Shown here: piece by piece, positions 1-64,000 of the stretch
How the letters are laid out: every line of letters begins with the position of its first letter
How positions within the stretch are numbered: the first letter of the stretch is position 1
DNA from: Brachybacterium sp. FME24
GTDB lineage: Bacteria > Actinomycetota > Actinomycetes > Actinomycetales > Dermabacteraceae
Direction of reading: 5' to 3'
Assembly (NCBI RefSeq): GCF_014897705.1
Contig: NZ_JABUXV010000020.1
Coordinates: 1 to 64,000, forward strand
Length of the DNA: 64,000 nucleotides
Program-made: the position numbers and the translations under genes
Notes under the pieces: model-generated
Seen by the model: the letters and a program-made list of their open reading frames with translations, nothing else
Database searches by the model: none
Told to the model about the DNA's origin: nothing

Positions 1-15
1 CAGGACCGCCCTCCT

Positions 16-68
16 GTTGCGACCAACGGCACGTCGTGCGTCGGTGAAACCCTGCGCATGGTCACAAC
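16..68. repeat. Partial copy of the GTTGCGACC hairpin element
   Basis: Positions 16-32 (GTTGCGACCAACGGCAC) are identical over 17 bases to the left arm of the long hairpin at 48440-48492. A degenerate right arm (GGTCACAAC, 60-68, one mismatch) lies downstream, so this looks like a decayed or partial copy. It sits 3' of era. The rest of 1-204 shows no convincing gene. It contains a 15-bp direct repeat (TCGACGGGCGGGACC at 111-125 and TCGACGGGAGGGACC at 126-140). Confidence 0.5.
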
Positions 69-204
69 CGCTCGGCGCGAACCGTCGACGGCGTCCCGAT
101 GCGTGCGAGTTCGACGGGCGGGACCTCGACGGGAGGGACCTCGCTGCGTGCGGCCTCGTTGTGCGCGTCCGGAATCGACCGTCAGCGAGGCGGATCCGGG
201 CGCG

Positions 205-1218
205 TCAGAAGCCGAGCCGGCCCAGCTGCTTGGGATCGCGCTGCCATTCCTTGGCGACCTTGACCCGCAGATCCAGATGCACCTTGCGGCCGATCAGCTG
301 GTTGATCTCCGCCCGGGCCTGGGTGCCGACCTCCTTGAGGCGGGAGCCGCCCTTTCCGATGATGATGCCCTTCTGGCTGTCGCGCTCGACGAACAGAGTC
401 GCCCGGACCACGAGGCGCCCTTCCCCGGGAGCCATCTCGGTGAAGGGGTCGCCCTCGGGATCGGTCTCCACGACCTCCTCGACGACCACGGCGATCGAAT
501 GGGGCAGCTCCTCGCGCACACCCTCCAGGGCGGCCTCCCGGATGAGCTCGGAGATGCGGTCGTCGCGGGACTCCTCTGTGAGCTGCTCGTCGGGGTACAG
601 CTGCGGACCCTCGGGCAGCTGCTTCGCGATGACCTCGAGCAGCACGTCGATCTGCTCGCCCTTGACGGCGGAGATCGGGACGATCTCGTCGAACTCCATC
701 AGCTGGTCCACGCTCATGAGGTGCTCCGCCAGGCGGTCGCGACCGACGAGGTCCGTCTTGGTGACGATCGCGATCACCCGCGGGCCGCGACGACCGGTGC
801 GCATCTCGACGAGGTCCTGGGCGATGAAGCGGTCACCGGGGCCGATCTTCTGATCCGCGGGCAGGCAGAGCCCGACCACGTCGACCTCGCTGAGGGTGTC
901 GCGCACCAAGTCGTTCAGACGCTCCCCGAGCAGCGTCCGGGGGCGGTGCACGCCGGGGGTGTCGACCAGGATGATCTGTGCATCCTCGCCCGTCACGATG
1001 CCGCGGATCGCGCGGCGGGTGGTCTGCGGCTTGCTGGAGGTGATCGCGACCTTCTCCCCCACCAGCGCATTGGTCAGCGTCGACTTGCCGACGTTGGGCC
1101 GGCCCACGAGAGCGACGAAGCCGGCGCGGTGCGCAGGGCCCTCGACAGGCTCAGCGGTGGGGTCGGCGTCGACCGTGGGGTCGCTCCCGACAGTGGTGGG
1201 GTCGAGGTCATCGGTCAT
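205..1218 (-). CDS. era: GTPase Era
   Basis: Ribosome-assembly GTPase that binds the 3' end of 16S rRNA. The G1 loop GRPNVGKST (near residue 40), switch II DTPGVH and G4 TKTD are visible, followed by a C-terminal KH domain (GKGGSRLKEVG, then a basic segment). The length of 337 aa exceeds the usual ~300 because of an acidic, Thr/Asp-rich N-terminal tail of about 30 residues, which is common in actinobacteria. The gene is the last of a tight minus-strand series (phoH-like, ybeY, CBS protein, era). Its start overlaps the stop of the CBS-domain gene by 11 bp, so translational coupling is likely. Identity is secure; only the exact start within the acidic tail is open. Confidence 0.96.
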   Translation of the reverse strand: MTDDLDPTTVGSDPTVDADPTAEPVEGPAHRAGFVALVGRPNVGKSTLTNALVGEKVAITSSKPQTTRRAIRGIVTGEDAQIILVDTPGVHRPRTLLGERLNDLVRDTLSEVDVVGLCLPADQKIGPGDRFIAQDLVEMRTGRRGPRVIAIVTKTDLVGRDRLAEHLMSVDQLMEFDEIVPISAVKGEQIDVLLEVIAKQLPEGPQLYPDEQLTEESRDDRISELIREAALEGVREELPHSIAVVVEEVVETDPEGDPFTEMAPGEGRLVVRATLFVERDSQKGIIIGKGGSRLKEVGTQARAEINQLIGRKVHLDLRVKVAKEWQRDPKQLGRLGF

Positions 1219-2548
1219 CGTTGTTCTCCTGGTCAGCGGGGTCCGTGTCGGGACGGGCGTCCAGCGCCCGCGAGACGATCACGGTGGACAGTCGTCGGCG
1301 GCGTCCTGAGGTCTTCTCGGCCTGAAGGGCGAGCCCGTACGCCTCGGCACGGGACCCGGCGATCGGCACTCGGCCGGTCACCTTGCCCAGCAGCCCGCCG
1401 ACGCTGTCGATGTCATCGTCGTCGATCTCGAGGTCGAACAGGTCACCGACCTCCGTCAGACCGGCGCGGGCGGGCACTCGATAGCTGCCGTCGCCGAGAT
1501 CCTCGATCTCGGGTTCGGCGGGGTCGTGCTCATCGGCGATCTCGCCCACGATCTCCTCGAGGATGTCCTCGATCGTGACGATGCCGGAGACGCCGCCGTA
1601 CTCGTCGACGACCACGGTGATGTGCACGTGACTGGTCTGCATCTGGCGCAGCACCTCGTCGGCCGTCACGAACTCGGGCGCGAAGCGGGCGGCGCGCATG
1701 ATCTCGCTGACGGGACGTTCCGGGCGGGGATCCCACGGCGAGTGGATCGCCTTCATGACGTCCTTGGCATAGAGCATGCCGCGCAGGTCGTCGACGCTCT
1801 CGCCGATCACCGGCACTCGCGAGAAGCCGGAGCGGACGAACAGGCGCATGGCCTTCTTCGCGGACGTCTCGACGTCCAGCGCCACCATGTCCGTGCGCGG
1901 AACCATCAGCTCACGCACCATGGTCTCGCGCAGCTCGAACACGCCCTGGATCATGTCCCGCTCGCCGTCCTCGACGTGCTCGTCCTCCAGAGCGCGGTCG
2001 ACGTTCTGGCGGGCCTTCTCCGCGCCGTCGACGGCGCTGTCCTGGGCGCGCGGGCGAGCGGCAAGGTTGACACCGACGCTGGTCAGTGCGCTCGCGGGCA
2101 GCCAGAGGAGCCCGCGGACGGCGAGCACCAGCCCGCGGGTCGAGATCAGCACCGACTCGGGACGACTGCGACCGATGGTGCGTGGAGAGATCGCGAGGAC
2201 CACCAGCAGCAGTACGCCGGAGACCACGATGGTCACCAGGGTCGGAAGCGCCCAGACGTCCCGGCCGCTGAGATGGTCGAACGCCACGAAGGCGAGTCCG
2301 GCGACGGAGGCGACCATCACCGCTTCGCAGAGCACGCGGCCCAGGGAGACGGAGGCGAGGGTGCGCGGCGCGTCACCGTGCTGGGAGAGCACGCGGGTGC
2401 GTACTGCCTCGGGCCGGTGCGCGAGCGTCTTCTCCAGCGCGCTGCGGGAGACGGCGAGGTACGCAGCGTCGACGGCGGTGAGCACGGCCGCGACCACCAG
2501 CGAGGCCAGGCCCACCGGGAGCAGCACGAGCAGCGCGGTGCTCAGCAT
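1208..2548 (-). CDS. CNNM/HlyC-CorC family CBS-domain membrane protein
   Basis: A 446-aa protein with hydrophobic segments in the first ~150 residues (a CNNM/DUF21-type membrane region). A pair of CBS domains follows (about 200-330, including the stretch ending [14 protein letters not shown]), then a C-terminal CorC/HlyC transporter-associated domain. The family is implicated in Mg2+/Co2+ efflux or homeostasis; the true substrate here is unknown. It lies between ybeY (46-bp gap) and era (11-bp overlap), the conserved bacterial order ybeY-CBS protein-era. That placement suggests co-transcription with ribosome-maturation genes. Confidence 0.9.
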
Positions 2549-2594
2549 GCTCGACAGCTTCCGGGGTGCGCGGCGGCGGTCATGCGCGTCGCGT

Positions 2595-3056
2595 TCAGCT
2601 CTTGCCCCGCGAGGCGAGGAACGTCAGCAGGAGCTTGCGCTGGAGGTCGAACATGATCTTGCGCTCGTCCTCCTCCATGTGGTCGTAGCCCAGGAGGTGG
2701 AGGATCGAGTGGCAGGTCAGCAGGAGCATCTCCTCGACGGCGCTGTGACCGGCCTCGCTCGCCTGCTTGGCCGCGACGCTGGGGCACAGTACGACGTCCC
2801 CGAGCAGCCCTTCCGGAGCAGGATGCTCGGGCGTGCCGGGGGTCAGCTCGTCCATCGGGAAGCTCATGACGTCCGTGGGACCGGGCAGATCGAGCCACTG
2901 CACGTGGAGCTTCTCCATCGCCTCCTCGTCGACGAACAGGATCGACATCTCGGTGGCGGGATTCAGGTGCATGGCGTCGAAGACGAAGCGGGCGAGGTCG
3001 ACGAACTCGGTCTCGTCGACGACGGCGGTGGTCTCGTTGCGGATCTCGATGGTCAT
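2595..3056 (-). CDS. ybeY: Endoribonuclease YbeY (rRNA maturation)
   Basis: Metal-dependent RNase involved in 16S rRNA 3'-end maturation and ribosome quality control. The zinc signature H-x3-H-x4-GYDH is intact near residues 115-126 (CHSILHLLGYDH). The length of 153 aa is typical. The stop of the upstream phoH-like gene is only 3 bp before its start, and the CBS-domain gene follows after 46 bp. This is a standard phoH-ybeY-CBS-era cluster. Confidence 0.96.
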   Translation of the reverse strand: MTIEIRNETTAVVDETEFVDLARFVFDAMHLNPATEMSILFVDEEAMEKLHVQWLDLPGPTDVMSFPMDELTPGTPEHPAPEGLLGDVVLCPSVAAKQASEAGHSAVEEMLLLTCHSILHLLGYDHMEEDERKIMFDLQRKLLLTFLASRGKS

Positions 3057-3059
3057 GGT

Positions 3060-4106
3060 TCAGGTCCCCTGGTTGGCGCGGTGGCGGGCGTCGCGGCTGC
3101 CGCCGGGGCGGATCTCCCAGCGACCGTAGGCCTCGACGATGTCGCTGACCAGGGAGTGGCGTACGACGTCGCGGGACGAGAGCCGACGGAACGAGATGTC
3201 GTCGATGCCGCCGAGGACCTGTTCGACGACCTTCAGGCCGCTCTTCTGGGAGCCGGGCAGGTCGACCTGGGTGACGTCACCGGTGACCACCATGGTGGAG
3301 TTGAATCCGAGTCGGGTCAGGAACATCTTCATCTGTTCCGGCGTGGTGTTCTGCGCCTCGTCGAGGATGATGAAGGCATCGTTCAGGGTGCGCCCGCGCA
3401 TATAGGCCAGGGGTGCGACCTCGATGGTCCCGGCGCTCATCAGTCGCGGGATCGACTCCGGGTCGAGCATGTCGTGCAGGGCGTCGTACAGGGGGCGCAG
3501 GTACGGATCGATCTTCTCGTTCAGCGTGCCCGGCAGGAAGCCCAGCCGCTCCCCCGCCTCCACGGCGGGACGGGTGAGGATGATCCGGTTGACCTGCTTG
3601 CTCAGCAGCTGCTGGACCGCCATGGCCACAGCCAGGTACGTCTTGCCGGTGCCGGCCGGGCCGATGCCGAAGGTGATGGTCGAGGACTCGATCGCCTCGA
3701 TGTACGACTGCTGCCCGAGGGTCTTGGGGCGGATGCTGCGCCCGCGCGAGGACAGCACGGTGCGCGAGAGCACCTGCTCGAGCTTCTCGCCCGAGGCGCG
3801 GCCGTCGCCGTACAGGTTCGCGACGCGCTGGACTGCTTCCGTGGTGACGGCCTGGCCGTTCCCGGCGAGCTCGATGAGACTGCGCATGATGTGCTCGCTG
3901 CGGCGCAGGGCGTCCTCGGTGCCGCGCAGGGTGACCTGGTGGCCCCGCACGTGAACGTCCGTATCGGGGACCGCGTCCTCGAGGGCGGCCAATGCCTGGT
4001 CGTTCTCCCCGAGCACCTGGAAGGGGCTCAGGTGATCTGGGATCGCGAGCGTGCGTTCACGCGCCTCCGGGGCGCGGCCGGGCGTCGGGGTGAGGGCATC
4101 AGTCAA
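3060..4106 (-). CDS. PhoH-family ATPase (PhoH-like protein)
   Basis: Cytoplasmic P-loop protein of the PhoH family, usually encoded next to ybeY and thought to act in RNA metabolism. A KH-like N-terminal part precedes the Walker A GPAGTGKT (about residue 147) and the Walker B region ending IILDEAQN; a sensor segment follows (MVVTGDVTQVDLPGSQKSGL). The length of 348 aa is normal. The assigned start is a TTG with only a weak GACGGA ribosome-binding motif, so the start is less certain than the identity. It starts 6 bp after the HIT gene and ends 3 bp before ybeY. Confidence 0.93.
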   Translation of the reverse strand: MTDALTPTPGRAPEARERTLAIPDHLSPFQVLGENDQALAALEDAVPDTDVHVRGHQVTLRGTEDALRRSEHIMRSLIELAGNGQAVTTEAVQRVANLYGDGRASGEKLEQVLSRTVLSSRGRSIRPKTLGQQSYIEAIESSTITFGIGPAGTGKTYLAVAMAVQQLLSKQVNRIILTRPAVEAGERLGFLPGTLNEKIDPYLRPLYDALHDMLDPESIPRLMSAGTIEVAPLAYMRGRTLNDAFIILDEAQNTTPEQMKMFLTRLGFNSTMVVTGDVTQVDLPGSQKSGLKVVEQVLGGIDDISFRRLSSRDVVRHSLVSDIVEAYGRWEIRPGGSRDARHRANQGT

Positions 4107-4112
4107 GATCCG

Positions 4113-4475
4113 TCACATCTCTCCTTCTGCGAGCGTCCCGCCCGCCAGGACGTGCGCATGCACGTGGAATACGGACTGTCCGGCGGTCGCGCCGGTGTTG
4201 AAGATCAATCGGAAGTCACCGTCGGCGAGGTCGGAGGCGATCCGTGCGGCGACCGACGTGAGATGCGCGAGCAGTTCGGGCTGCTCGGCGAGCTCACGGA
4301 CATCGCGGCGATGCTCCCTCGGGACGACGAGCACGTGGACCGGCGCCTTCGGGTTCTGATCCCGGAACGCGATCACCTGATCGTCCTCATGGACGCGATC
4401 GGCAGGGATCTCTCCCGCGACGATCGTGCAGAAGACGCAGTCCGGGGCGCGATGGTCGTTGACGGTGTTTCCCAT
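4113..4475 (-). CDS. HIT-family nucleotide hydrolase (HinT-like)
   Basis: Histidine-triad protein of 120 aa that probably hydrolyses nucleoside phosphoramidates or AMP conjugates. The catalytic HxHxH motif is intact near the C-terminus (SVFHVHAHVLAGG), and the N-terminal zinc-type CVFCTIVAGEIPA segment is present. It heads the phoH-ybeY-CBS-era series and is divergent from the FMN reductase gene. A -10 box sits 7 bp upstream of the ATG, so the mRNA is probably leaderless. Confidence 0.94.
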   Translation of the reverse strand: MGNTVNDHRAPDCVFCTIVAGEIPADRVHEDDQVIAFRDQNPKAPVHVLVVPREHRRDVRELAEQPELLAHLTSVAARIASDLADGDFRLIFNTGATAGQSVFHVHAHVLAGGTLAEGEM

Positions 4476-4482
4476 TCTTCGA

Positions 4483-4488
4483 AGTCTA
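4483..4488 (-). promoter_or_regulatory. -10 element for a leaderless HIT gene
   Basis: On the minus strand TAGACT is followed by seven bases and then the ATG at 4475, which puts the predicted transcription start on or next to the start codon. There is no Shine-Dalgarno sequence. The -35 region is weak. The 77-bp space to the divergent reductase gene must hold both promoters. Confidence 0.5.
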
Positions 4489-4552
4489 CGGGAGCGACTC
4501 TCCGCACAGCCGACTTGGGTTCACCGACTCCCTATGAGAAAGTTCAATCATC

Positions 4553-5095
4553 ATGACGAAGCTTGGAATCCTCATCAGCAGTGCCCGCCCGAACCGTGTC
4601 GGGGAGAAGGTGGCCCGCTGGGTCGCCGACGCCGCGTCCGACCAGTTCGAGATCGACCTGATCGACCTGCGCGAGATCGCGCTGCCGTCCTTCGACGAAC
4701 CGGAGAGCCCGAAGTCCGGCGCCGACAAGACCACCGACCACGGCCGCACCTGGGGCGAGCGGATCGGCGCGCTCGATGCCGTGGTGATCCTCACTCCGCA
4801 GTACAACGGCTCCTACCCCGGTGCCCTCAAGAACGCGATCGACTTCCTGTACGCCGAGTGGCGCGGCCTGCCCACTGCCCTGATCGGCTACGGCTGGGGC
4901 GCGGCCAGCGAGGTGCTGCCGCAGCTGGAGGCGCTGATGGTCCGGCTGGATGCCGACGTGATCGCCGGTATCGGCCTCGGTTTCCGCGAGGACCTCTCCG
5001 TCGAGGGCGAACTGTTCGTCACGCAGGAGAAGTCCGCCGCTCTGCGTGACGCGCTCGTCGCGATCGAGCAGAAGGTGCTCACTCCCGTCGCCTGA
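4553..5095 (+). CDS. NADPH-dependent FMN reductase family protein
   Basis: A 180-aa flavodoxin-fold reductase. The N-terminal phosphate-binding segment ILISSARPNRVGEKVA and the GSYPGALKNAIDFL stretch are typical of NAD(P)H-dependent FMN or quinone reductases. It probably transfers electrons from NAD(P)H to FMN, quinones or azo-type substrates; the natural acceptor cannot be told. It is a single plus-strand gene, divergent from the HIT gene and closed by a strong hairpin 20 bp after its stop. Confidence 0.88.
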   Translation: MTKLGILISSARPNRVGEKVARWVADAASDQFEIDLIDLREIALPSFDEPESPKSGADKTTDHGRTWGERIGALDAVVILTPQYNGSYPGALKNAIDFLYAEWRGLPTALIGYGWGAASEVLPQLEALMVRLDADVIAGIGLGFREDLSVEGELFVTQEKSAALRDALVAIEQKVLTPVA

Positions 5096-5115
5096 GGTGC
5101 CCCCCACCCCGAGGG

Positions 5116-5143
5116 GCCCCGTCGGAGTACTCCCCGGCGGGGC
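5116..5143 (+). terminator. Hairpin terminator between convergent genes
   Basis: The 10-bp stem GCCCCGTCGG / CCGGCGGGGC (one G-T pair) has an 8-nt loop and is followed by CTCTTCC. It lies between the reductase gene and the convergent ABC permease gene, so it may act in both directions. It is GC-rich without a long T-tract, as is usual in actinobacteria. Confidence 0.65.
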
Positions 5144-5163
5144 TCTTCCGATGCCCGCAGCGG

Positions 5164-6021
5164 TCAGTGCCCGGGGCTCGCGTAGTAGCGCGAGAGATAC
5201 CGGAACCCGGCCACGCCGAGCACCAGGATCAGCGGCCCGGCCAACGGCGAGACCTGCGCGAGCCACAGGGGGACGACCAGCTCGTCGGTATGGCCGAGCA
5301 CGATCGTGGCGGGCAGGTAGGCCATGAACGCCAGCGGCAGCAGGAAGGTCAGCAGCCATGCCCCGACGGTGCCGAATATCGTCATCGGATAGGCGCCGAA
5401 GTCGGTGAGCACGCGGTCGATGGTGTCCTTCACCCGCGTGGTCGGGCCCATCCGGAAGTCCAGCCCGGAGATGCCGATCTGCAACCCGGCCTCGACCAGA
5501 CCGCCGCCGATCGCCGCCGCTGCCACGTACAGCACCGTCCACGGCGACCACGCGACCTCCACGCCCGATCCGGCGACGCCGAGGATGGTCACCCCGAGCA
5601 CCAGATCGCCGATCGTGCCGGGGTTGAAGTAGCGGGTCAGCAGCTGCATCAGCGGTGAGGCCGGGCGCAGCAGGTAGCGGTCCCAGTCCCCGTCGCGCAC
5701 CACGTTCGCGCTCGAGCGGTGCTGACCGAAGTTGATCGTGCAGACGCCGTGCGCGGTCAGGCGCAGCCCGTAGAGGAAGGCGACCTCTGCCACGCCCCAG
5801 CCGGCGATGGTGCCGAAGGCGCCCAGCAGAACCCCGATGAAGGCGAGTTGGGTGCCCTGGAGCGCGGCGCTGCCCAGGAACGTGAGGATCAGATTCACGC
5901 GGTGCACGCGCATGCTGCGCCAGGTCGCACCGAGCAGGATCACGTAGGTGCGCCAGGGCGGGATCGGTCGGGCCAGGGAGCCGCCGGCGTTCTCCGGGAT
6001 ACGGGCAGGTGTCTCAACCAC
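5164..6021 (-). CDS. ABC-2 type permease, second subunit (DUF990-like)
   Basis: A 285-aa integral membrane protein with about six hydrophobic segments. The RDGDWDRYLLRPASPLMQLL loop is characteristic of permeases that pair with a sister permease and a DrrA-like ATPase. It is the third gene of an exporter operon and its GTG start overlaps the stop of the preceding permease gene by 8 bp. The substrate is unknown; family members export lipids, antibiotics or other amphiphiles. Confidence 0.85.
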   Translation of the reverse strand: MVETPARIPENAGGSLARPIPPWRTYVILLGATWRSMRVHRVNLILTFLGSAALQGTQLAFIGVLLGAFGTIAGWGVAEVAFLYGLRLTAHGVCTINFGQHRSSANVVRDGDWDRYLLRPASPLMQLLTRYFNPGTIGDLVLGVTILGVAGSGVEVAWSPWTVLYVAAAAIGGGLVEAGLQIGISGLDFRMGPTTRVKDTIDRVLTDFGAYPMTIFGTVGAWLLTFLLPLAFMAYLPATIVLGHTDELVVPLWLAQVSPLAGPLILVLGVAGFRYLSRYYASPGH

Positions 6022-6841
6022 CGAAGATCACCAGCCTGCGGATGGCGCGTCTCCACACCAGGGTGGCCAGGGCGATCAGCACGAGGATCCAGACCGCCTG
6101 CAGGCCGATCGCACCGACCGTGTGCCATCCGGGATCCCGGTCGACGTAGATCGACAGGGGCACGAAGATCTGTGCGGAGAACGGCAGCAGGGTCAGGATG
6201 CCGGTGAGCCAGTCCGGCATGAACCACAGCGGGATCAGTGCTCCCGAGGAGAACTGGGCGAGCATCCGGTAGATGAGGAACGCCCCTCCGACCTCGAGAG
6301 TCCAGAAGCCGACCAGGCCCACGGTGAAGTTCACGATCAGCGCGATGGTGAAGCCCAGGATCAGCGACACCAGGCAGGCGAGACCGGAGAGCCACGAACC
6401 GGGCAGGGCGATCGCCCCGAGCGCGAGGCCGATCACGAGGGCGGCGGCCGCTGCGGGAAGCTGGCCGATCGTGCCGCCCACCTGTCGTGCCAGCGCGACC
6501 GGCACCGCCGAGATCGGCCGCATCACGTCGAAGGCGATCGCCCCGGTGCGCAGCCGGCCCAGCAGCGAGTCGAAGATGAATGGCTGGAACAGGGTGGTGG
6601 TGAGCACTCCGAGCACCGCGTAGGTGACGGCGTCGACCTGGGCGACCCCGGCGACGTCGGTCCGATCGCCGTAGACCGCGGTCCACACCAGGTGCACGAG
6701 GATCACCTGGAGCACGCACCCGACGATCCCGGTCCAGGTGGAGGCTCGGAAGGCGAACTGGGCGCGCGCAGCGTGGCCGATCGAGGCCCGGATGCCGTCG
6801 CGGACCTGACGTGCGGGCAGGCGGCCGGCAGCGAGGCTCAC
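6014..6841 (-). CDS. ABC-2 type permease, first subunit
   Basis: A 275-aa membrane protein with six predicted spans (for example PAAAAALVIGLALGAIALPG and the VSLILGFTIALIVNF region). The start chosen is the GTG at 6841, because the sequence GTGA there overlaps the TGA stop of the ATPase gene, the usual coupling in this operon. An upstream extension of this frame exists but would lie entirely inside the ATPase gene and carries no membrane or family features. It forms a heteromeric exporter with the following permease. Confidence 0.85.
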   Translation of the reverse strand: MSLAAGRLPARQVRDGIRASIGHAARAQFAFRASTWTGIVGCVLQVILVHLVWTAVYGDRTDVAGVAQVDAVTYAVLGVLTTTLFQPFIFDSLLGRLRTGAIAFDVMRPISAVPVALARQVGGTIGQLPAAAAALVIGLALGAIALPGSWLSGLACLVSLILGFTIALIVNFTVGLVGFWTLEVGGAFLIYRMLAQFSSGALIPLWFMPDWLTGILTLLPFSAQIFVPLSIYVDRDPGWHTVGAIGLQAVWILVLIALATLVWRRAIRRLVIFGG

Positions 6842-7833
6842 GGTGCGATGCCCCGATCGGTGTAGATCCGATGGATCACGTCCTCCACGTTGGGCTCGCG
6901 GGAGGACAGATCGGTGATCTCCAGGGCTCCTGTGAGCCGTCCGATCGCTGCCGGGGCCGGCAGCTGCTCGGGGTCGAAGCGGAAGGTGCCGCGCAGCTCG
7001 TCTCCCACCGGGAGGAGTCGGGTCAGTGTCAGCCCGGGAATATCGGTATCCTCGGGAAGGTCCACGGCGCTCACGACGATCTCGCGGAATGGGGCGTACC
7101 GGGAGCGGAGGCTCTCGAGGCCACCGTCGTACAGGATGCGCCCCTCGTCGATGATGACCACCCGGCGTGCGAGCTGCTCGACGTCGGAGATGTCGTGCGT
7201 GGTCAGCAGCACCGTGGTGCCCGCAGTGCGGTTCTGCTCGGCGATGAAGTCCCGGATCCGTGCCTTCGCGACCACGTCCAGGCCGACGGTCGGTTCGTCG
7301 AGGTACAGCACCGGCGGCCGATAGAGCATCGCCGCGACGATGTCCCCGCGCATGCGTTGACCCAGCGACAGCGAACGCACCGCCGTGTCCAGGAAGGGAC
7401 CCATGTCCAGCAGGTCCACGAAACCGTCGAGCGAGCGCCGGTAGTCGACCGGATCCAGGCCGTAGAGCTTCGCGATCAGGTCGAAGGACTCCCGCAGCGG
7501 CAGATCCGTCCACAGCTGAGTGCGCTGGCCGAAGACCGCGCCGATGTTGCGGGCGTTGGTGCGACGATCCTTCCACGGCACGATGCCCTCGACCTCGATG
7601 TGCCCGGAGGTGGGCACGAGGATGCCGGTGAGCATCTTGATGGTGGTGGACTTGCCGGCGCCGTTGGGGCCCAGATAGCCCACGATCTCGCCGTCGTCGA
7701 TCCGCAGCGAGATGTCGTCGACGGCGCGGGAGGTGATCGTCTCGGCGCTGAAGAAGGATCGCAGCCCGGCGAAGCGGCCCTCGGCGCGCTTCGGACGACG
7801 GAACTCCTTGACCAGGTTCTCGGCGAGGATCAT
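6838..7833 (-). CDS. ABC transporter ATPase (DrrA/YbhF-like exporter)
   Basis: A 331-aa nucleotide-binding subunit. Walker A GPNGAGKST lies near residue 55, the Q-loop segment at FGQRTQLW, the signature SLSLGQRMRGD, Walker B VLYLDEPTVGLD and the H-loop TTHD. The C-terminal ~90 residues form the extension seen in drug/lipid export ATPases. The upstream linker (SAETITSRAVDDISLRI) matches ATPases paired with DUF990 permeases. The gene starts ATGATC, and its ATGA overlaps the stop of a short upstream ORF. It is the first large gene of the exporter operon. Confidence 0.9.
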   Translation of the reverse strand: MILAENLVKEFRRPKRAEGRFAGLRSFFSAETITSRAVDDISLRIDDGEIVGYLGPNGAGKSTTIKMLTGILVPTSGHIEVEGIVPWKDRRTNARNIGAVFGQRTQLWTDLPLRESFDLIAKLYGLDPVDYRRSLDGFVDLLDMGPFLDTAVRSLSLGQRMRGDIVAAMLYRPPVLYLDEPTVGLDVVAKARIRDFIAEQNRTAGTTVLLTTHDISDVEQLARRVVIIDEGRILYDGGLESLRSRYAPFREIVVSAVDLPEDTDIPGLTLTRLLPVGDELRGTFRFDPEQLPAPAAIGRLTGALEITDLSSREPNVEDVIHRIYTDRGIAP

Positions 7834-7895
7834 CGTCGCCTACCGCCGCTGCCCCGGGCTGCGACACGGGCGGGCAGCAGGGCGACGGAGCTCAT
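7830..7895 (-). CDS. Putative 21-codon upstream ORF coupled to the ABC ATPase
   Basis: A short frame opens with ATG at 7895 directly below a promoter, beginning MSSVALLPARVAARG and ending in an Arg-rich tail. Its TGA overlaps the ATPase start as ATGA. The predicted transcription start falls within a few bases of this ATG, so a ribosome could load on the 5' end without a Shine-Dalgarno site and then re-initiate on the ATPase. No family is recognisable. It could simply be a 5' leader without a coding role. Confidence 0.4.
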   Translation of the reverse strand: MSSVALLPARVAARGSGGRRR

Positions 7896-7903
7896 GGGGT
7901 CCG

Positions 7904-7932
7904 ACCTTACAAGCCGGCGTCCCTCTGGTCAG
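7904..7932 (-). promoter_or_regulatory. Promoter of the ABC exporter operon
   Basis: On the minus strand a -35 CTGACC (7927-7932), an exact 17-bp spacer and a -10 TAAGGT (7904-7909) precede the leader ORF by eight bases. Both boxes fit actinobacterial housekeeping-sigma consensus moderately well. Confidence 0.55.
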
Positions 7933-7972
7933 ACGTTTTACGCATGTGCGCTGTGAGACCCGTCCGCCCGGC

Positions 7973-8761
7973 TCAGCCCCAGCGGCCGAGGAGACTGCTG
8001 AGCACCGCGAGCGCGGCCGGGCCGGCGGTGGAGGAACGCAGCACTTCGGCGCCCAGCAGCACGGACCGGGCACCGGCTTCTCGCAGGGCGTCGAGCTCTG
8101 CGGGAGCGATGCCACCCTCGGGACCGACGATCACGATGATCTCCTCGACGCCGTTCTCGCTCGTGGCGCGCAGTTGACCGGCCAGAGCCATGAGGCCGAC
8201 GGACTCCTGCTCGTGCAGCACCAGCACGAGGGCGCCGTCGGCTGCGCGTCCGCGCACGTCGGCGAGAAGCGCCGCGGTGGTGACCGGTTCGGCGACTTCG
8301 GGGATCCCCGGCCGACGGCACTGCTTGACCGCTGCCCGCACGGTTCCGGTCCAGCGGGCGCGACCCTTGAGGAGCTTCTCCCCGCGCCAGACGGAGACCG
8401 AGCGCTGCGCTATCCACGGCACCACCCGGTCCACGCCGAGCTCGGTCGCGGATTCGATCGCCTGCTCGTCCCGCCCACCGGTCGCGAGCGCCTGGACCAG
8501 GATGAGCCGGGGCAGGCGCTGGACGGCGGCCGTCGGGGCAGCGAGCAAGCGCAGGTCCAGGGCCTCCTTGCGGGCGGCCACCACCTCGGTGAGAACCTGG
8601 CGGCCGGGCCCATCGGTGAGCAGGATCTGCTCCCCCACCCCGATGCGGGCGACCTTCGCGGCGTGCTTGCCCTCCTCCCCGTCCAGGGTCAGGACGTCCT
8701 CCTCGAGCGCCCCGGCGAGGGCGTCGTCGAGGATCAGGAAGCCGGGTGGGGTGGTGGGCAT
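7973..8761 (-). CDS. rsmE: 16S rRNA (uracil-1498-N3)-methyltransferase RsmE
   Basis: SPOUT-class methyltransferase of 262 aa that methylates N3 of U1498 in 16S rRNA. The C-terminal trefoil-knot motif is clear: VIVGPEGGIAPAELDAL, then LLGAEVLRSSTAG. The N-terminal PUA-like domain is also present. It lies just downstream of dnaJ (27-bp gap), a common actinobacterial arrangement hrcA-dnaJ-rsmE, so it is probably co-transcribed with the heat-shock genes. Confidence 0.95.
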   Translation of the reverse strand: MPTTPPGFLILDDALAGALEEDVLTLDGEEGKHAAKVARIGVGEQILLTDGPGRQVLTEVVAARKEALDLRLLAAPTAAVQRLPRLILVQALATGGRDEQAIESATELGVDRVVPWIAQRSVSVWRGEKLLKGRARWTGTVRAAVKQCRRPGIPEVAEPVTTAALLADVRGRAADGALVLVLHEQESVGLMALAGQLRATSENGVEEIIVIVGPEGGIAPAELDALREAGARSVLLGAEVLRSSTAGPAALAVLSSLLGRWG

Positions 8762-8788
8762 GTCAGGACCTGCGCCGTCGGAGCTGGA

Positions 8789-9916
8789 TCAGAACTCGCG
8801 CAGGCGGTCGCGCAGCTTGGCGAAGGGGCCGTGGCCCCGGCGCCTCGTGCTCTCGTCACCGCGCAGGGCGGCGAACTGCTCGAGCAGATCGCGCTCCTCC
8901 TCGCTGAGCGAGCTGGGCACGGCGACGTCCAGCACCACCCGGATGTCGCCACGTCGCTCGCGGCGCAGTGGAGTGACGCCCAGCCCCTTGAGGGTGATCT
9001 CCTCGCCGGGCTGCGCGCCGGGCTTGACGTCGATCTCCTGGGAGCCGTCGAAGGTCTCCAGCGGGATCGTGGCGCCGAGAGCGGCCGAGGTCATCGGCAC
9101 CGCCATGGTGATGACGAGGTCGTCGCCATCACGCTCGAACATCTCGTGATCGGTGACGGCGAGCTCGACGAAGAGATCGCCGGCAGGGCCACCGGCCTCG
9201 CCGGTCTCGCCCTCGCCGCGCAGCTGGATGCGGGTGCCGTTCTCGACACCGGAGGGGATGCGCACCGTGACGGTGCGCTCGGAGGGAGTGCGGCCGTGAC
9301 CGGAGCAGCTCGTGCAGGGCTGCTCGATGACGTCGCCATGACCTTCACAGGTGGGGCAGGGCGCCATCGTGACCATCTGCCCCAGCAGCGACTGGGCGAC
9401 CCGCTGGACGTGGCCGCTGCCGTTGCACGCGGTGCAGCGGGTGGGGCTGGTGCCGGGCTCGGCGCAGGCACCGTCACAGCGCTCGCAGAGCACCGCGGTG
9501 CGGAAGGTGACCTGCTCCTCGGTCCCGAAGACGACGTCGCGCAGGTCGATCTTGACCCGGCGCAGCACATCGCCGCCGCGGCGCTGGCGGGGCACGGGGC
9601 CCTGACCACGGCCGCGCATGCCTGCGGCGCCCGCGAACATGTCGAAGATGTCGTTGAAGTCGAAACCCGCGCCGCCGCCGGGGAAGCCGCCGCCCCCGCC
9701 CATGCCCGGGCCGCCGCCCATGTCGTACTGGCGGCGCTTGTCCGCGTTGGACAGGGTCTCGTAGGCCTGGGAGACCCGCTTGAACTTCTCGGAGGCTTCG
9801 GGGTCGGGATTGACGTCCGGGTGGAGCGTGCGGGCGAGCTTCCGGTACGCCTTCTTGATCTCCTCGGTCGAGGCGTCGCGGGAGACGCCGAGGAGTTCGT
9901 AGTAGTCGTCGTTCAC
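8789..9916 (-). CDS. dnaJ: Molecular chaperone DnaJ
   Basis: Hsp40 co-chaperone of 375 aa. It has an N-terminal J domain with HPD (in LHPDVNPDP), a G/F-rich linker (residues ~65-90), and four CxxCxGxG-type zinc repeats ([32 protein letters not shown]). The first repeat departs from the consensus by ending in Ala-Cys. C-terminal substrate-binding domains follow. It starts with GTG behind an AAGGA ribosome-binding site. It follows hrcA after a 115-bp gap and is the DnaJ2 type found with hrcA rather than with dnaK-grpE. Confidence 0.96.
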
Positions 9917-10031
9917 AGTGAAGGATCCTTACCGGGGAGTCGGGGCACCCGGAGCCGCGGCATACGGCTCTGGGGCACGGGGCAGTGATGGTCGGAGGGC
10001 GACGGCGCGCGTGGATGCACGCGCCACGGGG

Positions 10032-11042
10032 TCATTCGAGATAGCGGGAGACGTAGCGGGCGATGGCTTGGACGGTCGAGATGCCGGCGACGTAGTCCAT
10101 GCGGCTGGGGCCGAGGATCGCCAGGTGCGACCCGCCCCCGTACCCGGCACCGACGACGGCCGCCTGATGCAGCGCCTGGTCCTGCAGCTCGGAGCCGATG
10201 CGTACCTCGACGGCACCTGGCAGGGCGTGCATCTCGGTGAACAGGCGCATCAGCACCAGCTGTTCCTCGAGCACGTCCAGCAGCGGCTCCACATCCTGAG
10301 TGAAGTCCAGTGCGGAGCGGGCGATGTTCGAGGTGCCGGCCAGCATGATCCGGTCCTCGGCGCGGGTCGCGGCCAGCGCGACGAACGCCTCGGCCACCTC
10401 TGTGGTGCCGGGGCGGTCCTGGTGCGGGACCGCCTCGCAGAGGTCCGTCAGCGGGAGCTGGAGGTCGGTGACCTCACGCCCGGAGACGACGCGGTTGAGC
10501 TGATCGCGCAGGTCGACGTAGAACTCCGCGGGTTGGCCCGCGAATACCGGGACCGTGCGCTGGTCGACGCGCCCGGACTCGGTGATCAGCACGACCAGGA
10601 GCAGTGACTCGGCGACCTTGACCAGCTCCACGTGGCGTATGCGGGCCTGGCGACGCGCCGGATACTGCACCATCGCGACCTGCTGGGTGAGCTGCGCCAT
10701 CAGACGCACCGTGCGACCGAGGAGCTCCTCGACGTCGCCGGAATCCTCCAGCAGGGTCTGGATGGCACGCCGTTCGGGGGCCGACAGCGGCTTCACGGTC
10801 GCGACATGGTCGACGAAGGCACGGTAGCCCTTGTCGGTCGGGATGCGACCGGCGGAGGTATGGGGCTGATGGATCAGCCCTTCCTCCTCGAGCGAGGACA
10901 TGTCGTTGCGCACCGTGGCGGCCGAGACCCCCAGCTCGTGGCGGTCCAGCAGGGACTTGGAGCCGACGGGCTCACGGGTGGAGACGTAATCCTCGACGAT
11001 CGCGCCGAGGATCTGCAGTTTCCGGGCGTCCGTGTCCCTCAC
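10032..11042 (-). CDS. hrcA: Heat-inducible transcription repressor HrcA
   Basis: Repressor of class I heat-shock genes (336 aa). The N-terminal winged helix (LQILGAIVEDYVSTREPVGS, then HELGVSAATVRNDM) is followed by the GAF-like HrcA domain. The start is a GTG placed directly after an AGGAG stretch. It heads hrcA-dnaJ-rsmE and carries a CIRCE element about 80 bp upstream, so autorepression is expected. No dnaK, grpE or groEL lies in the window; its other targets are presumably elsewhere. Confidence 0.96.
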   Translation of the reverse strand: MRDTDARKLQILGAIVEDYVSTREPVGSKSLLDRHELGVSAATVRNDMSSLEEEGLIHQPHTSAGRIPTDKGYRAFVDHVATVKPLSAPERRAIQTLLEDSGDVEELLGRTVRLMAQLTQQVAMVQYPARRQARIRHVELVKVAESLLLVVLITESGRVDQRTVPVFAGQPAEFYVDLRDQLNRVVSGREVTDLQLPLTDLCEAVPHQDRPGTTEVAEAFVALAATRAEDRIMLAGTSNIARSALDFTQDVEPLLDVLEEQLVLMRLFTEMHALPGAVEVRIGSELQDQALHQAAVVGAGYGGGSHLAILGPSRMDYVAGISTVQAIARYVSRYLE

Positions 11043-11121
11043 CTCCTGCGTTCCGTGGGTGCATCTCGATCTGGTCAGGTCGTTCCGGCGCGGTGGCGTG
11101 CCCGCGTCGCCGAGGCGACAG

Positions 11122-11148
11122 CTGGCACTTGCCCACGCCGAGTGCCAA
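11122..11148 (-). promoter_or_regulatory. CIRCE operator (HrcA binding site)
   Basis: On the minus strand the 9-9-9 structure is TTGGCACTC, nine bases, AAGTGCCAG. The left half-site matches the CIRCE consensus closely (TTAGCACTC/TTGGCACTC) and the right half differs at single positions. It lies 80 bp upstream of hrcA, in the space shared with the DUF3097 gene, whose chosen start is 61 bp to the other side. This supports HrcA autoregulation of hrcA-dnaJ. Confidence 0.85.
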
Positions 11149-11209
11149 TCCTACGCGCCTGCGGCGATGCTCGCGGGGAGGTGTTCGCCACGGGTGTACG
11201 GTATCGCGC

Positions 11210-12097
11210 GTGCCTGCAGCATCCGATCACTTCCCCGACCGGTACGGCCCTGACGTGCTGTCCTCCGGTCCGCCCTCCCATCATCGCCGCCGCCCCGTGG
11301 CCCGTGAGGTCCCCGCGCAGCGGGACCTCGTCGTCGAGGAGGCCTCCACCGGCTTCACCGGCGCCATCACCCGGGTCGAGAAGATCGCCGGCGAGCAGGT
11401 CGTCGAGCTCGAGGACGGACGCGGCGTGCGCCGCACCTTCCCGCTCGGCCCCGGCTTCATGATCGACGGCAAGCCGGTGCTGCTGACCCGCGCTGCCCCG
11501 CGGGCCCAGGCTCCCGTGCGCAAGCGCTCCGCGAGCGGTTCGGTGTACGTCGAGGGCGCGAAGGCCCGCACCGCCCGGGCCTCGCGCATCTGGGTCGAGG
11601 GCACCCACGACGCCGAGCTGGTGCAGAAGGTGTGGGGTCATGACCTGCGCATCGAAGGCATCGTGGTCGAACAGCTGGAGGGCGCTGACAACCTCGTCGA
11701 GCGTGTCCAGGAGTTCGGCCCGTCGGCCGGTCGCCGCCTCGGGATCCTGGTGGACCACCTGATTCCGGGCTCGAAGGAGTCACGCATCGCCGCCGAGGTG
11801 ATGAAGCTTCCCGGAGCCCGCGGGAACGTCGCAGTGCTGGGCCATCCCTATGTCGACGTGTGGCAGGCCGTGCGCCCCGCCCGGGTGGGCCTGACCGCCT
11901 GGCCGCACGTCCCCAAGGGGACCGACATCAAGGTGGGCTCGCTCGCCGCCCTCGGCTGGCCCCGCGCGGATCAGGCCGACATCGGCCAGGGCTGGCAGCG
12001 GATCCTTGCCACCGTGCGCTCCTACGCCGACGTCGAGCCGTCGCTGTCCGGTCGCATCGAGGAACTCATCGACTTCGTGACCGTCGATCACTCCTGA
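11210..12097 (+). CDS. DUF3097 family protein
   Basis: A 295-aa protein of an actinobacterial family without assigned function. The conserved start DRYGPDVL, the QRDLVVEEASTGFTGAI stretch and the DHLIPGSKESRIA motif are present; the last resembles a Toprim-like acidic patch in a protein that may bind nucleic acid. I chose the GTG at 11210 because family homology begins just downstream and the preceding sequence includes the CIRCE site. It is divergent from hrcA. Confidence 0.8.
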   Translation: MPAASDHFPDRYGPDVLSSGPPSHHRRRPVAREVPAQRDLVVEEASTGFTGAITRVEKIAGEQVVELEDGRGVRRTFPLGPGFMIDGKPVLLTRAAPRAQAPVRKRSASGSVYVEGAKARTARASRIWVEGTHDAELVQKVWGHDLRIEGIVVEQLEGADNLVERVQEFGPSAGRRLGILVDHLIPGSKESRIAAEVMKLPGARGNVAVLGHPYVDVWQAVRPARVGLTAWPHVPKGTDIKVGSLAALGWPRADQADIGQGWQRILATVRSYADVEPSLSGRIEELIDFVTVDHS

Positions 12098-12248
12098 TCG
12101 ACGTGCTGGGTGGGGCGCACGGACCTGGGGGATAACCCCCGGGCGACATGGCGGCTCACCACGGAGACCGGACCGTTGCGGCTGGTTAGGCTGAGTGCAT
12201 CAGCCCGACGTCGGCCCTTCCCGGCCGGCCTGTCCCGAAAGAGGAACC

Positions 12249-13253
12249 ATGAGCCAATCTCCGCACCCGCACGATCCGTACGGCACCGAGCCGAGCGCTC
12301 CTGCCCCGGAGCAGCCGGTCACCTCGGATCCTGCGGCTGCCGATGCGTCCCAGGACGACTTCCTGGGAGCCACTCCCCCGCACTCCGAGTCGTCTGCCCC
12401 GGCAGAGCACGCCGTGCCCGCGAGCGGTTTCGCACCGCAGGACGGCGCACCGCAGCAGCACCCCGCCCCGGAGGATCAGTCGAGCCCGACCTCGGACCCG
12501 GCCCTGCATCCGCACGATCCTTTCGCCTATCCCGCGGGCTCGCAGCAGCCTGCCCCGGACTCGGGGGCGGAGAGTTTCTCGGCCTCCTCCCCGTACGCGT
12601 CTCCTGCACCCTCCGGCAATCAGGACCCGTACTCGGCGCCGTCGTCGGCGCCGGGCGGCGACCCCTACGCAGCACCCGCCGCGGGTGCAAGCGGGTACAG
12701 CGCAGGGCCTCAGGGCCCGAGCGGTGCGCAGGAACAGTACGGACCGTCGGGCCAGTACGGAGCGCAGGGCCACGGCGCCCCGGGTCAGCACGGTCAGTAC
12801 GCCCCCCACGGCGCCGCGTCGCTCGACGTCCCGCCACCCGGGTTCAAGGGAGTGCACGAGGGGCCGCTGTCGGGCCAGCCACTGCCGGACACCGACGCGA
12901 AGACCTGGGCACTCGTGGTGCACCTGGCCGCGCTGCTGCAGTTCGTGATCCCCTTCGTCGGTGGCCTCATCGCCCAGATCGTGCTCTACGTGATCTTCAA
13001 GGATCGCAACCGCTTCGTGCGCTACAACGCCGCGGAGGCCCTCAACGGCACGATCGCCGCCCTGATCATCTCGCTCGCGATGGGTGCGGTGTTCACGATC
13101 ATCACGATCGTCACGTTCGGCATCGGAGCCTTCCTGTTCGGCCTGATGTTCGTCCCGACCCTCGTGCAGGCGATCTTCGCGATCATCGGCGCCATCAGGG
13201 CCTACCAGGGAACCTGGTGGAACTACCCGGTCAACGTGCGCCTGGTGAAGTGA
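12249..13253 (+). CDS. DUF4870 membrane protein with long disordered N-terminus
   Basis: A 334-aa protein. Residues 1 to about 205 are low-complexity, rich in Pro, Ala, Ser, Gly and Gln with tyrosine-containing PY/QY repeats. Residues from about 215 (DAKTWALVVHLAALLQFV) form the DUF4870/Tic20-like domain with three membrane spans ending near the C-terminus. The ATG at 12249 is preceded by GAAAGAGG; a -10-like TAGGCT lies at 12187-12192. A strong terminator follows. The function is unknown. Confidence 0.8.
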   Translation: MSQSPHPHDPYGTEPSAPAPEQPVTSDPAAADASQDDFLGATPPHSESSAPAEHAVPASGFAPQDGAPQQHPAPEDQSSPTSDPALHPHDPFAYPAGSQQPAPDSGAESFSASSPYASPAPSGNQDPYSAPSSAPGGDPYAAPAAGASGYSAGPQGPSGAQEQYGPSGQYGAQGHGAPGQHGQYAPHGAASLDVPPPGFKGVHEGPLSGQPLPDTDAKTWALVVHLAALLQFVIPFVGGLIAQIVLYVIFKDRNRFVRYNAAEALNGTIAALIISLAMGAVFTIITIVTFGIGAFLFGLMFVPTLVQAIFAIIGAIRAYQGTWWNYPVNVRLVK

Positions 13254-13428
13254 CCTGATCGGCCACTGCGCCGCCATGATGCGAGCCCCTGGGATCGAGG
13301 TGATCCCGGGGGCTCTCGTCCGTCCTGGGCGCGGCGTCCCGGCTGAGGGCCCGAAGCTCGCGCAGCAGCGTCGTCGCCGGCTCGTCATGGCCCGCGATGT
13401 ACTCGTCGATCGTCGAGGGCTTCGTCAT
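13231..13428 (-). pseudogene. N-terminal remnant of a DUF1801-like gene
   Basis: The first ~34 residues (beginning MTKPSTIDEYIAGHDEPATT and continuing through a Leu/Arg-rich helix to DAAP) resemble the start of DUF1801/YdhG-like proteins, normally 110-140 aa. After that the frame runs into the terminator hairpin of the DUF4870 gene and loses all similarity, stopping at 65 codons. I read it as the truncated 5' end of a gene whose remainder was deleted. It could instead be a very small gene; the family assignment rests on memory of the motif. Confidence 0.4.
13283..13315 (+). terminator. Strong hairpin terminator after the DUF4870 gene
   Basis: Stem GAGCCCCTGGGATC / GATCCCGGGGGCTC (one T-G pair) with a 5-nt loop, followed by TCGTCCGTCC. 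It overlaps the 3' end of the broken DUF1801-like frame on the other strand. Confidence 0.75.
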
Positions 13429-13481
13429 CGCTCCAGTGTGCTCCCCGCGGGCTGTGCTGTCGACGGCCCGGACCGGCGACG

Positions 13482-14648
13482 TCAGGGCACCAGGTCGCGG
13501 ATCACCGCGTCGGCCAGCAGCCGGCCCTCACGGGTCAGCACCGCGCGGCCGGCGGCCAGGGCGTCGGCGTCGAGGTGGCCGCGCTCGCGGTGCACCTCGA
13601 GCATCGGCCGGGTCTGCTCGGGCACCTCGTCCACCGCGAGACCGTCGATGATCCTCAGCTCGAGCATGATCCGCTCGACCAGCCGGTCCTGCGAGGAGAC
13701 CTGCTCGGAATCGGCCACCGGGAGGGCGCCCTCGGCCAGGGTGGTCGCATAGCGGCTGGGATGCTTCACGTTCCAGGAGCGCAGGCCGTCGCGATGGCGG
13801 TGGGCACCGGGGCCGATCCCCCACCAGTCGCTGCCGCGCCAGTAGGCGAGGTTGTGGCGGGAGCGCTGCGCCGGCGTGCGTGCCCAGTTGGAGACCTCGT
13901 ACCAGGTCAGCCCGTCAGCGGAGGCGAGATCGTCGACCAGCTCGTACTTGTCGGCCATGTCGTCGGGATCCGGGGCCTCGAGCTCACCGCGACGCAGCTG
14001 GCGGGCCATCGCCGTGTTGCCCTCGATGATCAGCGAGTAGGCGGACATATGGTCCACGCCGCAGGCCAGGGCCGCTTTCACGGAGGTCTCGACGTCGGCG
14101 AGAGTCTCCCCGGGCGTGCCGTAGATCAAGTCCAGGGAGACGTCCAGCCCGGCCTCGCGGGCCCAGGCCACAGCCTGCGGCACCCGCTCCGGGTCATGGG
14201 TGCGACCCAGGGTGCGCAGCACCGAGCGCACGGCGGACTGCATGCCGAAGGAGACGCGAGTGATGCCGCCGTCCGCCAACTGCTGCAGGGACTCCTCGGT
14301 GACGGAGTCCGGGTTCGCCTCGGTGCTGACCTCGGCGCCTTCGGCGAGCGGGATCAGGCCGCGCAGGTGCGCGAGCATGGCGACGAGCTCGTCCGCCGGC
14401 AGCAGCGTCGGGGTGCCGCCGCCGAAGAAGACCGTGCCCACGCGGTCGTAGTCATACCCGGCGGCGCGATCGTCGGCGAGGGTCAGGTCCATCTCGGCCA
14501 TCGCATGGGAGGGGTACTCCGCCTGGGACCCGCCCCCGCCCAGCTCCGTCGCGGTGTACGTGTTGAAGTCGCAGTACCCGCAGCGCACCGCGCAGAACGG
14601 CACGTGGACGTAGACGGAGAGATCGCGCTCGCGATGTCGGTCGCTCAT
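13482..14648 (-). CDS. hemW: Radical SAM heme chaperone HemW
   Basis: A 388-aa radical SAM protein. The CxxxCxxC cluster motif is at residues 19, 23 and 26 (PFCAVRCGYCDFN), which matches HemW; the extra cysteine used by true HemN coproporphyrinogen oxidases is absent. FGGGTPTLL and the C-terminal HemN_C region (WGIGPGAHRHRDG, then TLAEGALP) are present. HemW transfers heme to respiratory proteins; older annotation calls it oxygen-independent coproporphyrinogen oxidase. Its ATG overlaps the stop of the MOSC gene by 4 bp. Confidence 0.92.
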   Translation of the reverse strand: MSDRHRERDLSVYVHVPFCAVRCGYCDFNTYTATELGGGGSQAEYPSHAMAEMDLTLADDRAAGYDYDRVGTVFFGGGTPTLLPADELVAMLAHLRGLIPLAEGAEVSTEANPDSVTEESLQQLADGGITRVSFGMQSAVRSVLRTLGRTHDPERVPQAVAWAREAGLDVSLDLIYGTPGETLADVETSVKAALACGVDHMSAYSLIIEGNTAMARQLRRGELEAPDPDDMADKYELVDDLASADGLTWYEVSNWARTPAQRSRHNLAYWRGSDWWGIGPGAHRHRDGLRSWNVKHPSRYATTLAEGALPVADSEQVSSQDRLVERIMLELRIIDGLAVDEVPEQTRPMLEVHRERGHLDADALAAGRAVLTREGRLLADAVIRDLVP

Positions 14649-15343
14649 CGTTCTCCCCTCAGGTGGCGTGTCGCCCGCTTCTCGAGCTCGTGATGCAGTG
14701 CCACACCGCTCTCCCGTGCCCAGGAATCGAGGGTGCGGGTGAGGTCCCGATCCCGGGCCCCGCCGTAGGTCGCGGCGACGGTGACCCCGTGGTCCGGGGT
14801 CAGCTCGACGAGGAACGTGTCCCCGGCGGTGATCTCGCCCGTCTCGATCACGCGGAAGTAGACGCCGGTGCGACCGCGCTGGTGGTACTGCGCGCGGAAG
14901 TCATCGGTGCCCATCCAGCGCTGGAACGTCATGCAGGGAGTGCGCGGGGCGGTCACCTCGAGGAGCGCGGTGCCGGCACGGACGCGGGCCCCGATCTCGA
15001 GGTCGTCGACGGCGAGGCCGTCGATCAGCAGGTTCTCGCCGAGGCCGCCGGGGGCCACCTCGCGCCCCAGCTCCGAGGACCAATGGGCGGACTCCACCGC
15101 GTCGATCGCGTAGACGGCCTGGTCGGGCCCGCCGTGGTGGGCACGGTCCGCCTGGACATCAGCGTAGAGACCGAGCTCGCCGAGGCGCACGGCCCCGTCG
15201 ACCGGGCGCTTGTCGATCGCCGTCGTGCCCACGCTGCCCGCATCGGCATGCAGGGCGGAGACGACGCAGACGGCCGCGACGGTGCCGGTGGCTCCGACGG
15301 CGACGACTGCCACGGGGGGCGCGGACGAGGGCATCCGGGTCAC
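14645..15343 (-). CDS. MOSC domain protein (YiiM-like)
   Basis: A 232-aa MOSC-domain protein, a family that handles sulfur carried by molybdenum-cofactor enzymes or detoxifies N-hydroxylated compounds. The GGLGENLLIDGL segment and the conserved cysteine in TAPRTPCMTFQRW are visible. The GTG start at 15343 is preceded by AGGAGG at good spacing. It is translationally coupled to hemW, so it lies upstream in a two-gene unit. Confidence 0.87.
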   Translation of the reverse strand: MTRMPSSAPPVAVVAVGATGTVAAVCVVSALHADAGSVGTTAIDKRPVDGAVRLGELGLYADVQADRAHHGGPDQAVYAIDAVESAHWSSELGREVAPGGLGENLLIDGLAVDDLEIGARVRAGTALLEVTAPRTPCMTFQRWMGTDDFRAQYHQRGRTGVYFRVIETGEITAGDTFLVELTPDHGVTVAATYGGARDRDLTRTLDSWARESGVALHHELEKRATRHLRGER

Positions 15344-15398
15344 GAGTTCCTCCTGCTCTCGGGAGCGGGCCGGTGGGGATGCAGGTCCCCGACGACCC

Positions 15399-17273
15399 TC
15401 ATTTCTTCTTGGAGTCCTTCGGCATGTCGCCGTCGTCGGAGGACAGAGCGGCGATGAAGGCCTCCTGGGGCACCTCGACGGAACCGATGTTCTTCATCCG
15501 CTTCTTGCCCTCCTTCTGCTTCTCCAGCAGCTTCCGCTTTCGCGAGATGTCGCCGCCGTAGCATTTGGACAGCACATCCTTGCGCATGGCTCGGATGTTC
15601 TCGCGGGCGATGATCCGGGCACCGATGGCGGCCTGGATCGGCACCTCGAACTGCTGGCGCGGGATGAGTTTCTTGAGCTTCCCGGCCATCTCGACGCCGT
15701 AGCTGTACGCCTTCTCCCGGTGGACGATCGCACTGAACGCATCCACCGGCTCGCTCTGGAGCAGCATGTCGACCTTGACGAGGTCCGCGACCTGGGAGCC
15801 GGAGATGTCGTAGTCCAGCGAGGCATAGCCGCGGGTCTTGGACTTCAGCTGGTCGAAGAAGTCGAAGACGATCTCCGCGAGCGGCAGCGTGTAGCGCAGT
15901 TCGACACGGTCCTCGCTGAGGTAGTCCATGCCGCCGAGATTGCCTCGCTTGGACTGGCACAGCTCCATGACCGAGCCGATGAACTCGCTGGGGACCAGGA
16001 TCGTTGCCTTGGTCATGGGCTCGCTGATCTCGCGGACCTTGCCCTCGGGGAAGTCCGAAGGATTGAGCACCTCGATCTCGGTGCCGTCCTCCATGACCAC
16101 CTGGTAGACGACGCTCGGGGCGGTCGATATCAGGTCGAGGTTGAACTCGCGCTCGAGACGCTCGCGGATGATCTCCAGGTGCAGCAGGCCCAGGAAGCCG
16201 ACCCGGAAGCCGAAGCCGAGGGCCGTGGAGGTCTCCGGCTCGTAGTTCAGGGCTGCGTCGTTGAGCTTGAGCTTGTCCAGCGCATCGCGCAGCACCGGGT
16301 AGTCGGAGCCATCGATCGGGAACAGGCCCGAGTACACCATCGGCTTGGGATCCGCGTAGCCCTCGAGGGCCTCCGTCGCACCGCGGATCGAGGTGGTGAT
16401 GGTGTCGCCGACCTTGGACTGGCGCACGTCCTTCACACCGGTGATCAGGTAGCCCACCTCGCCGGGTCCGATACCCGGGGTCTTGTGCGGCTCCGGGGAG
16501 CTCACGCCGATCTCGAGCAGCTCGTGGTGCGCGCCGGTGGACATCATGTCGATCCGGTCGCGGGACTTGAGGTAGCCGTCGATGACACGGATGTAGGTGA
16601 CGACGCCCCGGTAGGTGTCGTACACGGAGTCGAAGATCATCGCGCGGCAGGGGGCATCCGGCTCGCCCGTGGGCGACGGGAGGGTCCTGACGACATGGTC
16701 CAGGAGGTCCTCGACGCCCACGCCGGTCTTGCCGGAGACCCGCAGCACCTGGTCGGGCTCGACGCCGACGAGCTGGCCGATCTCCGCGGCGTACTTCTCC
16801 GGCTCGGCCCCGGGCAGGTCGATCTTGTTGAGCACCGGGATGATGGTGAGGTCGTTCTCCATCGCCAGGTACAGGTTCGCCAGCGTCTGGGCCTCGATAC
16901 CCTGCGCGGCGTCGACCAGCAGGATCGCGCCCTCGCAGGCGGCGAGCGAGCGGGAGACCTCATAGGTGAAGTCGACGTGCCCAGGGGTGTCGATCATGTT
17001 CAGGGCGTAGTTCGTGCCATCGACCTGCCACGGCATGCGCACCGCCTGGCTCTTCACCGTGATGCCGCGTTCGCGCTCGATGTCCATGCGGTCGAGGTAC
17101 TGGGCGCGCATCGCGCGCTCGTCGACGACGCCGGTTATCTGCAGCATGCGATCGGCGAGCGTGGACTTGCCGTGGTCGATGTGCGCGATGATGCAGAAGT
17201 TCCGGAGACGCTCCTGGGGTGTCGACGCGGGAAGGATGTCCCGGGCCTCGTCGGCCGCGATCCTCGGGGTCAC
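15399..17273 (-). CDS. lepA: Elongation factor 4 (LepA)
   Basis: Translational GTPase that remodels or back-translocates ribosomes. G1 (AHIDHGKST), G3 (DTPGHVDF) and G4 (NKID) are intact, followed by domain II, the domain V-like region and the LepA-specific C-terminal domain with a Lys-rich end. I prefer the GTG at 17273 (624 aa) because AGAGGA lies nine bases upstream. An ATG at 17291 is an alternative with no clear ribosome-binding site. The frame extends further upstream, but that part is Arg/Pro-rich and does not look coding. Confidence 0.95.
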
Positions 17274-17457
17274 CGGCTTACGTCCTCTCATCGTTGTGGG
17301 GCCCGCGCACCTGCGCGGGGACAATCGCTCCATGGTCTCACGGGGCCCGCGCCCGGGCCTGCATCGCGGCCGGTCGCGGGCAGAGGTCACATGAGCCAGG
17401 AGCATCGGTCGTGCCCCGCCACCGGGACGACCTCGAGATCGACGATGGTGGGGCCGG

Positions 17458-19065
17458 TCATGAGTCGTTTCCGGCTGGCTCGAGGCGGCCATCGAGACGA
17501 CGGTTCAGGTGCCACGGATTGTTCTCCCGCAGCGGCTGCGGCAAGAGGTCGTCGGGGATGTCCTGGTAGGCGACGGGACGCAGGAAGCGCTCGATCGCCA
17601 GTGTCCCGACCGAGGTCGTGCGGCTGGCCGAGGTGGCAGGGAACGGTCCCCCGTGGACCATCGCGTGGCCGACCTCGACGCCGGTCGGCCACCCGTTGGC
17701 GAGGATCCGGCCGACCTTGCGCTCGAGGACCGGCAGCAGCAGCGCCACGGTGGCGTGGTCGTGGTCGGTCAGGTGCAACGTGGCGGTGAGCTGCCCTTCG
17801 AGCCGGCTGGCCGCACCGACCAGCTCCTCGGGCGAGGAGTAGCGGATGAGCATCGAGGCGGCGCCGAAGATCTCCTCGTGCAGCGTGTCATTGGTGAGGA
17901 ACGTGGACACGTCGGTCTCGAAGACTGCCGGCGCCGGTGCGTTCTGCGTCGCGCCGGCCCGGCCACGGGCGACCAGGTCGACGCCCTCCTGCGCGCCGAG
18001 CGTGTCGACGCCGGCCACCCACGAGTCCGCGATCGCGGCGGTGAGCATCGTCTGGCCCGACGCCTTCGCGAGCGCCCGTTCGACGGCGGTGGCGAACCCG
18101 TCTCCCCCGGTGTCGGCCGGAACGAACACCAGGCCGGGAGCGGTGCACAGCTGCCCGCTGGAGCCGGTGACCGAGCCGACGAAGGCCTCGGCCAGCGCGT
18201 CGACGTCGCCCTGCAGGGCCCCGTCGAAGAGGAACACGGGATTTATCGAGCTCATCTCGGCGTAGACCGGGATCGGGACAGGCCGGGCGGCGGCAGTCGC
18301 AACCAGCGCCTGGCCTGCGCCGCGCGACCCTGTGAAGCCGATCGCCTGGATCACCGGGTCGGCGGCCAGCGCCTGACCGATCCGCGAACCCTGCCCGTAG
18401 ACCAGGGAGAAGACGCCAGGGTGAAGACCGGCCTCGTGGACGGCGTCGGCGATGGCGTGGCCGACGATCTCGCTCGTGCCCGGGTGAGCGTTGTGGGCCT
18501 TGAAGACGACGGGGCACCCGGCGGCGAGGGCCGAGGCGGTGTCGCCGCCGGCGGTCGAGAAGGCGAGCGGGAAGTTCGACGCACCGAACACAGCGACCGG
18601 GCCCAGGGCGAGCTGGCGCTGTCGGATATCGGCCCGGGGCGCCGGCGTGCGGCCAGGCAGCGCCGGGTCGATCCGCACGCCGCGGTGGTCGCCCTGCTGC
18701 ACGACGCGAGCGAACAGGCGAAGCTGCCCGGTGGTGCGGCCGCGCTCGCCGGTCAGACGCGCCTCGGAGAGCCCGGTCTCGGCCATCGCGCGGGTGACCA
18801 GCTCGTCGCCGACGGCGTCGATGTTGTCCGCGATCCGTTCCAGGAAGGCGGCGTGGGCCCCGGGTTCCATCCGGCTGAAGCTGGCGTAGGCCTCCTCGGC
18901 GGCCGCGGTGGCGATGCGCAGCTGAGCCTCGTCGATCAGGGTGTACCCGGGCTCCAGGGCCCGGTCGGTGGCGGGGTCGGCACCGTGGACGGTGGCGCCG
19001 GTGCCGGCGACGGACACGCCGGCGAGGATCGAACGGCCGGTCAGGGCGATCTCTTTCGTAGTCAT
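17458..19065 (-). CDS. 2-oxoglutarate semialdehyde (2,5-dioxovalerate) dehydrogenase
   Basis: A 535-aa aldehyde dehydrogenase that would oxidise 2,5-dioxopentanoate to 2-oxoglutarate with NAD(P)+. The catalytic Cys lies in [11 protein letters not shown], the general-base Glu in [11 protein letters not shown], and the cofactor segment in [18 protein letters not shown]. The last two are hallmarks of the alpha-ketoglutaric-semialdehyde dehydrogenase subgroup. It is the final step of the galactarate unit, 52 bp downstream of the KdgD gene. Confidence 0.88.
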
Positions 19066-19117
19066 CGGTGCTCCTTCGGTGGTGCGCGTTCAGGGATGTG
19101 CGGGGATCGAAGGTCGG

Positions 19118-20098
19118 TCAGGCGGTCTGCGGGACCGATGAGGCCGCTCGGTCTGCGGGGGCCGTGGCGCCGGGGCGTATACCGGCGGTGTCGATCAGGG
19201 CGGAGAGGTCGGCGAGGTCGCGCTCGGTCAGGTCCTGCAACGGGGTGCGGACCGGGCCGACGTCGCGCCCGACCGCCTTCAGACCGCCCTTGATGATCGA
19301 GACGCCGTATCCCTTCGTCCGGTTGCGGATCTCGAGGTAGGGCAGGACGAAGCGGTCCAGCTTCTCCGTGACTGCTGCGCGGTCCTGGTTGCGGACGTCA
19401 CGGTAGAACGACAGGGCGAACTCGGGGACGAAGTTGTACATGGCGGAGGAGTAGGTGCTCATTCCCAGCTGCAGCAGGGGCAGGGCGTAGACCTCGGCGG
19501 TGGGCAGACCGCCCAGATAGAAGATCCGGTCGCCGTTGCGGGTGTAGACGCGGGTGAGCTGCTCGATGTCACCGATCGCGTCCTTGAAGCCGATGAAGTT
19601 CGGGTGCCGCTGTGCCAGGCGCGCGACCGTCTCGGCCGAGTAGAGGGCGTTGCCACGGTTGTAGACGATGACGCCGAGGCGGGTGGCGTCGCAGACGGCG
19701 GACACGTGACCGGCGAGCCCTTCCTGGTCGCATTCGGTCAGGTAGGGCGGCAGCAGCAGGAGTCCCTCGGCGCCGGCTTCCTCGGCATCCCTGGCGTTCT
19801 GGACGGCCTGGACGGTCGGCCCGGCGGCCGAGGCGAGCACCGGAACGCGGTCACCGACCTCCTCGACGGCGACCCGGGTGACTCGAGCGGACTCGGCAGG
19901 GGAAAGGCTGAAGCCCTCCCCGGTGCCGCCGGCGGCGAAGAGGCCGGCGACGGGGAAGCTCGCCTGCCACGCGAGATGGGTGCGGTAGGCGGTCTCGTCG
20001 ACGGTGAAGGCCGCGTCGAATGGGGTGACCGGGAACGACAGCAGACCTTCCTTGAGGGTGTCGGCGAGTTCAGGGGGCGTGAAGCGGGCCACGTGCAT
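19118..20098 (-). CDS. kdgD: 5-dehydro-4-deoxyglucarate dehydratase
   Basis: A (beta/alpha)8 enzyme of the DHDPS/NAL family that dehydrates and decarboxylates 5-dehydro-4-deoxy-D-glucarate to 2,5-dioxopentanoate. The Schiff-base lysine is in FIGFKDAIGD and the conserved tyrosine in VIVYNRGNA; the N-terminal LLSFPVTPFD segment is typical. I chose the ATG at 20098 (326 aa), preceded by GAAGG. A neighbouring ATG (20101) and a GTG (20092) are close alternatives. The frame's upstream extension is implausible. The 145-bp space to the LysR gene probably holds its own promoter. Confidence 0.9.
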   Translation of the reverse strand: MHVARFTPPELADTLKEGLLSFPVTPFDAAFTVDETAYRTHLAWQASFPVAGLFAAGGTGEGFSLSPAESARVTRVAVEEVGDRVPVLASAAGPTVQAVQNARDAEEAGAEGLLLLPPYLTECDQEGLAGHVSAVCDATRLGVIVYNRGNALYSAETVARLAQRHPNFIGFKDAIGDIEQLTRVYTRNGDRIFYLGGLPTAEVYALPLLQLGMSTYSSAMYNFVPEFALSFYRDVRNQDRAAVTEKLDRFVLPYLEIRNRTKGYGVSIIKGGLKAVGRDVGPVRTPLQDLTERDLADLSALIDTAGIRPGATAPADRAASSVPQTA

Positions 20099-20243
20099 CA
20101 TCCTTCGGGCAAGGCGCGCCGAGCGGCGCGAGACGGGATCGTCCTGTGACCGTAGGAACACATGATGATGCTTGTCCAAGCCCGATTCGGCATGCATTGA
20201 TGCTGTGTGGGTATCGCTAGCAGCGTGGGCGACGTCCGCTCGG

Positions 20244-21128
20244 TCAGGCGGCGCTCGCCCGGAGAGCGTGAAGCGCACGGAAGAGGGCAGGGTTGTGGGC
20301 GTTGCGGTTCCAGATGGCGTGCAGCTCGACCGCGTCGGGTGCGAGGCCGGCCAGGCGTAGGTAGTCGACGCCCTGGACCCCGAGCACGCGCGCCGACTCC
20401 GGGACGAAGGCGACCCCGCGGCCCGCCGCGACCAAAGAGATCATCGTCAGGATCTGGCTCACGGTGTGCACGACGTTGTCATGCTCGACCGGCAGCTGAC
20501 GGACCACGAGGTCGTAGAAGTACCGGGCGCGTGTGGGGTGGTGCATGATCAACGGCACGTCACCGAGATCCGCCTCGCGCAGCGGCCGTCCCAGGCGAGT
20601 CAGAGGATGGTCGCTCGGCACGGCGAGCAGCAGGTGCTCGGAGAGCAGCAGCCAGGACTCGAACAGGACGGAATCGAACGGTGGACGCGCGAGTCCCAGG
20701 TCCAGGTCCCCGCGCTCGAGCGCCCGCAGCTGTTCGCCGGTGACCTGCTCCTCGAGGGTGAGGTCGACGTCGGGCAGCGCGCGGGTGATCTCGCTCAGCA
20801 GGGTCCCCAGCAGACTGAACCCGGTGGTGGCGGTGAATCCGATCCGGAGCTCACCGGAGCGGCCGTCGGCGATCCGTCGCGCCGCGGCCGGGGCGCGATC
20901 AGCGGCGACCATCAGTCGGCGCGCCTCGGCGAGGAACGCGTGTCCGGCTGCGGTCAGTGCCACCTTGCGGCTGTCGCGCTCCAGCAGTGCGACACCGACG
21001 CTGCGCTCCAGCTTCTGGATCTGGCGGCTCAACGGTGGCTGGGTCATCTCGAGCCGCTCGGCGGCGCGACCGAAGTGCAGCTCCTCGGCGACGGCTATGA
21101 AGTGGCGGGCCTGATCCAAGGTGAACAC
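20244..21128 (-). CDS. LysR-family transcriptional regulator
   Basis: A 294-aa LTTR. The N-terminal helix-turn-helix (FIAVAEELHFGRAAERLEMT, then QPPLSRQIQKLE) is followed by a two-lobed ligand-binding domain. The GTG at 21128 is chosen because the HTH begins immediately and GGAG lies upstream. It sits between the GntR gene (49-bp gap) and kdgD, in the same direction. It probably activates kdgD and the dehydrogenase gene from the 20099-20243 intergenic region in response to an aldarate intermediate. That target is inference. Confidence 0.87.
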   Translation of the reverse strand: MFTLDQARHFIAVAEELHFGRAAERLEMTQPPLSRQIQKLERSVGVALLERDSRKVALTAAGHAFLAEARRLMVAADRAPAAARRIADGRSGELRIGFTATTGFSLLGTLLSEITRALPDVDLTLEEQVTGEQLRALERGDLDLGLARPPFDSVLFESWLLLSEHLLLAVPSDHPLTRLGRPLREADLGDVPLIMHHPTRARYFYDLVVRQLPVEHDNVVHTVSQILTMISLVAAGRGVAFVPESARVLGVQGVDYLRLAGLAPDAVELHAIWNRNAHNPALFRALHALRASAA

Positions 21129-21177
21129 GATGCACTCCGGGTAGTGGTCGATGCGGGGGCGGGAGCGGGCGCGAAGA

Positions 21178-21885
21178 TCACTCCTCGTCGAGGTCGAGCC
21201 GTCGGCGCGAGCCCACGAGGTGCGTGCGCATCGCCGCGGAGGCGGCCAGGGCGTCTCCGGCGGCGATCTCCGCCAGGATCGCAGCGTGCTCGAGGCCGAC
21301 CGCACTGCAGCCCGGACCACCGACCATGTCGGAGCTGCCTGACGGGTCGGTCGCGGAGAGACGGTGACGCGGCATCGTGATCATTGCCGGCCCGAGGGCG
21401 TCGACCAGGTCGAGCACGAAGGGGTTCCCGGCGGCGTCCGCGACAGCGCGGTGGAAGGCGAAGTCCTGCTCCAGCGCGGCAGCTGGAGCCCCCGCGGCGT
21501 CGTCGAACCGTGCGAGCGCGTCTCGCATCGCCACCAGGTCGGCCGCCGTGCGACGGGTGGCAGCGAGCGCGGCGGCCTCGGACTCGAGGCCGGTCCGCAG
21601 TTCCAGCAGGGCTCGTCGGTCCGCAAGTGTGCGTACGGGCCGCGCAGGCCAGGCGGCGCTGGGGTCTGCGGGCGGAGTGAGGGCGAAGCTGCCCGCGCCG
21701 CGGCGGGTGCGCACCAGCCCCTCGGCCTGCAGACGGGTGACGGCTTCGCGGACGACCGTGCGGCTCACGCCATGGGCAGCGATGAGCTCGTTCTCGCTGG
21801 GCAGCTTCTCGCCGGGCACGATCTCGCCGTCGACGATGCGGCGGCGCAGGGCGGCGACGAGGTGCGCCGTGCGGTGCGTGGCCAT
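21178..21885 (-). CDS. GntR/FadR-family (FCD) transcriptional regulator
   Basis: A 235-aa regulator with an N-terminal winged helix (LRRRIVDGEIVPGEKLPSEN, then HGVSRTVVREAVTRL) and an FCD ligand domain with metal/ligand histidines (DFAFHRAVADAAGN; EHAAILAEI). The ATG at 21885 lies 2 bp past the TGA of the dehydratase gene, so it is coupled to that gene. It is the likely repressor acting on the paired palindromes in front of the dehydratase gene. Sugar-acid ligands are typical for this subfamily. Confidence 0.9.
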   Translation of the reverse strand: MATHRTAHLVAALRRRIVDGEIVPGEKLPSENELIAAHGVSRTVVREAVTRLQAEGLVRTRRGAGSFALTPPADPSAAWPARPVRTLADRRALLELRTGLESEAAALAATRRTAADLVAMRDALARFDDAAGAPAAALEQDFAFHRAVADAAGNPFVLDLVDALGPAMITMPRHRLSATDPSGSSDMVGGPGCSAVGLEHAAILAEIAAGDALAASAAMRTHLVGSRRRLDLDEE

Positions 21886-21887
21886 GG

Positions 21888-23021
21888 TCAGACCGTGCCG
21901 AGTTCGACGGACTCCGTGGTCCAGGCCCGTGCCTGCCCGGAGAGGGTGACGCCGAGGCCGAGTCGGTCGGGAACCAGCATGCGGCCACCGCGGGTCTCGA
22001 GCCGTTCCTCGAACAGCGGATCCAGCCAGTCGAAGTGCTCGACCCACGGCTCGCGCGGGTAGGTCGCGGCCAGGTGCAGGTGGATCTCCATCGCGAAGTG
22101 CGGCGCGAGGTCCAGACCGGCGTGGTCGGCGAGGGTCGCGAGCTTCAGGAACGGGGTGATGCCACCGACGCGCGGAGCGTCGGGTTGGAGCACGTCGCAG
22201 GCCCGCGCAGCGATGAGGCGCTCGTGCTCGGCGACGGAGGCGAGCATCTCGCCGGTCGCGATCGGGGTGTCCAGCGTGCTGGCGAGGGCGGCGTGGCCTT
22301 CAGCGTCATCGGCGTCCAGCGGCTCCTCGATCCAGGTCAGGTCGAACTCCTCCAACCGGCGACCCATGCGCAGTGCGGTACGGCGGTCCCACTGCTGGTT
22401 CGCGTCGACCATCAGGGGCACCGCGTCGCCCAGGTGCTCGCGCACCGCGGCGACGCGGCGCAGGTCCTCGGCGCCGTCGGGCAGACCGACCTTGATCTTG
22501 ATGCCTCCGATGCCCTCGGCGAGGGAACGGTCGGCCCGATCTCGCACCTCGTCGAGCGAGGCATGGAGGAAGCCACCGGACGTGTCATAGGTCCGCACGC
22601 TGTCGCGGTGGGCTCCGAGCAGCTTCGCGAGCGGCAGGCCCGCACGCTTCGCCTTGAGATCGTAGAGCGCGATGTCGAGGGCGGCGAGGGCCTGGGTCGC
22701 GACCCCGGACCGACCGACCGAGGCGCCGGCCCAGAGCAGCTTCGTATACAGCTTGGCGATGTCGCTGGGATCCTCGCCGAGCGCGACCGCGGCGACCTCC
22801 TTCGCGTGCGCGTACTGAGCAGGACCGCCGGCGCGCTTGGAGTAGCTGAAGCCGAGGCCTTCGCAGCCCTGCTCCGTGGTGATCTCGGCGAAGAGGAAGA
22901 CGACCTCAGTCATCGGTTTCTGGCGGCCGGTGAAGACCTTCGCGTCGGAGATCGGGGTGGTCAGCGGCAGCGTTGCCGTCGAGAGGCGGATGTGGCGGAT
23001 GGCGTCGGGCGAGTAGGGCAT
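21888..23021 (-). CDS. L-talarate/galactarate dehydratase
   Basis: Enolase-superfamily enzyme (377 aa) converting galactarate or L-talarate to 5-dehydro-4-deoxy-glucarate. The KxK motif GGIKIKVG, metal ligands D (MVDANQQWD), E (WIEEPLDA) and E (IATGEML), and the catalytic H (LAPHFAMEIHLHL) are all intact. The long stretches FSYSKRAGG and LYTKLLWAGASVGRSG are those I know from the characterised Salmonella L-talarate/galactarate dehydratase, which makes this specificity more likely than D-glucarate. An AAGGA ribosome-binding site lies 5 bp upstream. It is the first gene of the catabolic unit. Confidence 0.88.
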   Translation of the reverse strand: MPYSPDAIRHIRLSTATLPLTTPISDAKVFTGRQKPMTEVVFLFAEITTEQGCEGLGFSYSKRAGGPAQYAHAKEVAAVALGEDPSDIAKLYTKLLWAGASVGRSGVATQALAALDIALYDLKAKRAGLPLAKLLGAHRDSVRTYDTSGGFLHASLDEVRDRADRSLAEGIGGIKIKVGLPDGAEDLRRVAAVREHLGDAVPLMVDANQQWDRRTALRMGRRLEEFDLTWIEEPLDADDAEGHAALASTLDTPIATGEMLASVAEHERLIAARACDVLQPDAPRVGGITPFLKLATLADHAGLDLAPHFAMEIHLHLAATYPREPWVEHFDWLDPLFEERLETRGGRMLVPDRLGLGVTLSGQARAWTTESVELGTV

Positions 23022-23042
23022 GGAGGTCCTTCATCGGCGGCT

Positions 23043-23091
23043 GGGACCTACTTATTCTACAAGTCAGTCACCTATTTGATAAGTGGGTCCC
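23043..23091 (-). promoter_or_regulatory. Promoter with two tandem palindromic operators for the galactarate unit
   Basis: On the minus strand the promoter has -35 TTATCA (23077-23082), a 17-bp spacer and -10 TAGAAT (23054-23059). On the plus strand two related 15-bp palindromes, ACTTATTCTACAAGT (23050-23064) and ACCTATTTGATAAGT (23070-23084), agree at 11 of 15 positions. Their centres are 20 bp apart and they cover the -10 and -35 boxes. Flanking GGGACC / GGTCCC arms (23043-23048, 23086-23091) extend the symmetry. The region is AT-rich compared with its surroundings. The GntR regulator is the obvious candidate to bind here. Confidence 0.7.
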
Positions 23092-23130
23092 GGAAGATGC
23101 CCGAGGGGGCCTGCACCGATCACCCTCTCC

Positions 23131-23805
23131 TCAGGGAATGTCGAGGATCGCTCCGTTGCGTGGCAGCCCGTCCGGGAAGGTGATCGGAAGGGGTCGGGCG
23201 GCCGACGGGTCGGCGGCGTCCATCGCCTGCAGGTGCAGGTGGGGTTCGGTGCTGTTGCCCGAGTTGCCGCAGGCACCGACGCGCTCCCCTGCCCCGATCC
23301 GCTGCCCGGGCCGCACCGCGATACTGCCGCGCCGCAGGTGGCACAGGACGACGAACACCGGCCGCGGCCCGCTGTCGTCGGCCCGGAGGATCACGTGGTT
23401 CCCGGCCAGTGCTTCCCACCCGGCAGCGGCGCGGCGGCCCTGGGTCAGGGCGTATCCCAGGGACGGGACCCCGCGCATCGCAGGATGATCCTGCTCGCCC
23501 TCGTGCACGGCGTGGACCACACCGCTCAGGGGCGCCAGCAGAACCCTCCCGAAGCCCGGGAACGCGGTCGGTGGCTCGGGTCTCAGCAGCGAGCGCAACC
23601 GGATGGGTGCGGTGCGGCCGCGCTCGTCGACCGGGACCAGATCGATCGACTGGTCCAGGGCGAATCGGGTGGTCCCGTGGCTGGGGACCCGATCTGCGGG
23701 GCTGTTCTGCGTCAGCCAGCGCCCCTGGAACGGGTAGTCGAGCACCACAGGGCCGCCCGGCACCGGTCCGGCGACGCCGGAGCCTCCTGCTCCCTCGGGA
23801 GCCAT
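23131..23805 (-). CDS. M23-family peptidase domain protein
   Basis: A 224-aa LytM/M23-like protein. The signs are the SHGTTRFALDQSIDL segment (first metal ligands), GNHVILR, and the terminal motif GNSGNSTEPHLHLQ with the catalytic HxH. There is no obvious signal peptide, so it may act in the cytoplasm or not on peptidoglycan. The ATG at 23805 is 17 bp past the stop of the alpha-E gene, which places it in the ATP-grasp/alpha-E operon, in the position where a transglutaminase-like gene often stands. Confidence 0.78.
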   Translation of the reverse strand: MAPEGAGGSGVAGPVPGGPVVLDYPFQGRWLTQNSPADRVPSHGTTRFALDQSIDLVPVDERGRTAPIRLRSLLRPEPPTAFPGFGRVLLAPLSGVVHAVHEGEQDHPAMRGVPSLGYALTQGRRAAAGWEALAGNHVILRADDSGPRPVFVVLCHLRRGSIAVRPGQRIGAGERVGACGNSGNSTEPHLHLQAMDAADPSAARPLPITFPDGLPRNGAILDIP

Positions 23806-23822
23806 GACGCAGGCCGCCCCGA

Positions 23823-24726
23823 TCAGTTCGCGAGGTGGAAGTACGTGGTGCCGAGCGCGCGGGTGACGGCGCCGGTGACCTTCTGGAGCTGCTCCATCTC
23901 GTCCTCGAAGTCCGTGATGATGTCGTCCAGCGAACGGAACCGCAGGCTCGCCGCGGCGCGGCCGACGATCCGTCGGCCTGGTTCGGAGGTGCCCATCCGG
24001 TCGAAGGTGCTGCCGTGGAGTTTGGCGAGGGTGTCGAGCGCCTCGTCGATCTCGAGCAGGCAATGCGCGGCCGAGCGCGGGAAGATCGAGTCCAGCAGCA
24101 GGAATTCGATCGCCTGAGCAGGCCGCACGCGACCGCGGTAGGACCGGATATAGGCCTCATGGGCGCTGCAGCTGCGCAGGAGCATGACCGTCGCCGCGTC
24201 GGAGGAGTCCTCCAGGTCATGCGCCTGCAGGATTCGGGCACTCATGTCGACCCGCTCCAGCAGCTGGCCGATCCGCAGGAACAGCCACGCCTCGTCACGC
24301 GTCATCGAGGCGTCGACCAGGCCGTTGACCACGGCGCAGCGATCCTTGGCGAACTGGAAGGCACCGTGCATGCGAGAGGGGCGCACTCCGCGCGGCATTC
24401 CGAGCGTGGTGGTGTTCAACGACTCCCACACCTCCGTGGACAGCGCCTCGCGGGCGCCGCGGGCGTTCTCGCGGGCCGTCTGCAGGGCACCGGCGACCGA
24501 CGACGGGTTCTGCCGGTCGGTGACCAGTCGGTCCAGCACCCGCTGCACGGTGAGGTCGGAGTCCGGTATGTTCTCGACGTCCCCGATGCCGAAGATCTCG
24601 TAGACGCCGCTGCAGGCGATCGGCTCGTCCTGGGAGGCGTCCTCGGTGATCGACTGCAGCATCACGTCGAGAATGCGAGCGGTCTGGTCGGCTCGCTCCA
24701 CGTAGCGCCCGATCCAGAACATGGAA

Positions 24727-24746
<20 letters not shown>
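23823..24746 (-). CDS. Alpha-E domain protein (DUF403)
   Basis: A 307-aa all-helical protein starting MLSRIADSMFWIGRYVERAD, the diagnostic alpha-E opening. The family is nearly always encoded with a circularly permuted ATP-grasp ligase and is thought to help it form amide bonds on an unknown peptide-like product. The ATG at 24746 is preferred because AAGGAGG lies six bases upstream. It overlaps the 3' end of the ATP-grasp gene by 20 bp. Confidence 0.88.
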
Positions 24747-26475
<1,729 letters not shown>

Positions 26476-26523
26476 ACCGTCCCCCTTCCGACGTGGGCGC
26501 CCACCGCCCAGGAAACGAGAACC

Positions 26524-27174
26524 ATGTCCTTTGCCTCCCGCTTGACGTCCGTGCTCCGAACCGCCGCACGCTCACCTGCCGTGCGCCGAGGCGCCCGCGG
26601 ACTGGGCCGTGCCGCCGTCCGTGCGGTGCGGGAACGCCAGGGTGGATCCGGGTCCAGCACCCCCTCGCGCGCGGGCGGCGCATCGCACCGGTCGGCCGAC
26701 CCGGCGGGAGTCGAGGGGGCAGGGGCGCTCGCGGATCGAGCCGCCTCGCCGGCGCTGAACCTCACGTACGCACCGCATGCGGATGACCGCCCCGACCCCG
26801 GGGAGATCGTCTGGGCCTGGGTGCCGTACGAGGAGGACATCACCCAAGGCAAGGATCGACCGGTGCTGGTCGTGGCCCAGGAAGATGCCGCCACCGCCGG
26901 AGGCGACGGCTCCGGCGACGTCCTGGTTGCCCTCATGCTCACGTCCCGGGACCGTGCCGACTCCGCCGAGGTCATCACCGACGAGCACGGATCGACCTGG
27001 GTGGATATCGGCTCCGGCAACTGGGACCAGCAGGGCCGCCCCTCCGAGGTGCGTGCCGATCGCCTGCTGCGGATCGATCCCGGGTCGGTGCGGCGCGAGG
27101 GAGGTCGCCTGGGTCAGGGGCCCTTCGAGCGGGTCGCGGCCGCAGTGCGCACAGTTCACGGCTGGCGCGACTGA
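26524..27174 (+). CDS. MazF/PemK-like protein without an adjacent antitoxin
   Basis: A 216-aa protein. Residues ~1-80 are basic then disordered. The C-terminal domain from about 90 (PGEIVWAWVPYEEDITQGKD, then RPVLVVAQ) has the PemK/MazF beta-barrel start and the typical LMLTSRDRA segment. MazF members are mRNA endonucleases, but solitary actinobacterial homologues of this type lack a partner and their activity is unproven. No small antitoxin-like gene lies upstream; the 48 bp before it separate it from the divergent ATP-grasp gene. AGGAAACGAG serves as ribosome-binding site. Confidence 0.7.
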   Translation: MSFASRLTSVLRTAARSPAVRRGARGLGRAAVRAVRERQGGSGSSTPSRAGGASHRSADPAGVEGAGALADRAASPALNLTYAPHADDRPDPGEIVWAWVPYEEDITQGKDRPVLVVAQEDAATAGGDGSGDVLVALMLTSRDRADSAEVITDEHGSTWVDIGSGNWDQQGRPSEVRADRLLRIDPGSVRREGGRLGQGPFERVAAAVRTVHGWRD

Positions 27175-27281
27175 GACTGCCCGAATCGCTCGCTCCGAGT
27201 CAGGGCCCCGGGACGCGACCTGCAGGAATAAGCCATGGGGAGGAACTGAGCGAACCCGCACGAGACACGCCGCACACCCGG

Positions 27282-27333
27282 TGCGTCTGCGAGAACCGCT
27301 CTGGTAAGGTCGAGCCTCGTATGTGTGACATAC
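27282..27333 (+). promoter_or_regulatory. Putative rpsT promoter and 5'-leader hairpin
   Basis: The 343-bp space 27175-27517 has no gene. A candidate promoter has -35 TGCGTC (27282-27287), a 17-bp spacer and -10 TAAGGT (27305-27310). Right at the predicted start of transcription is the hairpin GTATGT-GTG-ACATAC (27319-27333). The mRNA leader before rpsT would be about 200 nt, long enough for S20 autoregulation, but I see no known riboswitch in it. Confidence 0.35.
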
Positions 27334-27517
27334 CGTTCGGTGTGCGCATACCGTCGTTCCGCCGTGTCAGGGATGATGGTTCGTGCGACCCGAGCGAGTT
27401 CCCGTGACAGCGATTCGGTACCGACGTCTCCAGGCGAGTCCCCACCGCCGTCCCCGTCGGCTCCGTCCCTCGGCCGTTTCGGATGATCCACCAGAGCAGC
27501 ACAAGAGAAGAGTCTTC

Positions 27518-27784
27518 GTGGCAAACATCAAGTCCCAGATCAAGCGGAACAAGACGAACGAGAAGTCGCGTCTGCGCAACCGCATCGTCAAGTCCGAGCT
27601 GAAGACGTACACCCGCAAGGTGAAGAACGCCGTCTCCACCGGTGACGCCGACGCCGCCGGTGAGGCGCTCAAGGCCGCGTCCCGCAAGTTCGACAAGGCC
27701 GTCTCGAAGGGCGTCATCCACGAGAACCAGGCTGCGAACCGCAAGTCCGGTCTCGCCAAGCTGGTCTCCAGCACGTCCAAGTGA
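27518..27784 (+). CDS. rpsT: 30S ribosomal protein S20
   Basis: An 88-aa primary 16S rRNA-binding protein, Lys/Arg/Ala-rich and helical. The start is the GTG at 27518, giving the canonical (M)[17 protein letters not shown] opening; GAAGAG lies upstream. Upstream in-frame sequence has no S20 similarity. It stands alone and is closed by a strong terminator. It is convergent with holA, an arrangement also seen in other actinobacteria. Confidence 0.97.
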
Positions 27785-27824
27785 CATCGCAGCTCAGCTG
27801 CAACCCCGCGTGATGGGGTGAGGA

Positions 27825-27858
27825 AAGGCCCGGTGCGGAGCGATCCGCCCCGGGCCTT
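27825..27858 (+). terminator. rpsT terminator
   Basis: A two-part stem of AAGGCCCGG / CCGGGCCTT outside and GCGGA / TCCGC inside, separated by one mismatch, closes on a GCGA tetraloop. CTCTCTG follows. It lies between convergent rpsT and holA. Confidence 0.8.
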
Positions 27859-27900
27859 CTCTCTGTCCGGGCCCGTCCAGCCGGTGTCGCTCAGCGCCGC

Positions 27901-28887
27901 TCAGCGGGCCCGACGGGCACGGCAGATCTCCATGACCATGCGCTGCACGGACCAGCGGGGGTCGCGCCCGGCGCCCTTGACCTCGTGATCGGCGCGGGCC
28001 ACGGCCTCCAGCGCGCGGGCCAGCGAGCGGTCGTTCCAGTTCCGCGCCTCACGGCCGAGATTGCGGAGCATCCAGTCGGGCATGCCGAGGGTGCGGGCGC
28101 TGGCACCGGGGGCGGAGACCTTGGCCAGCGACCGCATCTTCGAGGCGATGGCGGCGACGATCGGCACCGGGTCGGCACCGGCCAGCTGCGCCTGCTGGAG
28201 CAGCTGGAGCGCTTCCTGTTCGCGGCCGGCGATCGCGGCATCGGCCACGGCGAAGGCCGTGGATTCCACCCGGCCGGCGGTGACCGAGTGCACGTCCTGC
28301 GCGGTGATCTGAGCGGCCTGTCGGCCCTCATCCGGGGTGGTGTCCTCGATGAGCTGGCGGCTGATCGCAGCGAGTTCCGCGAGGTCGGTGCCGAAGGCGT
28401 CGACGAGGGCAGCGATGGCGTCGGGCTGGATACGTCGCTCGGCGCGGGCGAACTCGGCGGCGACGAAAGCCTGCTTGTCCCCGGCGCGTTTGACCGGGCT
28501 CGCATCGACCCGCGGGACGCTCGCCTTCTTCAAGGTGTCCAGCAGCTTCTTGCCGCGGTTCCCACCGCGATGGACGAGCACGAGGGTCACGTCGTGCTCG
28601 GGGTTCTTCACGTAGTCGAGAATCTCCAGGACGAGGGAATCCGGCGCGGCCTGCAGCTCGGGGACCAGCACGAAGCGCGGCTCGCCGAACAGCGAGGGGC
28701 TCGCGACCTGGGCCAGAGCTCCGACCCCGGCGGCGTCTCCAGAGAGGTCATGGACCGCGACCGACGGATCTGCGTCCTTGGCCAGCGATCGCAGCCGTCG
28801 CACGGCACGGTCGGCGATCAGGGTCTCGGTGCCGTGGACGAGCACGATCGGTGCGAGGGCAACGCTGTGCCACTCGACATCGCTCAC
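27901..28887 (-). CDS. holA: DNA polymerase III subunit delta
   Basis: Clamp-loader delta subunit (328 aa). The N-terminal IVLVHGTETLIADRAVRRL, the RRIQPDAIAALVDAFGTDL region and the C-terminal helical MRSLAKVSAPGASARTLGM segment are typical of HolA from Gram-positives. Sequence identity in this family is low, but length and genomic place (comEA-comEC-holA with rpsT beyond) agree. It starts 34 bp after the comEC stop. Confidence 0.92.
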   Translation of the reverse strand: MSDVEWHSVALAPIVLVHGTETLIADRAVRRLRSLAKDADPSVAVHDLSGDAAGVGALAQVASPSLFGEPRFVLVPELQAAPDSLVLEILDYVKNPEHDVTLVLVHRGGNRGKKLLDTLKKASVPRVDASPVKRAGDKQAFVAAEFARAERRIQPDAIAALVDAFGTDLAELAAISRQLIEDTTPDEGRQAAQITAQDVHSVTAGRVESTAFAVADAAIAGREQEALQLLQQAQLAGADPVPIVAAIASKMRSLAKVSAPGASARTLGMPDWMLRNLGREARNWNDRSLARALEAVARADHEVKGAGRDPRWSVQRMVMEICRARRAR

Positions 28888-28921
28888 GGGAACTCCTCAT
28901 TGTTCGGGGACCTGGTCGATC

Positions 28922-31288
28922 CTATCGGGCCGGACCCACGGATCGCGCCGCCGAGGGGTCGTCGGCGCGAAGAGCGACCGTGCCATGGACGTCGGTCCGG
29001 ATGATCTGGGTCCCGCTGCCGCGCAGGAGTCCCAGCAGATCCTCGGTGGGGTGGCCGAAGGTGTTGTCCTGCCCCACGGTGATCAGCGCGAGGTCGGCGT
29101 CGAGCTGATGGTAGAGCGGCTCGTGCTGGTGACGGGATCCGTGGTGCGCGACCTTCACGATGTCGGCAGGCCCGGGGGCGAGGGCGGCGACCTCCGCCTG
29201 GGCTGCGGGCTCCAGATCGCCGAGGGACACGAGACGAGTGCCGTCGGACCAGGTGGCCGAGAGGGCGACGGAGCAGTCGTTCGCGGCGTCCCCTTCCGCG
29301 GAACCGTCCTCGCGCTCGGAGGCGGAGTAGGCGTCCTCGGCGGAGCCCGGCCACAGCACGGTCAGGTCCAGGCCCTCCTGCCGCCAGGTCAGACCGGTCG
29401 TCGCCACGGTGGTGGTGGCCGCAGCCGCCACGACGTCCCGGCCCGCCTCGGGCAGCGGGCAGATCCACTGCTCAGCCGGTACGTAGGAGCCGGTCAGCGC
29501 AGCGCGTCCGCCGGTGTGGTCGAGGTGCGGGTGCGTCAGGACCAGCAGGTCGATGCCTTCCACCCGCAGATCGTCCAGGCATTCTCGCAGCGCCGCGGGC
29601 TCCGGGCCGGTGTCGATGAGGACGGTCGGTGAGTGCTCTGCCGTGGGCGCGGCGCGGAGGAGCAGGGCGTCGCCCTGCCCGACGGCGCAGACGGCGAGCG
29701 TCCAGGTCGGGGCGTCTCCGAGGGGAAGGATGCGCCCGATTCCCGGCGCGATCACGGCAACCAGGACCGCGGCGCTCACCCACCGCACCGCAGGCGCTCG
29801 GCGTGCGGCGACCGCGACGGTGAGGGCGAGCAGCACGGCCAGGGCGAGCAGGACTCCACCGGCCCCCTCGGGCACGGAGATGCGGGAACCCGGCAGGGCG
29901 TCGGCGGCGCGCGCGGTCAAGAGCACGAGGTGGGCACCGCCCGCGGCGACCGTGTTCAGGACCATGGCCGCCGCAGGCCAGAAAGTGCCGAGGACGAGGG
30001 CGAGCAGACCGATGACGGTGGAGGGCCCGACCAGAGGACCGACGATCATGTTCACCGGCACCGCCCAGAGGGAGACTTCCGGGGTGAGCAGGATCAGCAC
30101 AGGCGTGCAGGCGAGCTGGGCCACCAGGGGGACGGCGAGCACCAGCGCCATGGTCTCCCCCAGTCTCTGCCCGCTGAGTTCGACGATCGCCCGTGCCAGC
30201 GGCGGCGCCGTGATCAGGATGGCCGCAGTGGCCAGGGCGGAGAGCAGGAAGCCGATCGATGCCGCGGTCACAGGGTCGGTCACCGACCACAGCGCCACGG
30301 TGAGGGCGAGTGCGGCGACCGGGGATGCGCGCACCCCGGCGAAACGGGCCGCGAGCAGCGGGGCGGCCATGGTGGCCGCGCGCTGGACGCTCGGTTCGTC
30401 GCCGACGAACCACACATAGCCGATCACGACCAGCCCGGCGATCGCGATCCGGGGCCTGCGCCGCACGCCGGCGAGCAGCAGCGGGCCCAGGATGGCAGCG
30501 AGGACGAAGGCGATATTGGCGCCGGAGACCGCGACCAGGTGGGAGATGCCCGCCCGCCGCATCATCTCCTCGCTCGATTCGCTGAGCCCGGTCGTGTCTC
30601 CGCTGGTCATGCCGCGCACGAGGGCTGCTTCGTCGGCCGGCAGGTGCGCCGTGGCCGCGCGTGCCTGCTGACGCAGCGCGTGCCGCGCCGCCTGGGAGCG
30701 ATCGTTCGCACCGGTGACGGGCACCTCAGTGGCCTCGTAGATCCGCAGCACGACCAATCCACCACTGGTGGCCAGCGACCCACGCACCCGGATCGTGTCG
30801 CCGTCCTGGGCACGAGCCAGGTCATCGGCGACGTCGCCGTCCGCCTGCACCAGGAGCGGCAGCGATGCCGGCAGCCGGGTGTCCTCGCGACCGATGCGCG
30901 CGGGCCCGCGGACGGTGCGGGCCATCACCTGCGTCCCGGTCCGGGACCACTGGGGGCCGGCGGTGGGGGCCGCAGGGTCGCCGTTCGCGACGACCGTGAG
31001 CTCGACGATCAGGCCCTCACGCGCAGCCTCCCCGAGCAGATGATCTGTTCCCCCGTGACGTTGCAGGGCGGGGAACAGGAGCGCCCCGGCGAGGACCAGG
31101 ATCCCGAGGTGCGCGAAGATCCCGTGCCGAGTGCGGGTGCCCCCGATGAGCATGACCGCTGCCAGCGCCAGAGCGACGATCACCGCACCGGCGGCGATCG
31201 CCGCCGAGGTACCGGCCGTCACGCCCAGTACCGCGAGGGCCCAGATGCAGGTGGCCGCCGGGAGCAGTCGCAGATCGGCACGCTTCAC
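28922..31288 (-). CDS. comEC: ComEC/Rec2-family DNA-uptake protein
   Basis: A 788-aa polytopic membrane protein. The N-terminal two hydrophobic hairpins and soluble DUF4131-like domain precede the Competence domain (from about 230, GISHLVAVSGANIAFVLAAI). A C-terminal metallo-beta-lactamase domain has an intact THPHLDHTGG motif and KVAHHGS. In competent bacteria it forms the inner-membrane channel for single-stranded DNA and may degrade one strand. It starts with GTG 13 bp after comEA. No type IV pilus genes lie in the window, so competence itself is not demonstrated. Confidence 0.93.
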   Translation of the reverse strand: MKRADLRLLPAATCIWALAVLGVTAGTSAAIAAGAVIVALALAAVMLIGGTRTRHGIFAHLGILVLAGALLFPALQRHGGTDHLLGEAAREGLIVELTVVANGDPAAPTAGPQWSRTGTQVMARTVRGPARIGREDTRLPASLPLLVQADGDVADDLARAQDGDTIRVRGSLATSGGLVVLRIYEATEVPVTGANDRSQAARHALRQQARAATAHLPADEAALVRGMTSGDTTGLSESSEEMMRRAGISHLVAVSGANIAFVLAAILGPLLLAGVRRRPRIAIAGLVVIGYVWFVGDEPSVQRAATMAAPLLAARFAGVRASPVAALALTVALWSVTDPVTAASIGFLLSALATAAILITAPPLARAIVELSGQRLGETMALVLAVPLVAQLACTPVLILLTPEVSLWAVPVNMIVGPLVGPSTVIGLLALVLGTFWPAAAMVLNTVAAGGAHLVLLTARAADALPGSRISVPEGAGGVLLALAVLLALTVAVAARRAPAVRWVSAAVLVAVIAPGIGRILPLGDAPTWTLAVCAVGQGDALLLRAAPTAEHSPTVLIDTGPEPAALRECLDDLRVEGIDLLVLTHPHLDHTGGRAALTGSYVPAEQWICPLPEAGRDVVAAAATTTVATTGLTWRQEGLDLTVLWPGSAEDAYSASEREDGSAEGDAANDCSVALSATWSDGTRLVSLGDLEPAAQAEVAALAPGPADIVKVAHHGSRHQHEPLYHQLDADLALITVGQDNTFGHPTEDLLGLLRGSGTQIIRTDVHGTVALRADDPSAARSVGPAR

Positions 31289-31301
31289 GAGCGCAGCTCA
31301 C

Positions 31302-32219
31302 TCATACGGTGGCCGTCCCACGGATCTCCTCGAGAGTCGCGGGGCCGATCCCGGAGACTTCGAGCAGTCCGTCGACCGAGGTGAACGGCCCGTTCTTCTC
31401 CCGGTGCTCGAGGATGCGCTGGGCGATCGCGGGACCCACGCCCGGCAGCTGTTCGAGGTCGGTCGCCGTTGCGGTGTTCAGGTCGATGTGCCCGCCCGCA
31501 GAGCTGCCCGCGTCGCTGCTGTCTGCGCCACCGCCGTCCTCCCCCTCGCCAGCTCCGGAGGGCGCTGAGACAGCCGCGGGTGGCTCCTCCCCTGGCCTGG
31601 GCACATGGATCTGCTCGCCATCGGTCACGGTGCGGGCCAGGTTCACGGCGGAGAGCTCCCCGTCCGCGGTCGCGCCGCCGGCGGCGCGCAGCGCGTCGTC
31701 CACGCGGGACCCCGGCGGCAGCTTCACGACCCCCGGACTCTCGACGGCGCCGGAGACATGGACGACGAGTTCCGAGGGACCGTCGGTCGCGCTCGTGTTC
31801 TCGGCGCCGTCCTCGGCGGGCGCGGAATCGTCCCGGCCGGCCGAGCCTGTCGAGCTCCCAGCAGTGTCGGGATCGACGTCAGGTTCTGCGCCGTTCTCCT
31901 TCTCGGTCACTGCGTCGGTATCAATGTCAGCCTCGGCAGCTGCGGGGTCTTCGTCGGCCGTTGCGCTCTCGGCCGCGACGACGTCCTCGCCGCCGAGGGG
32001 CACCGCAGTGCCGGCTCCGGAGAGGTGAATGACGCCCACCGCGATCAGGACCAGTACGGCAATACCTACGAGTGCCGAGGGCGACGGGGACGGGAGGGTG
32101 AAACGACGTGCGGGCTTGTGCTCCGTGTGGTCGCGGCGCTCGATCAGTGCGTCACCGGTGCGTCGATGACGCCCGGCCGGTCGGCGTCCCACGCCGGAGG
32201 ATCGTCCCTGTGCTCCCAT
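31302..32219 (-). CDS. comEA: ComEA-like helix-hairpin-helix DNA-binding protein
   Basis: A 305-aa membrane-anchored DNA receptor. A basic cytoplasmic N-terminus (about 45 residues) and one membrane span (ALVGIAVLVLIAVGVIHL) come first, then an acidic disordered linker of roughly 75 residues. An SLBB domain follows (LVVHVSGAVESPGVVKLPPG). The C-terminus carries a tandem helix-hairpin-helix (HIDLNTATATDLEQLPGVGP, then LLEVSGIGPATLEEI). It is upstream of comEC and likely presents DNA to it. A leaderless promoter ends at its ATG. Confidence 0.92.
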   Translation of the reverse strand: MGAQGRSSGVGRRPAGRHRRTGDALIERRDHTEHKPARRFTLPSPSPSALVGIAVLVLIAVGVIHLSGAGTAVPLGGEDVVAAESATADEDPAAAEADIDTDAVTEKENGAEPDVDPDTAGSSTGSAGRDDSAPAEDGAENTSATDGPSELVVHVSGAVESPGVVKLPPGSRVDDALRAAGGATADGELSAVNLARTVTDGEQIHVPRPGEEPPAAVSAPSGAGEGEDGGGADSSDAGSSAGGHIDLNTATATDLEQLPGVGPAIAQRILEHREKNGPFTSVDGLLEVSGIGPATLEEIRGTATV

Positions 32220-32226
32220 GCCCGCG

Positions 32227-32256
32227 ACCCTAAGGAGGACACGGGCCTCCGGTCAG
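32227..32256 (-). promoter_or_regulatory. Leaderless promoter of comEA-comEC-holA
   Basis: On the minus strand -35 CTGACC (32251-32256), an 18-bp spacer and -10 TAGGGT (32227-32232) end seven bases before the comEA ATG, without a Shine-Dalgarno site. The -35 is the same hexamer as at the ABC exporter promoter. The remaining 32257-32399 shows nothing recognisable. Confidence 0.55.
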
Positions 32257-32399
32257 CGCCGCACCCGGACATGGGGACGACAGGGCACTGGGGAGGAACC
32301 ATCGCGAGGCGCCGGGGCGCGCGGAGCTCGATCCGGGACGGGTCCGACGAGCGGACGGAGCGGAGACCCGGCGGGGCTGGGGTCAGACGGAGCTGGGCC

Positions 32400-33128
32400 T
32401 CAGGCGATCCCGAGCATCGTCAGCCACTGCCCCCAGAAAGCTGCGAGGATCACGATGATCACGACCACGTACCAGGCGACGGAGAGCACCACCCAGTGGC
32501 GCAGCACGCTCGCCAGCGGGGCCGGCAGCCTCAGGTCACCGCTCTCGATGCTGCGAGCGAGGGTCGAGAAGAACATGGGCGCGGTCACGGTCCAGATGAC
32601 CATGCACCACGGGCACAGCGCCTTGATGACGAAGATTGCCGAGATCGCCAGGAACTGGATGTACCCGAAGGCGAAGGTCATGCCACCCAGCCGGGCCCAG
32701 CGGAACCAGGGGGGCAGATGGGTGCCGCTGACCATCAGCGCACCGACCATCGCCATGATCGCGTAGCCGGCCAGTCCGATCGCCTGATTGGGCAGCCCGA
32801 GGGCCGAGGCCTGCCAGGTCATCATCACGTTGCCGCAGGAGATGAACGGGTTGATGTCGCAGGCGAGCGATGCCCCGGGATTCTGGAGCAGGAACTCCTT
32901 GTCGATCAGGAGCTTCAGCGCGGAGATCCAGCCGAGGAGACCACCGAGCAGGAGCACGGCCCCTGTCAGTCGCGCACCGGCGCGCTGCGTCGAGGAGCGT
33001 TCTTCGGCGAGCTCCGCGTCGATCTGCGCGATCAGCTCCGCGTCGGTGGCGTCTGCGTCGTCTGTGTAATCCGCGTCGTCTGTGTCGTCTGCGTCGGCAG
33101 GACCGGTGGTGGAGGCGTGGTGGCTCAT
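32400..33128 (-). CDS. Vitamin K epoxide reductase (VKOR) family protein
   Basis: A 242-aa membrane protein with about five spans. The loop cysteines (ACDINPFISCGNV) and the redox CxxC (ALCPWCMVIW) are intact. Bacterial VKOR re-oxidises a DsbA-like partner using quinone and so drives extracytoplasmic disulfide formation in actinobacteria. The N-terminal ~45 residues are acidic Asp/Thr-rich repeats (TDDADY-like) with no family counterpart. No dsbA-like gene is adjacent. Confidence 0.92.
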   Translation of the reverse strand: MSHHASTTGPADADDTDDADYTDDADATDAELIAQIDAELAEERSSTQRAGARLTGAVLLLGGLLGWISALKLLIDKEFLLQNPGASLACDINPFISCGNVMMTWQASALGLPNQAIGLAGYAIMAMVGALMVSGTHLPPWFRWARLGGMTFAFGYIQFLAISAIFVIKALCPWCMVIWTVTAPMFFSTLARSIESGDLRLPAPLASVLRHWVVLSVAWYVVVIIVILAAFWGQWLTMLGIA

Positions 33129-33180
33129 GTCTGGTCCGGGATCTTCCGTGCGAAGGGTATCGGGAACGTGCCGCGAGGCC

Positions 33181-34176
33181 TCAGTCGGTGACCGGGTGCT
33201 CGCGGAACCAGGTGGCGAGGTGCGCGTTGCCCTCGTCCATCGACACGCGCGGCGTCCACTGCAGGCGCTCGCGGGTACGCCGCTGGTCGAACCAGTGCGC
33301 GGTGGACATCTGCTCGGCGAGGAACTCCGTCATCGGCGGTTCGTCATGGCCGGGACGCGCCTCCCAGATCCGCTCGACCACGCGGCCCGCGAAGCGGCCG
33401 ACCGAGCCGGGGATCTGCAGTCTCGGACGCGGCACCTCGGCGGCGTCGCACCAGCCGTTGAACACGTCACGCACCGTACGGGGTTCGCCGTTGGTGATCA
33501 CGAAGCTCTCGCCGTGGACGTCGTCGATCCGGTCCAGCGCCGCGACGATCGCGTCGGCCGCGTTGGTCACGTAGGTCGTGTCGATCAGCGCCATGCCTCC
33601 ATCGAACAGGGGCAGGCGGCCGCTCCTGGCGCGGTCGACGATCCGGCCCACCAGCTGCGTGTCGCCGGGGCCCCACACGATGTGGGGGCGCACGGAGGTC
33701 ACCAGCAGGCCGTCCTCGCCGTCGGCCCCCATCGCCACCAGCTCGGCGGACGCCTTGGTGCGCGAGTAGGGGCCGCGGGCACGGTCGGGATCCGCCGCGG
33801 TGGCGTCCAGACCCTCGATCGCGCGGCCGAGATGGGCGACCGACGGGGAGGACACGTTCACCAGCGTCCCGCCGCCGTGTGCGCGCAGCGCGGACACGAC
33901 ATTCTCGGTGCCCCCGACGTTGATCGCCCTGTACTCGTGCTCGGGCCCGGAGATGGACACCTTCGCGGCGAGGTGGATGACGGCGTCGGCGCCACGGGCC
34001 GCGCGCCGCACGTCGTCCGCCTCGGTGAGGGAACCGATGACATCTTCGACGCCGGGGATCGCGGCCGGTCGGCGCTGGAAGGCCCGCACCCGGGCGCCGC
34101 GGTCCCTCAGGGTCGTCGCGACGGCACCTCCGAGCATTCCGGAGGCGCCGGTGACCAGGATCGTCGGCGAGCTCAC
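33181..34176 (-). CDS. oleD: OleD, NAD(P)H-dependent 2-alkyl-3-ketoacid reductase
   Basis: A 331-aa extended short-chain dehydrogenase. The nucleotide motif TGASGMLGG is at the N-terminus, and the catalytic Y-x3-K is in PYSRTKASAE. It is related to 3-beta-hydroxysteroid dehydrogenases. In the olefin pathway it reduces the 2-alkyl-3-ketoacid made by OleA to the beta-hydroxy acid. The GTG start (34176) overlaps the stop of oleBC as GTGA. It is the last gene of oleA-oleBC-oleD. Confidence 0.88.
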   Translation of the reverse strand: MSSPTILVTGASGMLGGAVATTLRDRGARVRAFQRRPAAIPGVEDVIGSLTEADDVRRAARGADAVIHLAAKVSISGPEHEYRAINVGGTENVVSALRAHGGGTLVNVSSPSVAHLGRAIEGLDATAADPDRARGPYSRTKASAELVAMGADGEDGLLVTSVRPHIVWGPGDTQLVGRIVDRARSGRLPLFDGGMALIDTTYVTNAADAIVAALDRIDDVHGESFVITNGEPRTVRDVFNGWCDAAEVPRPRLQIPGSVGRFAGRVVERIWEARPGHDEPPMTEFLAEQMSTAHWFDQRRTRERLQWTPRVSMDEGNAHLATWFREHPVTD

Positions 34177-36854
34177 AGCGCTCCGGCCTTCTCCCCGCGC
34201 AGGGTCTGACCGGCCCAGCGCGACAGCGCCGCGCGGTCGATCTTCGAGTTGTGGCGGATGTCGGTGGGCAGCGCGCTGGTGGTGAACACCGCGACGACCT
34301 CGGCCCCGGAGCGGTCGCGCACGGTACGGCGCACCGCCTCCTGCAGGGACGTCGTCGCGGCCCGCGGGCGGCCCGTCCGTCCGGGCCGGTAGCCGGCCTC
34401 GGTCTCGAGGATCACGACGACCTGCTGGGTTCCGCGAGGGCCGACGACGGCGGCGCCGGCACGACGCACGGTCGGCACGGTCTCGGCGGCGTCCTCGACC
34501 TGGACAGGGGTGAACAGTCCGTCGGCCGTGGCCAGCACGTGATCCGCGCGGCCCTCGACCCACAGGCGGCCTGCGCCGTCGAGGTGGCCGACGTCGCCGG
34601 TGGCGTGCCAGCCCGGGAACCGCATGGAGGTGCGGGTGGTGCGCCACAGCATCAGGTAGCGATCGCGCACGTGCGGGGCGCGGATGAGGATCTCACCGGT
34701 GACGTCCGGGTCCTGGCTGGTCTCGCCGGTGGTCCGGCCCTCCTTGTCCATGACGGCGATGGCGATCTCGACCCGGGGAACCGGGCGGCCGACGCACACG
34801 CCCGAACCCTGACCGGCTTCCTCGATGCCCTCGAGATCGATCGCCGTGACGGCCAGGCATTCGGTCATGCCGTACGGAGTCAGCGCCCTCGCCTGCGGCA
34901 TCAGGGTGCGCAGCTCGCGCAGCAGGTGCGCGGGGATCGGGGCGCCGGCGGAGAAGAAGCTCGCCGCGCTCGCGATCGCGGCCCTGCCGTACTCGTCGAG
35001 CTGATCGGCGGTGTCCAGGATGTTGCGCAGCGCCGCAGGAGCGGTGAACACGGCAGGCTCACCGAGCGCGGCGATCGCCTCGGCGAGGGCCGGCGCCGTG
35101 AGCTCACCGGGGCGGGTGATGTCCATGTCGGGGACCACCGTCGGCGCACCGAGCGCGGGCCCGAGCAGGGCGAAGGGGGCGAAGCCGGCCACCAGGCCGC
35201 GCTCCGGATCGAGCTGGAGGGTGTCCCCGACGGCGGTGAACATGGCGCTCATCTGCCGGTGCGTGTACACGGCACCCTTGGCGGGACCGGTCGAGCCGGA
35301 AGTGAACAGGATCGCCGCGTCGGCGTCCTGCTCGGGCCAAGGGGCGTGCAGCGGGGCTCCGAGCTCGCGCATCATCGATCCGGAGGTCGCGAGCTGCGCG
35401 ATCGAGGTCTCGACTCCGAGGGCGGCACGGTCCACGGTGGGCAGCTGCTCGACGCTGAGGCGCCGGCCGGGCCAGCCCATCGCGCGGGCACCGACCAGGG
35501 CCTTGGTGATACCGATCAGCCAATCCGGGTGGGAGCCGATCACGGCGCGAGTGAGGCCGGGGACGCCGAGCCCGGCGTCCGCGATGACGGCGACCGCGCC
35601 GATGCGCAGGCAGGCGTAGAGCACGCCGGTGAGATCGGCGCCGGGGGTGATCAGGATGCTCACGCGGTCCCCGGGACGGATCCCGTGTCCCAGCATGCCC
35701 GCGGCGATGTCGTCGACCCGACGGTTCAGCAGCGACCAGGAGATCTCCCGTCGCTCACCGTCCGCACCGGACATCTCGACCACGGCGGGGCTGTGGGCAT
35801 GGGCAGGGTCCGCGGCCAGGCGCGCGATGGGTTCGCCGATGTGGCGCTCCAGGGCGGGTTCGGCGTAGGAGGACACCGGGCGCCAGGGCTCGGCCTCCTG
35901 CTCGGAGTCGGGTCCGACGCGCTCGCGCAGCCAGTCGGCGACCAGGCCGGCGACGTCGGCGTCCTCCCACACCAGATGCGAGGTCTTCTCGAAGCGGTGC
36001 ACATCGGCGTGGGGGACGCGCTCGATGAGGTCGCGCAGGTAGCGGTCGGAGAAGGTGACGTCGCGAGGGCCCCAGGCGAACAGGGTGGGGACCGTCAGGT
36101 CGCGGATGCCCTCGGCGAGACGCTCGAGGGTGGGACGCGACGGATGGTCTGCGTCGGCGGGGATGTCGGCGACGAAGTGCTCGATCCCCTTGCGACGGGC
36201 ACGGGTGCGGTACGGCGCGAGGTAGGCATCCTGGACCTCCCGGGGCAGCGGAGGCCTGGACAGCGCGATCGTGGTGCGCAGGAAGGTGTCGGTCAAAGAC
36301 GTCGAGGCGGGCAGGAAGGCAGGTGCGGTCGCGAGCTGAAGCGCCTTGGGCAGCGACTCCCCCAGCTCCTGGTGGATGCCGGTGTTGGTGAGGATCATGC
36401 CGGCGAGGTCGTGACGGTTGTCCAGCGCCCAGCCGACCGAGACGATGCCGCCCCAGTCGTGGCCGACGGTCACCACCGGGCCGCGCACGGAGAGGGCGTC
36501 GGTCAGCAGCGACAGGTCGGTGATGCGGTCCTGCAGGCGACGATTGACGCCGGTGCGCTCGGACCAGCCCATCTCCAGCTGATCCACGGCGATGAGCCGC
36601 CACGGGATGTCCTCGCGCACCAGGGAGCGGAACAGGAACGAGTAGGTGGGATTGCCGTGCACGGCGAGCAGGGTGCCCTGCGGCGTGATGCCGCGCTCGG
36701 CCAGCAGCGGACCGGAATCCAGCAGATGCCAGCGGCGCAGCTCGCCTTCATGGTCCCGCACTTCGAGGGTGCGGCTGATGCGCGGGTCCACGTCGGGCAT
36801 GCCGGGGATCTCGCCGATCGCCGCGCGGCGGCGACCCTTGCTGCCGGTGTTCAC
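34173..36854 (-). CDS. oleBC: OleBC fusion: beta-lactone decarboxylase plus beta-lactone synthetase
   Basis: An 893-aa two-domain protein. Residues ~30-310 form the alpha/beta-hydrolase OleB with nucleophile Asp in VGHDWGG, HGNPTYSFLF and a late His (EKTSHLVWED); it decarboxylates cis-beta-lactones to cis-olefins. Residues ~330-893 form the AMP-binding OleC domain (FTSGSTGPAKGAVYTH; TPYGMTECLAV; HATGDVGHLDGAGRLWVEGR), which makes the beta-lactone from the beta-hydroxy acid. The fusion is known from Micrococcus and other actinobacteria. The GTG at 36854 is preferred since GGAGG is seven bases upstream; 36857 is an alternative. It overlaps oleA and oleD by 4 bp each. Confidence 0.9.
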   Translation of the reverse strand: MNTGSKGRRRAAIGEIPGMPDVDPRISRTLEVRDHEGELRRWHLLDSGPLLAERGITPQGTLLAVHGNPTYSFLFRSLVREDIPWRLIAVDQLEMGWSERTGVNRRLQDRITDLSLLTDALSVRGPVVTVGHDWGGIVSVGWALDNRHDLAGMILTNTGIHQELGESLPKALQLATAPAFLPASTSLTDTFLRTTIALSRPPLPREVQDAYLAPYRTRARRKGIEHFVADIPADADHPSRPTLERLAEGIRDLTVPTLFAWGPRDVTFSDRYLRDLIERVPHADVHRFEKTSHLVWEDADVAGLVADWLRERVGPDSEQEAEPWRPVSSYAEPALERHIGEPIARLAADPAHAHSPAVVEMSGADGERREISWSLLNRRVDDIAAGMLGHGIRPGDRVSILITPGADLTGVLYACLRIGAVAVIADAGLGVPGLTRAVIGSHPDWLIGITKALVGARAMGWPGRRLSVEQLPTVDRAALGVETSIAQLATSGSMMRELGAPLHAPWPEQDADAAILFTSGSTGPAKGAVYTHRQMSAMFTAVGDTLQLDPERGLVAGFAPFALLGPALGAPTVVPDMDITRPGELTAPALAEAIAALGEPAVFTAPAALRNILDTADQLDEYGRAAIASAASFFSAGAPIPAHLLRELRTLMPQARALTPYGMTECLAVTAIDLEGIEEAGQGSGVCVGRPVPRVEIAIAVMDKEGRTTGETSQDPDVTGEILIRAPHVRDRYLMLWRTTRTSMRFPGWHATGDVGHLDGAGRLWVEGRADHVLATADGLFTPVQVEDAAETVPTVRRAGAAVVGPRGTQQVVVILETEAGYRPGRTGRPRAATTSLQEAVRRTVRDRSGAEVVAVFTTSALPTDIRHNSKIDRAALSRWAGQTLRGEKAGAL

Positions 36855-37888
36855 CACTGGACCTCCATCATCGCGGTGTTGAGCCCGGATCCGACCCCCA
36901 TCAGGAGGACACGTTCACCGCGCTTGACGTCGTTCTGGATGCTCGCCAGGGTCATCGGGACCGCTTCGGCGGCGATGTTCCCCCAGTCGGGGAAGGTCAC
37001 CGGGATGCGTTCCATCCCCACTCCGGTGATCTTCGAGAAGTTGCGGGTGTAGACCATCGAGACCTGGTGCGGGATCACGTGCTCGATGCTCTTGAAGTCG
37101 AGACCGGACTCGTTGGCACCCTTCCAGGTGTCCAGGATCAGCTGGATCCCGTTCTCCAGCAGGCCGGCGGAGTCCGTGCGCATGTCGTGCATGTCCGCCA
37201 CGCACAGCTCGTGGTGCTCCGTGCCGGCGCGCGCCTGGGTGACCTTGAGGCGGTGGCCCTCGGGATGCTCGTCCGCCGGGCCGATGACCGCGGCGGCGGC
37301 CCCGGAGCCCAGGGTCAGGGAGGCGAACTGATTGTTGAAGTCCGCGCGCGTGGACGTCTTGGAGTTGAGGCGTTCGATGGTCCCGCGCTGGACCTGCTCG
37401 ACGTCCTCGGCACCGACGATCAGGGCGTACTTGATCTGCCCGGCGTCGATCATCCCGGCGGCCATCGTCATGGCGTTGACGAATCCGAGGCAGGCGTTGG
37501 TGATGTCGAAGTTCATGCAGCTCGGGGGCATACCGAGCGAGTGGTGGATGCCGGTGGAGACCGCGGGCTCCAGATGCTGGCGGGAGACGGAAGCGTTGAT
37601 CAGCAGCCCGACCTGATCACGCATGATGCCCGCCTTGGCCATGGCGCGCTCGGCGGCGAGCACGACGCCCTGCTTCCAGCCGTTCTGCGGATCGCGCCAC
37701 CAACGGCGCTCATAGACCCCGGCCACACGCTGCAGCACACCCTTGGGCAGGCGCAGGCGCTTGCGGGCAGGGGCGAGCATCTCGTCGATCTCGTCAGAGG
37801 TGACCGTGACCTGCGGCAGGGTCATCTCGACCGAGAGCAAGGAGGCATTCCGGTGGACGAATCCTGTATTCCCGTTCCCATTTCCCAT
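36851..37888 (-). CDS. oleA: OleA, long-chain acyl-CoA head-to-head condensing thiolase
   Basis: A 345-aa thiolase-fold enzyme that condenses two fatty acyl-CoAs to a 2-alkyl-3-ketoacid, the first step of long-chain olefin synthesis. The active-site Cys is in ITNACLGFVNA, His in HVIPHQVSMVY, Asn in GVGSGLNTAM, and the OleA-specific Glu in QHLEPAVSTGIHHSLGMP. FabH-type enzymes lack this Glu context. It is the first gene of the ole operon. The spaces before it (37889-38091) carry no further gene. Confidence 0.92.
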   Translation of the reverse strand: MGNGNGNTGFVHRNASLLSVEMTLPQVTVTSDEIDEMLAPARKRLRLPKGVLQRVAGVYERRWWRDPQNGWKQGVVLAAERAMAKAGIMRDQVGLLINASVSRQHLEPAVSTGIHHSLGMPPSCMNFDITNACLGFVNAMTMAAGMIDAGQIKYALIVGAEDVEQVQRGTIERLNSKTSTRADFNNQFASLTLGSGAAAAVIGPADEHPEGHRLKVTQARAGTEHHELCVADMHDMRTDSAGLLENGIQLILDTWKGANESGLDFKSIEHVIPHQVSMVYTRNFSKITGVGMERIPVTFPDWGNIAAEAVPMTLASIQNDVKRGERVLLMGVGSGLNTAMMEVQW

Positions 37889-38091
37889 CTGCGTGCGCTA
37901 CCTCGTTCGTCTCGTGCATCTCATGGTGGACATGGCCGCGGCGCGGACGCCGCTCCGAGGGGCCGACGCCGAACGGCGAGGGCACGACGGGAACAGGCTC
38001 ATGCTTCGGCCATTCTCACACCGTCACCTGAGGGGTGCCTGCCCGGGTGTCGGATCCCACGTCGGTCCCTCCCGGGCCGGGAAGCCGGCGC

Positions 38092-39108
38092 TCAGCTCGC
38101 GGGGGGTCCGTCCGAGCCGCCGTCAGCGCCGCCCTCCCCGTCGACCCCGCTCTCGGCGCCGAACTCGTCCTCGTCGAGGTGGTGGCCCAGGTGGTGCCGG
38201 GCGAAGAGCAGGCATTGGCGCAGGATCTGCTCCCGGCGATCTGCGTTCCCGCTGGTGCTGACCTCGAGGAGCACCGAGCCCTCCCAGCCACGGTTGGCGA
38301 GGCGGCGCAGCACCTCGGCGCAGGGCTGGTTGCCCTCCCCCGGCGGCAGATGCTCGTCCTTGGTGGTGCGACCGGAGCCGTCGGCCAGGTGCAGGTGCGT
38401 GAGGCGGTCGCCGAGCCGGTCGATCATCTCCAGCGCATCGTCGCCGGCAGTGGCGGCATGGGAGAGATCGACGGTGACATGGGAGTAGTCCTCGTCGGTG
38501 GGATCGTGATCGGGCAGATAGTTCAGCAGCTCGCGCACTCCCAGTCGCCATGGGTACATGTTCTCCACCGCGATCGCGATCCCGTGCTTCCGCTCGAGCT
38601 CGGCGACCCCGGTGACGAATCCGCGGGCGTACTTGCCCTGCCACCGGAACGGCGGGTGGGCCACGATCGTCGGCACCCCCAGCTCCTTGGCGATCTCGAC
38701 GGTGCGCTCGACCTTGACCCAGGCGTCGCGACCCCACAGGCCCTGGAGGAAGAACAGGGTGGGTGCGTGCAGGGAGAGGATCGGCTGATCGTAGCGCTGG
38801 GAGTACGCGCGCAGCAGCTCCGGGTCCTGGCTGTCCTTGGCGTAGGACACCATCACCTCGACCCCGTCGTAACCGATCCGGTCTGCGAGGCGGAAGGCCT
38901 CCTCGACCCCGGCGGGGAACACGGACGAGGTGGACAGACCGACGGGGATACGGCGCTGCGGATCCTGCTCGCTGCGCGGATCGCCGGCCGAGAGCCGCTT
39001 GGACAGGGCCTCACGGTGGGTGTGCTGGGCCCGGTTGGGGCGGGTGTACGGCTTGCGGGCACCGTCTCGCGGTGCACTCGTCGACTGACGGTCACGGCGT
39101 GGGTTCAC
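38092..39108 (-). CDS. Sugar phosphate isomerase/epimerase (xylose isomerase-like TIM barrel)
   Basis: A 338-aa protein of the AP-endonuclease-2/xylose isomerase-like family. Metal-ligand positions are visible in YDGVEVM, LGVPTIVAHPPFRW, IAVENMYPW, VTVDLSHAATAG, HLHLADG and VLLEVSTSG. The first ~50 residues (basic, disordered) and the last ~25 (acidic, Gly-rich) are additions. The substrate is unknown. It lies upstream of oleA on the same strand with a 203-bp gap, so a functional link is not implied. Confidence 0.8.
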   Translation of the reverse strand: MNPRRDRQSTSAPRDGARKPYTRPNRAQHTHREALSKRLSAGDPRSEQDPQRRIPVGLSTSSVFPAGVEEAFRLADRIGYDGVEVMVSYAKDSQDPELLRAYSQRYDQPILSLHAPTLFFLQGLWGRDAWVKVERTVEIAKELGVPTIVAHPPFRWQGKYARGFVTGVAELERKHGIAIAVENMYPWRLGVRELLNYLPDHDPTDEDYSHVTVDLSHAATAGDDALEMIDRLGDRLTHLHLADGSGRTTKDEHLPPGEGNQPCAEVLRRLANRGWEGSVLLEVSTSGNADRREQILRQCLLFARHHLGHHLDEDEFGAESGVDGEGGADGGSDGPPAS

Positions 39109-39160
39109 GGCATCTCCTCGGACGGTGGGTCGGCGCAGTCAGTATGCAACAGCCCCGCCC

Positions 39161-39166
39161 TAGACT
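39161..39166 (+). promoter_or_regulatory. -10 element of leaderless acetyltransferase gene
   Basis: TAGACT is followed by seven bases and the ATG at 39174, with no ribosome-binding sequence. The same TAGACT-N7-ATG layout occurs at the HIT gene. Confidence 0.5.
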
Positions 39167-39173
39167 TGTGGGC

Positions 39174-40445
39174 ATGCGTGTTCGTGAACTCACCTCCGAC
39201 GACTACGTCGCCTACCGGACGATGACCTCGGGAGCCTTCGGGGGCTCGTTCCCGGAAGCCCAGGAGAAGGAGTCTCGTCCCTTCGCCGACGGCGAGATCC
39301 CTCTCGGCATCGACTCCTCGCAGCTCCCCGGAGGCGTCGACGGCGTGATCGCGGCCGGCGCCCGCATCCGCCGCGATCGCGTGGCCCTGGGAGGAGGCGT
39401 CGTCCGCTGCGGTGGGATCGGCGGGCTCGCCGTGCACCCCGCTCATCGGGGCGGCGGCCTGTTCGGTGCGCTGCTGACCGGGGTCATCGCCCGCTGCGAC
39501 GCGGAGGACATGCCGCTGTCGATGCTGTACCCCTCGAACCCGTCGATCTACCGTCGATTCGGTTACCAGGTGGTCGCCTCGGTGCCCACGGTGATCATTC
39601 CTCTGATGGATCTGCAGCGGATGCCGGCCGTGGCGGGCAGACGCCTGGTGCCGGTCACCGCGGAGACCGTGCCGCGTCTGCACGCCCTGTACCGAGAGTT
39701 GAGCGCGGGCGACAACGGGATGCTCCGGCGCGAGCCGCCACTGTTCGCCACGGGGATGCCCGGTGGCGGCTGGTCCGCCCTGCTGCTCGAGGACGTCGAC
39801 GGTCTTGACCACGGCTACATCTCCTGGACGCGCCTCGACGAGGACGCGCAGGGGGCTGGGCTGGACGTGCACGAGGTCTTCGGTCGCACCCGGGATGACC
39901 GCATCGCCCTGCTGCGCTCGCTCGGCTCGTGGTCGACGGTCACGGAACGTGCCCGCCTGCGGGTCCGCACCGAGGATCCGGTGCTCGACGCCCTGCCCGG
40001 CGGCGGGCTGCGCCCGGATCCCGGAACGCTGCCCCTGGTGATGATGCGTGTCATCGACACCGCCGCCGCGCTCGAGGCGCGCCGCGCCCCGGTGGGACTG
40101 TCCGGCTCCGTCCACCTGGTCGTCGAGGACCGCACGGTTCCGGCCGGCACCTGCCGCTCCGCAGGCCGCTGGATCGTCTCGGCGGCCGACGGGCGCATCA
40201 CCGTGGCGGCCCAGAAGAGCGACGGCGGTGGTGGCGGCGACGACGGTCGGGGCGGCGCTGGAGCCGAGGGCCCTCTCGGGACCGCACGCCTGGACGTCCA
40301 CGCCGCGTCGCTGCTCCTGACCGGTGGCCGTACCCTCGCCGACGCCCGCCGGCTGGACCTGGTGGCGACGGCGGATCCGTCGGCCGAATTCTTCCTGGAC
40401 GCTCTGCTCGCCGGCCCCCGCCCGAGCGTCATGGACGCCTTCTGA
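39174..40445 (+). CDS. Eis-like GNAT N-acetyltransferase
   Basis: A 423-aa protein of the Eis family. An N-terminal GNAT domain with the acetyl-CoA loop (GIGGLAVHPAHRGGGLFGAL) is followed by a second GNAT-like region and a C-terminal sterol-carrier-like fold. As in mycobacterial Eis, the chain ends in Phe, whose carboxylate is part of the active site. Family members acetylate aminoglycosides or other amines; the physiological substrate is unknown. A Gly/Asp-rich insert of ~20 residues sits near residue 345-365. It is divergent from the isomerase-like gene. Confidence 0.82.
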   Translation: MRVRELTSDDYVAYRTMTSGAFGGSFPEAQEKESRPFADGEIPLGIDSSQLPGGVDGVIAAGARIRRDRVALGGGVVRCGGIGGLAVHPAHRGGGLFGALLTGVIARCDAEDMPLSMLYPSNPSIYRRFGYQVVASVPTVIIPLMDLQRMPAVAGRRLVPVTAETVPRLHALYRELSAGDNGMLRREPPLFATGMPGGGWSALLLEDVDGLDHGYISWTRLDEDAQGAGLDVHEVFGRTRDDRIALLRSLGSWSTVTERARLRVRTEDPVLDALPGGGLRPDPGTLPLVMMRVIDTAAALEARRAPVGLSGSVHLVVEDRTVPAGTCRSAGRWIVSAADGRITVAAQKSDGGGGGDDGRGGAGAEGPLGTARLDVHAASLLLTGGRTLADARRLDLVATADPSAEFFLDALLAGPRPSVMDAF

Positions 40446-40518
40446 GCCTCGACCACCGTACGCTGGCGCTTCTGCTGATCCCGCCCCTGTCTGCCGTCGA
40501 CCCCCGGAGCACACCCGC

Positions 40519-41136
40519 ATGGCCAAGCTGCACTTCAAGTACGGAGCGATGAACTCCGGTAAGTCCGACACCCTCATCAAGACCGCCTACAACTACGACG
40601 AGCGGGGCCTGGCCACCCTGACCGTGAAGCCGGCGCTCGATACGAAGGGCGAGGACTGGGTCGTGGCTCGTGGCGGCGCCCGTCGCCGCGTCGATGTGCT
40701 CGCCCACCAGGGTGAGGACCTGCGCGCCCGGGTGCATGCCGTCGCTGATCAAGGGGGGCTGCGTCCGTTGTACTGCGTCCTGGTCGACGAGTCGCAGTTC
40801 CTCGAGCCGATCCAGATCGATCACCTGTTCCGGATCGCCAAGAAGGACGGCATCTCCGTGATCTGCTACGGGCTGCGCACCGATTTCCGCACCGTGATGT
40901 TCCCCGGTGCGACCCGGCTGTTCGAGCTGGCCGACAACGTGGAGAAGCTGCCCACGATGTGTCGCTGCGGGTCTCAGGCCGAGTTCAACTGCCGGGTGGT
41001 GGAGGGTCGATACGTCTTCGAGGGGGACCAGGTCGCGATCGACGAATCCTCGGCCGGCGCCGTCACCTATGTGTCGTTGTGCGGACCGTGCTTCCTGCAG
41101 GAGCAGCGCACCGCCGGTGTCTCGGTCCTCGGCTGA
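40519..41136 (+). CDS. tdk: Thymidine kinase
   Basis: A type II thymidine kinase of 205 aa that salvages thymidine to dTMP. The P-loop is in FKYGAMNSGKSDTLIK, the DESQF motif follows (VLVDESQFLEP), and a zinc site is formed by CRCG and CGPC. The lasso region near the C-terminus is present (VVEGRYVFEGDQVAID). The start is the ATG at 40519; the upstream in-frame sequence belongs to the preceding gene's region. It lies 73 bp after the acetyltransferase gene and may be co-transcribed. Confidence 0.95.
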   Translation: MAKLHFKYGAMNSGKSDTLIKTAYNYDERGLATLTVKPALDTKGEDWVVARGGARRRVDVLAHQGEDLRARVHAVADQGGLRPLYCVLVDESQFLEPIQIDHLFRIAKKDGISVICYGLRTDFRTVMFPGATRLFELADNVEKLPTMCRCGSQAEFNCRVVEGRYVFEGDQVAIDESSAGAVTYVSLCGPCFLQEQRTAGVSVLG

Positions 41137-41189
41137 CTCGGCTCCCGTACGTCTACGAGGTCGCCCGGCTCGTCGGCCCTGGCGCAGAC

Positions 41190-41225
41190 GTGCGCTGTGC
41201 TTCCCGTGGTGGAAGCACAGCGCAC
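41190..41225. terminator. Perfect 15-bp hairpin between convergent tdk and ytxH-like genes
   Basis: GTGCGCTGTGCTTCC and its exact complement GGAAGCACAGCGCAC flank a 6-nt loop. With no T-tract on either side it would act as a GC-rich bidirectional terminator. Confidence 0.75.
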
Positions 41226-41263
41226 AGTGCTGTGACGCCGGGGCGCGCCCCGGCCGGTGCAGC

Positions 41264-41638
41264 TCAGGAGCTGAGCGGGCGATCCTCGCCGACCTCGGCA
41301 TCGCCGCCGACGCTCGCGCTGTCCTCGGACTTCCCCGCGAGGGTCGAGGCGTCGTCGTCGAGCTGCGCGTCCTTGTCGCTGCCGATGCGGTCCTTCGCGG
41401 ACGCCGCAGCACCGGATACCGCACCCTGCACGTTGGAGGCGACCTCCGGGGCCTTCTCCTTCACGCTGGCGGCAGTGTCCTGCGCGACGCCCTTGGCCTG
41501 CGCGGCACGGCGCTGGACCTCAGGATCGTCGGCGACCTGCCGCGCGGTGCGCTCGAGGGATTCGTAGGGTCCACGGCCGGTGCGGGAACCGACCACGAAG
41601 CCGATGGCAAGTCCGGTCAGGAAAATGAACTTCTTCAT
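41264..41638 (-). CDS. YtxH domain protein
   Basis: A 124-aa small membrane-anchored protein. The N-terminal MKKFIFLTGLAIGFVVGSRTGRGPY is the YtxH/gas-vesicle-like opening with one hydrophobic segment. The rest is a helical Ala/Glu/Lys-rich tail with an acidic Asp-rich end. YtxH proteins are general-stress proteins of unknown mechanism. GGAGG is placed correctly before the ATG at 41638. Confidence 0.8.
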   Translation of the reverse strand: MKKFIFLTGLAIGFVVGSRTGRGPYESLERTARQVADDPEVQRRAAQAKGVAQDTAASVKEKAPEVASNVQGAVSGAAASAKDRIGSDKDAQLDDDASTLAGKSEDSASVGGDAEVGEDRPLSS

Positions 41639-41654
41639 CGCTGCCTCCAGGGAT

Positions 41655-41683
41655 CGTCTATGTCGTGTTCCGCATCGTGTCAC
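41655..41683 (-). promoter_or_regulatory. Promoter of the ytxH-like gene
   Basis: On the minus strand -35 GTGACA (41678-41683), a 17-bp spacer and -10 TAGACG (41655-41660). The predicted start leaves a short leader that contains GGAGG. Confidence 0.5.
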
Positions 41684-41946
41684 AGGAAGATCACGAGGTC
41701 CCGTCGACCCGACCGAGCGGTCCAGGCAGCACCCCCGCGGTGCGGGGCCCCGCACCTGTCGCCCCGATCCGCTCCCGGTGCCGTCTCGCTCGCACTGTCT
41801 TGCTGTCTTGTCGAGCCCGTCCCGGCTCCCATTCCAGTGCCGCTCCCTCGTTTCGTCCCCGATCGGTCCCCGTCTCGTCCCCGTCCGGTCACAGAACCTC
41901 CACGCCGAGCGGGTACGGGACACAGCCAGCACCCCCGCCGAGGCTC

Positions 41947-41976
41947 TACGATCGAGGCAGGGCAAAGAAGCCCTGC
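41947..41976 (+). promoter_or_regulatory. putA promoter -10 and 5'-end hairpin
   Basis: The 386-bp divergent space 41639-42024 has no gene. A -10 TACGAT is at 41947-41952, and a hairpin GCAGGGC / GCCCTGC (41957-41963, 41970-41976) begins at the predicted 5' end of the putA mRNA. The stretch 41700-41890 is strikingly pyrimidine-rich on the plus strand, with many GTCCC/GTCTC words but no longer repeat. Confidence 0.4.
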
Positions 41977-42024
41977 GCCGACCGTCCCCGCCGTGCTCCG
42001 CACGGCGACCGAGGAGAAGACACT

Positions 42025-45000
42025 TTGTCCCCGTCGCAGTTCCCGCTCGATGAGCGCATGTCCACCACGTTGACCATCGAGGACGTCGCCGCTCAGGTGC
42101 GCACCTGGGTCGATGCCGCCGCCACCCGTTCGGTTCCCGGGCCCGCGAAGCTGTTGTCGGATGTGCTGCGCGACCCCAAGGGCCTGGACTTCACGCTCGC
42201 CTTCGTGGACCGCGTGATCCGCCCCGAAGATCCCAAGGCCGCCGCCGTCGAACTGCGTCGCCTCGCCCAGGACCCACCGGCCTTCCTGCCTCCCGCCCTG
42301 CGACGTGTGGTCTCGCTCGGGGGCATCGCCTCCCGCGTTGCTCCCACGCTCGTGGTGCCCACCGCGCAGGCCGCGATGCGCACGATGGTCTCCCACCTCA
42401 TCCTCGACGCCCGCAGCGGCCCGCTGTCGTCGGCGATCGCACGGCTCACCGCCGACGGCACCACGTTGAACATCAACCTCCTGGGCGAGGCCGTGCTCGG
42501 CGCGCAGGAGGCCACGCGGCGTCTGCAGGGCGTCCGCGAGCTCGTCGGCCGCCACGACATCGACTACGCGTCCATCAAGGTCTCCTCGATCGTGGACCAC
42601 CTGCCGCTGTGGGCCGCTGCCCAGACCGTCGACCACATCGTGGAGACCCTGCTGCCGCTCTATCTCGACGCAGCCCGAGGCGAGCACCCCACCTTCCTCA
42701 ACATGGACATGGAGGAGTACCGGGACCTCGAGCTCACCCTGCAGGTCTTCGAGAAGCTCCTGGACCGGCCCGAACTCGCCCAGCTGCACGCCGGCATCGT
42801 CCTGCAGGCCTACCTGCCCGATGCCCCCACCGCGATGGCCCGCCTGCGGCGCTTCGCGCGGCGCCGTGTCGCCGAAGGCGGAGCACCGATCAAGGTACGC
42901 CTGGTCAAGGGCGCGAACCTCGCGATGGAGAAGGTCGATGCGTCCGTCCATGGATGGCCGCAGGCGCCCCTGCTCAGCAAGGAGGAGACCGACGCTCAGT
43001 ACAAGCGGATGCTCCTGGACGCCTTGCATCCCGAACAGCTCGCCTCCGTGCACCTGGGCGTCGCCGGCCACAATCTGTTCGACGTCGCCTTCGCACACCT
43101 GCTGATGGGTGAGCGCGGGATCCCCGCGGGCGAGGGCAGCGGAGTCGAGTTCGAGATGCTCGCCGGGATGACTCCCGGCCAGCAGGCCGTGGTCCGGGAG
43201 TCGACCGGCTCGATGCGGCTCTACGTCCCCGTGGTCCACCCGAAGCACTTCGACGTGGCCGTCTCCTACCTGGTTCGTCGTCTCGAGGAGAACGCCTCCT
43301 CCGAGAACTTCCTGTCGGCAGCCTTCGAGCTCGACACCGCGCCCGAGCTGTTCGAGCGGGAGGAGCACCGTTTCTCCCTCGCCCTGGAACGCGCCCTGCG
43401 GGAGACCTCACCGTCCACCCACCGCGACCAGGATCGCGCCACCGAGACCGACGGCGCCGTGGCGCAGATGGGCTCCTCCGCCCTGCCGGCGGTCCCCGGC
43501 GCCTTCCGCAACACTCCCGACACCGATCTGTCGACCCCCGCGAACCAAGCCTGGGGCGAGCAGATCACCCACCGCGTCCGCAGCTCCACCCTCGGGCAGG
43601 ACGAGGTGCGCGCTGCACGGATCGAGACCGTCACCGGCGTGGACGAGACCATCACCCGTGCCCTGGTCGCTCAGCGGGAATGGGCCGCGCTCGGCGTCGA
43701 GAAGCGCGCGATGGTGCTGCGACGGGTCGCCGGAACTCTCGCCGCCCACCGTGCCGACCTGCTGGAGGTCATGGCCTCGGAGACCGGGAAGACCCTCGAG
43801 CAGGGCGATCCCGAGGCCAGCGAGGCGATCGACTTCGCGCTCTACTACGCCGAACAGGCCGAGCGCCTGGACGCCCAGCCCGATGTGGCCTTCTCGCCGC
43901 GCCCCCTGACCCTGGTGACCCCGCCCTGGAACTTCCCGGTCGCAATCCCCACCGGCGGAGCCCTCGCGGCCCTGGTCACCGGCAGCGCCGTGATCATGAA
44001 GCCGGCGCCGCAGGCCCGCCGTTGCGGCGCCCTGCTCGGTCGCCTGTTCCATGAGGCCGGGGTCCCCGAGGGGGTCTTCACCCTCGTCGACGTCCCGGAG
44101 AACGAGGTCGGGGAGGCGCTGATCTCCGATCCGAGGATCGATCAGCTCATCCTCACCGGCGGCTACGAGACGGCCGCCCTGTTCGCCTCGTGGCGGCCCG
44201 AGCTGCGGATCCTCGCCGAGACCAGCGGCAAGAACGCGATCGTCGTGACCCCGCACGCGGATCTCGACCTGGCCGCACGAGACATCGCCGCGAGCGCCTT
44301 CGGGCACGCCGGCCAGAAGTGCTCGGCAGCGTCCCTGGTGATCACCGTCGGCTCGGTGTCCCACTCCCGCCGCTTCTCCGCGCAGCTCGCCGACGCCGTG
44401 CTCAGCCTGCACGTCGGGGAGCCGACGGACCCGACCGTGCAGATGGGTCCGGTCATCGAGGCCCCCGGGGAGAAGCTCGCCTCGGGCCTGACGGAGCTCG
44501 GCGACGGGGAGTCCTGGCTCGCCCGTCCCCGGCAGCTCGATGACAGCGGTCGCGTCTTCTCCCCCGGCGTCCGCACCGGCGTCGAAGAGGGTTCGGCGTT
44601 CCATCGCACCGAGTACTTCGGTCCGGTGCTCGGGATGATGCATGCGCACACCCTCGAGGACGCCATGCGGATGCAGAACGGCACCGAGTTCGGTCTCACC
44701 GCCGGGCTCCACTCCCTGGATCCCGGGGAGATCGCCCGGTGGACCGACCACGTCGAAGCCGGGAACCTGTACGTCAACCGCGGCATCACCGGGGCGATCG
44801 TGCAGCGTCAGCCCTTCGGCGGCTGGAAGCGCTCCGCGATCGGCCAGACCGCGAAGGCCGGCGGCCCGAACTACCTGGTGCACCTGATGGATGCGGCCGA
44901 CGCCGGCGATCTCGCGGGCACCGGCGGGACGCGCGACGACGAGGCGTGGCTCGCCGCCGCGCGTCACTCCGACCGCGAGCACTGGGCGAGCACGTTCGCC

Positions 45001-45492
45001 CCGCGCGACGTGCAGGATCTCCATGGCGAGATCAACGTCCTGCGGCACCTGCCGCTCCCGGTCCTCGTGCGCGCCGCCGCGGGGACCACCGCCGCGGAAC
45101 TGACGCGGGTGCTGCATGCTGCGGCGACCGTCGGCGCCGACGTGGAGGTGTCGCTCGCCGATGCCGCACTGGTATCGATCGCCGCCGGTGCCGGGTTCGA
45201 GGACTCCCGGATGCAGGTCGAGGACGCCGAGGCCTTCGCCCTGCGCATCCCGCGCGTCGAGCAGCGGCGCATCCGCCTCATCGGGGAGGCCGACGATCAC
45301 CTGCGCACCGCGATCGCTGATCGCATCGACGTCGCGCTGTTCACTGGAACGGTGGTGGCCAGCGGGCGCGCCGAACTGCTGACCTTCCTGCACGAGCAGG
45401 CGATCAGCGCGACGGATCATCGGTATGGGAACCCGCTGCCCCATCGGCTCGATCTCACCGGCGCGGGCGGCTGGACCCGAGGAGCCTCCTGA
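42025..45492 (+). CDS. putA: Bifunctional proline dehydrogenase / L-glutamate gamma-semialdehyde dehydrogenase
   Basis: An 1155-aa PutA-type enzyme oxidising proline to glutamate in two steps. The FAD-binding proline dehydrogenase barrel (about 30-430, with VKGANLAMEKVDASVHGWPQ) is followed by an aldehyde dehydrogenase domain (about 540-990). The latter has WNFPVAIPTGG, ETSGKNAIVV and the catalytic Cys at about 766 in GQKCSA. A C-terminal segment of ~150 residues follows. There is no DNA-binding ribbon-helix-helix domain. I chose the TTG at 42025 because GAGGAGA is seven bases upstream; the ATG at 42058 is the alternative. Confidence 0.93.
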   Translation: MSPSQFPLDERMSTTLTIEDVAAQVRTWVDAAATRSVPGPAKLLSDVLRDPKGLDFTLAFVDRVIRPEDPKAAAVELRRLAQDPPAFLPPALRRVVSLGGIASRVAPTLVVPTAQAAMRTMVSHLILDARSGPLSSAIARLTADGTTLNINLLGEAVLGAQEATRRLQGVRELVGRHDIDYASIKVSSIVDHLPLWAAAQTVDHIVETLLPLYLDAARGEHPTFLNMDMEEYRDLELTLQVFEKLLDRPELAQLHAGIVLQAYLPDAPTAMARLRRFARRRVAEGGAPIKVRLVKGANLAMEKVDASVHGWPQAPLLSKEETDAQYKRMLLDALHPEQLASVHLGVAGHNLFDVAFAHLLMGERGIPAGEGSGVEFEMLAGMTPGQQAVVRESTGSMRLYVPVVHPKHFDVAVSYLVRRLEENASSENFLSAAFELDTAPELFEREEHRFSLALERALRETSPSTHRDQDRATETDGAVAQMGSSALPAVPGAFRNTPDTDLSTPANQAWGEQITHRVRSSTLGQDEVRAARIETVTGVDETITRALVAQREWAALGVEKRAMVLRRVAGTLAAHRADLLEVMASETGKTLEQGDPEASEAIDFALYYAEQAERLDAQPDVAFSPRPLTLVTPPWNFPVAIPTGGALAALVTGSAVIMKPAPQARRCGALLGRLFHEAGVPEGVFTLVDVPENEVGEALISDPRIDQLILTGGYETAALFASWRPELRILAETSGKNAIVVTPHADLDLAARDIAASAFGHAGQKCSAASLVITVGSVSHSRRFSAQLADAVLSLHVGEPTDPTVQMGPVIEAPGEKLASGLTELGDGESWLARPRQLDDSGRVFSPGVRTGVEEGSAFHRTEYFGPVLGMMHAHTLEDAMRMQNGTEFGLTAGLHSLDPGEIARWTDHVEAGNLYVNRGITGAIVQRQPFGGWKRSAIGQTAKAGGPNYLVHLMDAADAGDLAGTGGTRDDEAWLAAARHSDREHWASTFAPRDVQDLHGEINVLRHLPLPVLVRAAAGTTAAELTRVLHAAATVGADVEVSLADAALVSIAAGAGFEDSRMQVEDAEAFALRIPRVEQRRIRLIGEADDHLRTAIADRIDVALFTGTVVASGRAELLTFLHEQAISATDHRYGNPLPHRLDLTGAGGWTRGAS

Positions 45493-45541
45493 GCACTGCG
45501 CGCCTGACCCCCCGCGCTCCTGGGTCCTCGATCCCGTGAAC

Positions 45542-45585
45542 GGGCGCACCGCCGACGGTGCGCCCCGGGCCGAGGCGCGCCTCGG
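45542..45585 (+). terminator. putA terminator
   Basis: A perfect 10-bp stem GGGCGCACCG / CGGTGCGCCC closes on CCGA (45542-45565). A second palindrome, CCGAGGCGCGCCTCGG, follows at 45570-45585. Confidence 0.65.
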
Positions 45586-45651
45586 GGAGAGCGCGTCTCG
45601 GGAGTCGTACCCTGTCCAGAATATTCCTGAGCACGAGTCCGGAGGCGTTCC

Positions 45652-46770
45652 ATGACCGACGGTGACCCGACCCGACCTGGCAGCGACGCCGAGCGCCGTC
45701 CCACGCCTTCGGCGGAGACCGCTGCACCGGCACGTCGGCAGCGGGATCCGTTCCTGGACAACGCACGGGGCCTCCTCATCACTCTCGTCGTCGTCGGCCA
45801 CACGCTCGAGTGCTTCGACGGGAAGAACGTGTTCCTCGGAGGCGCGATCCACACCTGGATCTACTCGTTCCACATGGCGGCCTTCGTCGCGATCTCCGGG
45901 TTCCTCTCCCGCTCGTACCGCAACGAGCCCCGTCAGGTGCGTCGAATGCTGACGTCGATGGCCGTGCCGTTCCTCATCTTCCAGGTGCTCCATGAATTCG
46001 GCAGGATGCTCCTCCTGGGTCAGGAGTTCCACCTGCAGTTGATCACTGCGGCGTGGACGCTGTGGTTCCTGCTGGCGCTGCTGATGTGGCGACTGGTGAC
46101 ACCCGTGCTCCGCGTCCTGCGCTACCCGCTCGTGTTCGCGGTCGCGATCGCGGTCATCGTCCCGCTGGATGCGGACCTGGATTCGACGTTCACCCTGGGT
46201 CGATTCTTCTCGATGCTGCCGTTCTTCGTGCTGGGACTGGTGACGACTCCGGAGAGGCTCGAGAAGCTGAAGGCGATGCCGCATCGCTGGATCGGCGCAG
46301 TCGTCCTCGTCCTGGTGCTGGCCGTCTCCTTCGCCACCCACGAGCGATTCTCGGTCGCGATCTTCTTCCTCCGCAGCAACTACGACAACGGGCCCTACGG
46401 CACCGCGACGAGCATCGTCATGCAGCTGCTCGTGCTCGCGGCAGGCATGATCGGGACGGTCGCGTTCCTGCTCGTCACGCCGCGGGGCCAGACGATCTGG
46501 ACAGCACTCGGCACCCGCTCCCTGACCATCTACCTCCTGCACCCGCTCGTGCTCCTGCCCTTCCGGTACGCCGAGGAACCGTTCGCCTGGGCGGAGTCGT
46601 GGTGGGCACCGATCCCGGTCGTGCTGATCGGCCTGGCGATCACGGCGGTGCTCTCCCGCGGCATCGTCGCCACCGCGACACGCTGGGTGACGGACCCTCC
46701 GATCGGCAACCTGTTCGTGCGGCCGGATCAGCCGGACCAGCAGGCCCCCGCACGGCGAGTGGGCACCTGA
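45652..46770 (+). CDS. Acyltransferase-3 family membrane protein
   Basis: A 372-aa protein with about ten membrane spans. The family histidine lies in LVVVGHTLECFDG near the N-terminus, followed by the YSFHMAAFVAISGFL segment typical of fucose-4-O-acetylase/OafA-like enzymes. It probably O-acetylates a surface glycan or exported sugar. GGAGG is seven bases before the ATG. It stands alone between putA and the GH76 gene; the GH76 neighbour hints at glycan metabolism but does not prove a link. Confidence 0.83.
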   Translation: MTDGDPTRPGSDAERRPTPSAETAAPARRQRDPFLDNARGLLITLVVVGHTLECFDGKNVFLGGAIHTWIYSFHMAAFVAISGFLSRSYRNEPRQVRRMLTSMAVPFLIFQVLHEFGRMLLLGQEFHLQLITAAWTLWFLLALLMWRLVTPVLRVLRYPLVFAVAIAVIVPLDADLDSTFTLGRFFSMLPFFVLGLVTTPERLEKLKAMPHRWIGAVVLVLVLAVSFATHERFSVAIFFLRSNYDNGPYGTATSIVMQLLVLAAGMIGTVAFLLVTPRGQTIWTALGTRSLTIYLLHPLVLLPFRYAEEPFAWAESWWAPIPVVLIGLAITAVLSRGIVATATRWVTDPPIGNLFVRPDQPDQQAPARRVGT

Positions 46771-46826
46771 GTCGGCGGAGTTGAGTGTCTGAGGTGGCGG
46801 GTGTCAGCGCCGCTGCGGGCCTGACG

Positions 46827-46869
46827 TCTGGGCATCTGGGCATCTGGGCATCTGGGCATCTGGGCATCT
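46827..46869. repeat. 8-bp tandem repeat (TCTGGGCA, five copies)
   Basis: Five exact copies of TCTGGGCA (46827-46866) plus a partial TCT lie in the 234-bp space between the acyltransferase and GH76 genes. The unit is not a multiple of three. It is followed within 20 bp by the small hairpin CTGCG-N5-CGCAG. Confidence 0.9.
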
Positions 46870-47004
46870 ACTGCGATGGGCGCAGCTTCGGAGCGGACGA
46901 AGCGGGGGTTTCTGTACCGCTTAAGCAGAATAGGGTGCGGTGCCTCACATCCACGGCTAGCGTGGAGGAGCCCCGCCCCCGATCGCACGCAGAGGTGCCT
47001 CGCC

Positions 47005-48342
47005 ATGACCGACCCGGCAGTCCCGACCAGCGCTCACCGACCCACCTCGGACCATCCCGCCAGATCCTCACCGTCTCGGCGCGGAGTTCTCGCCGCCACA
47101 GCTCTGACCGGCACAGCGGCATTCGCTGTCGCCCCCACGGCCACCGCGGCCCCCATCGAGAGGAACCAGCCTGCCGTGACCGAGAACAATCCCTCGGGCG
47201 GCCCTCCCGTCACTCCGAAAGAGGCCGCCGTCCGCGCCGTCGCGGTCACCGACGCGCTGCTGACGTATTTCCCGGCGGAGACCGACCCGGACATGCTCAT
47301 CGAGCGCTATCCACGCCAGGAGGAGGACCCGGAGTTCGCCTACGTCTGGCCGCTGTCTCAGGCACGCGCCGCGGTCACCGAACTGATCGCCGCGCTCGGC
47401 TCGGGAGGGCCGCCGACTTCGACCGGGGACCTCGACCTCTCCGCGGCGGACGCCGCACTGATCCGTGCTCAGGAGCACTACTGGTACCCGCAGGGAGGCT
47501 CCACCGGCGTGCCCGGCTACACGGCCGCCACAGACTCCGTGCAGGGCGCAAACGGCGACTTCTTCTACGACGACAACGACTGGATCGCGCTGATCGAGAT
47601 CGAGCAGCACCTGCTCAGCGACGGGACGAAGGGCGATCTGGACCGGGCCATCGAGCTACTGGATCTGTTCCGCTCGGGCGAGTCGACCGATGCCTCGCTC
47701 CCGTCCCCCGGCGGCATCTTCTGGACCCAGGCGGACTGGAACAATTCGCGCAACACCGTCTCCACCTTCCCCTCGGCGAAGGTGGCACTGCGGATCCACC
47801 AGCTGACCGGCGACGCGAAGGCGCTCGAGGACGCGCTGCGCTGGATGGATTGGGGCCGAACGACCCTGCTGGCCCCGAACGAAGGCCTGTACTGGGACAA
47901 CATCGACCCCGAGGGCGCGATCGACAAGACCTTCTGGACCTACAACCAGGGCGTCCCCCTGGGATGCGAGGCCCTCGCCTACGAGCTCACGGGCGACAGC
48001 GCGCACCGGGACAACGCTCTGGCCCTGGTCAAGGCGATCATCGCGTTCTACGAACCCTTCACCGAGGGTGGGGCGTTCGACGAGCAGCCGATCCAGTTCA
48101 ACGCGATTCTGCTGTCGAACCTGCTGATGGCCGAGTCGATCCTCGGTGGGCGGGTCGAGGGCCGGGCGATCACCGAGTCCTCCGCCCAGCGTCTGTGGGC
48201 CAACCGGCGCGACCCAGAGACGAACCTGGTGACCGGATCTCGCGAGTCCGACGTCGGCACCCACCTGCTGGACCAGGCCGGCTTCGCCCGCTCCCTCGCT
48301 CTGGCGGCCACTCCGCGCCCGCTCTGGACCCACCTGAGCTGA
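47005..48342 (+). CDS. Tat-exported glycoside hydrolase family 76 protein
   Basis: A 445-aa protein. The N-terminus has a twin-arginine signal (SRRGVLAATALTGTAAFAVA, cleavage expected after ATA near residue 48). The mature part is a GH76-type alpha/alpha barrel with the catalytic double aspartate in FFYDDNDWIAL, and GIFWTQADWNNSRNT. GH76 enzymes cleave alpha-1,6-mannan. The start at 47005 is preceded by AGAGG. Upstream in-frame codons lack a signal-compatible sequence. Export and mannan specificity are inferred from family. Confidence 0.85.
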   Translation: MTDPAVPTSAHRPTSDHPARSSPSRRGVLAATALTGTAAFAVAPTATAAPIERNQPAVTENNPSGGPPVTPKEAAVRAVAVTDALLTYFPAETDPDMLIERYPRQEEDPEFAYVWPLSQARAAVTELIAALGSGGPPTSTGDLDLSAADAALIRAQEHYWYPQGGSTGVPGYTAATDSVQGANGDFFYDDNDWIALIEIEQHLLSDGTKGDLDRAIELLDLFRSGESTDASLPSPGGIFWTQADWNNSRNTVSTFPSAKVALRIHQLTGDAKALEDALRWMDWGRTTLLAPNEGLYWDNIDPEGAIDKTFWTYNQGVPLGCEALAYELTGDSAHRDNALALVKAIIAFYEPFTEGGAFDEQPIQFNAILLSNLLMAESILGGRVEGRAITESSAQRLWANRRDPETNLVTGSRESDVGTHLLDQAGFARSLALAATPRPLWTHLS

Positions 48343-48439
48343 CTCTCCGCAACGCCTCGGAGCGCACGCTCTACCTCCAACCTCCTCGAACCTCCGCGCA
48401 CGGCGGGATCCATGCCGCTCCACACCACGCAGGGGCAGC

Positions 48440-48492
48440 GTTGCGACCAACGGCACCTCGTTCCGTCAGGAAGAGGTGCCGTTGGTCGCAAC
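48440..48492. repeat. Long hairpin element, full copy
   Basis: A 20-bp perfect stem pairs GTTGCGACCAACGGCACCTC (48440-48459) with 48473-48492. The loop forms a further TTCC / GGAA stem on a GTCA tetraloop with one bulged base. It lies between the convergent GH76 and PD-(D/E)XK-like genes, so it could be a bidirectional terminator. The same layout recurs at 49758-49806, and one arm at 16-32. Confidence 0.85.
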
Positions 48493-48566
48493 ACAGGCGC
48501 CTCCCCACGTGACAACCCACGCCACTGTCCACGTGATATCGCGGGCCATCGGTGGGGCGTCCGGGT

Positions 48567-49619
48567 TCAGGAGGGTGACCAGCCCTGGCGGAGCAGAGCA
48601 TCGCGTGTCCGGTCAATCGCGGATCGGCAGCCGTAGCGCAGGTCCTTGGCCGTCGTCCGTACCTCGATCCAGCCGGCCCTCTGGCGACGTTCACCTCGAG
48701 CGATGTCCTTGGGCAGTTGTTCGGCATCGAGGTGCGAAGGTCCCTCGTGCTCCACCGCCACCCGCCACTGCGGCCAGTGCAGATCGGGTTCACCGAGGTC
48801 GATGCTCGAGGTACCGGATTCGCCGTTCTCACTCGCACGCACATTGAGGAGCGGTTCCGGCAGACCTGCTCGGAGGAACGCCAGCCGCAATCGGGTCTCC
48901 GCCGGAGAATCGCTGCTCACCCTCACCTGGGTAATCGCGGCTTCGGCCTTCGGAGCCCCGCGGCCGGTGAAGCGATTCGACTCATCGATGAGCTCCTCGA
49001 CGGTCGCGTACGGCTCTGCTCGGCCCTCGAGCCCCGGGCGCGGACGACGAACCAGGTGGTCCCCGATCACCACCAAGTCATCGGGCATGAGGAGCGCGGA
49101 GAGATCGAGCAACGTGCGGCTCCGCGTGGTCAACAGGACCGGAGGGCTCCCGTCCAGGGAAACGGGCTCGAGGTCCAGTGCGCTCCACCGCACCAGAGCG
49201 CTCTCCCGGCGGCGAGCCGACCTCGTCCCCAGATGCACGCGGTTGTCCACGGAGTCTCCCCGTGGCCGGTGCACCGCGCGGTCGTTGACCCGGTGTGTAT
49301 GGCCTTGGGCTGCGATCACCTCGTCCCCGAAAGCCCCCGGCAGCGGAAACTTCCAGAGGCGGGCGGCCGTCAGACCGACGGCGAACACGGCCGGATCGCG
49401 TCGACAGTACGCCGAGACGATCTCCCTCTCCGTGAGAGTCCGGTCCGTCCTCGCCCACAGACCGCGGCCCATCGACCTCAGGTCGGAGGCTCGCAGACGC
49501 ACCCGGGTGACGCCGGCGCGCCGAGCCTCGTCCGTCGTGAAGACGGCGAAGGCCAGCGCAGCAGGGAGCGGATTCGGTCTGCCAGGCATGACGACAGCAT
49601 CGAGCCCTTGCCAGCGCAC
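48567..49619 (-). CDS. Uncharacterised protein with AbiEi-like N-terminus and PD-(D/E)XK-like C-terminus
   Basis: A 350-aa protein. The N-terminal half (VRLRASDLRSMGRGLWARTD, then AARLWKFPLP) resembles AbiEi-type antitoxin domains common in actinobacteria. The C-terminal ~90 residues have a DUF559/Vsr-like nuclease pattern: acidic DLGEPDLHWPQWRVAVEHEG, then SHLD and RRQRAGWIEVRTT. The function is unknown; a DNA endonuclease role is inference. The start is GTG 49619 or ATG 49589, neither with a good ribosome-binding site. Hairpin elements flank it on both sides. Confidence 0.65.
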   Translation of the reverse strand: MRWQGLDAVVMPGRPNPLPAALAFAVFTTDEARRAGVTRVRLRASDLRSMGRGLWARTDRTLTEREIVSAYCRRDPAVFAVGLTAARLWKFPLPGAFGDEVIAAQGHTHRVNDRAVHRPRGDSVDNRVHLGTRSARRRESALVRWSALDLEPVSLDGSPPVLLTTRSRTLLDLSALLMPDDLVVIGDHLVRRPRPGLEGRAEPYATVEELIDESNRFTGRGAPKAEAAITQVRVSSDSPAETRLRLAFLRAGLPEPLLNVRASENGESGTSSIDLGEPDLHWPQWRVAVEHEGPSHLDAEQLPKDIARGERRQRAGWIEVRTTAKDLRYGCRSAIDRTRDALLRQGWSPS

Positions 49620-49757
49620 GGCTCATCGCGTCCACATCCTGCTGGTCACAGCGCCGCGGCATCGCTCCTCCCCAGCGGGAGACCGGTCATGCCGCCACAC
49701 GACCGACGCGAAGTAGAGCGTCGACCCCGCAGCGTCAGGAGCTCAGCACCTTAGGCG

Positions 49758-49806
49758 TGCGACCTTGGGCACCCCTTCAGCCACCAAAGAGGTGCCCAAG
49801 GTCGCA
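49758..49806. repeat. Long hairpin element, second copy with compensatory changes
   Basis: Perfect 16-bp arms TGCGACCTTGGGCACC (49758-49773) and GGTGCCCAAGGTCGCA (49791-49806). Compared with the copy at 48440, the outer TGCGACC and inner GGCACC are kept. The central triplet changed from AAC/GTT to TTG/CAA on both arms, so pairing is preserved. Confidence 0.85.
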
Positions 49807-49892
49807 ACGGCCGATATATCTCCCGTCATCCTCACCATGCGCCCCTCGCGGCGCGGCGTAGCGGGGAGGGGCGTGGCAGGCACGTTTGCGAG

Positions 49893-50063
49893 GCGAGGTG
49901 AAGGAGCGAGACGGCGTCGCGAGGCGACGTGACCGGGCTCGGTGGCGAGGCGACGTGACGGAGCGAGGCGGCGGCGCAGGGCGACGTGACCGGGCTCGGT
50001 GGCGAGGCGACGTGACGGAGCGAGACGGCGTCGCAAGGCGACGTGGCCGGGCTCGGTGGCGGG
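49893..50063. repeat. 57-bp tandem repeat, three copies
   Basis: Three adjacent 57-bp units (49893, 49950, 50007). Each contains a 31-bp part (opening GCGACGTGACGGAGCGAG, or GCGAGGTGAAGGAGCGAG in the first) and a 26-bp part (GCGACGTGACCGGGCTCGGT and a GGCGAG-like end). Both parts open with the same ten bases, so there is a half-period near 28 bp. The array ends 12 bp before the stop of the UDP-glucose pyrophosphorylase gene. Together with the hairpin at 49758, it fills the 455-bp gene-free stretch 49620-50074. Confidence 0.9.
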
Positions 50064-50074
50064 GCCTGCTGAGG

Positions 50075-51463
50075 TCAGGAGGTGCTGACGGTGCCGACGC
50101 GGGCTCCCTCGGGCACCTCGCCGCCTTCCTCGCCGAGCACCGCGTCGCCGACCACGCTGACGTCGGCGCCGAAGGTCCAGTTCCCCTGCACGTCGAGGCT
50201 CACGGCTTCCTTGAGAGAGGGCACACCGTTGGCGAACCTCGGCTCGAAGTCCTGGATCAGCTTGTACGAGTCGGCATGGAGCGCGACCGTCGGCACCTCC
50301 TCGACCTGCTGGACCAGCGCGCCGCGATCATCCAGGGTGTAGGCGTCGGAGCGCACCAGCAGCAGGTCGCTGGTCGCCTTGACGGGCAAGAACCGGTCCC
50401 GGCCCACGACGAGCGCGGTCGCGCCGTCGAACACCTCGATCGCCGCGCCCATCGCGGACTCGATCTGGTAGACGGGGGTGGTGCTCTTGTCGGCGGGATC
50501 CACGGTCTTCTCGTTGCGGATGAGCGGCAGGCCCATGACGCCGCTGCGCTCCTTGAGCACGGCGTCCATCTGCTCGAGGTCGAACCACAGATTGTTCGTG
50601 TGGAAGAACGGGTGCCGGTGCTCATCGGTGAAGAAGTCCATCTCCTCCTCCGGGGTCTGCGCGGTATCACGCAGGATGAGGCGTCCATCAGACTTTCGGA
50701 CGGCGAGGTGACCGCCCTTGCGATCGGCCGGCGTGCGGCGGCACAGTTCCGCGGCGTAGGGGGCGCCGGTGGAGGCGAACCACGAGGCGATCACCGGGCT
50801 CGGGACAGTGCCTAGGTTGTCGGAATTGGAGACCGAGGCGTACTTGAAGCCCGCGTCCAGCAGCTGCTGGAGCAGGCCGGAGGTCTGCAGGGCGGTGTAG
50901 ATGTCGCCGTGCCCCGGCGGGCACCATTCCAGGGTCGGGTCCTCCTCCCAGGTGACCGGGGTGAGGTCGTCCACGCGCAGCTTGGGCTCCTTGTTCTGCA
51001 GGAAGTCCAGCGGGAGATCGCCGACGCGCAGATCCGGGTACTTCTCGAGCACCTCGAGGGTGTCCTCGCGTGTGCGGAAGGAGTTCATGAAGATCAGCGG
51101 CAGGCGGGATCCTGTGCCCTGACGCGCGGCGAGGACCTGCTCGACGATGATGTCGAGGAAGGTCTTGCCCTCACGCACCGGCAGCAGCGACTTGGCCTGG
51201 TCCAAGCCCATCGAGGTGCCCAGGCCGCCGTTGAGGTTGATGATGGCCAGCTGGTCGAAGATCCCCTTGGCATGGGCGGGGTCGATCTTCACGTCCTCGA
51301 GCAGTGGCGGGTCGAGGTACGGATCGATCGTGCCTTCGGGGATGGAGCCGGTGACGCCGTCCTCGAGCTGACCGTAGTAGTGGGAGAAGACGTCGATCGC
51401 GGTCTGCGCGACCCCTGCATCGGCCATCTTCTTCTGTGCTGCGGAGAGTCCTTCGGTGCTCAT
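50075..51463 (-). CDS. UTP--glucose-1-phosphate uridylyltransferase (eukaryotic-type UGPase)
   Basis: A 462-aa enzyme making UDP-glucose. The nucleotide-binding motif is LNGGLGTSMGLDQAKSLLPV, followed by PLIFMNSFRT, EWCPPGHGDIYTAL, SVSNSDNLGTV and NNLWFDL. These match the UDPGP family of eukaryotes and some actinobacteria rather than the shorter GalU type. A C-terminal left-handed-helix domain follows. The start is the ATG at 51463. UDP-glucose feeds cell-wall glycans and glycogen/trehalose synthesis. Confidence 0.92.
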   Translation of the reverse strand: MSTEGLSAAQKKMADAGVAQTAIDVFSHYYGQLEDGVTGSIPEGTIDPYLDPPLLEDVKIDPAHAKGIFDQLAIINLNGGLGTSMGLDQAKSLLPVREGKTFLDIIVEQVLAARQGTGSRLPLIFMNSFRTREDTLEVLEKYPDLRVGDLPLDFLQNKEPKLRVDDLTPVTWEEDPTLEWCPPGHGDIYTALQTSGLLQQLLDAGFKYASVSNSDNLGTVPSPVIASWFASTGAPYAAELCRRTPADRKGGHLAVRKSDGRLILRDTAQTPEEEMDFFTDEHRHPFFHTNNLWFDLEQMDAVLKERSGVMGLPLIRNEKTVDPADKSTTPVYQIESAMGAAIEVFDGATALVVGRDRFLPVKATSDLLLVRSDAYTLDDRGALVQQVEEVPTVALHADSYKLIQDFEPRFANGVPSLKEAVSLDVQGNWTFGADVSVVGDAVLGEEGGEVPEGARVGTVSTS

Positions 51464-51629
51464 GACTCCAGGGTATCCGGGCCGACGCTCCGTTCGGGCC
51501 GCCTGGCCCCTCCCCCGTCGGGCGCCCTTCCCCTGTCCGCCGCCCTTTCCCTGTCGACCGCCCAGTGCTTGACTGGGGGGCGGAGCGCGACGGGCACCGT
51601 CGTCCGTCGCTGGATCCCAGGAGGACACC

Positions 51630-52406
51630 ATGACCGCTCCCGAGGCAAACCCCACCCGACCCGGCCTGCCCCAGGTCGTCGACCGGGCCACCTGGCAAGC
51701 ACTGCGCGATGAGCTGCTGGTGCGCGAGAAGGCGCACACCCGGGCGGGCGATGCCCTCGCCGCGGAGCGACGGCGGCTCCCGATGGTCGAGGTCGACGGA
51801 GACACCCAGGTGGTGGGACCTGATGGCGCCGTCCCCTTCCGCGACCTCTTCGCCGGGCGCGACGAGCTGATGATCTACCAGCACATGTGGTGGGACGGCG
51901 CACCCCACCAGGGCCAGTGCGAGGGCTGCACGATGACCGTCTGGCATCTGCACGACGCCTCATACCTGCGCGCCCGCGGGGTCTCCTTCGCGGTCCTCAC
52001 GACGGGTGCATGGGAGGAGGTGGCCCCGTTCGTGGAGTTCATGGGGTACACCGAACCCTGGTACAGCGTGCGGGACATCGAGGAGCCGATCGGCGGCGAC
52101 ATGGGCTACTTCAGGTCGTTCCTGCGCGACGGCGAGAGCGTGTACCTCACCTATGCGACCACCGGACGCGGAAGCGAGATCGCCGATCCCACGCTGGGCC
52201 TGCTGGACCTCACACCCTACGGTCGCGGCGAGGCCTGGCAGGACATGCCGGAGGGCCGCGCGGCCGCCCACGACCCGTGCTGGTACTGGCGCACGGACGT
52301 GGACGGCAACGCCACCTGGGGGCCGACGGGCCGGCCGGTCCCCCAGTGGACCCGGCCCGGCGCGGACGCGCAGGCGACCCTCGGCCGCCAGGGCAGCCAT
52401 TCCTGA
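51630..52406 (+). CDS. DUF899 family thioredoxin-like protein
   Basis: A 258-aa protein with the DUF899 pattern: an RDELLVREKAHTRAGDALAA helix, RRRLPMVEVD, then a thioredoxin-like core with a CxxC (QGQCEGCTMTVWHL) and SVRDIEEPIGGDMGYF. A redox role is plausible but unproven. GGAGG is placed five to six bases before the ATG. It is convergent with the ABC-F gene across 113 bp that contain an imperfect GC hairpin. Confidence 0.85.
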   Translation: MTAPEANPTRPGLPQVVDRATWQALRDELLVREKAHTRAGDALAAERRRLPMVEVDGDTQVVGPDGAVPFRDLFAGRDELMIYQHMWWDGAPHQGQCEGCTMTVWHLHDASYLRARGVSFAVLTTGAWEEVAPFVEFMGYTEPWYSVRDIEEPIGGDMGYFRSFLRDGESVYLTYATTGRGSEIADPTLGLLDLTPYGRGEAWQDMPEGRAAAHDPCWYWRTDVDGNATWGPTGRPVPQWTRPGADAQATLGRQGSHS

Positions 52407-52519
52407 CATCCTCAGCGCCCCGCCTGCCGGGACGGCCCCGAGGAACGCTGTGCCCGGCGGGGAGGGAATCTCCTCGGCCGCACCGCTCGTCACGGGCCCG
52501 GCCCTCCTGCCGTCGCCTC

Positions 52520-54091
52520 TCAGCCACCCAGCTCGAGCCGCGGCCAGTGAGCGAGGGCGCGCAGCACGGACCGGTCGTGGGTCGCGAGGACGACCGCCGC
52601 CGGACTGTCCTCGAGGGCTGAGAGCAGATCATCGACGCCGCTGATGCCCAGGTGGTTGGTGGGCTCGTCCAGCAGCAGCACGTCGGGTCGAGCGGCGAAC
52701 AGCCCGGCCAGTTCGCGCCGTCGTCGCTCCCCCGGGCTGCCCCGGTGCATCGTCGGAGGCCCTGAATGGCCCTCGTCCTCCTGCGCGAGCATCCCGATGT
52801 GCGCACCACCCAGCCTGCGCACGGCGCCGGCCGACGGTGCCATCTGCCCACCGAGCACCTGCAGGAGGGTCGTCTTCCCGGCACCGTTCGGGCCCACCAC
52901 CAGCAGGCGGTCACCGCCCTCGAGCCGGAGCGTGGTCTCGGCCAATCGGTGCGGCCGGCCCGTGGCCGGTGCCGTGCCCGTTGTGTCCGTGGCGTCCGAG
53001 CGATCGACGCGCACCTGGTCGGCCCGCAGCAGCGGGGATCCCGGCGCCGTGGACGAGGGAGGGAGCGTCAGCCGGGGCGGCGGTGACGGGACTTCGAGAC
53101 GATGCTCCTGGAGCTCGTCGATGCGCTCGTTCAGCGCCCTGACCACTCCCGGCGCCCGGCTCTGGCGCTGGTGCTTTCCCGTCCCCTTGTCGGGACGCCA
53201 TCCGGTCGAGAGCCGGGACCGGGCGGCGTCCGCGCGGGAGTGGAGGCGGTCGTGCTCGTCCTGCTGTGCCCGATACGCGTCCTCCCAGGCCGCGCGGCGT
53301 CGCCGGCGGGCCTCCTGCCACTGCTGGAGACCTCCGCTGACCAGGAGGGCGCTGCCGTCGCTGCTGGGGTCGAGATCGAGGAAGCCGGTGGCGACGTCCG
53401 CGAGCAGGGCCCGGTCGTGGGAGACGATCGCGGCGGCCCCTGGATGCTCCCGCAGCGCGCGGGCGAGGTGGTCGAGGCCGCGTACATCGAGATGGTTCGT
53501 CGGCTCGTCCAGCAGGAGGAGGTCGTCGCGGGCCGCGATGACCCCCACCAGTCTCACCCGATAGCGCTGGCCCACGGACATCGCGGCCAGCCTGTGGTGG
53601 CGGTCGGTGAGCGCGCCGACCTCCGTGAGAGCCACCTCGAGTCGGCGCGGGGCGTCCCAGGCATCGATCGCCGTCGCTGTCGCCAGCGCGGCGTCGTACC
53701 GACTCATCGCCTGGGAACCGAGATCGCCGGTGAGCGCGTCCGCCGCCTCATCGAGCTCACGCACGGCGCCGAGAGGGCGAGCCAGCAGGTCATCCAGCAG
53801 ATCGCCGATGGTGCGGTGGTCGTCGTCAGCGACCACGAGCTCCTGGCGTACGACGCCGAGGGTCCCGTGCCGCTGGACCGTGCCGAGGTCGGGGTCGAGG
53901 TCGCCGCTGAGCGCCTCGAGGAGAGTGGTCTTGCCCCGGCCGTTCTCGCCCACCACGGCGAGCCGGTCACCGGGTGCGAGGGTGAGGTCCACCCCGCGCA
54001 GGAGCACGCGGCCGCCGCGGGCGAGATGGAGGTTGCGCGCACGCAGATGGGCGGTATGTGACGTTGTGTGAACAGGGGTGTGCGTGGTCAT
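52520..54091 (-). CDS. ABC-F family ATPase, probable antibiotic-resistance type
   Basis: A 523-aa protein with two ATPase domains and no membrane segments. Domain 1: Walker A GENGRGKTT (near residue 50), signature AMSVGQRYRVRL, Walker B LLLLDEPTNHLD. A charged linker (about 255-325, rich in Arg, Asp and Gln) follows. Domain 2: Walker A GPNGAGKTT, a divergent signature GSPGERRRREL, Walker B VLLLDEPTNHLG. ABC-F proteins displace drugs from the ribosome or act as translation factors. The attenuator-like leader upstream favours the resistance subgroup. The drug class cannot be told from sequence. Confidence 0.87.
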   Translation of the reverse strand: MTTHTPVHTTSHTAHLRARNLHLARGGRVLLRGVDLTLAPGDRLAVVGENGRGKTTLLEALSGDLDPDLGTVQRHGTLGVVRQELVVADDDHRTIGDLLDDLLARPLGAVRELDEAADALTGDLGSQAMSRYDAALATATAIDAWDAPRRLEVALTEVGALTDRHHRLAAMSVGQRYRVRLVGVIAARDDLLLLDEPTNHLDVRGLDHLARALREHPGAAAIVSHDRALLADVATGFLDLDPSSDGSALLVSGGLQQWQEARRRRRAAWEDAYRAQQDEHDRLHSRADAARSRLSTGWRPDKGTGKHQRQSRAPGVVRALNERIDELQEHRLEVPSPPPRLTLPPSSTAPGSPLLRADQVRVDRSDATDTTGTAPATGRPHRLAETTLRLEGGDRLLVVGPNGAGKTTLLQVLGGQMAPSAGAVRRLGGAHIGMLAQEDEGHSGPPTMHRGSPGERRRRELAGLFAARPDVLLLDEPTNHLGISGVDDLLSALEDSPAAVVLATHDRSVLRALAHWPRLELGG

Positions 54092-54101
54092 GTCGTGCCT
54101 T

Positions 54102-54143
54102 CCGGTGAGAGGTCACCGGGCAAGCTGCGGAGGGCCGCCCGGT
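54102..54143 (-). promoter_or_regulatory. Mutually exclusive hairpins before the ABC-F start (attenuator)
   Basis: One hairpin pairs 54102-54108 with 54113-54119 (CCGGTGA / TCACCGG). Its RNA strand runs into the GGAAGG ribosome-binding site just before the ATG. The alternative pairs 54115-54121 with 54137-54143 (ACCGGGC / GCCCGGT). The two share 54115-54119 and cannot coexist. A ribosome stalled on the leader ORF could shift the balance and expose the ABC-F start. Confidence 0.55.
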
Positions 54144-54186
54144 CAGGATCCGGACGACAGCGCGAGGGTGTGCTGGGGCGCCGCCG

Positions 54187-54246
54187 TCAGCGGCGGGCGC
54201 GGGGGCGAAGTGCGACGGTCGCGAAGCACAGGCAGGAGATCGACAT
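54187..54246 (-). CDS. Leader peptide of the ABC-F gene
   Basis: A 19-residue ORF, MSISCLCFATVALRPRARR, ends 96 nt before the ABC-F ATG. Its start codon falls at the predicted transcription start, so it would be translated leaderless. The Arg/Pro-rich end (RPRARR) resembles segments on which drug-bound ribosomes stall in macrolide-type leaders. It is too short to identify by homology; the case rests on layout. Confidence 0.6.
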   Translation of the reverse strand: MSISCLCFATVALRPRARR

Positions 54247-54253
54247 GGGGCCC

Positions 54254-54282
54254 ACCGTAGGGTGACGGCCGAGGGGTGTCAC
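54254..54282 (-). promoter_or_regulatory. Promoter of the ABC-F leader transcript
   Basis: On the minus strand -35 GTGACA (54277-54282), exactly 17 bp, and -10 TACGGT (54254-54259) precede the leader-peptide ATG by seven bases. The promoter is back-to-back with that of the divergent HAD gene. Confidence 0.6.
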
Positions 54283-54333
54283 GCGAATATTCGCGGGCGC
54301 CGGTCCTCGCCGCCCCCTTCGTACGATGGCGCG

Positions 54334-54981
54334 ATGACCACGTCCCTGCAGCAGCTGCGCGACCTCGTCCGGGACCACCCCGTCCAGGCCGTGGTCTCGG
54401 ACCTCGACGGGGTGCTGCGGATCTTCGACCCGTCCCTGTGGGCCGAGCTCGACGCCGTCGCCGGGACCCCCGAGGGCACGGCCTTCGCCGCAGTGCTCGG
54501 CCATCCCTTCCTCGACGAGGTGGTGCGGGGACGCGGCACTCACCGCCAGTGGCAGGGGCGCGCCGCCGGCGAGCTGGTCGCGGCCGGCAGCACTCCGGAG
54601 GCGGCAGACACCGCGATCCGCACGTGGCTGGCCTCCCCCGCCCGCATCGATCGCGAGGTCCTCGTGGAGCTGGAGGCGCTGCGAGCGGCGGGACTCGGAG
54701 TGTTCGTGCTGACCAACGGCACCGACCGGGTGCCCCAGGAGCTGGAGGACCTGGGCCTGGCCCCGTTCCTCGGTGAGGATCGACGATTCCTGCTGAATTC
54801 GGCGGACCTCGGCGCCGCGAAGCCCGATTCGATGGCCTTCGCACGGGCGCATGACCGCATCGAGGAGGAGCTCGCCACGAGCCTGCGCCCGGATCAGATC
54901 GTCTTCCTCGACGACTCCGCGGGCCATGTGCGCGCGGCCGAGAGCTTCGGCTGGCACGCGCTGCGGCACCGAACCGTCTGA
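54334..54981 (+). CDS. HAD-superfamily hydrolase
   Basis: A 215-aa haloacid-dehalogenase-like phosphatase. Motif I is VVSDLDGVLRIF, motif II VLTNGT, the motif III lysine lies in LGAAKPDSMAF, and motif IV is FLDDSAGHVRAA. In motif I the second position after the nucleophile is L-D-G as usual. The substrate is unknown. The ATG at 54334 is used because TACGAT lies six bases upstream (54322-54327), suggesting a leaderless mRNA. It is divergent from the ABC-F leader. Confidence 0.86.
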   Translation: MTTSLQQLRDLVRDHPVQAVVSDLDGVLRIFDPSLWAELDAVAGTPEGTAFAAVLGHPFLDEVVRGRGTHRQWQGRAAGELVAAGSTPEAADTAIRTWLASPARIDREVLVELEALRAAGLGVFVLTNGTDRVPQELEDLGLAPFLGEDRRFLLNSADLGAAKPDSMAFARAHDRIEEELATSLRPDQIVFLDDSAGHVRAAESFGWHALRHRTV

Positions 54982-55000
54982 TGGCGACCGCCACCTCCCC

Positions 55001-55006
55001 TAGAAT
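55001..55006 (+). promoter_or_regulatory. -10 element for metG
   Basis: TAGAAT followed by eight bases and the ATG at 55015, with CTGATG as a fair -35 17 bp upstream. No ribosome-binding site is seen, which again fits a leaderless transcript. Confidence 0.5.
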
Positions 55007-55014
55007 CGACTCCC

Positions 55015-56814
55015 ATGAGCACAGTCCTGTCCGCGGTCGCCTGGCCGTATGCCAACGGTCCCCGTCACATCGGCCACGTCGCCGGTTTCGGTGTCCCCTC
55101 CGACGTCTTCTCGCGCTACATGCGCATGGCCGGCAACGACGTGCTCATGGTCTCCGGCACCGACGAGCACGGCACTCCGATCCTGGTCGAGGCGGACAAG
55201 GAGGGCATCACCGCCCGCGAGCTCGCCGACCGCAACAACCGCCTCATCGTCGAGGACCTCGTCGCGCTCGGTCTCTCGTACGATCTGTTCACCCGCACCA
55301 CGACCCGCAATCACTTCCAGGTCGTCCAGGACATGTTCGTGACCGTGCGGGACAACGGGTACATGGTCGAGAAGACCACCTCGGGCGCGATCTCCCCGTC
55401 GACCGGCCGTACCCTGCCGGACCGCTACATCGAGGGCACCTGTCCGATCTGCGGGGCCGGCGGCGCCCGCGGCGACCAGTGCGATACCTGCGGCAATCAG
55501 CTCGATCCGACGGATCTCATCGATCCGGTCTCCCGCATCAACGGCGAGACCCCGCAGTTCGTGGAGACGTCGCACTGGTTCCTGGATCTCCCGGCGCTGG
55601 CCGGTGAGCTGGGCCGCTGGCTGGACGAGCGCGAGGACACCGGTCTGTGGCGCCCGAATGTGATCCGCTTCAGCCAGAACATCCTCGACGACATCAAGCC
55701 GCGTGCGATGACCCGCGACATCGACTGGGGCATCCCGGTGCCGGGCTGGGAGGACCAGCCGAACAAGCGCCTGTACGTGTGGTTCGACGCTGTCATCGGC
55801 TATCTCTCCTCCTCGATCGAGTGGGCGCGCCGCTCCGGTGACCCCGAGGCATGGCGGAAGTGGTGGAACGATCCCGAGACCCTCGCCTACTACTTCATGG
55901 GCAAGGACAACATCGTCTTCCATTCCCAGATCTGGCCGGCGGAGATGATCGCTCAGAACGGCAAGGGGGACAAGGGCGGCGAGCCCGGGGCGTTCGGGGA
56001 GCTGACCCTTCCCACCGAAGTCGTCTCCAGCGAGTTCCTCACCATGGAGGGCAAGAAGTTCTCCTCCTCCAAGGGGATCGTGATCTACGTGCGCGACGTG
56101 CTGGCGCGCTATCAGCCCGACGCATTACGCTACTTCATCTCGGCCGCCGGCCCGGAGAACCAGGACGCCGATTTCACCTGGGTCGACTTCGTCTCGCGCA
56201 CCAACAACGAGCTGGTCGCCGGGTGGGGAAATCTCGTCAACCGCACCGCCGCGATGATCGCCAAGAACGTCGGCGAGATCCCGGCCGCCGGGGAGTTCGA
56301 GGAGGTCGACGAGGCGCTGCTGCGGGCGGTCCGCGAGGGGTTCGGCACTGTCGGAGGTCTCATCGAGGCACACCGTCAGCGCGCCGCGATCGCCGAGATC
56401 ATGCGCCTGGTCGGCGAGGCCAACCGCTATGTCTCCGAGACCGAGCCGTTCAAGATGAAGGCCGAGGAGCAGCGTCCGCGCCTGCTGACCGTGCTGCACG
56501 TCCTCGCGCAGGCCGTCACCGACCTCAACACGATGATGGCCCCGTTCCTGCCGCAGTCCGCGAACGCCGTGGAGAAGGCGCTGGGCGGGGATCGTCAGCT
56601 CGCCCCGATGCCGCACATCGTGGAGGTCGAGGACCTCGACGGCGGCCCCGCGTACCCGATCATCACCGGCGACTACACGGACGTGCCGGCCTGGGCACAT
56701 CATGCCGTCGGCGTGGGGCAGAAGGTCGTCAAGCCCACCCCGATCTTCGTGAAGCTCGACCCGGTGATCGCGGAGCAGGAGATCGAGCGCCTCGAGGCCG
56801 CAGCTGACCACTGA
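55015..56814 (+). CDS. metG: Methionyl-tRNA synthetase
   Basis: Class I aminoacyl-tRNA synthetase (599 aa) charging tRNA-Met. The HIGH-type motif is in [16 protein letters not shown] CxxC zinc knuckle pair follows ([20 protein letters not shown] is the span), and the KMSKS counterpart is KKFSSSKG. An anticodon-binding helical domain ends the protein; there is no C-terminal dimerisation (EMAP-like) domain. The KFSSSKG form and single zinc knob indicate the archaeal/E. coli-like MetG group. Confidence 0.96.
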
Positions 56815-56926
56815 GCAGCTCCGCTGAGTTCCGACGGCTTCTGTCGCCCCCGGCTGCGGGAATCGACAGGAGCCGTCGCCGTCTGCCAGCAGATCGCCGC
56901 GGATCTGTGACTCAGCCCCTCACCGA

Positions 56927-56958
56927 GTAACACTTTTCTACGAAAGTGTTACTACACT
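56927..56958 (+). promoter_or_regulatory. Palindromic operator and -10 box of the fic gene
   Basis: Perfect inverted repeat GTAACACTTT (56927-56936) and AAAGTGTTAC (56943-56952) with a 6-bp centre, immediately followed by -10 TACACT (56953-56958) and, six bases later, the ATG at 56965. The palindrome covers the -35/spacer region, an ideal place for repression. It is an AT-rich island in the GC-rich sequence. Confidence 0.7.
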
Positions 56959-56964
56959 GACGTC

Positions 56965-58197
56965 ATGGGAACACTTCCTGACCCACTTCCCGTCCCGGCC
57001 ACCGGTCGGCGCACGGGAACCTGGCGCGTGACGGACGACGGCCTCGCCTCTCGCTCTGCACGTGCTCGCGGCAGCGGTCCCTACGCGTCGACAGTGCCTG
57101 CCTCGCTGTCCTCGGAAGCGGGCGGGCCCGGCCTGGCGCTGGCACTGCCCGGTGACCTCGCGGCCGACGTCGCCGACGCCGAGACTGCCCTGACCGCCTT
57201 CGGTGCGCACGCAACCACGCGGCTCGGAGCCGACAATCCCGCCCTCGGGCCGATGAGCGCAGTCCTGCTCCGCACGGAATCAGCGTCCTCCTCACAGATC
57301 GAGGACCTCACCGTCGGCGCCCGCCAGCTGGCGCTCGCGGAGCTCGAGGAGTCCCGCAGTGCGAATGCCCGCGCCGTGGTCGCGAACGTGCGCACGATGG
57401 AAGCGGCGCTGCGTCTTGCCTCCGACCTGGACCTCGGCGCGGTGCTGAGCATGCAGGCGGAGCTGCTGACCGGGGATCCCGCCGCGGGCCGACTTCGCGA
57501 GCAGCTGGTGTGGGTGGGCCGCAGTGGCCTGAGCCCCCTGGGCGCCGCGCACATCGCCCCGGAAGCCGACCTCGTGCCGGCGGCGATGTCCGATCTCCTC
57601 GCGTTCATCGCCCGCGAGGACCTGCCGGTGCTGGTCCACGCCGCGATCGCCCACGCACAGTTCGAGACGATCCATCCGTTCACCGACGGCAACGGCCGCA
57701 CCGGGCGCGCGCTGGTCCACGCCATGCTGACCGGCAAGGGCCTGCTCACCGCCACCACTGCCCCGGTATCGGCCGGACTCCTCACGGACCTGACCGGATA
57801 CACCGACGCCCTGACCGCGTATCGGGCTGGTGACGCCCGGGCCATCGTCGAGCAGTTCTCCCGGGCCGCCCGGTACGCCGCAGCCACCGGTACCCGATTG
57901 GTCGACGACCTCGCCGCCCAGCTCGACGCCTCTCGCGAGCAGCTCGAGGGGGTGCGCCGCCATGCCCTGGCCTGGAGGGTCCTGCCCCTGCTCGTCGGGC
58001 AGCCAATCGTGAATGCGGCGCACCTGCAGCGGATTCTGGGCGTCAGCGCGATGACCGCGCAGCGCGCCCTCGCGCAGCTCACGGCAGCGGGCGTGCTGCG
58101 GGAGGCTACCGGTCGCAGTCGCCACCGGGTGTGGCAGCACTCCGGGATCCTCGGGGTGCTGGACGACTACGCCGCGCAGGTGCGCCGGCAGGCCTGA
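56965..58197 (+). CDS. Fic family protein with C-terminal winged helix
   Basis: A 410-aa protein. An N-terminal Fic_N-like part contains the inhibitory-helix pattern S-x-x-x-E (SASSSQIEDL near residue 110). The central Fic core has an intact HPFTDGNGRTGR motif (about 235), which transfers AMP or another nucleotide moiety from NTPs. The C-terminal ~70 residues (AAHLQRILGVSAMTAQRALA) form a helix-turn-helix, so the protein may bind DNA. With the palindrome at its own promoter, autoregulation is likely. The target protein is unknown. Confidence 0.9.
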   Translation: MGTLPDPLPVPATGRRTGTWRVTDDGLASRSARARGSGPYASTVPASLSSEAGGPGLALALPGDLAADVADAETALTAFGAHATTRLGADNPALGPMSAVLLRTESASSSQIEDLTVGARQLALAELEESRSANARAVVANVRTMEAALRLASDLDLGAVLSMQAELLTGDPAAGRLREQLVWVGRSGLSPLGAAHIAPEADLVPAAMSDLLAFIAREDLPVLVHAAIAHAQFETIHPFTDGNGRTGRALVHAMLTGKGLLTATTAPVSAGLLTDLTGYTDALTAYRAGDARAIVEQFSRAARYAAATGTRLVDDLAAQLDASREQLEGVRRHALAWRVLPLLVGQPIVNAAHLQRILGVSAMTAQRALAQLTAAGVLREATGRSRHRVWQHSGILGVLDDYAAQVRRQA

Positions 58198-58334
58198 GAG
58201 ACCCTGACGTGCTGCCCATCCCCGCCGGTCGCGATCTCGACGCTGCCATGGTCATGAACGCTCGGTAGTACGCGCTGGCCACGCCGGGTATAGCGTGGCA
58301 GCATCCTCGACCCCGACGCGGAGGAACCCTTCTC

Positions 58335-59813
58335 ATGTCCTCACCCGAGCAGTCCGCCGGCTCCACGGCGCACCACATACAGCATCTGAACCCGAAGGTG
58401 ATCGTCATCAGCGTCGCCGCCGCGATCGGCGGCTTCCTGTTCGGCTTCGATACCTCGGTGATCAACGGCGCCGTCAACGCCCTGTCCGACGAATTCGCCC
58501 TCGGCGCCGGTCTCACCGGCTTCGCGGTCTCCTCCGCTCTCCTCGGCTGCGCGCTCGGTGCCTGGTTCGCCGGGAGTCTGTCGAACCGTTATGGTCGCAT
58601 CCCGGTCATGGTGATCGCCGCGACTTTGTTCTTCATCTCCGCCATCGGCTCCGGCCTGGCCTTCGGAGTGTGGGACCTCATCGTGTGGCGAGTGGTCGGC
58701 GGTCTCGGCGTCGGTGCGGCCAGCGTCATCGCCCCCGCGTACATCGCCGAGGTCGCGCCCGCGAAGTTCCGCGGACGCCTGGGCTCCCTCCAGCAGCTCG
58801 CGATCGTGCTGGGCATCTTCGTCGCACTCCTGTCCAACGCTCTGCTGGCGAATTCAGCCGGTGGGTCTGCTGAATCCTTCTGGTTCGGAATCGACGCCTG
58901 GCGCTGGATGTTCATGCTCGAAGCGATCCCCGCCGCGGTCTACGGGATCATGGCGCTGTTCCTGCCGGAGTCCCCGCGCTACCTGATCGGCAAGGGAGAC
59001 CTCGACAAGGCTTCGCGGGTCCTGTACGACTTCACGGGCGAGCTCGACGTCAACCTGAAGATCCAGCAGATCCGCCACACGCTCGAGCGTGAGGACAAGG
59101 AGAGTCTGCGCGACCTCCTCGGCGGACGCTTCGGGCTCAAGCCCATCGTGTGGCTCGGCATCCTGCTGTCCTTGTTCCAGCAGCTCGTGGGCATCAACGT
59201 GATCTTCTACTACTCGACCACGCTGTGGCAGTCCGTGGGCTTCGACGAGTCGCAGGCGCTGCTCACCAGCACGATCACCTCGATCATGAATATCATTGCG
59301 ACGATCATCGCGATCGTTCTGGTGGACAAGGTCGGGCGTCGCCTCATGCTGCTGGTCGGCTCCGCCGGCATGGCCGTGTCCCTCGGACTCATGGCACTGG
59401 CCTTCTCCTTCGGCGAGACCGCAGCCGGATCCGACGCCGTCACCCTTGGCCAGCCATGGGCTGCAGTGGCCCTGATCAGCGCCAATGCCTTCGTCATGTT
59501 CTTCGGTACCACCTGGGGACCGTTGGTGTGGGTGCTCCTGGGCGAAATGTTCCCCAATCGCATCCGCGCCTCCGCACTGGCCGTCGCGGCCGCCGCGCAG
59601 TGGGCCGCGAACTGGACGGTCTCCGCGAGCTTCCCGTCCCTGTCGAACATCGGCCTGAGCTTCGCCTACGGCCTGTACGCAGCATTCGCGCTGCTCAGTC
59701 TCCTGTTCGTGTACCTATGGGTCCCGGAGACGAAGGACCGTGAGCTGGAGGACATGGAGGACCTGCAGCTGGGACGCCAGGGCAAGGGAGCCAAGGACGC
59801 CGAGAGCGCCTGA
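58335..59813 (+). CDS. MFS sugar porter (SP family)
   Basis: A 492-aa transporter with 12 membrane spans. Sugar-porter signatures are present: FLFGFDTSVINGAV in span 1, NRYGRIPVMV after span 2, PESPRYLIGKGD before the central loop, QQLVGINVIFYYS in span 7 and the terminal PETKDRELEDME. It is a proton symporter or facilitator for a monosaccharide such as glucose, xylose or galactose; the exact sugar is unclear. GGAGGA precedes the ATG; 58198-58334 otherwise holds only a weak -10-like TATAGC. Transketolase is convergent. Confidence 0.9.
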   Translation: MSSPEQSAGSTAHHIQHLNPKVIVISVAAAIGGFLFGFDTSVINGAVNALSDEFALGAGLTGFAVSSALLGCALGAWFAGSLSNRYGRIPVMVIAATLFFISAIGSGLAFGVWDLIVWRVVGGLGVGAASVIAPAYIAEVAPAKFRGRLGSLQQLAIVLGIFVALLSNALLANSAGGSAESFWFGIDAWRWMFMLEAIPAAVYGIMALFLPESPRYLIGKGDLDKASRVLYDFTGELDVNLKIQQIRHTLEREDKESLRDLLGGRFGLKPIVWLGILLSLFQQLVGINVIFYYSTTLWQSVGFDESQALLTSTITSIMNIIATIIAIVLVDKVGRRLMLLVGSAGMAVSLGLMALAFSFGETAAGSDAVTLGQPWAAVALISANAFVMFFGTTWGPLVWVLLGEMFPNRIRASALAVAAAAQWAANWTVSASFPSLSNIGLSFAYGLYAAFALLSLLFVYLWVPETKDRELEDMEDLQLGRQGKGAKDAESA

Positions 59814-59835
59814 CCCAGAACGCTCGAGCGACAGG

Positions 59836-59876
59836 ACGACGGCCGCCCCTGATCCTCGATCAGGGGCGGCCGTCGT
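59836..59876. terminator. Perfect 19-bp bidirectional terminator
   Basis: ACGACGGCCGCCCCTGATC and its exact complement (59858-59876) flank a 3-nt loop, between the convergent sugar porter and transketolase genes. It is the longest uninterrupted terminator stem in the window. Confidence 0.85.
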
Positions 59877-59887
59877 GGCGTGCTGGG

Positions 59888-61756
59888 TCAGGCCTCCAGC
59901 AGGCTGCGCGCGGCGCGGACGATGTGAGTCGCGTCGATTCCGGCCCAGTCGAGCAGCTCGGCGCTGGTCCCTGAACCGGGCACGCCGTCGACCGCGAGGT
60001 GCGCCAGATGCAGATCCGTGATCGGTGCCGTGGCCAGGGCGGCGAGGACTGCGGCCCCGAGCCCGCCCTCGGCGTGGTGGTCCTCGACGACGACCACCCG
60101 TCCCCCGGTCGCTTCCACGGCGGCGCTGATGCCCTCGACATCGATCGGCTTGATCGAATAGGCGTCGAGCACGCGCACCCTGGTGCCCTGCTCGGCGAGC
60201 GTCGCGGCCGCGGAGAGCGCCTCGTGGACGGTCACGCCCGCAGCGATGAGGGTGACATCGTCGTGCTCGGACTGCACGAGAGTCTTCGAGCCCCCGACGG
60301 GGAAGTCCTCTCCCGAGTCGTAGAGCACCGGGTAGGCACCGCGGGTGGTGCGTAGGTAGCTCACTCCCGAGGTCTCGGCCATCCGTGCGACCAGAGCGGC
60401 CGTGGAGGTGGCGTCGGCCGGGTAGAGCACCGTGGAGTCCTGGATCGCGGCGAACAGCGCCAGGTCCTCCAGGCCCATCTGGGAGGGGCCGTCAGCACCG
60501 ATCTCGACCCCGGCATGGGACCCGACCATCCGCAGATCCACGCGGGAGATCGGCGCCATCCGCAGGAAGTCCGCGGCACGGGTCAGGAAGGCGGCGAACG
60601 ACGAAGCGAAGGCGATGTGCCCACGGGTGGACAGACCGGTCGCGGCGGCCACCATCTGCTGCTCCGCGATGAACATCTCGAAGAAGCGCTCCGGGTGCTT
60701 CTCGACGAAGGTCCCGGTCCCGGTGGAGTTGGAGACCTCACCGTCCAGAGCCACCACTCGCGAGTCAGCATCCCCGAGTGCTGCCAGGGCCGCCCCATAG
60801 GCCTTCCTGGTCGCGACCTCCTCGCCCACCTCGAAAGTCGGCAGGTTCACGGCGTCCACCTCGGGTGCGGGGCGATCCACCTGGGGCGGCCGGGGTCCGC
60901 GCACGAGGAGGTCGCGCCGACCGCCGAGCTCGGCGATCGCCTCGTCCGCCTTGTCCTGCGGCAGCGGCTTGCCGTGCCAGCCATCGGCGTCCTCGACCTC
61001 GGCGTATCCCTTGCCCTTGACGGTCCTGGCGAGGATCACCAGGGGCTTGTCGAGATCGGAATCCGCCTCGGCCAGCGCCCCGTCGATCTGGTCGATGTCG
61101 TGACCGTCGATGACCAGGGCGCGGGCCCCGAAGCCCTCGACCCGGCGCCGGTACGCCTCGAGATCCCATTCCAGGTCGGTGGGGCCGCGCTGCCCGAGCC
61201 GGTTCACATCGACGAGAGTGACCAGATTCGTCAGGCCGTAGTGGGACGCCTTGTCCAGCGCCTCCCACATGGAACCTTCGGCCAGCTCGCTGTCGCCGCA
61301 CAGCACCCATACCCGATAGGGCGACTGCTCGAGGTACTTGCCGGACAGGGCGATCCCGACGCCGTCGGGCAGTCCTTGACCGAGCGAGCCGGTGGCGACA
61401 TCGACCCAGGGCAGCACCGGGGTGGGGTGGCCTTCGAGGCGCTCATCGAAGCGACGATAGCCAGTCATGAGCTCCTCGTCGGAGACGACTCCAGCCGCCT
61501 TGTACGCGGCGTAGAGCAGCGGGGAAGCGTGACCCTTGGAGAAGACCAGGTGGTCGTTGCCGGGTGCCTCCGGGTCGTCCCAGTCGTAGCGCAGGTGTCG
61601 GGCCATCAGGGTGGCCAGCAGATCGGCTGCGGACATGCTGGAAGTGGGGTGCCCGGATCCCGCGCTCGTGGAGGAGCGGATCGAGTCGACTCGCAGCTGC
61701 GCGGCGAGCTCGGGGATCTGCGAGAGGTCGATCCGCTCGTGGGTGGTGGTGGTCAT
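59888..61756 (-). CDS. tkt: Transketolase
   Basis: A thiamine-diphosphate enzyme of the pentose phosphate pathway (622 aa). The N-terminal GHPTSSMSAADLL, the HLVFSKGHASPLLYAAY segment and the ThDP motif (CGDSELAEGSMWEALDKA and VDVNRLGQRG) are present. The middle Pyr domain with catalytic Glu follows (MFIAEQQMVAAATGLSTRG). The single-chain ~620-aa form resembles the animal/actinobacterial branch rather than the ~665-aa E. coli TktA. GGAAGGAG precedes the ATG. Confidence 0.92.
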   Translation of the reverse strand: MTTTTHERIDLSQIPELAAQLRVDSIRSSTSAGSGHPTSSMSAADLLATLMARHLRYDWDDPEAPGNDHLVFSKGHASPLLYAAYKAAGVVSDEELMTGYRRFDERLEGHPTPVLPWVDVATGSLGQGLPDGVGIALSGKYLEQSPYRVWVLCGDSELAEGSMWEALDKASHYGLTNLVTLVDVNRLGQRGPTDLEWDLEAYRRRVEGFGARALVIDGHDIDQIDGALAEADSDLDKPLVILARTVKGKGYAEVEDADGWHGKPLPQDKADEAIAELGGRRDLLVRGPRPPQVDRPAPEVDAVNLPTFEVGEEVATRKAYGAALAALGDADSRVVALDGEVSNSTGTGTFVEKHPERFFEMFIAEQQMVAAATGLSTRGHIAFASSFAAFLTRAADFLRMAPISRVDLRMVGSHAGVEIGADGPSQMGLEDLALFAAIQDSTVLYPADATSTAALVARMAETSGVSYLRTTRGAYPVLYDSGEDFPVGGSKTLVQSEHDDVTLIAAGVTVHEALSAAATLAEQGTRVRVLDAYSIKPIDVEGISAAVEATGGRVVVVEDHHAEGGLGAAVLAALATAPITDLHLAHLAVDGVPGSGTSAELLDWAGIDATHIVRAARSLLEA

Positions 61757-61939
61757 GGACTACTCCTTCCCGGAGGCCGGGCGCGCAGTGATGACCGGCG
61801 CCGTGGGCCCGTGGTTCGTCGTCCTGGGTATCCACCACACTAGGAGCCGGTCACGCACGCGGCAATGGCACGGGACGACCGAGCGGTCCAGGTCGCGGGA
61901 TCGGAGAGGGTACTCCGGCGGGTCATTCAGGCACGGTCC

Positions 61940-62794
61940 TCAGACGAGGTCCTCGTCCGGGTCCGATCCGCCGAGGCCGCCGAGGTCCGTGACTCGCATC
62001 GTGACGGCGTGGGCCGTCCCAGCAGCTGCGCCGCCCGCCCGCAGGATCTCGGGGATGAAGGCGCTCGGTGCGGGATGGCCGGTGACGTGCTCCAAGTAGG
62101 CCTCGTGGGCGCTGAGCGAGTCCACCGCGGCCTGCACCTCGTCGTCGTCGACGCCCTTCGCATGGGTCGGGTCGGGGTGGCCGACCACGAGCAGGGCGCG
62201 GGCGGTCCACGGCTCCAGACCCTCCTGCTCTCGCAGCTCCCGGAACACCCAGGGGTTGGCGGCATCACGGGTGCCGTCCACCGCGCTGATCCCGGCGGCT
62301 CGGTGATCGGCCTGGTTGATCGTGCCGTAGGCCTCGAGGTCGAAGTTCGTGGTGAGCACCAGGTCCGGTCGCACCTGGCGCACCACGCGGGCGATGTCGC
62401 GGCGCAGCCCCAGGGTCGCCTCGAGCATGCCGTCAGGGTGCTCCAGTATTCGCAGGTCGTGCACGCCGACGATGTCGCAGGCATGGCGCTGTTCCCGGGC
62501 GCGCAGCGGCGCGACGGTCCTCGGGTCCTGGGCCATGCCGGCCTCTCCGCGGGTCAGCAGCAGATACGTGACCGAGATGCCGGCCGCGGTCCAGGCTGCG
62601 ACGGCGGCCGAGGCGCCGTACTCCATGTCGTCGGGGTGGGCGACGACGCACAGCACTCGCTGCACCCCGTGCTCGGGCAGTGCGGGCAGGAGCTGCCCCG
62701 CGCCGGCGTCCCCGGGCGGACCGGAGTCCGAACCGGGGTGTTCTGCGGGTGCGGTGTGCTCTGCCTTCGAGGCGTGCTCTGCGTGCTCGGTCAT
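61940..62794 (-). CDS. PIG-L (LmbE) family deacetylase
   Basis: A 284-aa zinc-dependent N-acetylglucosaminyl deacetylase-like protein. The metal motif AHPDDMEYG is at about residue 52 and the second histidine region in INQADHRAAG. The family includes MshB and Mca of mycothiol metabolism; the generic sequence does not decide between them. The N-terminal ~35 residues are His/Glu/Ala-rich and variable. The ATG at 62794 is behind AGGAGG. 61757-61939, before transketolase, shows no further gene. Confidence 0.86.
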   Translation of the reverse strand: MTEHAEHASKAEHTAPAEHPGSDSGPPGDAGAGQLLPALPEHGVQRVLCVVAHPDDMEYGASAAVAAWTAAGISVTYLLLTRGEAGMAQDPRTVAPLRAREQRHACDIVGVHDLRILEHPDGMLEATLGLRRDIARVVRQVRPDLVLTTNFDLEAYGTINQADHRAAGISAVDGTRDAANPWVFRELREQEGLEPWTARALLVVGHPDPTHAKGVDDDEVQAAVDSLSAHEAYLEHVTGHPAPSAFIPEILRAGGAAAGTAHAVTMRVTDLGGLGGSDPDEDLV

Positions 62795-62883
62795 GACGCT
62801 CCTCCTGGGGCCGACGGATGGAGCCCACTCTAGGCACGCCCGGCCGGCAGGTGGGCGGGCCAGCCCGTCACATCGGGACGACG

Positions 62884-64000
62884 TCAGGACACGGGAGCGA
62901 ACTCCGCCTCCACCGTCTTCATCAGCGCGTTGACGGCGGAGCGTCCGGCCCGGTTGGCCCCGATGGTGGAGGCGCTGGGGCCGTATCCGAGCAGGTGGAT
63001 CCGGGAATCCTCCGCTGCGGCGGTGCCGTCGAGGGCGATCCCGCCGTGCCGGTTGTGCAGGGCGAGAGGCCTGAGGTGCCGCAGCTCGTGGCGGAATCCG
63101 GTGGCCCACACGATCGCGTCGAGGTCGGTCGCGGTACCGTCGGCCTCGAGCACACCGGTCGTGGTGATCCGCGTGAACATCGGGCGGCGTGCGAGGATGC
63201 CGCGTCGTTCCGCCTCGCGCAGCTCCGGCGTCCACGCCAGCCCGGTCGCGGAGACCACGCTGCGTACGGGAAGGCCGCGGCGTACCCGATCGATGACCCC
63301 GGAGACGGCCTCGCGTCCGAGCTCCGCCGTGAACGGCCGATCCTCGAAGACGGGCTCGCGGCGGGTGTACCAGCGCGTGTCCGCGACCTCGGCGATCTCC
63401 TGGAGGAATCCGAGGGCGCTGATTCCGCCGCCGACGACGGCCACTCGCTGCCCGGTGAAGTCCTCCGCCCGCACATAGTCGACGGTGTGCAGCTGGCGGC
63501 CGCGGAAGTCCGCGGCGCCCGGGGAGGAGGGGACGAAGGGTCGGGTCCAGGTGCCGGTGGCGTTGAGTATCGCGCGGGCCCGCACCGGCGGCAGCCGTTC
63601 ACCGTCGGCGCCGACGGAGTGGACCAGCAGCACGGGCCGGGGCGCGCTCTCGGGGGCGGCGTCGGCGGCGACCGCGGGGTCGTCCTCGACGAGGGTGACC
63701 CGCACGGGGCGCTGGATAGGCACCTCGAAGCGGTGCTCGAAATCCGCGAAGTAGGCCGGCACAGCCTGGTTGGAGGGCGCAGCGGGATCCGCGACGACCT
63801 CGGGCATGCCGGGCAGCTCGCGGATCCCGTTGACCGTGGCCATGGTGAGGCTGTCCCAGCGGTGGCGCCAGGCGCCTCCCGGGCCGTCCTCCGCGTCCAG
63901 CACCAGGAAGGTGCGCTCGTCGGCCGCGGCGTCCCCGAGCGGCCGCAGGCCCCGGCGCAGCAGGTGGAAAGCAGCGGACAGCCCCGCCTGACCGGCGCCG
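62884..64000 (-). CDS. Flavin-dependent monooxygenase-like oxidoreductase (5' end outside the window)
   Basis: At least 372 residues; the reading frame continues past the window end. Near the edge it reads GAGQAGLSAAFHLLRRGL, the remains of the N-terminal FAD dinucleotide motif. LVLDAEDGPGGAWRHRWDS follows, then the NADPH motif VAVVGGGISALGFL, and the IVWATGFRHEL segment typical of flavin-containing monooxygenases. It probably oxygenates a nitrogen, sulfur or ketone compound; the substrate is unknown. An internal GTG at 63903 is not the true start. Confidence 0.85.
   Translation of the reverse strand, partial: GAGQAGLSAAFHLLRRGLRPLGDAAADERTFLVLDAEDGPGGAWRHRWDSLTMATVNGIRELPGMPEVVADPAAPSNQAVPAYFADFEHRFEVPIQRPVRVTLVEDDPAVAADAAPESAPRPVLLVHSVGADGERLPPVRARAILNATGTWTRPFVPSSPGAADFRGRQLHTVDYVRAEDFTGQRVAVVGGGISALGFLQEIAEVADTRWYTRREPVFEDRPFTAELGREAVSGVIDRVRRGLPVRSVVSATGLAWTPELREAERRGILARRPMFTRITTTGVLEADGTATDLDAIVWATGFRHELRHLRPLALHNRHGGIALDGTAAAEDSRIHLLGYGPSASTIGANRAGRSAVNALMKTVEAEFAPVS

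Follow-up and report, generated by a model that had tools for sequence, protein, structure and literature searches.

We found that the ABC-F gene in the window (the whole stretch of 64,000 nucleotides of Brachybacterium sp. FME24 analyzed here) is preceded by a short leader ORF and six mutually competing RNA segments, which we consider likely to form a leaderless ribosome-operated translational attenuator, inducing the ABC-F protein under a macrolide- or ketolide-type drug. The reading of these elements as a translational attenuator is well supported by comparative data, for which we computed conservation, motif register, pairings, covariation and the change in the cost of opening the ribosome-binding site. 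The elements are listed in the order of the predicted transcript.

54286–54291, minus strand: AT-rich AATATT, 3 nt 5′ of the −35 box, a candidate WhiB7 AT-hook site
54277–54282, minus strand: −35 box GTGACA, with GTGAC kept in 11 of 14 genus leaders
54254–54259, minus strand: −10 box TACGGT, matching the TANNNT found at 6–7 nt in the leaders measured
54187–54246, minus strand: predicted leaderless leader ORF, MSISCLCFATVALRPRARR-stop, 19 codons, C-terminal RPRARR-stop
54199–54207, minus strand: putative +X(+) stall motif R14-P15-R16, codons −6 to −4 from the stop
54191–54200, minus strand: segment 1 (core CGCCG, 54191–54195), last leader codons, pairs with 2 around the stop codon (OFF)
54178–54188, minus strand: segment 2, GACGGCGGCGC, begins within the stop codon, pairs with 1 (OFF) or 3 (ON)
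54150–54163, minus strand: segment 3, GCGCTGTCGTCCGG, pairs with 2 (ON) or 4 (OFF)
54134–54143, minus strand: segment 4, ACCGGGCGGC, pairs with 3 (OFF) or 5 (ON), two 4:5 pairs with two-sided changes
54113–54121, minus strand: segment 5, GCCCGGTGA, pairs with 4 (ON) or 6 (OFF)
54102–54108, minus strand: segment 6, TCACCGG, extends into the ribosome-binding site, three 5:6 pairs with two-sided changes
54098–54103, minus strand: Shine-Dalgarno GGAAGG of the ABC-F gene, 6 nt 5′ of its ATG
52520–54091, minus strand: ABC-F ATPase, 523 aa, probable ribosome-protection protein, from the best NCBIfam models and solved ABC-F relatives

The promoter that an earlier note on this DNA had proposed, GTGACA and TACGGT with a 17-nt spacer, is present, and the end of its −10 box lies 7 nt from the leader ATG (54246), so that transcription would be expected to start at the A of the start codon. 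A strict sigma-70 scan of 54040–54340 called no promoter, the leader's own included, because TACGGT has 3 of 6 consensus bases and the two boxes together 8 of 12, below the limits of that scan. TANNNT stands 6–7 nt 5′ of the leader start codon in all 34 leaders measured (L132 and the five leaders from outside the order were left aside), compared with 34 of 4420 background upstream positions, indicating that the leaders in this set are very probably leaderless. The 19-codon ORF ending in RPRARR, also noted earlier, is conserved among relatives; its leaderless start had been called unusual, and here the comparison says otherwise, as this layout is the rule in the leaders measured and not a peculiarity of the locus. 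As in erm-type attenuators, the conserved leader ORF lies directly 5′ of the gene, with which it would share a single transcript. The encoded protein has two ABC domains, and, as expected of an ARE ABC-F protein, ABC-F models score best on it: NF000355 (ribo_prot_ABC_F) at 252.9 bits against a curated cut-off of 380, and NF000171 (TlrC/CarA/OleB/SrmB) at 220.6 bits against 800. Because both scores lie below their curated cut-offs, action in ribosome protection is probable and not certified, and a role in resistance is putative.

Aligning related leaders, which the earlier note had recommended, revealed a conserved motif in a fixed register. In a survey of 38 genomes of the genus, 15 had an ABC-F ortholog at E ≤ 1e-100, and in 14 of these the leader ends in RPRxRR-stop (x = A, V, S, T) behind a variable front half; the exception, G031, has MHLYFL-stop. 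Across the order, we found 39 ABC-F matches in 38 of 396 genomes, of which 29 carry an arginine-motif leader (8 in the genus and 21 outside it, including the frameshifted L145), 6 carry MHLYFL-stop and 4 have no such leader visible in 330 nt. A contig scan gave at least 80 loci among the matches listed, many of them distant, with upstream DNA inspected for 20. We compared 40 ABC-F leaders (14 from the genus, 21 from the order and 5 from outside the order), comprising 35 distinct sensor peptides, and found [RK]-X-[RKW] exactly at codons −6 to −4 from the stop in 39 of them, additionally at −4 to −2 in 24, and at no other offset between 3 and 9. The X residue is L in 20, P in 16 and I, D or V in one each; Trp is the final motif residue in 4 of the 39, and the last three leader residues vary from ARR to SAA, VVA and PVL.

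The Arg codons at positions 14, 16, 18 and 19 of the window leader (four of its last six) could also be read as an arginine-supply attenuator, in which an Arg-rich leader end senses charged tRNA-Arg as in amino-acid biosynthesis attenuators. We regard this as extremely improbable, since just positions −6 and −4 are kept, the tail turns to SAA, FAA, LAA or VVA, K or W substitutes for R, and the genes that follow the leaders encode ABC-F, Erm, Lnu-like and Lmr-like proteins, with no arginine genes among them. Two individual leaders depart from the common form. Compared with L144, L145 is frameshifted by one base close to the beginning of the leader, which may be a sequencing error, and an internal ATG retains the RRLRSRR-stop frame. 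L011 keeps RPRVRR-stop and the arm at the stop codon (GAGGCGGC:GCCGCCTC); its RNA is shorter, with the later arms absent by eye, making it a shortened switch or a decaying one, and it was missed by both of the covariance models (R1 and R2) described below.

A fixed +X(+) motif has a precedent among macrolide sensors. According to the accessible part of PMC8298421, the ErmDL leader contains Arg6-Leu7-Arg8, and telithromycin and erythromycin both stall the ribosome on it when codon 7 occupies the P site; +X+ is helpful, not essential, for erythromycin stalling, and changing Arg8 to Trp relieved telithromycin stalling. Since 4 of the 39 motifs in our set end in Trp, different leaders may respond to different ranges of inducers. 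If the leading edge of a ribosome is taken to reach about 15 nt beyond the P-site codon, the motif is placed where a stall would free the appropriate arm.

The RNA from the leader's end to the ABC-F start can adopt two mutually exclusive folds, an OFF fold (1:2, 3:4, 5:6) and an ON fold (2:3, 4:5). The two hairpins with five common bases that had been noted earlier are present: we read them as ACCGGGC:GCCCGGT (4:5) and CCGGTGA:TCACCGG (5:6), sharing CCGGT, with 5:6 extending into the GGAAGG ribosome-binding site. Pairings 1:2, at the stop codon, and 3:4 were absent from that account and complete the switch, giving by computation what erm-type attenuators have, alternative arms of which one sequesters the ribosome-binding site. 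Folding the leader region, also recommended earlier, gave −67.3 kcal/mol for 54089–54246 against a dinucleotide-shuffle mean of −57.75 (z −2.44; 3 of 200 shuffles as good), and, judged by its conservation among relatives, the arrangement is beyond chance. No Rfam model (4227 models) matched the window at its gathering threshold, and none matched 54040–54340 at E ≤ 1.

To compare relatives, we used 28 aligned leaders (A4), 24 of which (without L003, L006, L008 and L144) entered the duplex-energy and 5:6 tests; L125–L127, L132, L141, L145 and L011, whose RNA is different, longer or frameshifted, lie outside alignments A3–A5 and hence outside the pair counts and the opening-cost test. Mean duplex energies were −15.3 (1:2), −19.1 (2:3), −18.8 (3:4), −16.8 (4:5) and −11.5 (5:6) kcal/mol, compared with −10.8, −11.5, −12.3, −10.3 and −7.5 kcal/mol for shuffled partners, so all five segment pairings are stronger on average. 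Nine unintended pairings average −6.4 to −12.3 kcal/mol, and of the five intended pairings only 5:6 fails to surpass the strongest of these (1:4). Swapping partners between genus and other leaders weakened 4:5 and 5:6 most. The ON pairs are intact in 95.3% of cells across the 28 leaders versus 32–42% with slid partners, and RNAalifold, run on 15 non-genus leaders, arrived unprompted at 2:3 and 4:5 together with an outer stem.

Covariation was sought in both hairpins of the earlier note, as it had advised, and two-sided changes occur in each. In 4:5, two pairs show two-sided changes in 17 cells, a cell count reached by 0 of 500 shuffles; in the ON pairs, however, as many as two such pairs also arise in 235 of 500 shuffles, and 449 of 500 match the observed number of pair types. 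Many alignment rows are close relatives and not independent. In 5:6, two-sided changes occur at three of six pairs, with 22 of 24 leaders parsed (L133 and L135 unparsed). For 1:2 and 3:4 we found one-sided changes only. Within the genus, segment 3 shows mostly C/T variation opposite a G of both partners, as expected if it must serve two pairings; an A occurs at one site in two leaders, and also at the outermost position.

To relate ribosome position to access to the Shine-Dalgarno, we modelled the stalled state by deleting the RNA as far as the stop codon before folding, and the terminating state by placing the ribosome 15 nt further on; folding was at equilibrium and regardless of co-transcriptional order. 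In 28 leaders, opening the ribosome-binding site costs on average 12.3 kcal/mol in the free state, 6.3 when stalled and 10.1 when terminating, the stalled state being cheaper than the free state in 26 of 28 and cheaper than the terminating state in 25 of 28; in the window leader, the cost falls from 15.9 free to 6.1 kcal/mol stalled. Shuffling the stop-to-ribosome-binding-site stretch (280 shuffles) gave 10.5 free, 7.8 stalled and 7.9 terminating, with the last two equal (difference −0.04; negative in 151 of 280); since shuffled RNA also becomes cheaper to open with its 5′ part held (−2.7), the free-to-stalled drop is partly non-specific. In the stalled state, 2:3 becomes more probable in 26 of 28 leaders (its mean going from 0.31 to 0.78) and 4:5 in 20 of 28, and 3:4 becomes less probable in 23 of 28. 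In the stalled window leader, 2:3 stands at 0.76 and 4:5 at just 0.02. The mean unpaired probability of the Shine-Dalgarno showed no clear change with ribosome position, and opening cost was used instead.

These observations are consistent with the following sequence of events. Transcription would begin at the leader's own ATG, so that 70S ribosomes would be loaded directly at the 5′ end. In the absence of drug, the leader would be translated to its stop and the ribosome released, the RNA then adopting 1:2, 3:4 and 5:6, with part of the Shine-Dalgarno held by 5:6. With drug, the ribosome would halt at +X(+), its P site on X and its A site on the second basic residue or Trp. As the motif lies six to four codons before the stop, the leading edge of the stalled ribosome, about 15 nt past the P-site codon, would be at about the stop codon, covering segment 1 and leaving segment 2 free. 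Segment 2 would take 3, freeing 4, which would take 5 and so free 6 and the Shine-Dalgarno. The earlier proposal that a stall turns on the ABC-F protein by keeping the site-blocking hairpin from forming is supported by conservation and covariation, with one refinement: the hairpin would be displaced indirectly, through 2:3 freeing 4, which takes 5.

Transcription attenuation, reported for the ABC-F genes msrD, vmlR, lmrC and cplR in the parts of the literature seen, seems quite unlikely to operate here in place of translation attenuation: a search of 54040–54340 for terminator-like sites (stem plus T-run) found none, and the OFF stem occupies the ribosome-binding site. A Rho-dependent component may still contribute.

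The genus promoter probably also answers to WhiB7. All 14 genus leaders have an A/T run of at least 4 immediately 5′ of the −35 box, compared with 17 of 3080 upstream 20-nt windows, and the genome's own WhiB7 gene (L158), whose product has an AT-hook, RGRGRPRK, near its C-terminus, has an A/T run upstream in the same layout. In mycobacteria, WhiB7 needs an AT-rich motif in this layout upstream of −35, according to the portion of PMC3905903 available. The WhiB7 gene (G000:C48) also has a candidate uORF upstream, VNIIWNFAEAGLRPLGAPSLLQRERGNAPTVPSLS-stop, chosen by eye. With this promoter layout in every genus leader, and with coding and pairing constraints mixed where segment 1 overlaps the last codons, selection might act on the stop-codon hairpin alone, the peptide being incidental and ABC-F transcription being under WhiB7. 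We hold this to be very unlikely, as the motif codons lie 5′ of the core stem and stay basic through RPR, RLR, KLR, KLW, KVR, RIR and RDR in one register, and several order leaders lack the AT-rich run (by eye) yet keep the RNA.

A covariance model built from the 28 ABC-F leaders alone (R1) also found leaders before other genes. In the order, R1 gave 43 matches in 40 of 396 genomes: 26 before ABC-F genes, 15 before erm genes, one before an Lmr(A)-like exporter and one within a transporter gene. The last (G057:C19), lying inside the transporter gene by reading frame, was taken as false. Of the 26 ABC-F matches, 25 lie beside known ABC-F matches and one (G211/L202) was judged by its translated start; 22 of these leaders are in the model. 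Of the 15 Erm proteins, seven were scored against the general Erm model: six exceed its cut-off of 212 bits and L185 reaches 203. The other eight were judged by translated start. Among 345 genomes of the class, R1 gave 10 matches, namely the window, the same false match and eight outside the order: five ABC-F (proteins that end at the locus end, with scores below curated cut-offs), two erm genes, which exceed the Erm cut-off, and one Lnu(F)-like gene. For two relatives from outside the order (L189 and L190), no leader was seen in about 90 nt before the match. Of the 17 erm leaders found by R1 (15 in the order and 2 outside), all but three have +X+ at −6 or shifted by one codon to −5; the three (L194–L196) have RPL instead, and one of the 17 (L198) lacks its ATG.

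One of these, L184 (E 7.8e-7), is the leader of erm(X) from Corynebacterium and related plasmids, MLISGTASLRLRTNR-stop, with RLR in the same register, TATAAT 7 nt before its ATG and arms 2–5 by eye; it differs in controlling a 23S rRNA methyltransferase and in its TAA stop. It matches 15 plasmid records, 9 at ≥99%, one of which is annotated "erythromycin resistance leader peptide"; the window leader DNA, searched in plasmids, gave only a 27-nt match to three Rhizobium records. A Corynebacterium genome paper (PMC3350403) states, in the part available, that the erm(X) leader might act by erythromycin-inducible translational attenuation, and that part describes neither a leaderless start nor a six-arm layout. 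A second model, R2, made from the 15 leaders from outside the genus folded by RNAalifold, recognized the window leader as its only window match at E ≤ 0.01 (5.7e-5 in 167,485 bases) and found 13 of 14 genus leaders, two of them partially.

The closeness of these leaders in sequence and structure suggests that leaders of unrelated genes share descent, and convergence could also account for it. Somewhat less confidently than we propose the switch itself, we favor a portable leaderless macrolide-sensing six-arm cassette with a +X(+) peptide, common to ABC-F and erm genes (including plasmid erm(X)) throughout the class and perhaps also to genes of the Lnu(F)-like and Lmr(A)-like kinds, with sensor and effector modular and a WhiB7-type promoter added in the genus. 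Such a cassette would be an undescribed RNA family.

Macrolides or ketolides are most likely the inducers; "macrolide" we infer from the motif and the erm relatives. The same attenuator might instead respond to lincosamides, streptogramins, pleuromutilins, phenicols or several of these, with the arginine motif as one contributor, given that R1 matches precede one Lnu(F)-like and one Lmr(A)-like gene, lincosamide functions by name, and that Streptomyces ARE5 uORFs respond to lincosamides, streptogramin A and pleuromutilins in the part of PMC12421871 available. We judge this unlikely: those drugs stall at the start codon according to the same portion of PMC12421871, so that a fixed motif six to four codons from the stop would not be needed, and the erm genes and the TlrC/CarA/OleB/SrmB model point toward macrolides. 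The Lnu(F)-like case, L211 (G1021:C18:103064-103182, minus strand), is an R1 match at 6.7e-4 and an R2 match too, before a lincosamide nucleotidyltransferase scoring 157 bits of a cut-off of 450, with a LinB-like C-terminal domain above its cut-off; its leader, MCAIAVTDLRLS-stop, is without +X(+). The Lmr(A)-like case, L199 (G346:C2:315761-315895), is an R1 match at 1.9e-4 before an MFS exporter scoring 448 bits of 850, with the leader MSGASCSAACAAVTRTSR-stop; it is weak because R2 does not match it at E ≤ 0.01.

Compared with known systems, the predicted switch operates in the manner of erm translational attenuation, using a sensor of the ErmDL type. What is new is its leaderless start, its layout in six arms and its use by unrelated genes. 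ErmDL, whose full sequence we take to be MTHSMRLRFPTLNQ, shares R-X-R with the leaders, and L127, L136, L204, L205 and L209 read SMRLR as it does. Its motif lies at codons 6–8 from the start, whereas that of the ABC-F leaders is fixed relative to the stop, and, should transcription begin where predicted, the ABC-F leader, unlike ErmDL, would lack the space for a Shine-Dalgarno. Leaderless short ORFs that attenuate are known in Actinobacteria from the cysteine-responsive uORFs of mycobacteria, which sense cysteine and not drugs. The accessible part of PMC8298421 names Ser4, Arg6, Leu7 and Arg8 and MRLR of ErmDL. ABC-F attenuators known in Streptomyces and Firmicutes (are5sc, tiaA, lmrC, cplR, vmlR and msrD; PMC12421871, PMC8546547, PMC10201436 and PMC10314930, each as far as available) likewise control an ABC-F gene by a uORF and alternative folds, but they use a terminator (cplR also an anti-SD stem), and their uORFs are mostly very short (MLV, MR[I/M], MK[L/Q]), some with their own ribosome-binding sites. 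The available part of PMC11264731 concerns erm leaders, chiefly ermB, and does not describe the ABC-F layout. In the literature searched, mostly open-access journals and partly seen, we found no description of a leaderless drug-sensing leader before an ABC-F gene, nor of one attenuator common to ABC-F and erm.

The arrangement would tie probable ribosome-protection ABC-F proteins and erm methyltransferases to one drug sensor, making inducible macrolide resistance predictable from sequence, for which a covariance model exists. The 35 sensor peptides, with fixed +X(+) and stop distance, would allow context-specific macrolide arrest to be tested cleanly. If the switch is to operate by leaderless initiation, drug-bound ribosomes must start at a 5′-terminal AUG.

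Other leaders in the genus and the order take other forms. Paralogous ABC-F genes of the genus (33–37% identical; L017–L029, and L213 from the window's own genome, G000:C11) have a different leaderless attenuator. In it, a 3-codon ORF (MSI, VKL, MRL, MWN, MLR, VKH or MWI) lies 6–7 nt past TANNNT, and its TGA is the beginning of an arm (TGATCAGC or TGATCGGC) that can pair with GAGCTGATC or GAGCCGATC, which overlies the ribosome-binding site. This attenuator is present at all 14 loci, the arms pairing at 7 of 7 positions in 12, at 6 in L027 and at 5 in L029. The MHLYFL-stop type occurs before ABC-F homologs at L015/L124 (one genus genome) and, in other families of the order, at L146–L150; like it, the L031 leader, VPQLLFL-stop, is without +X(+).
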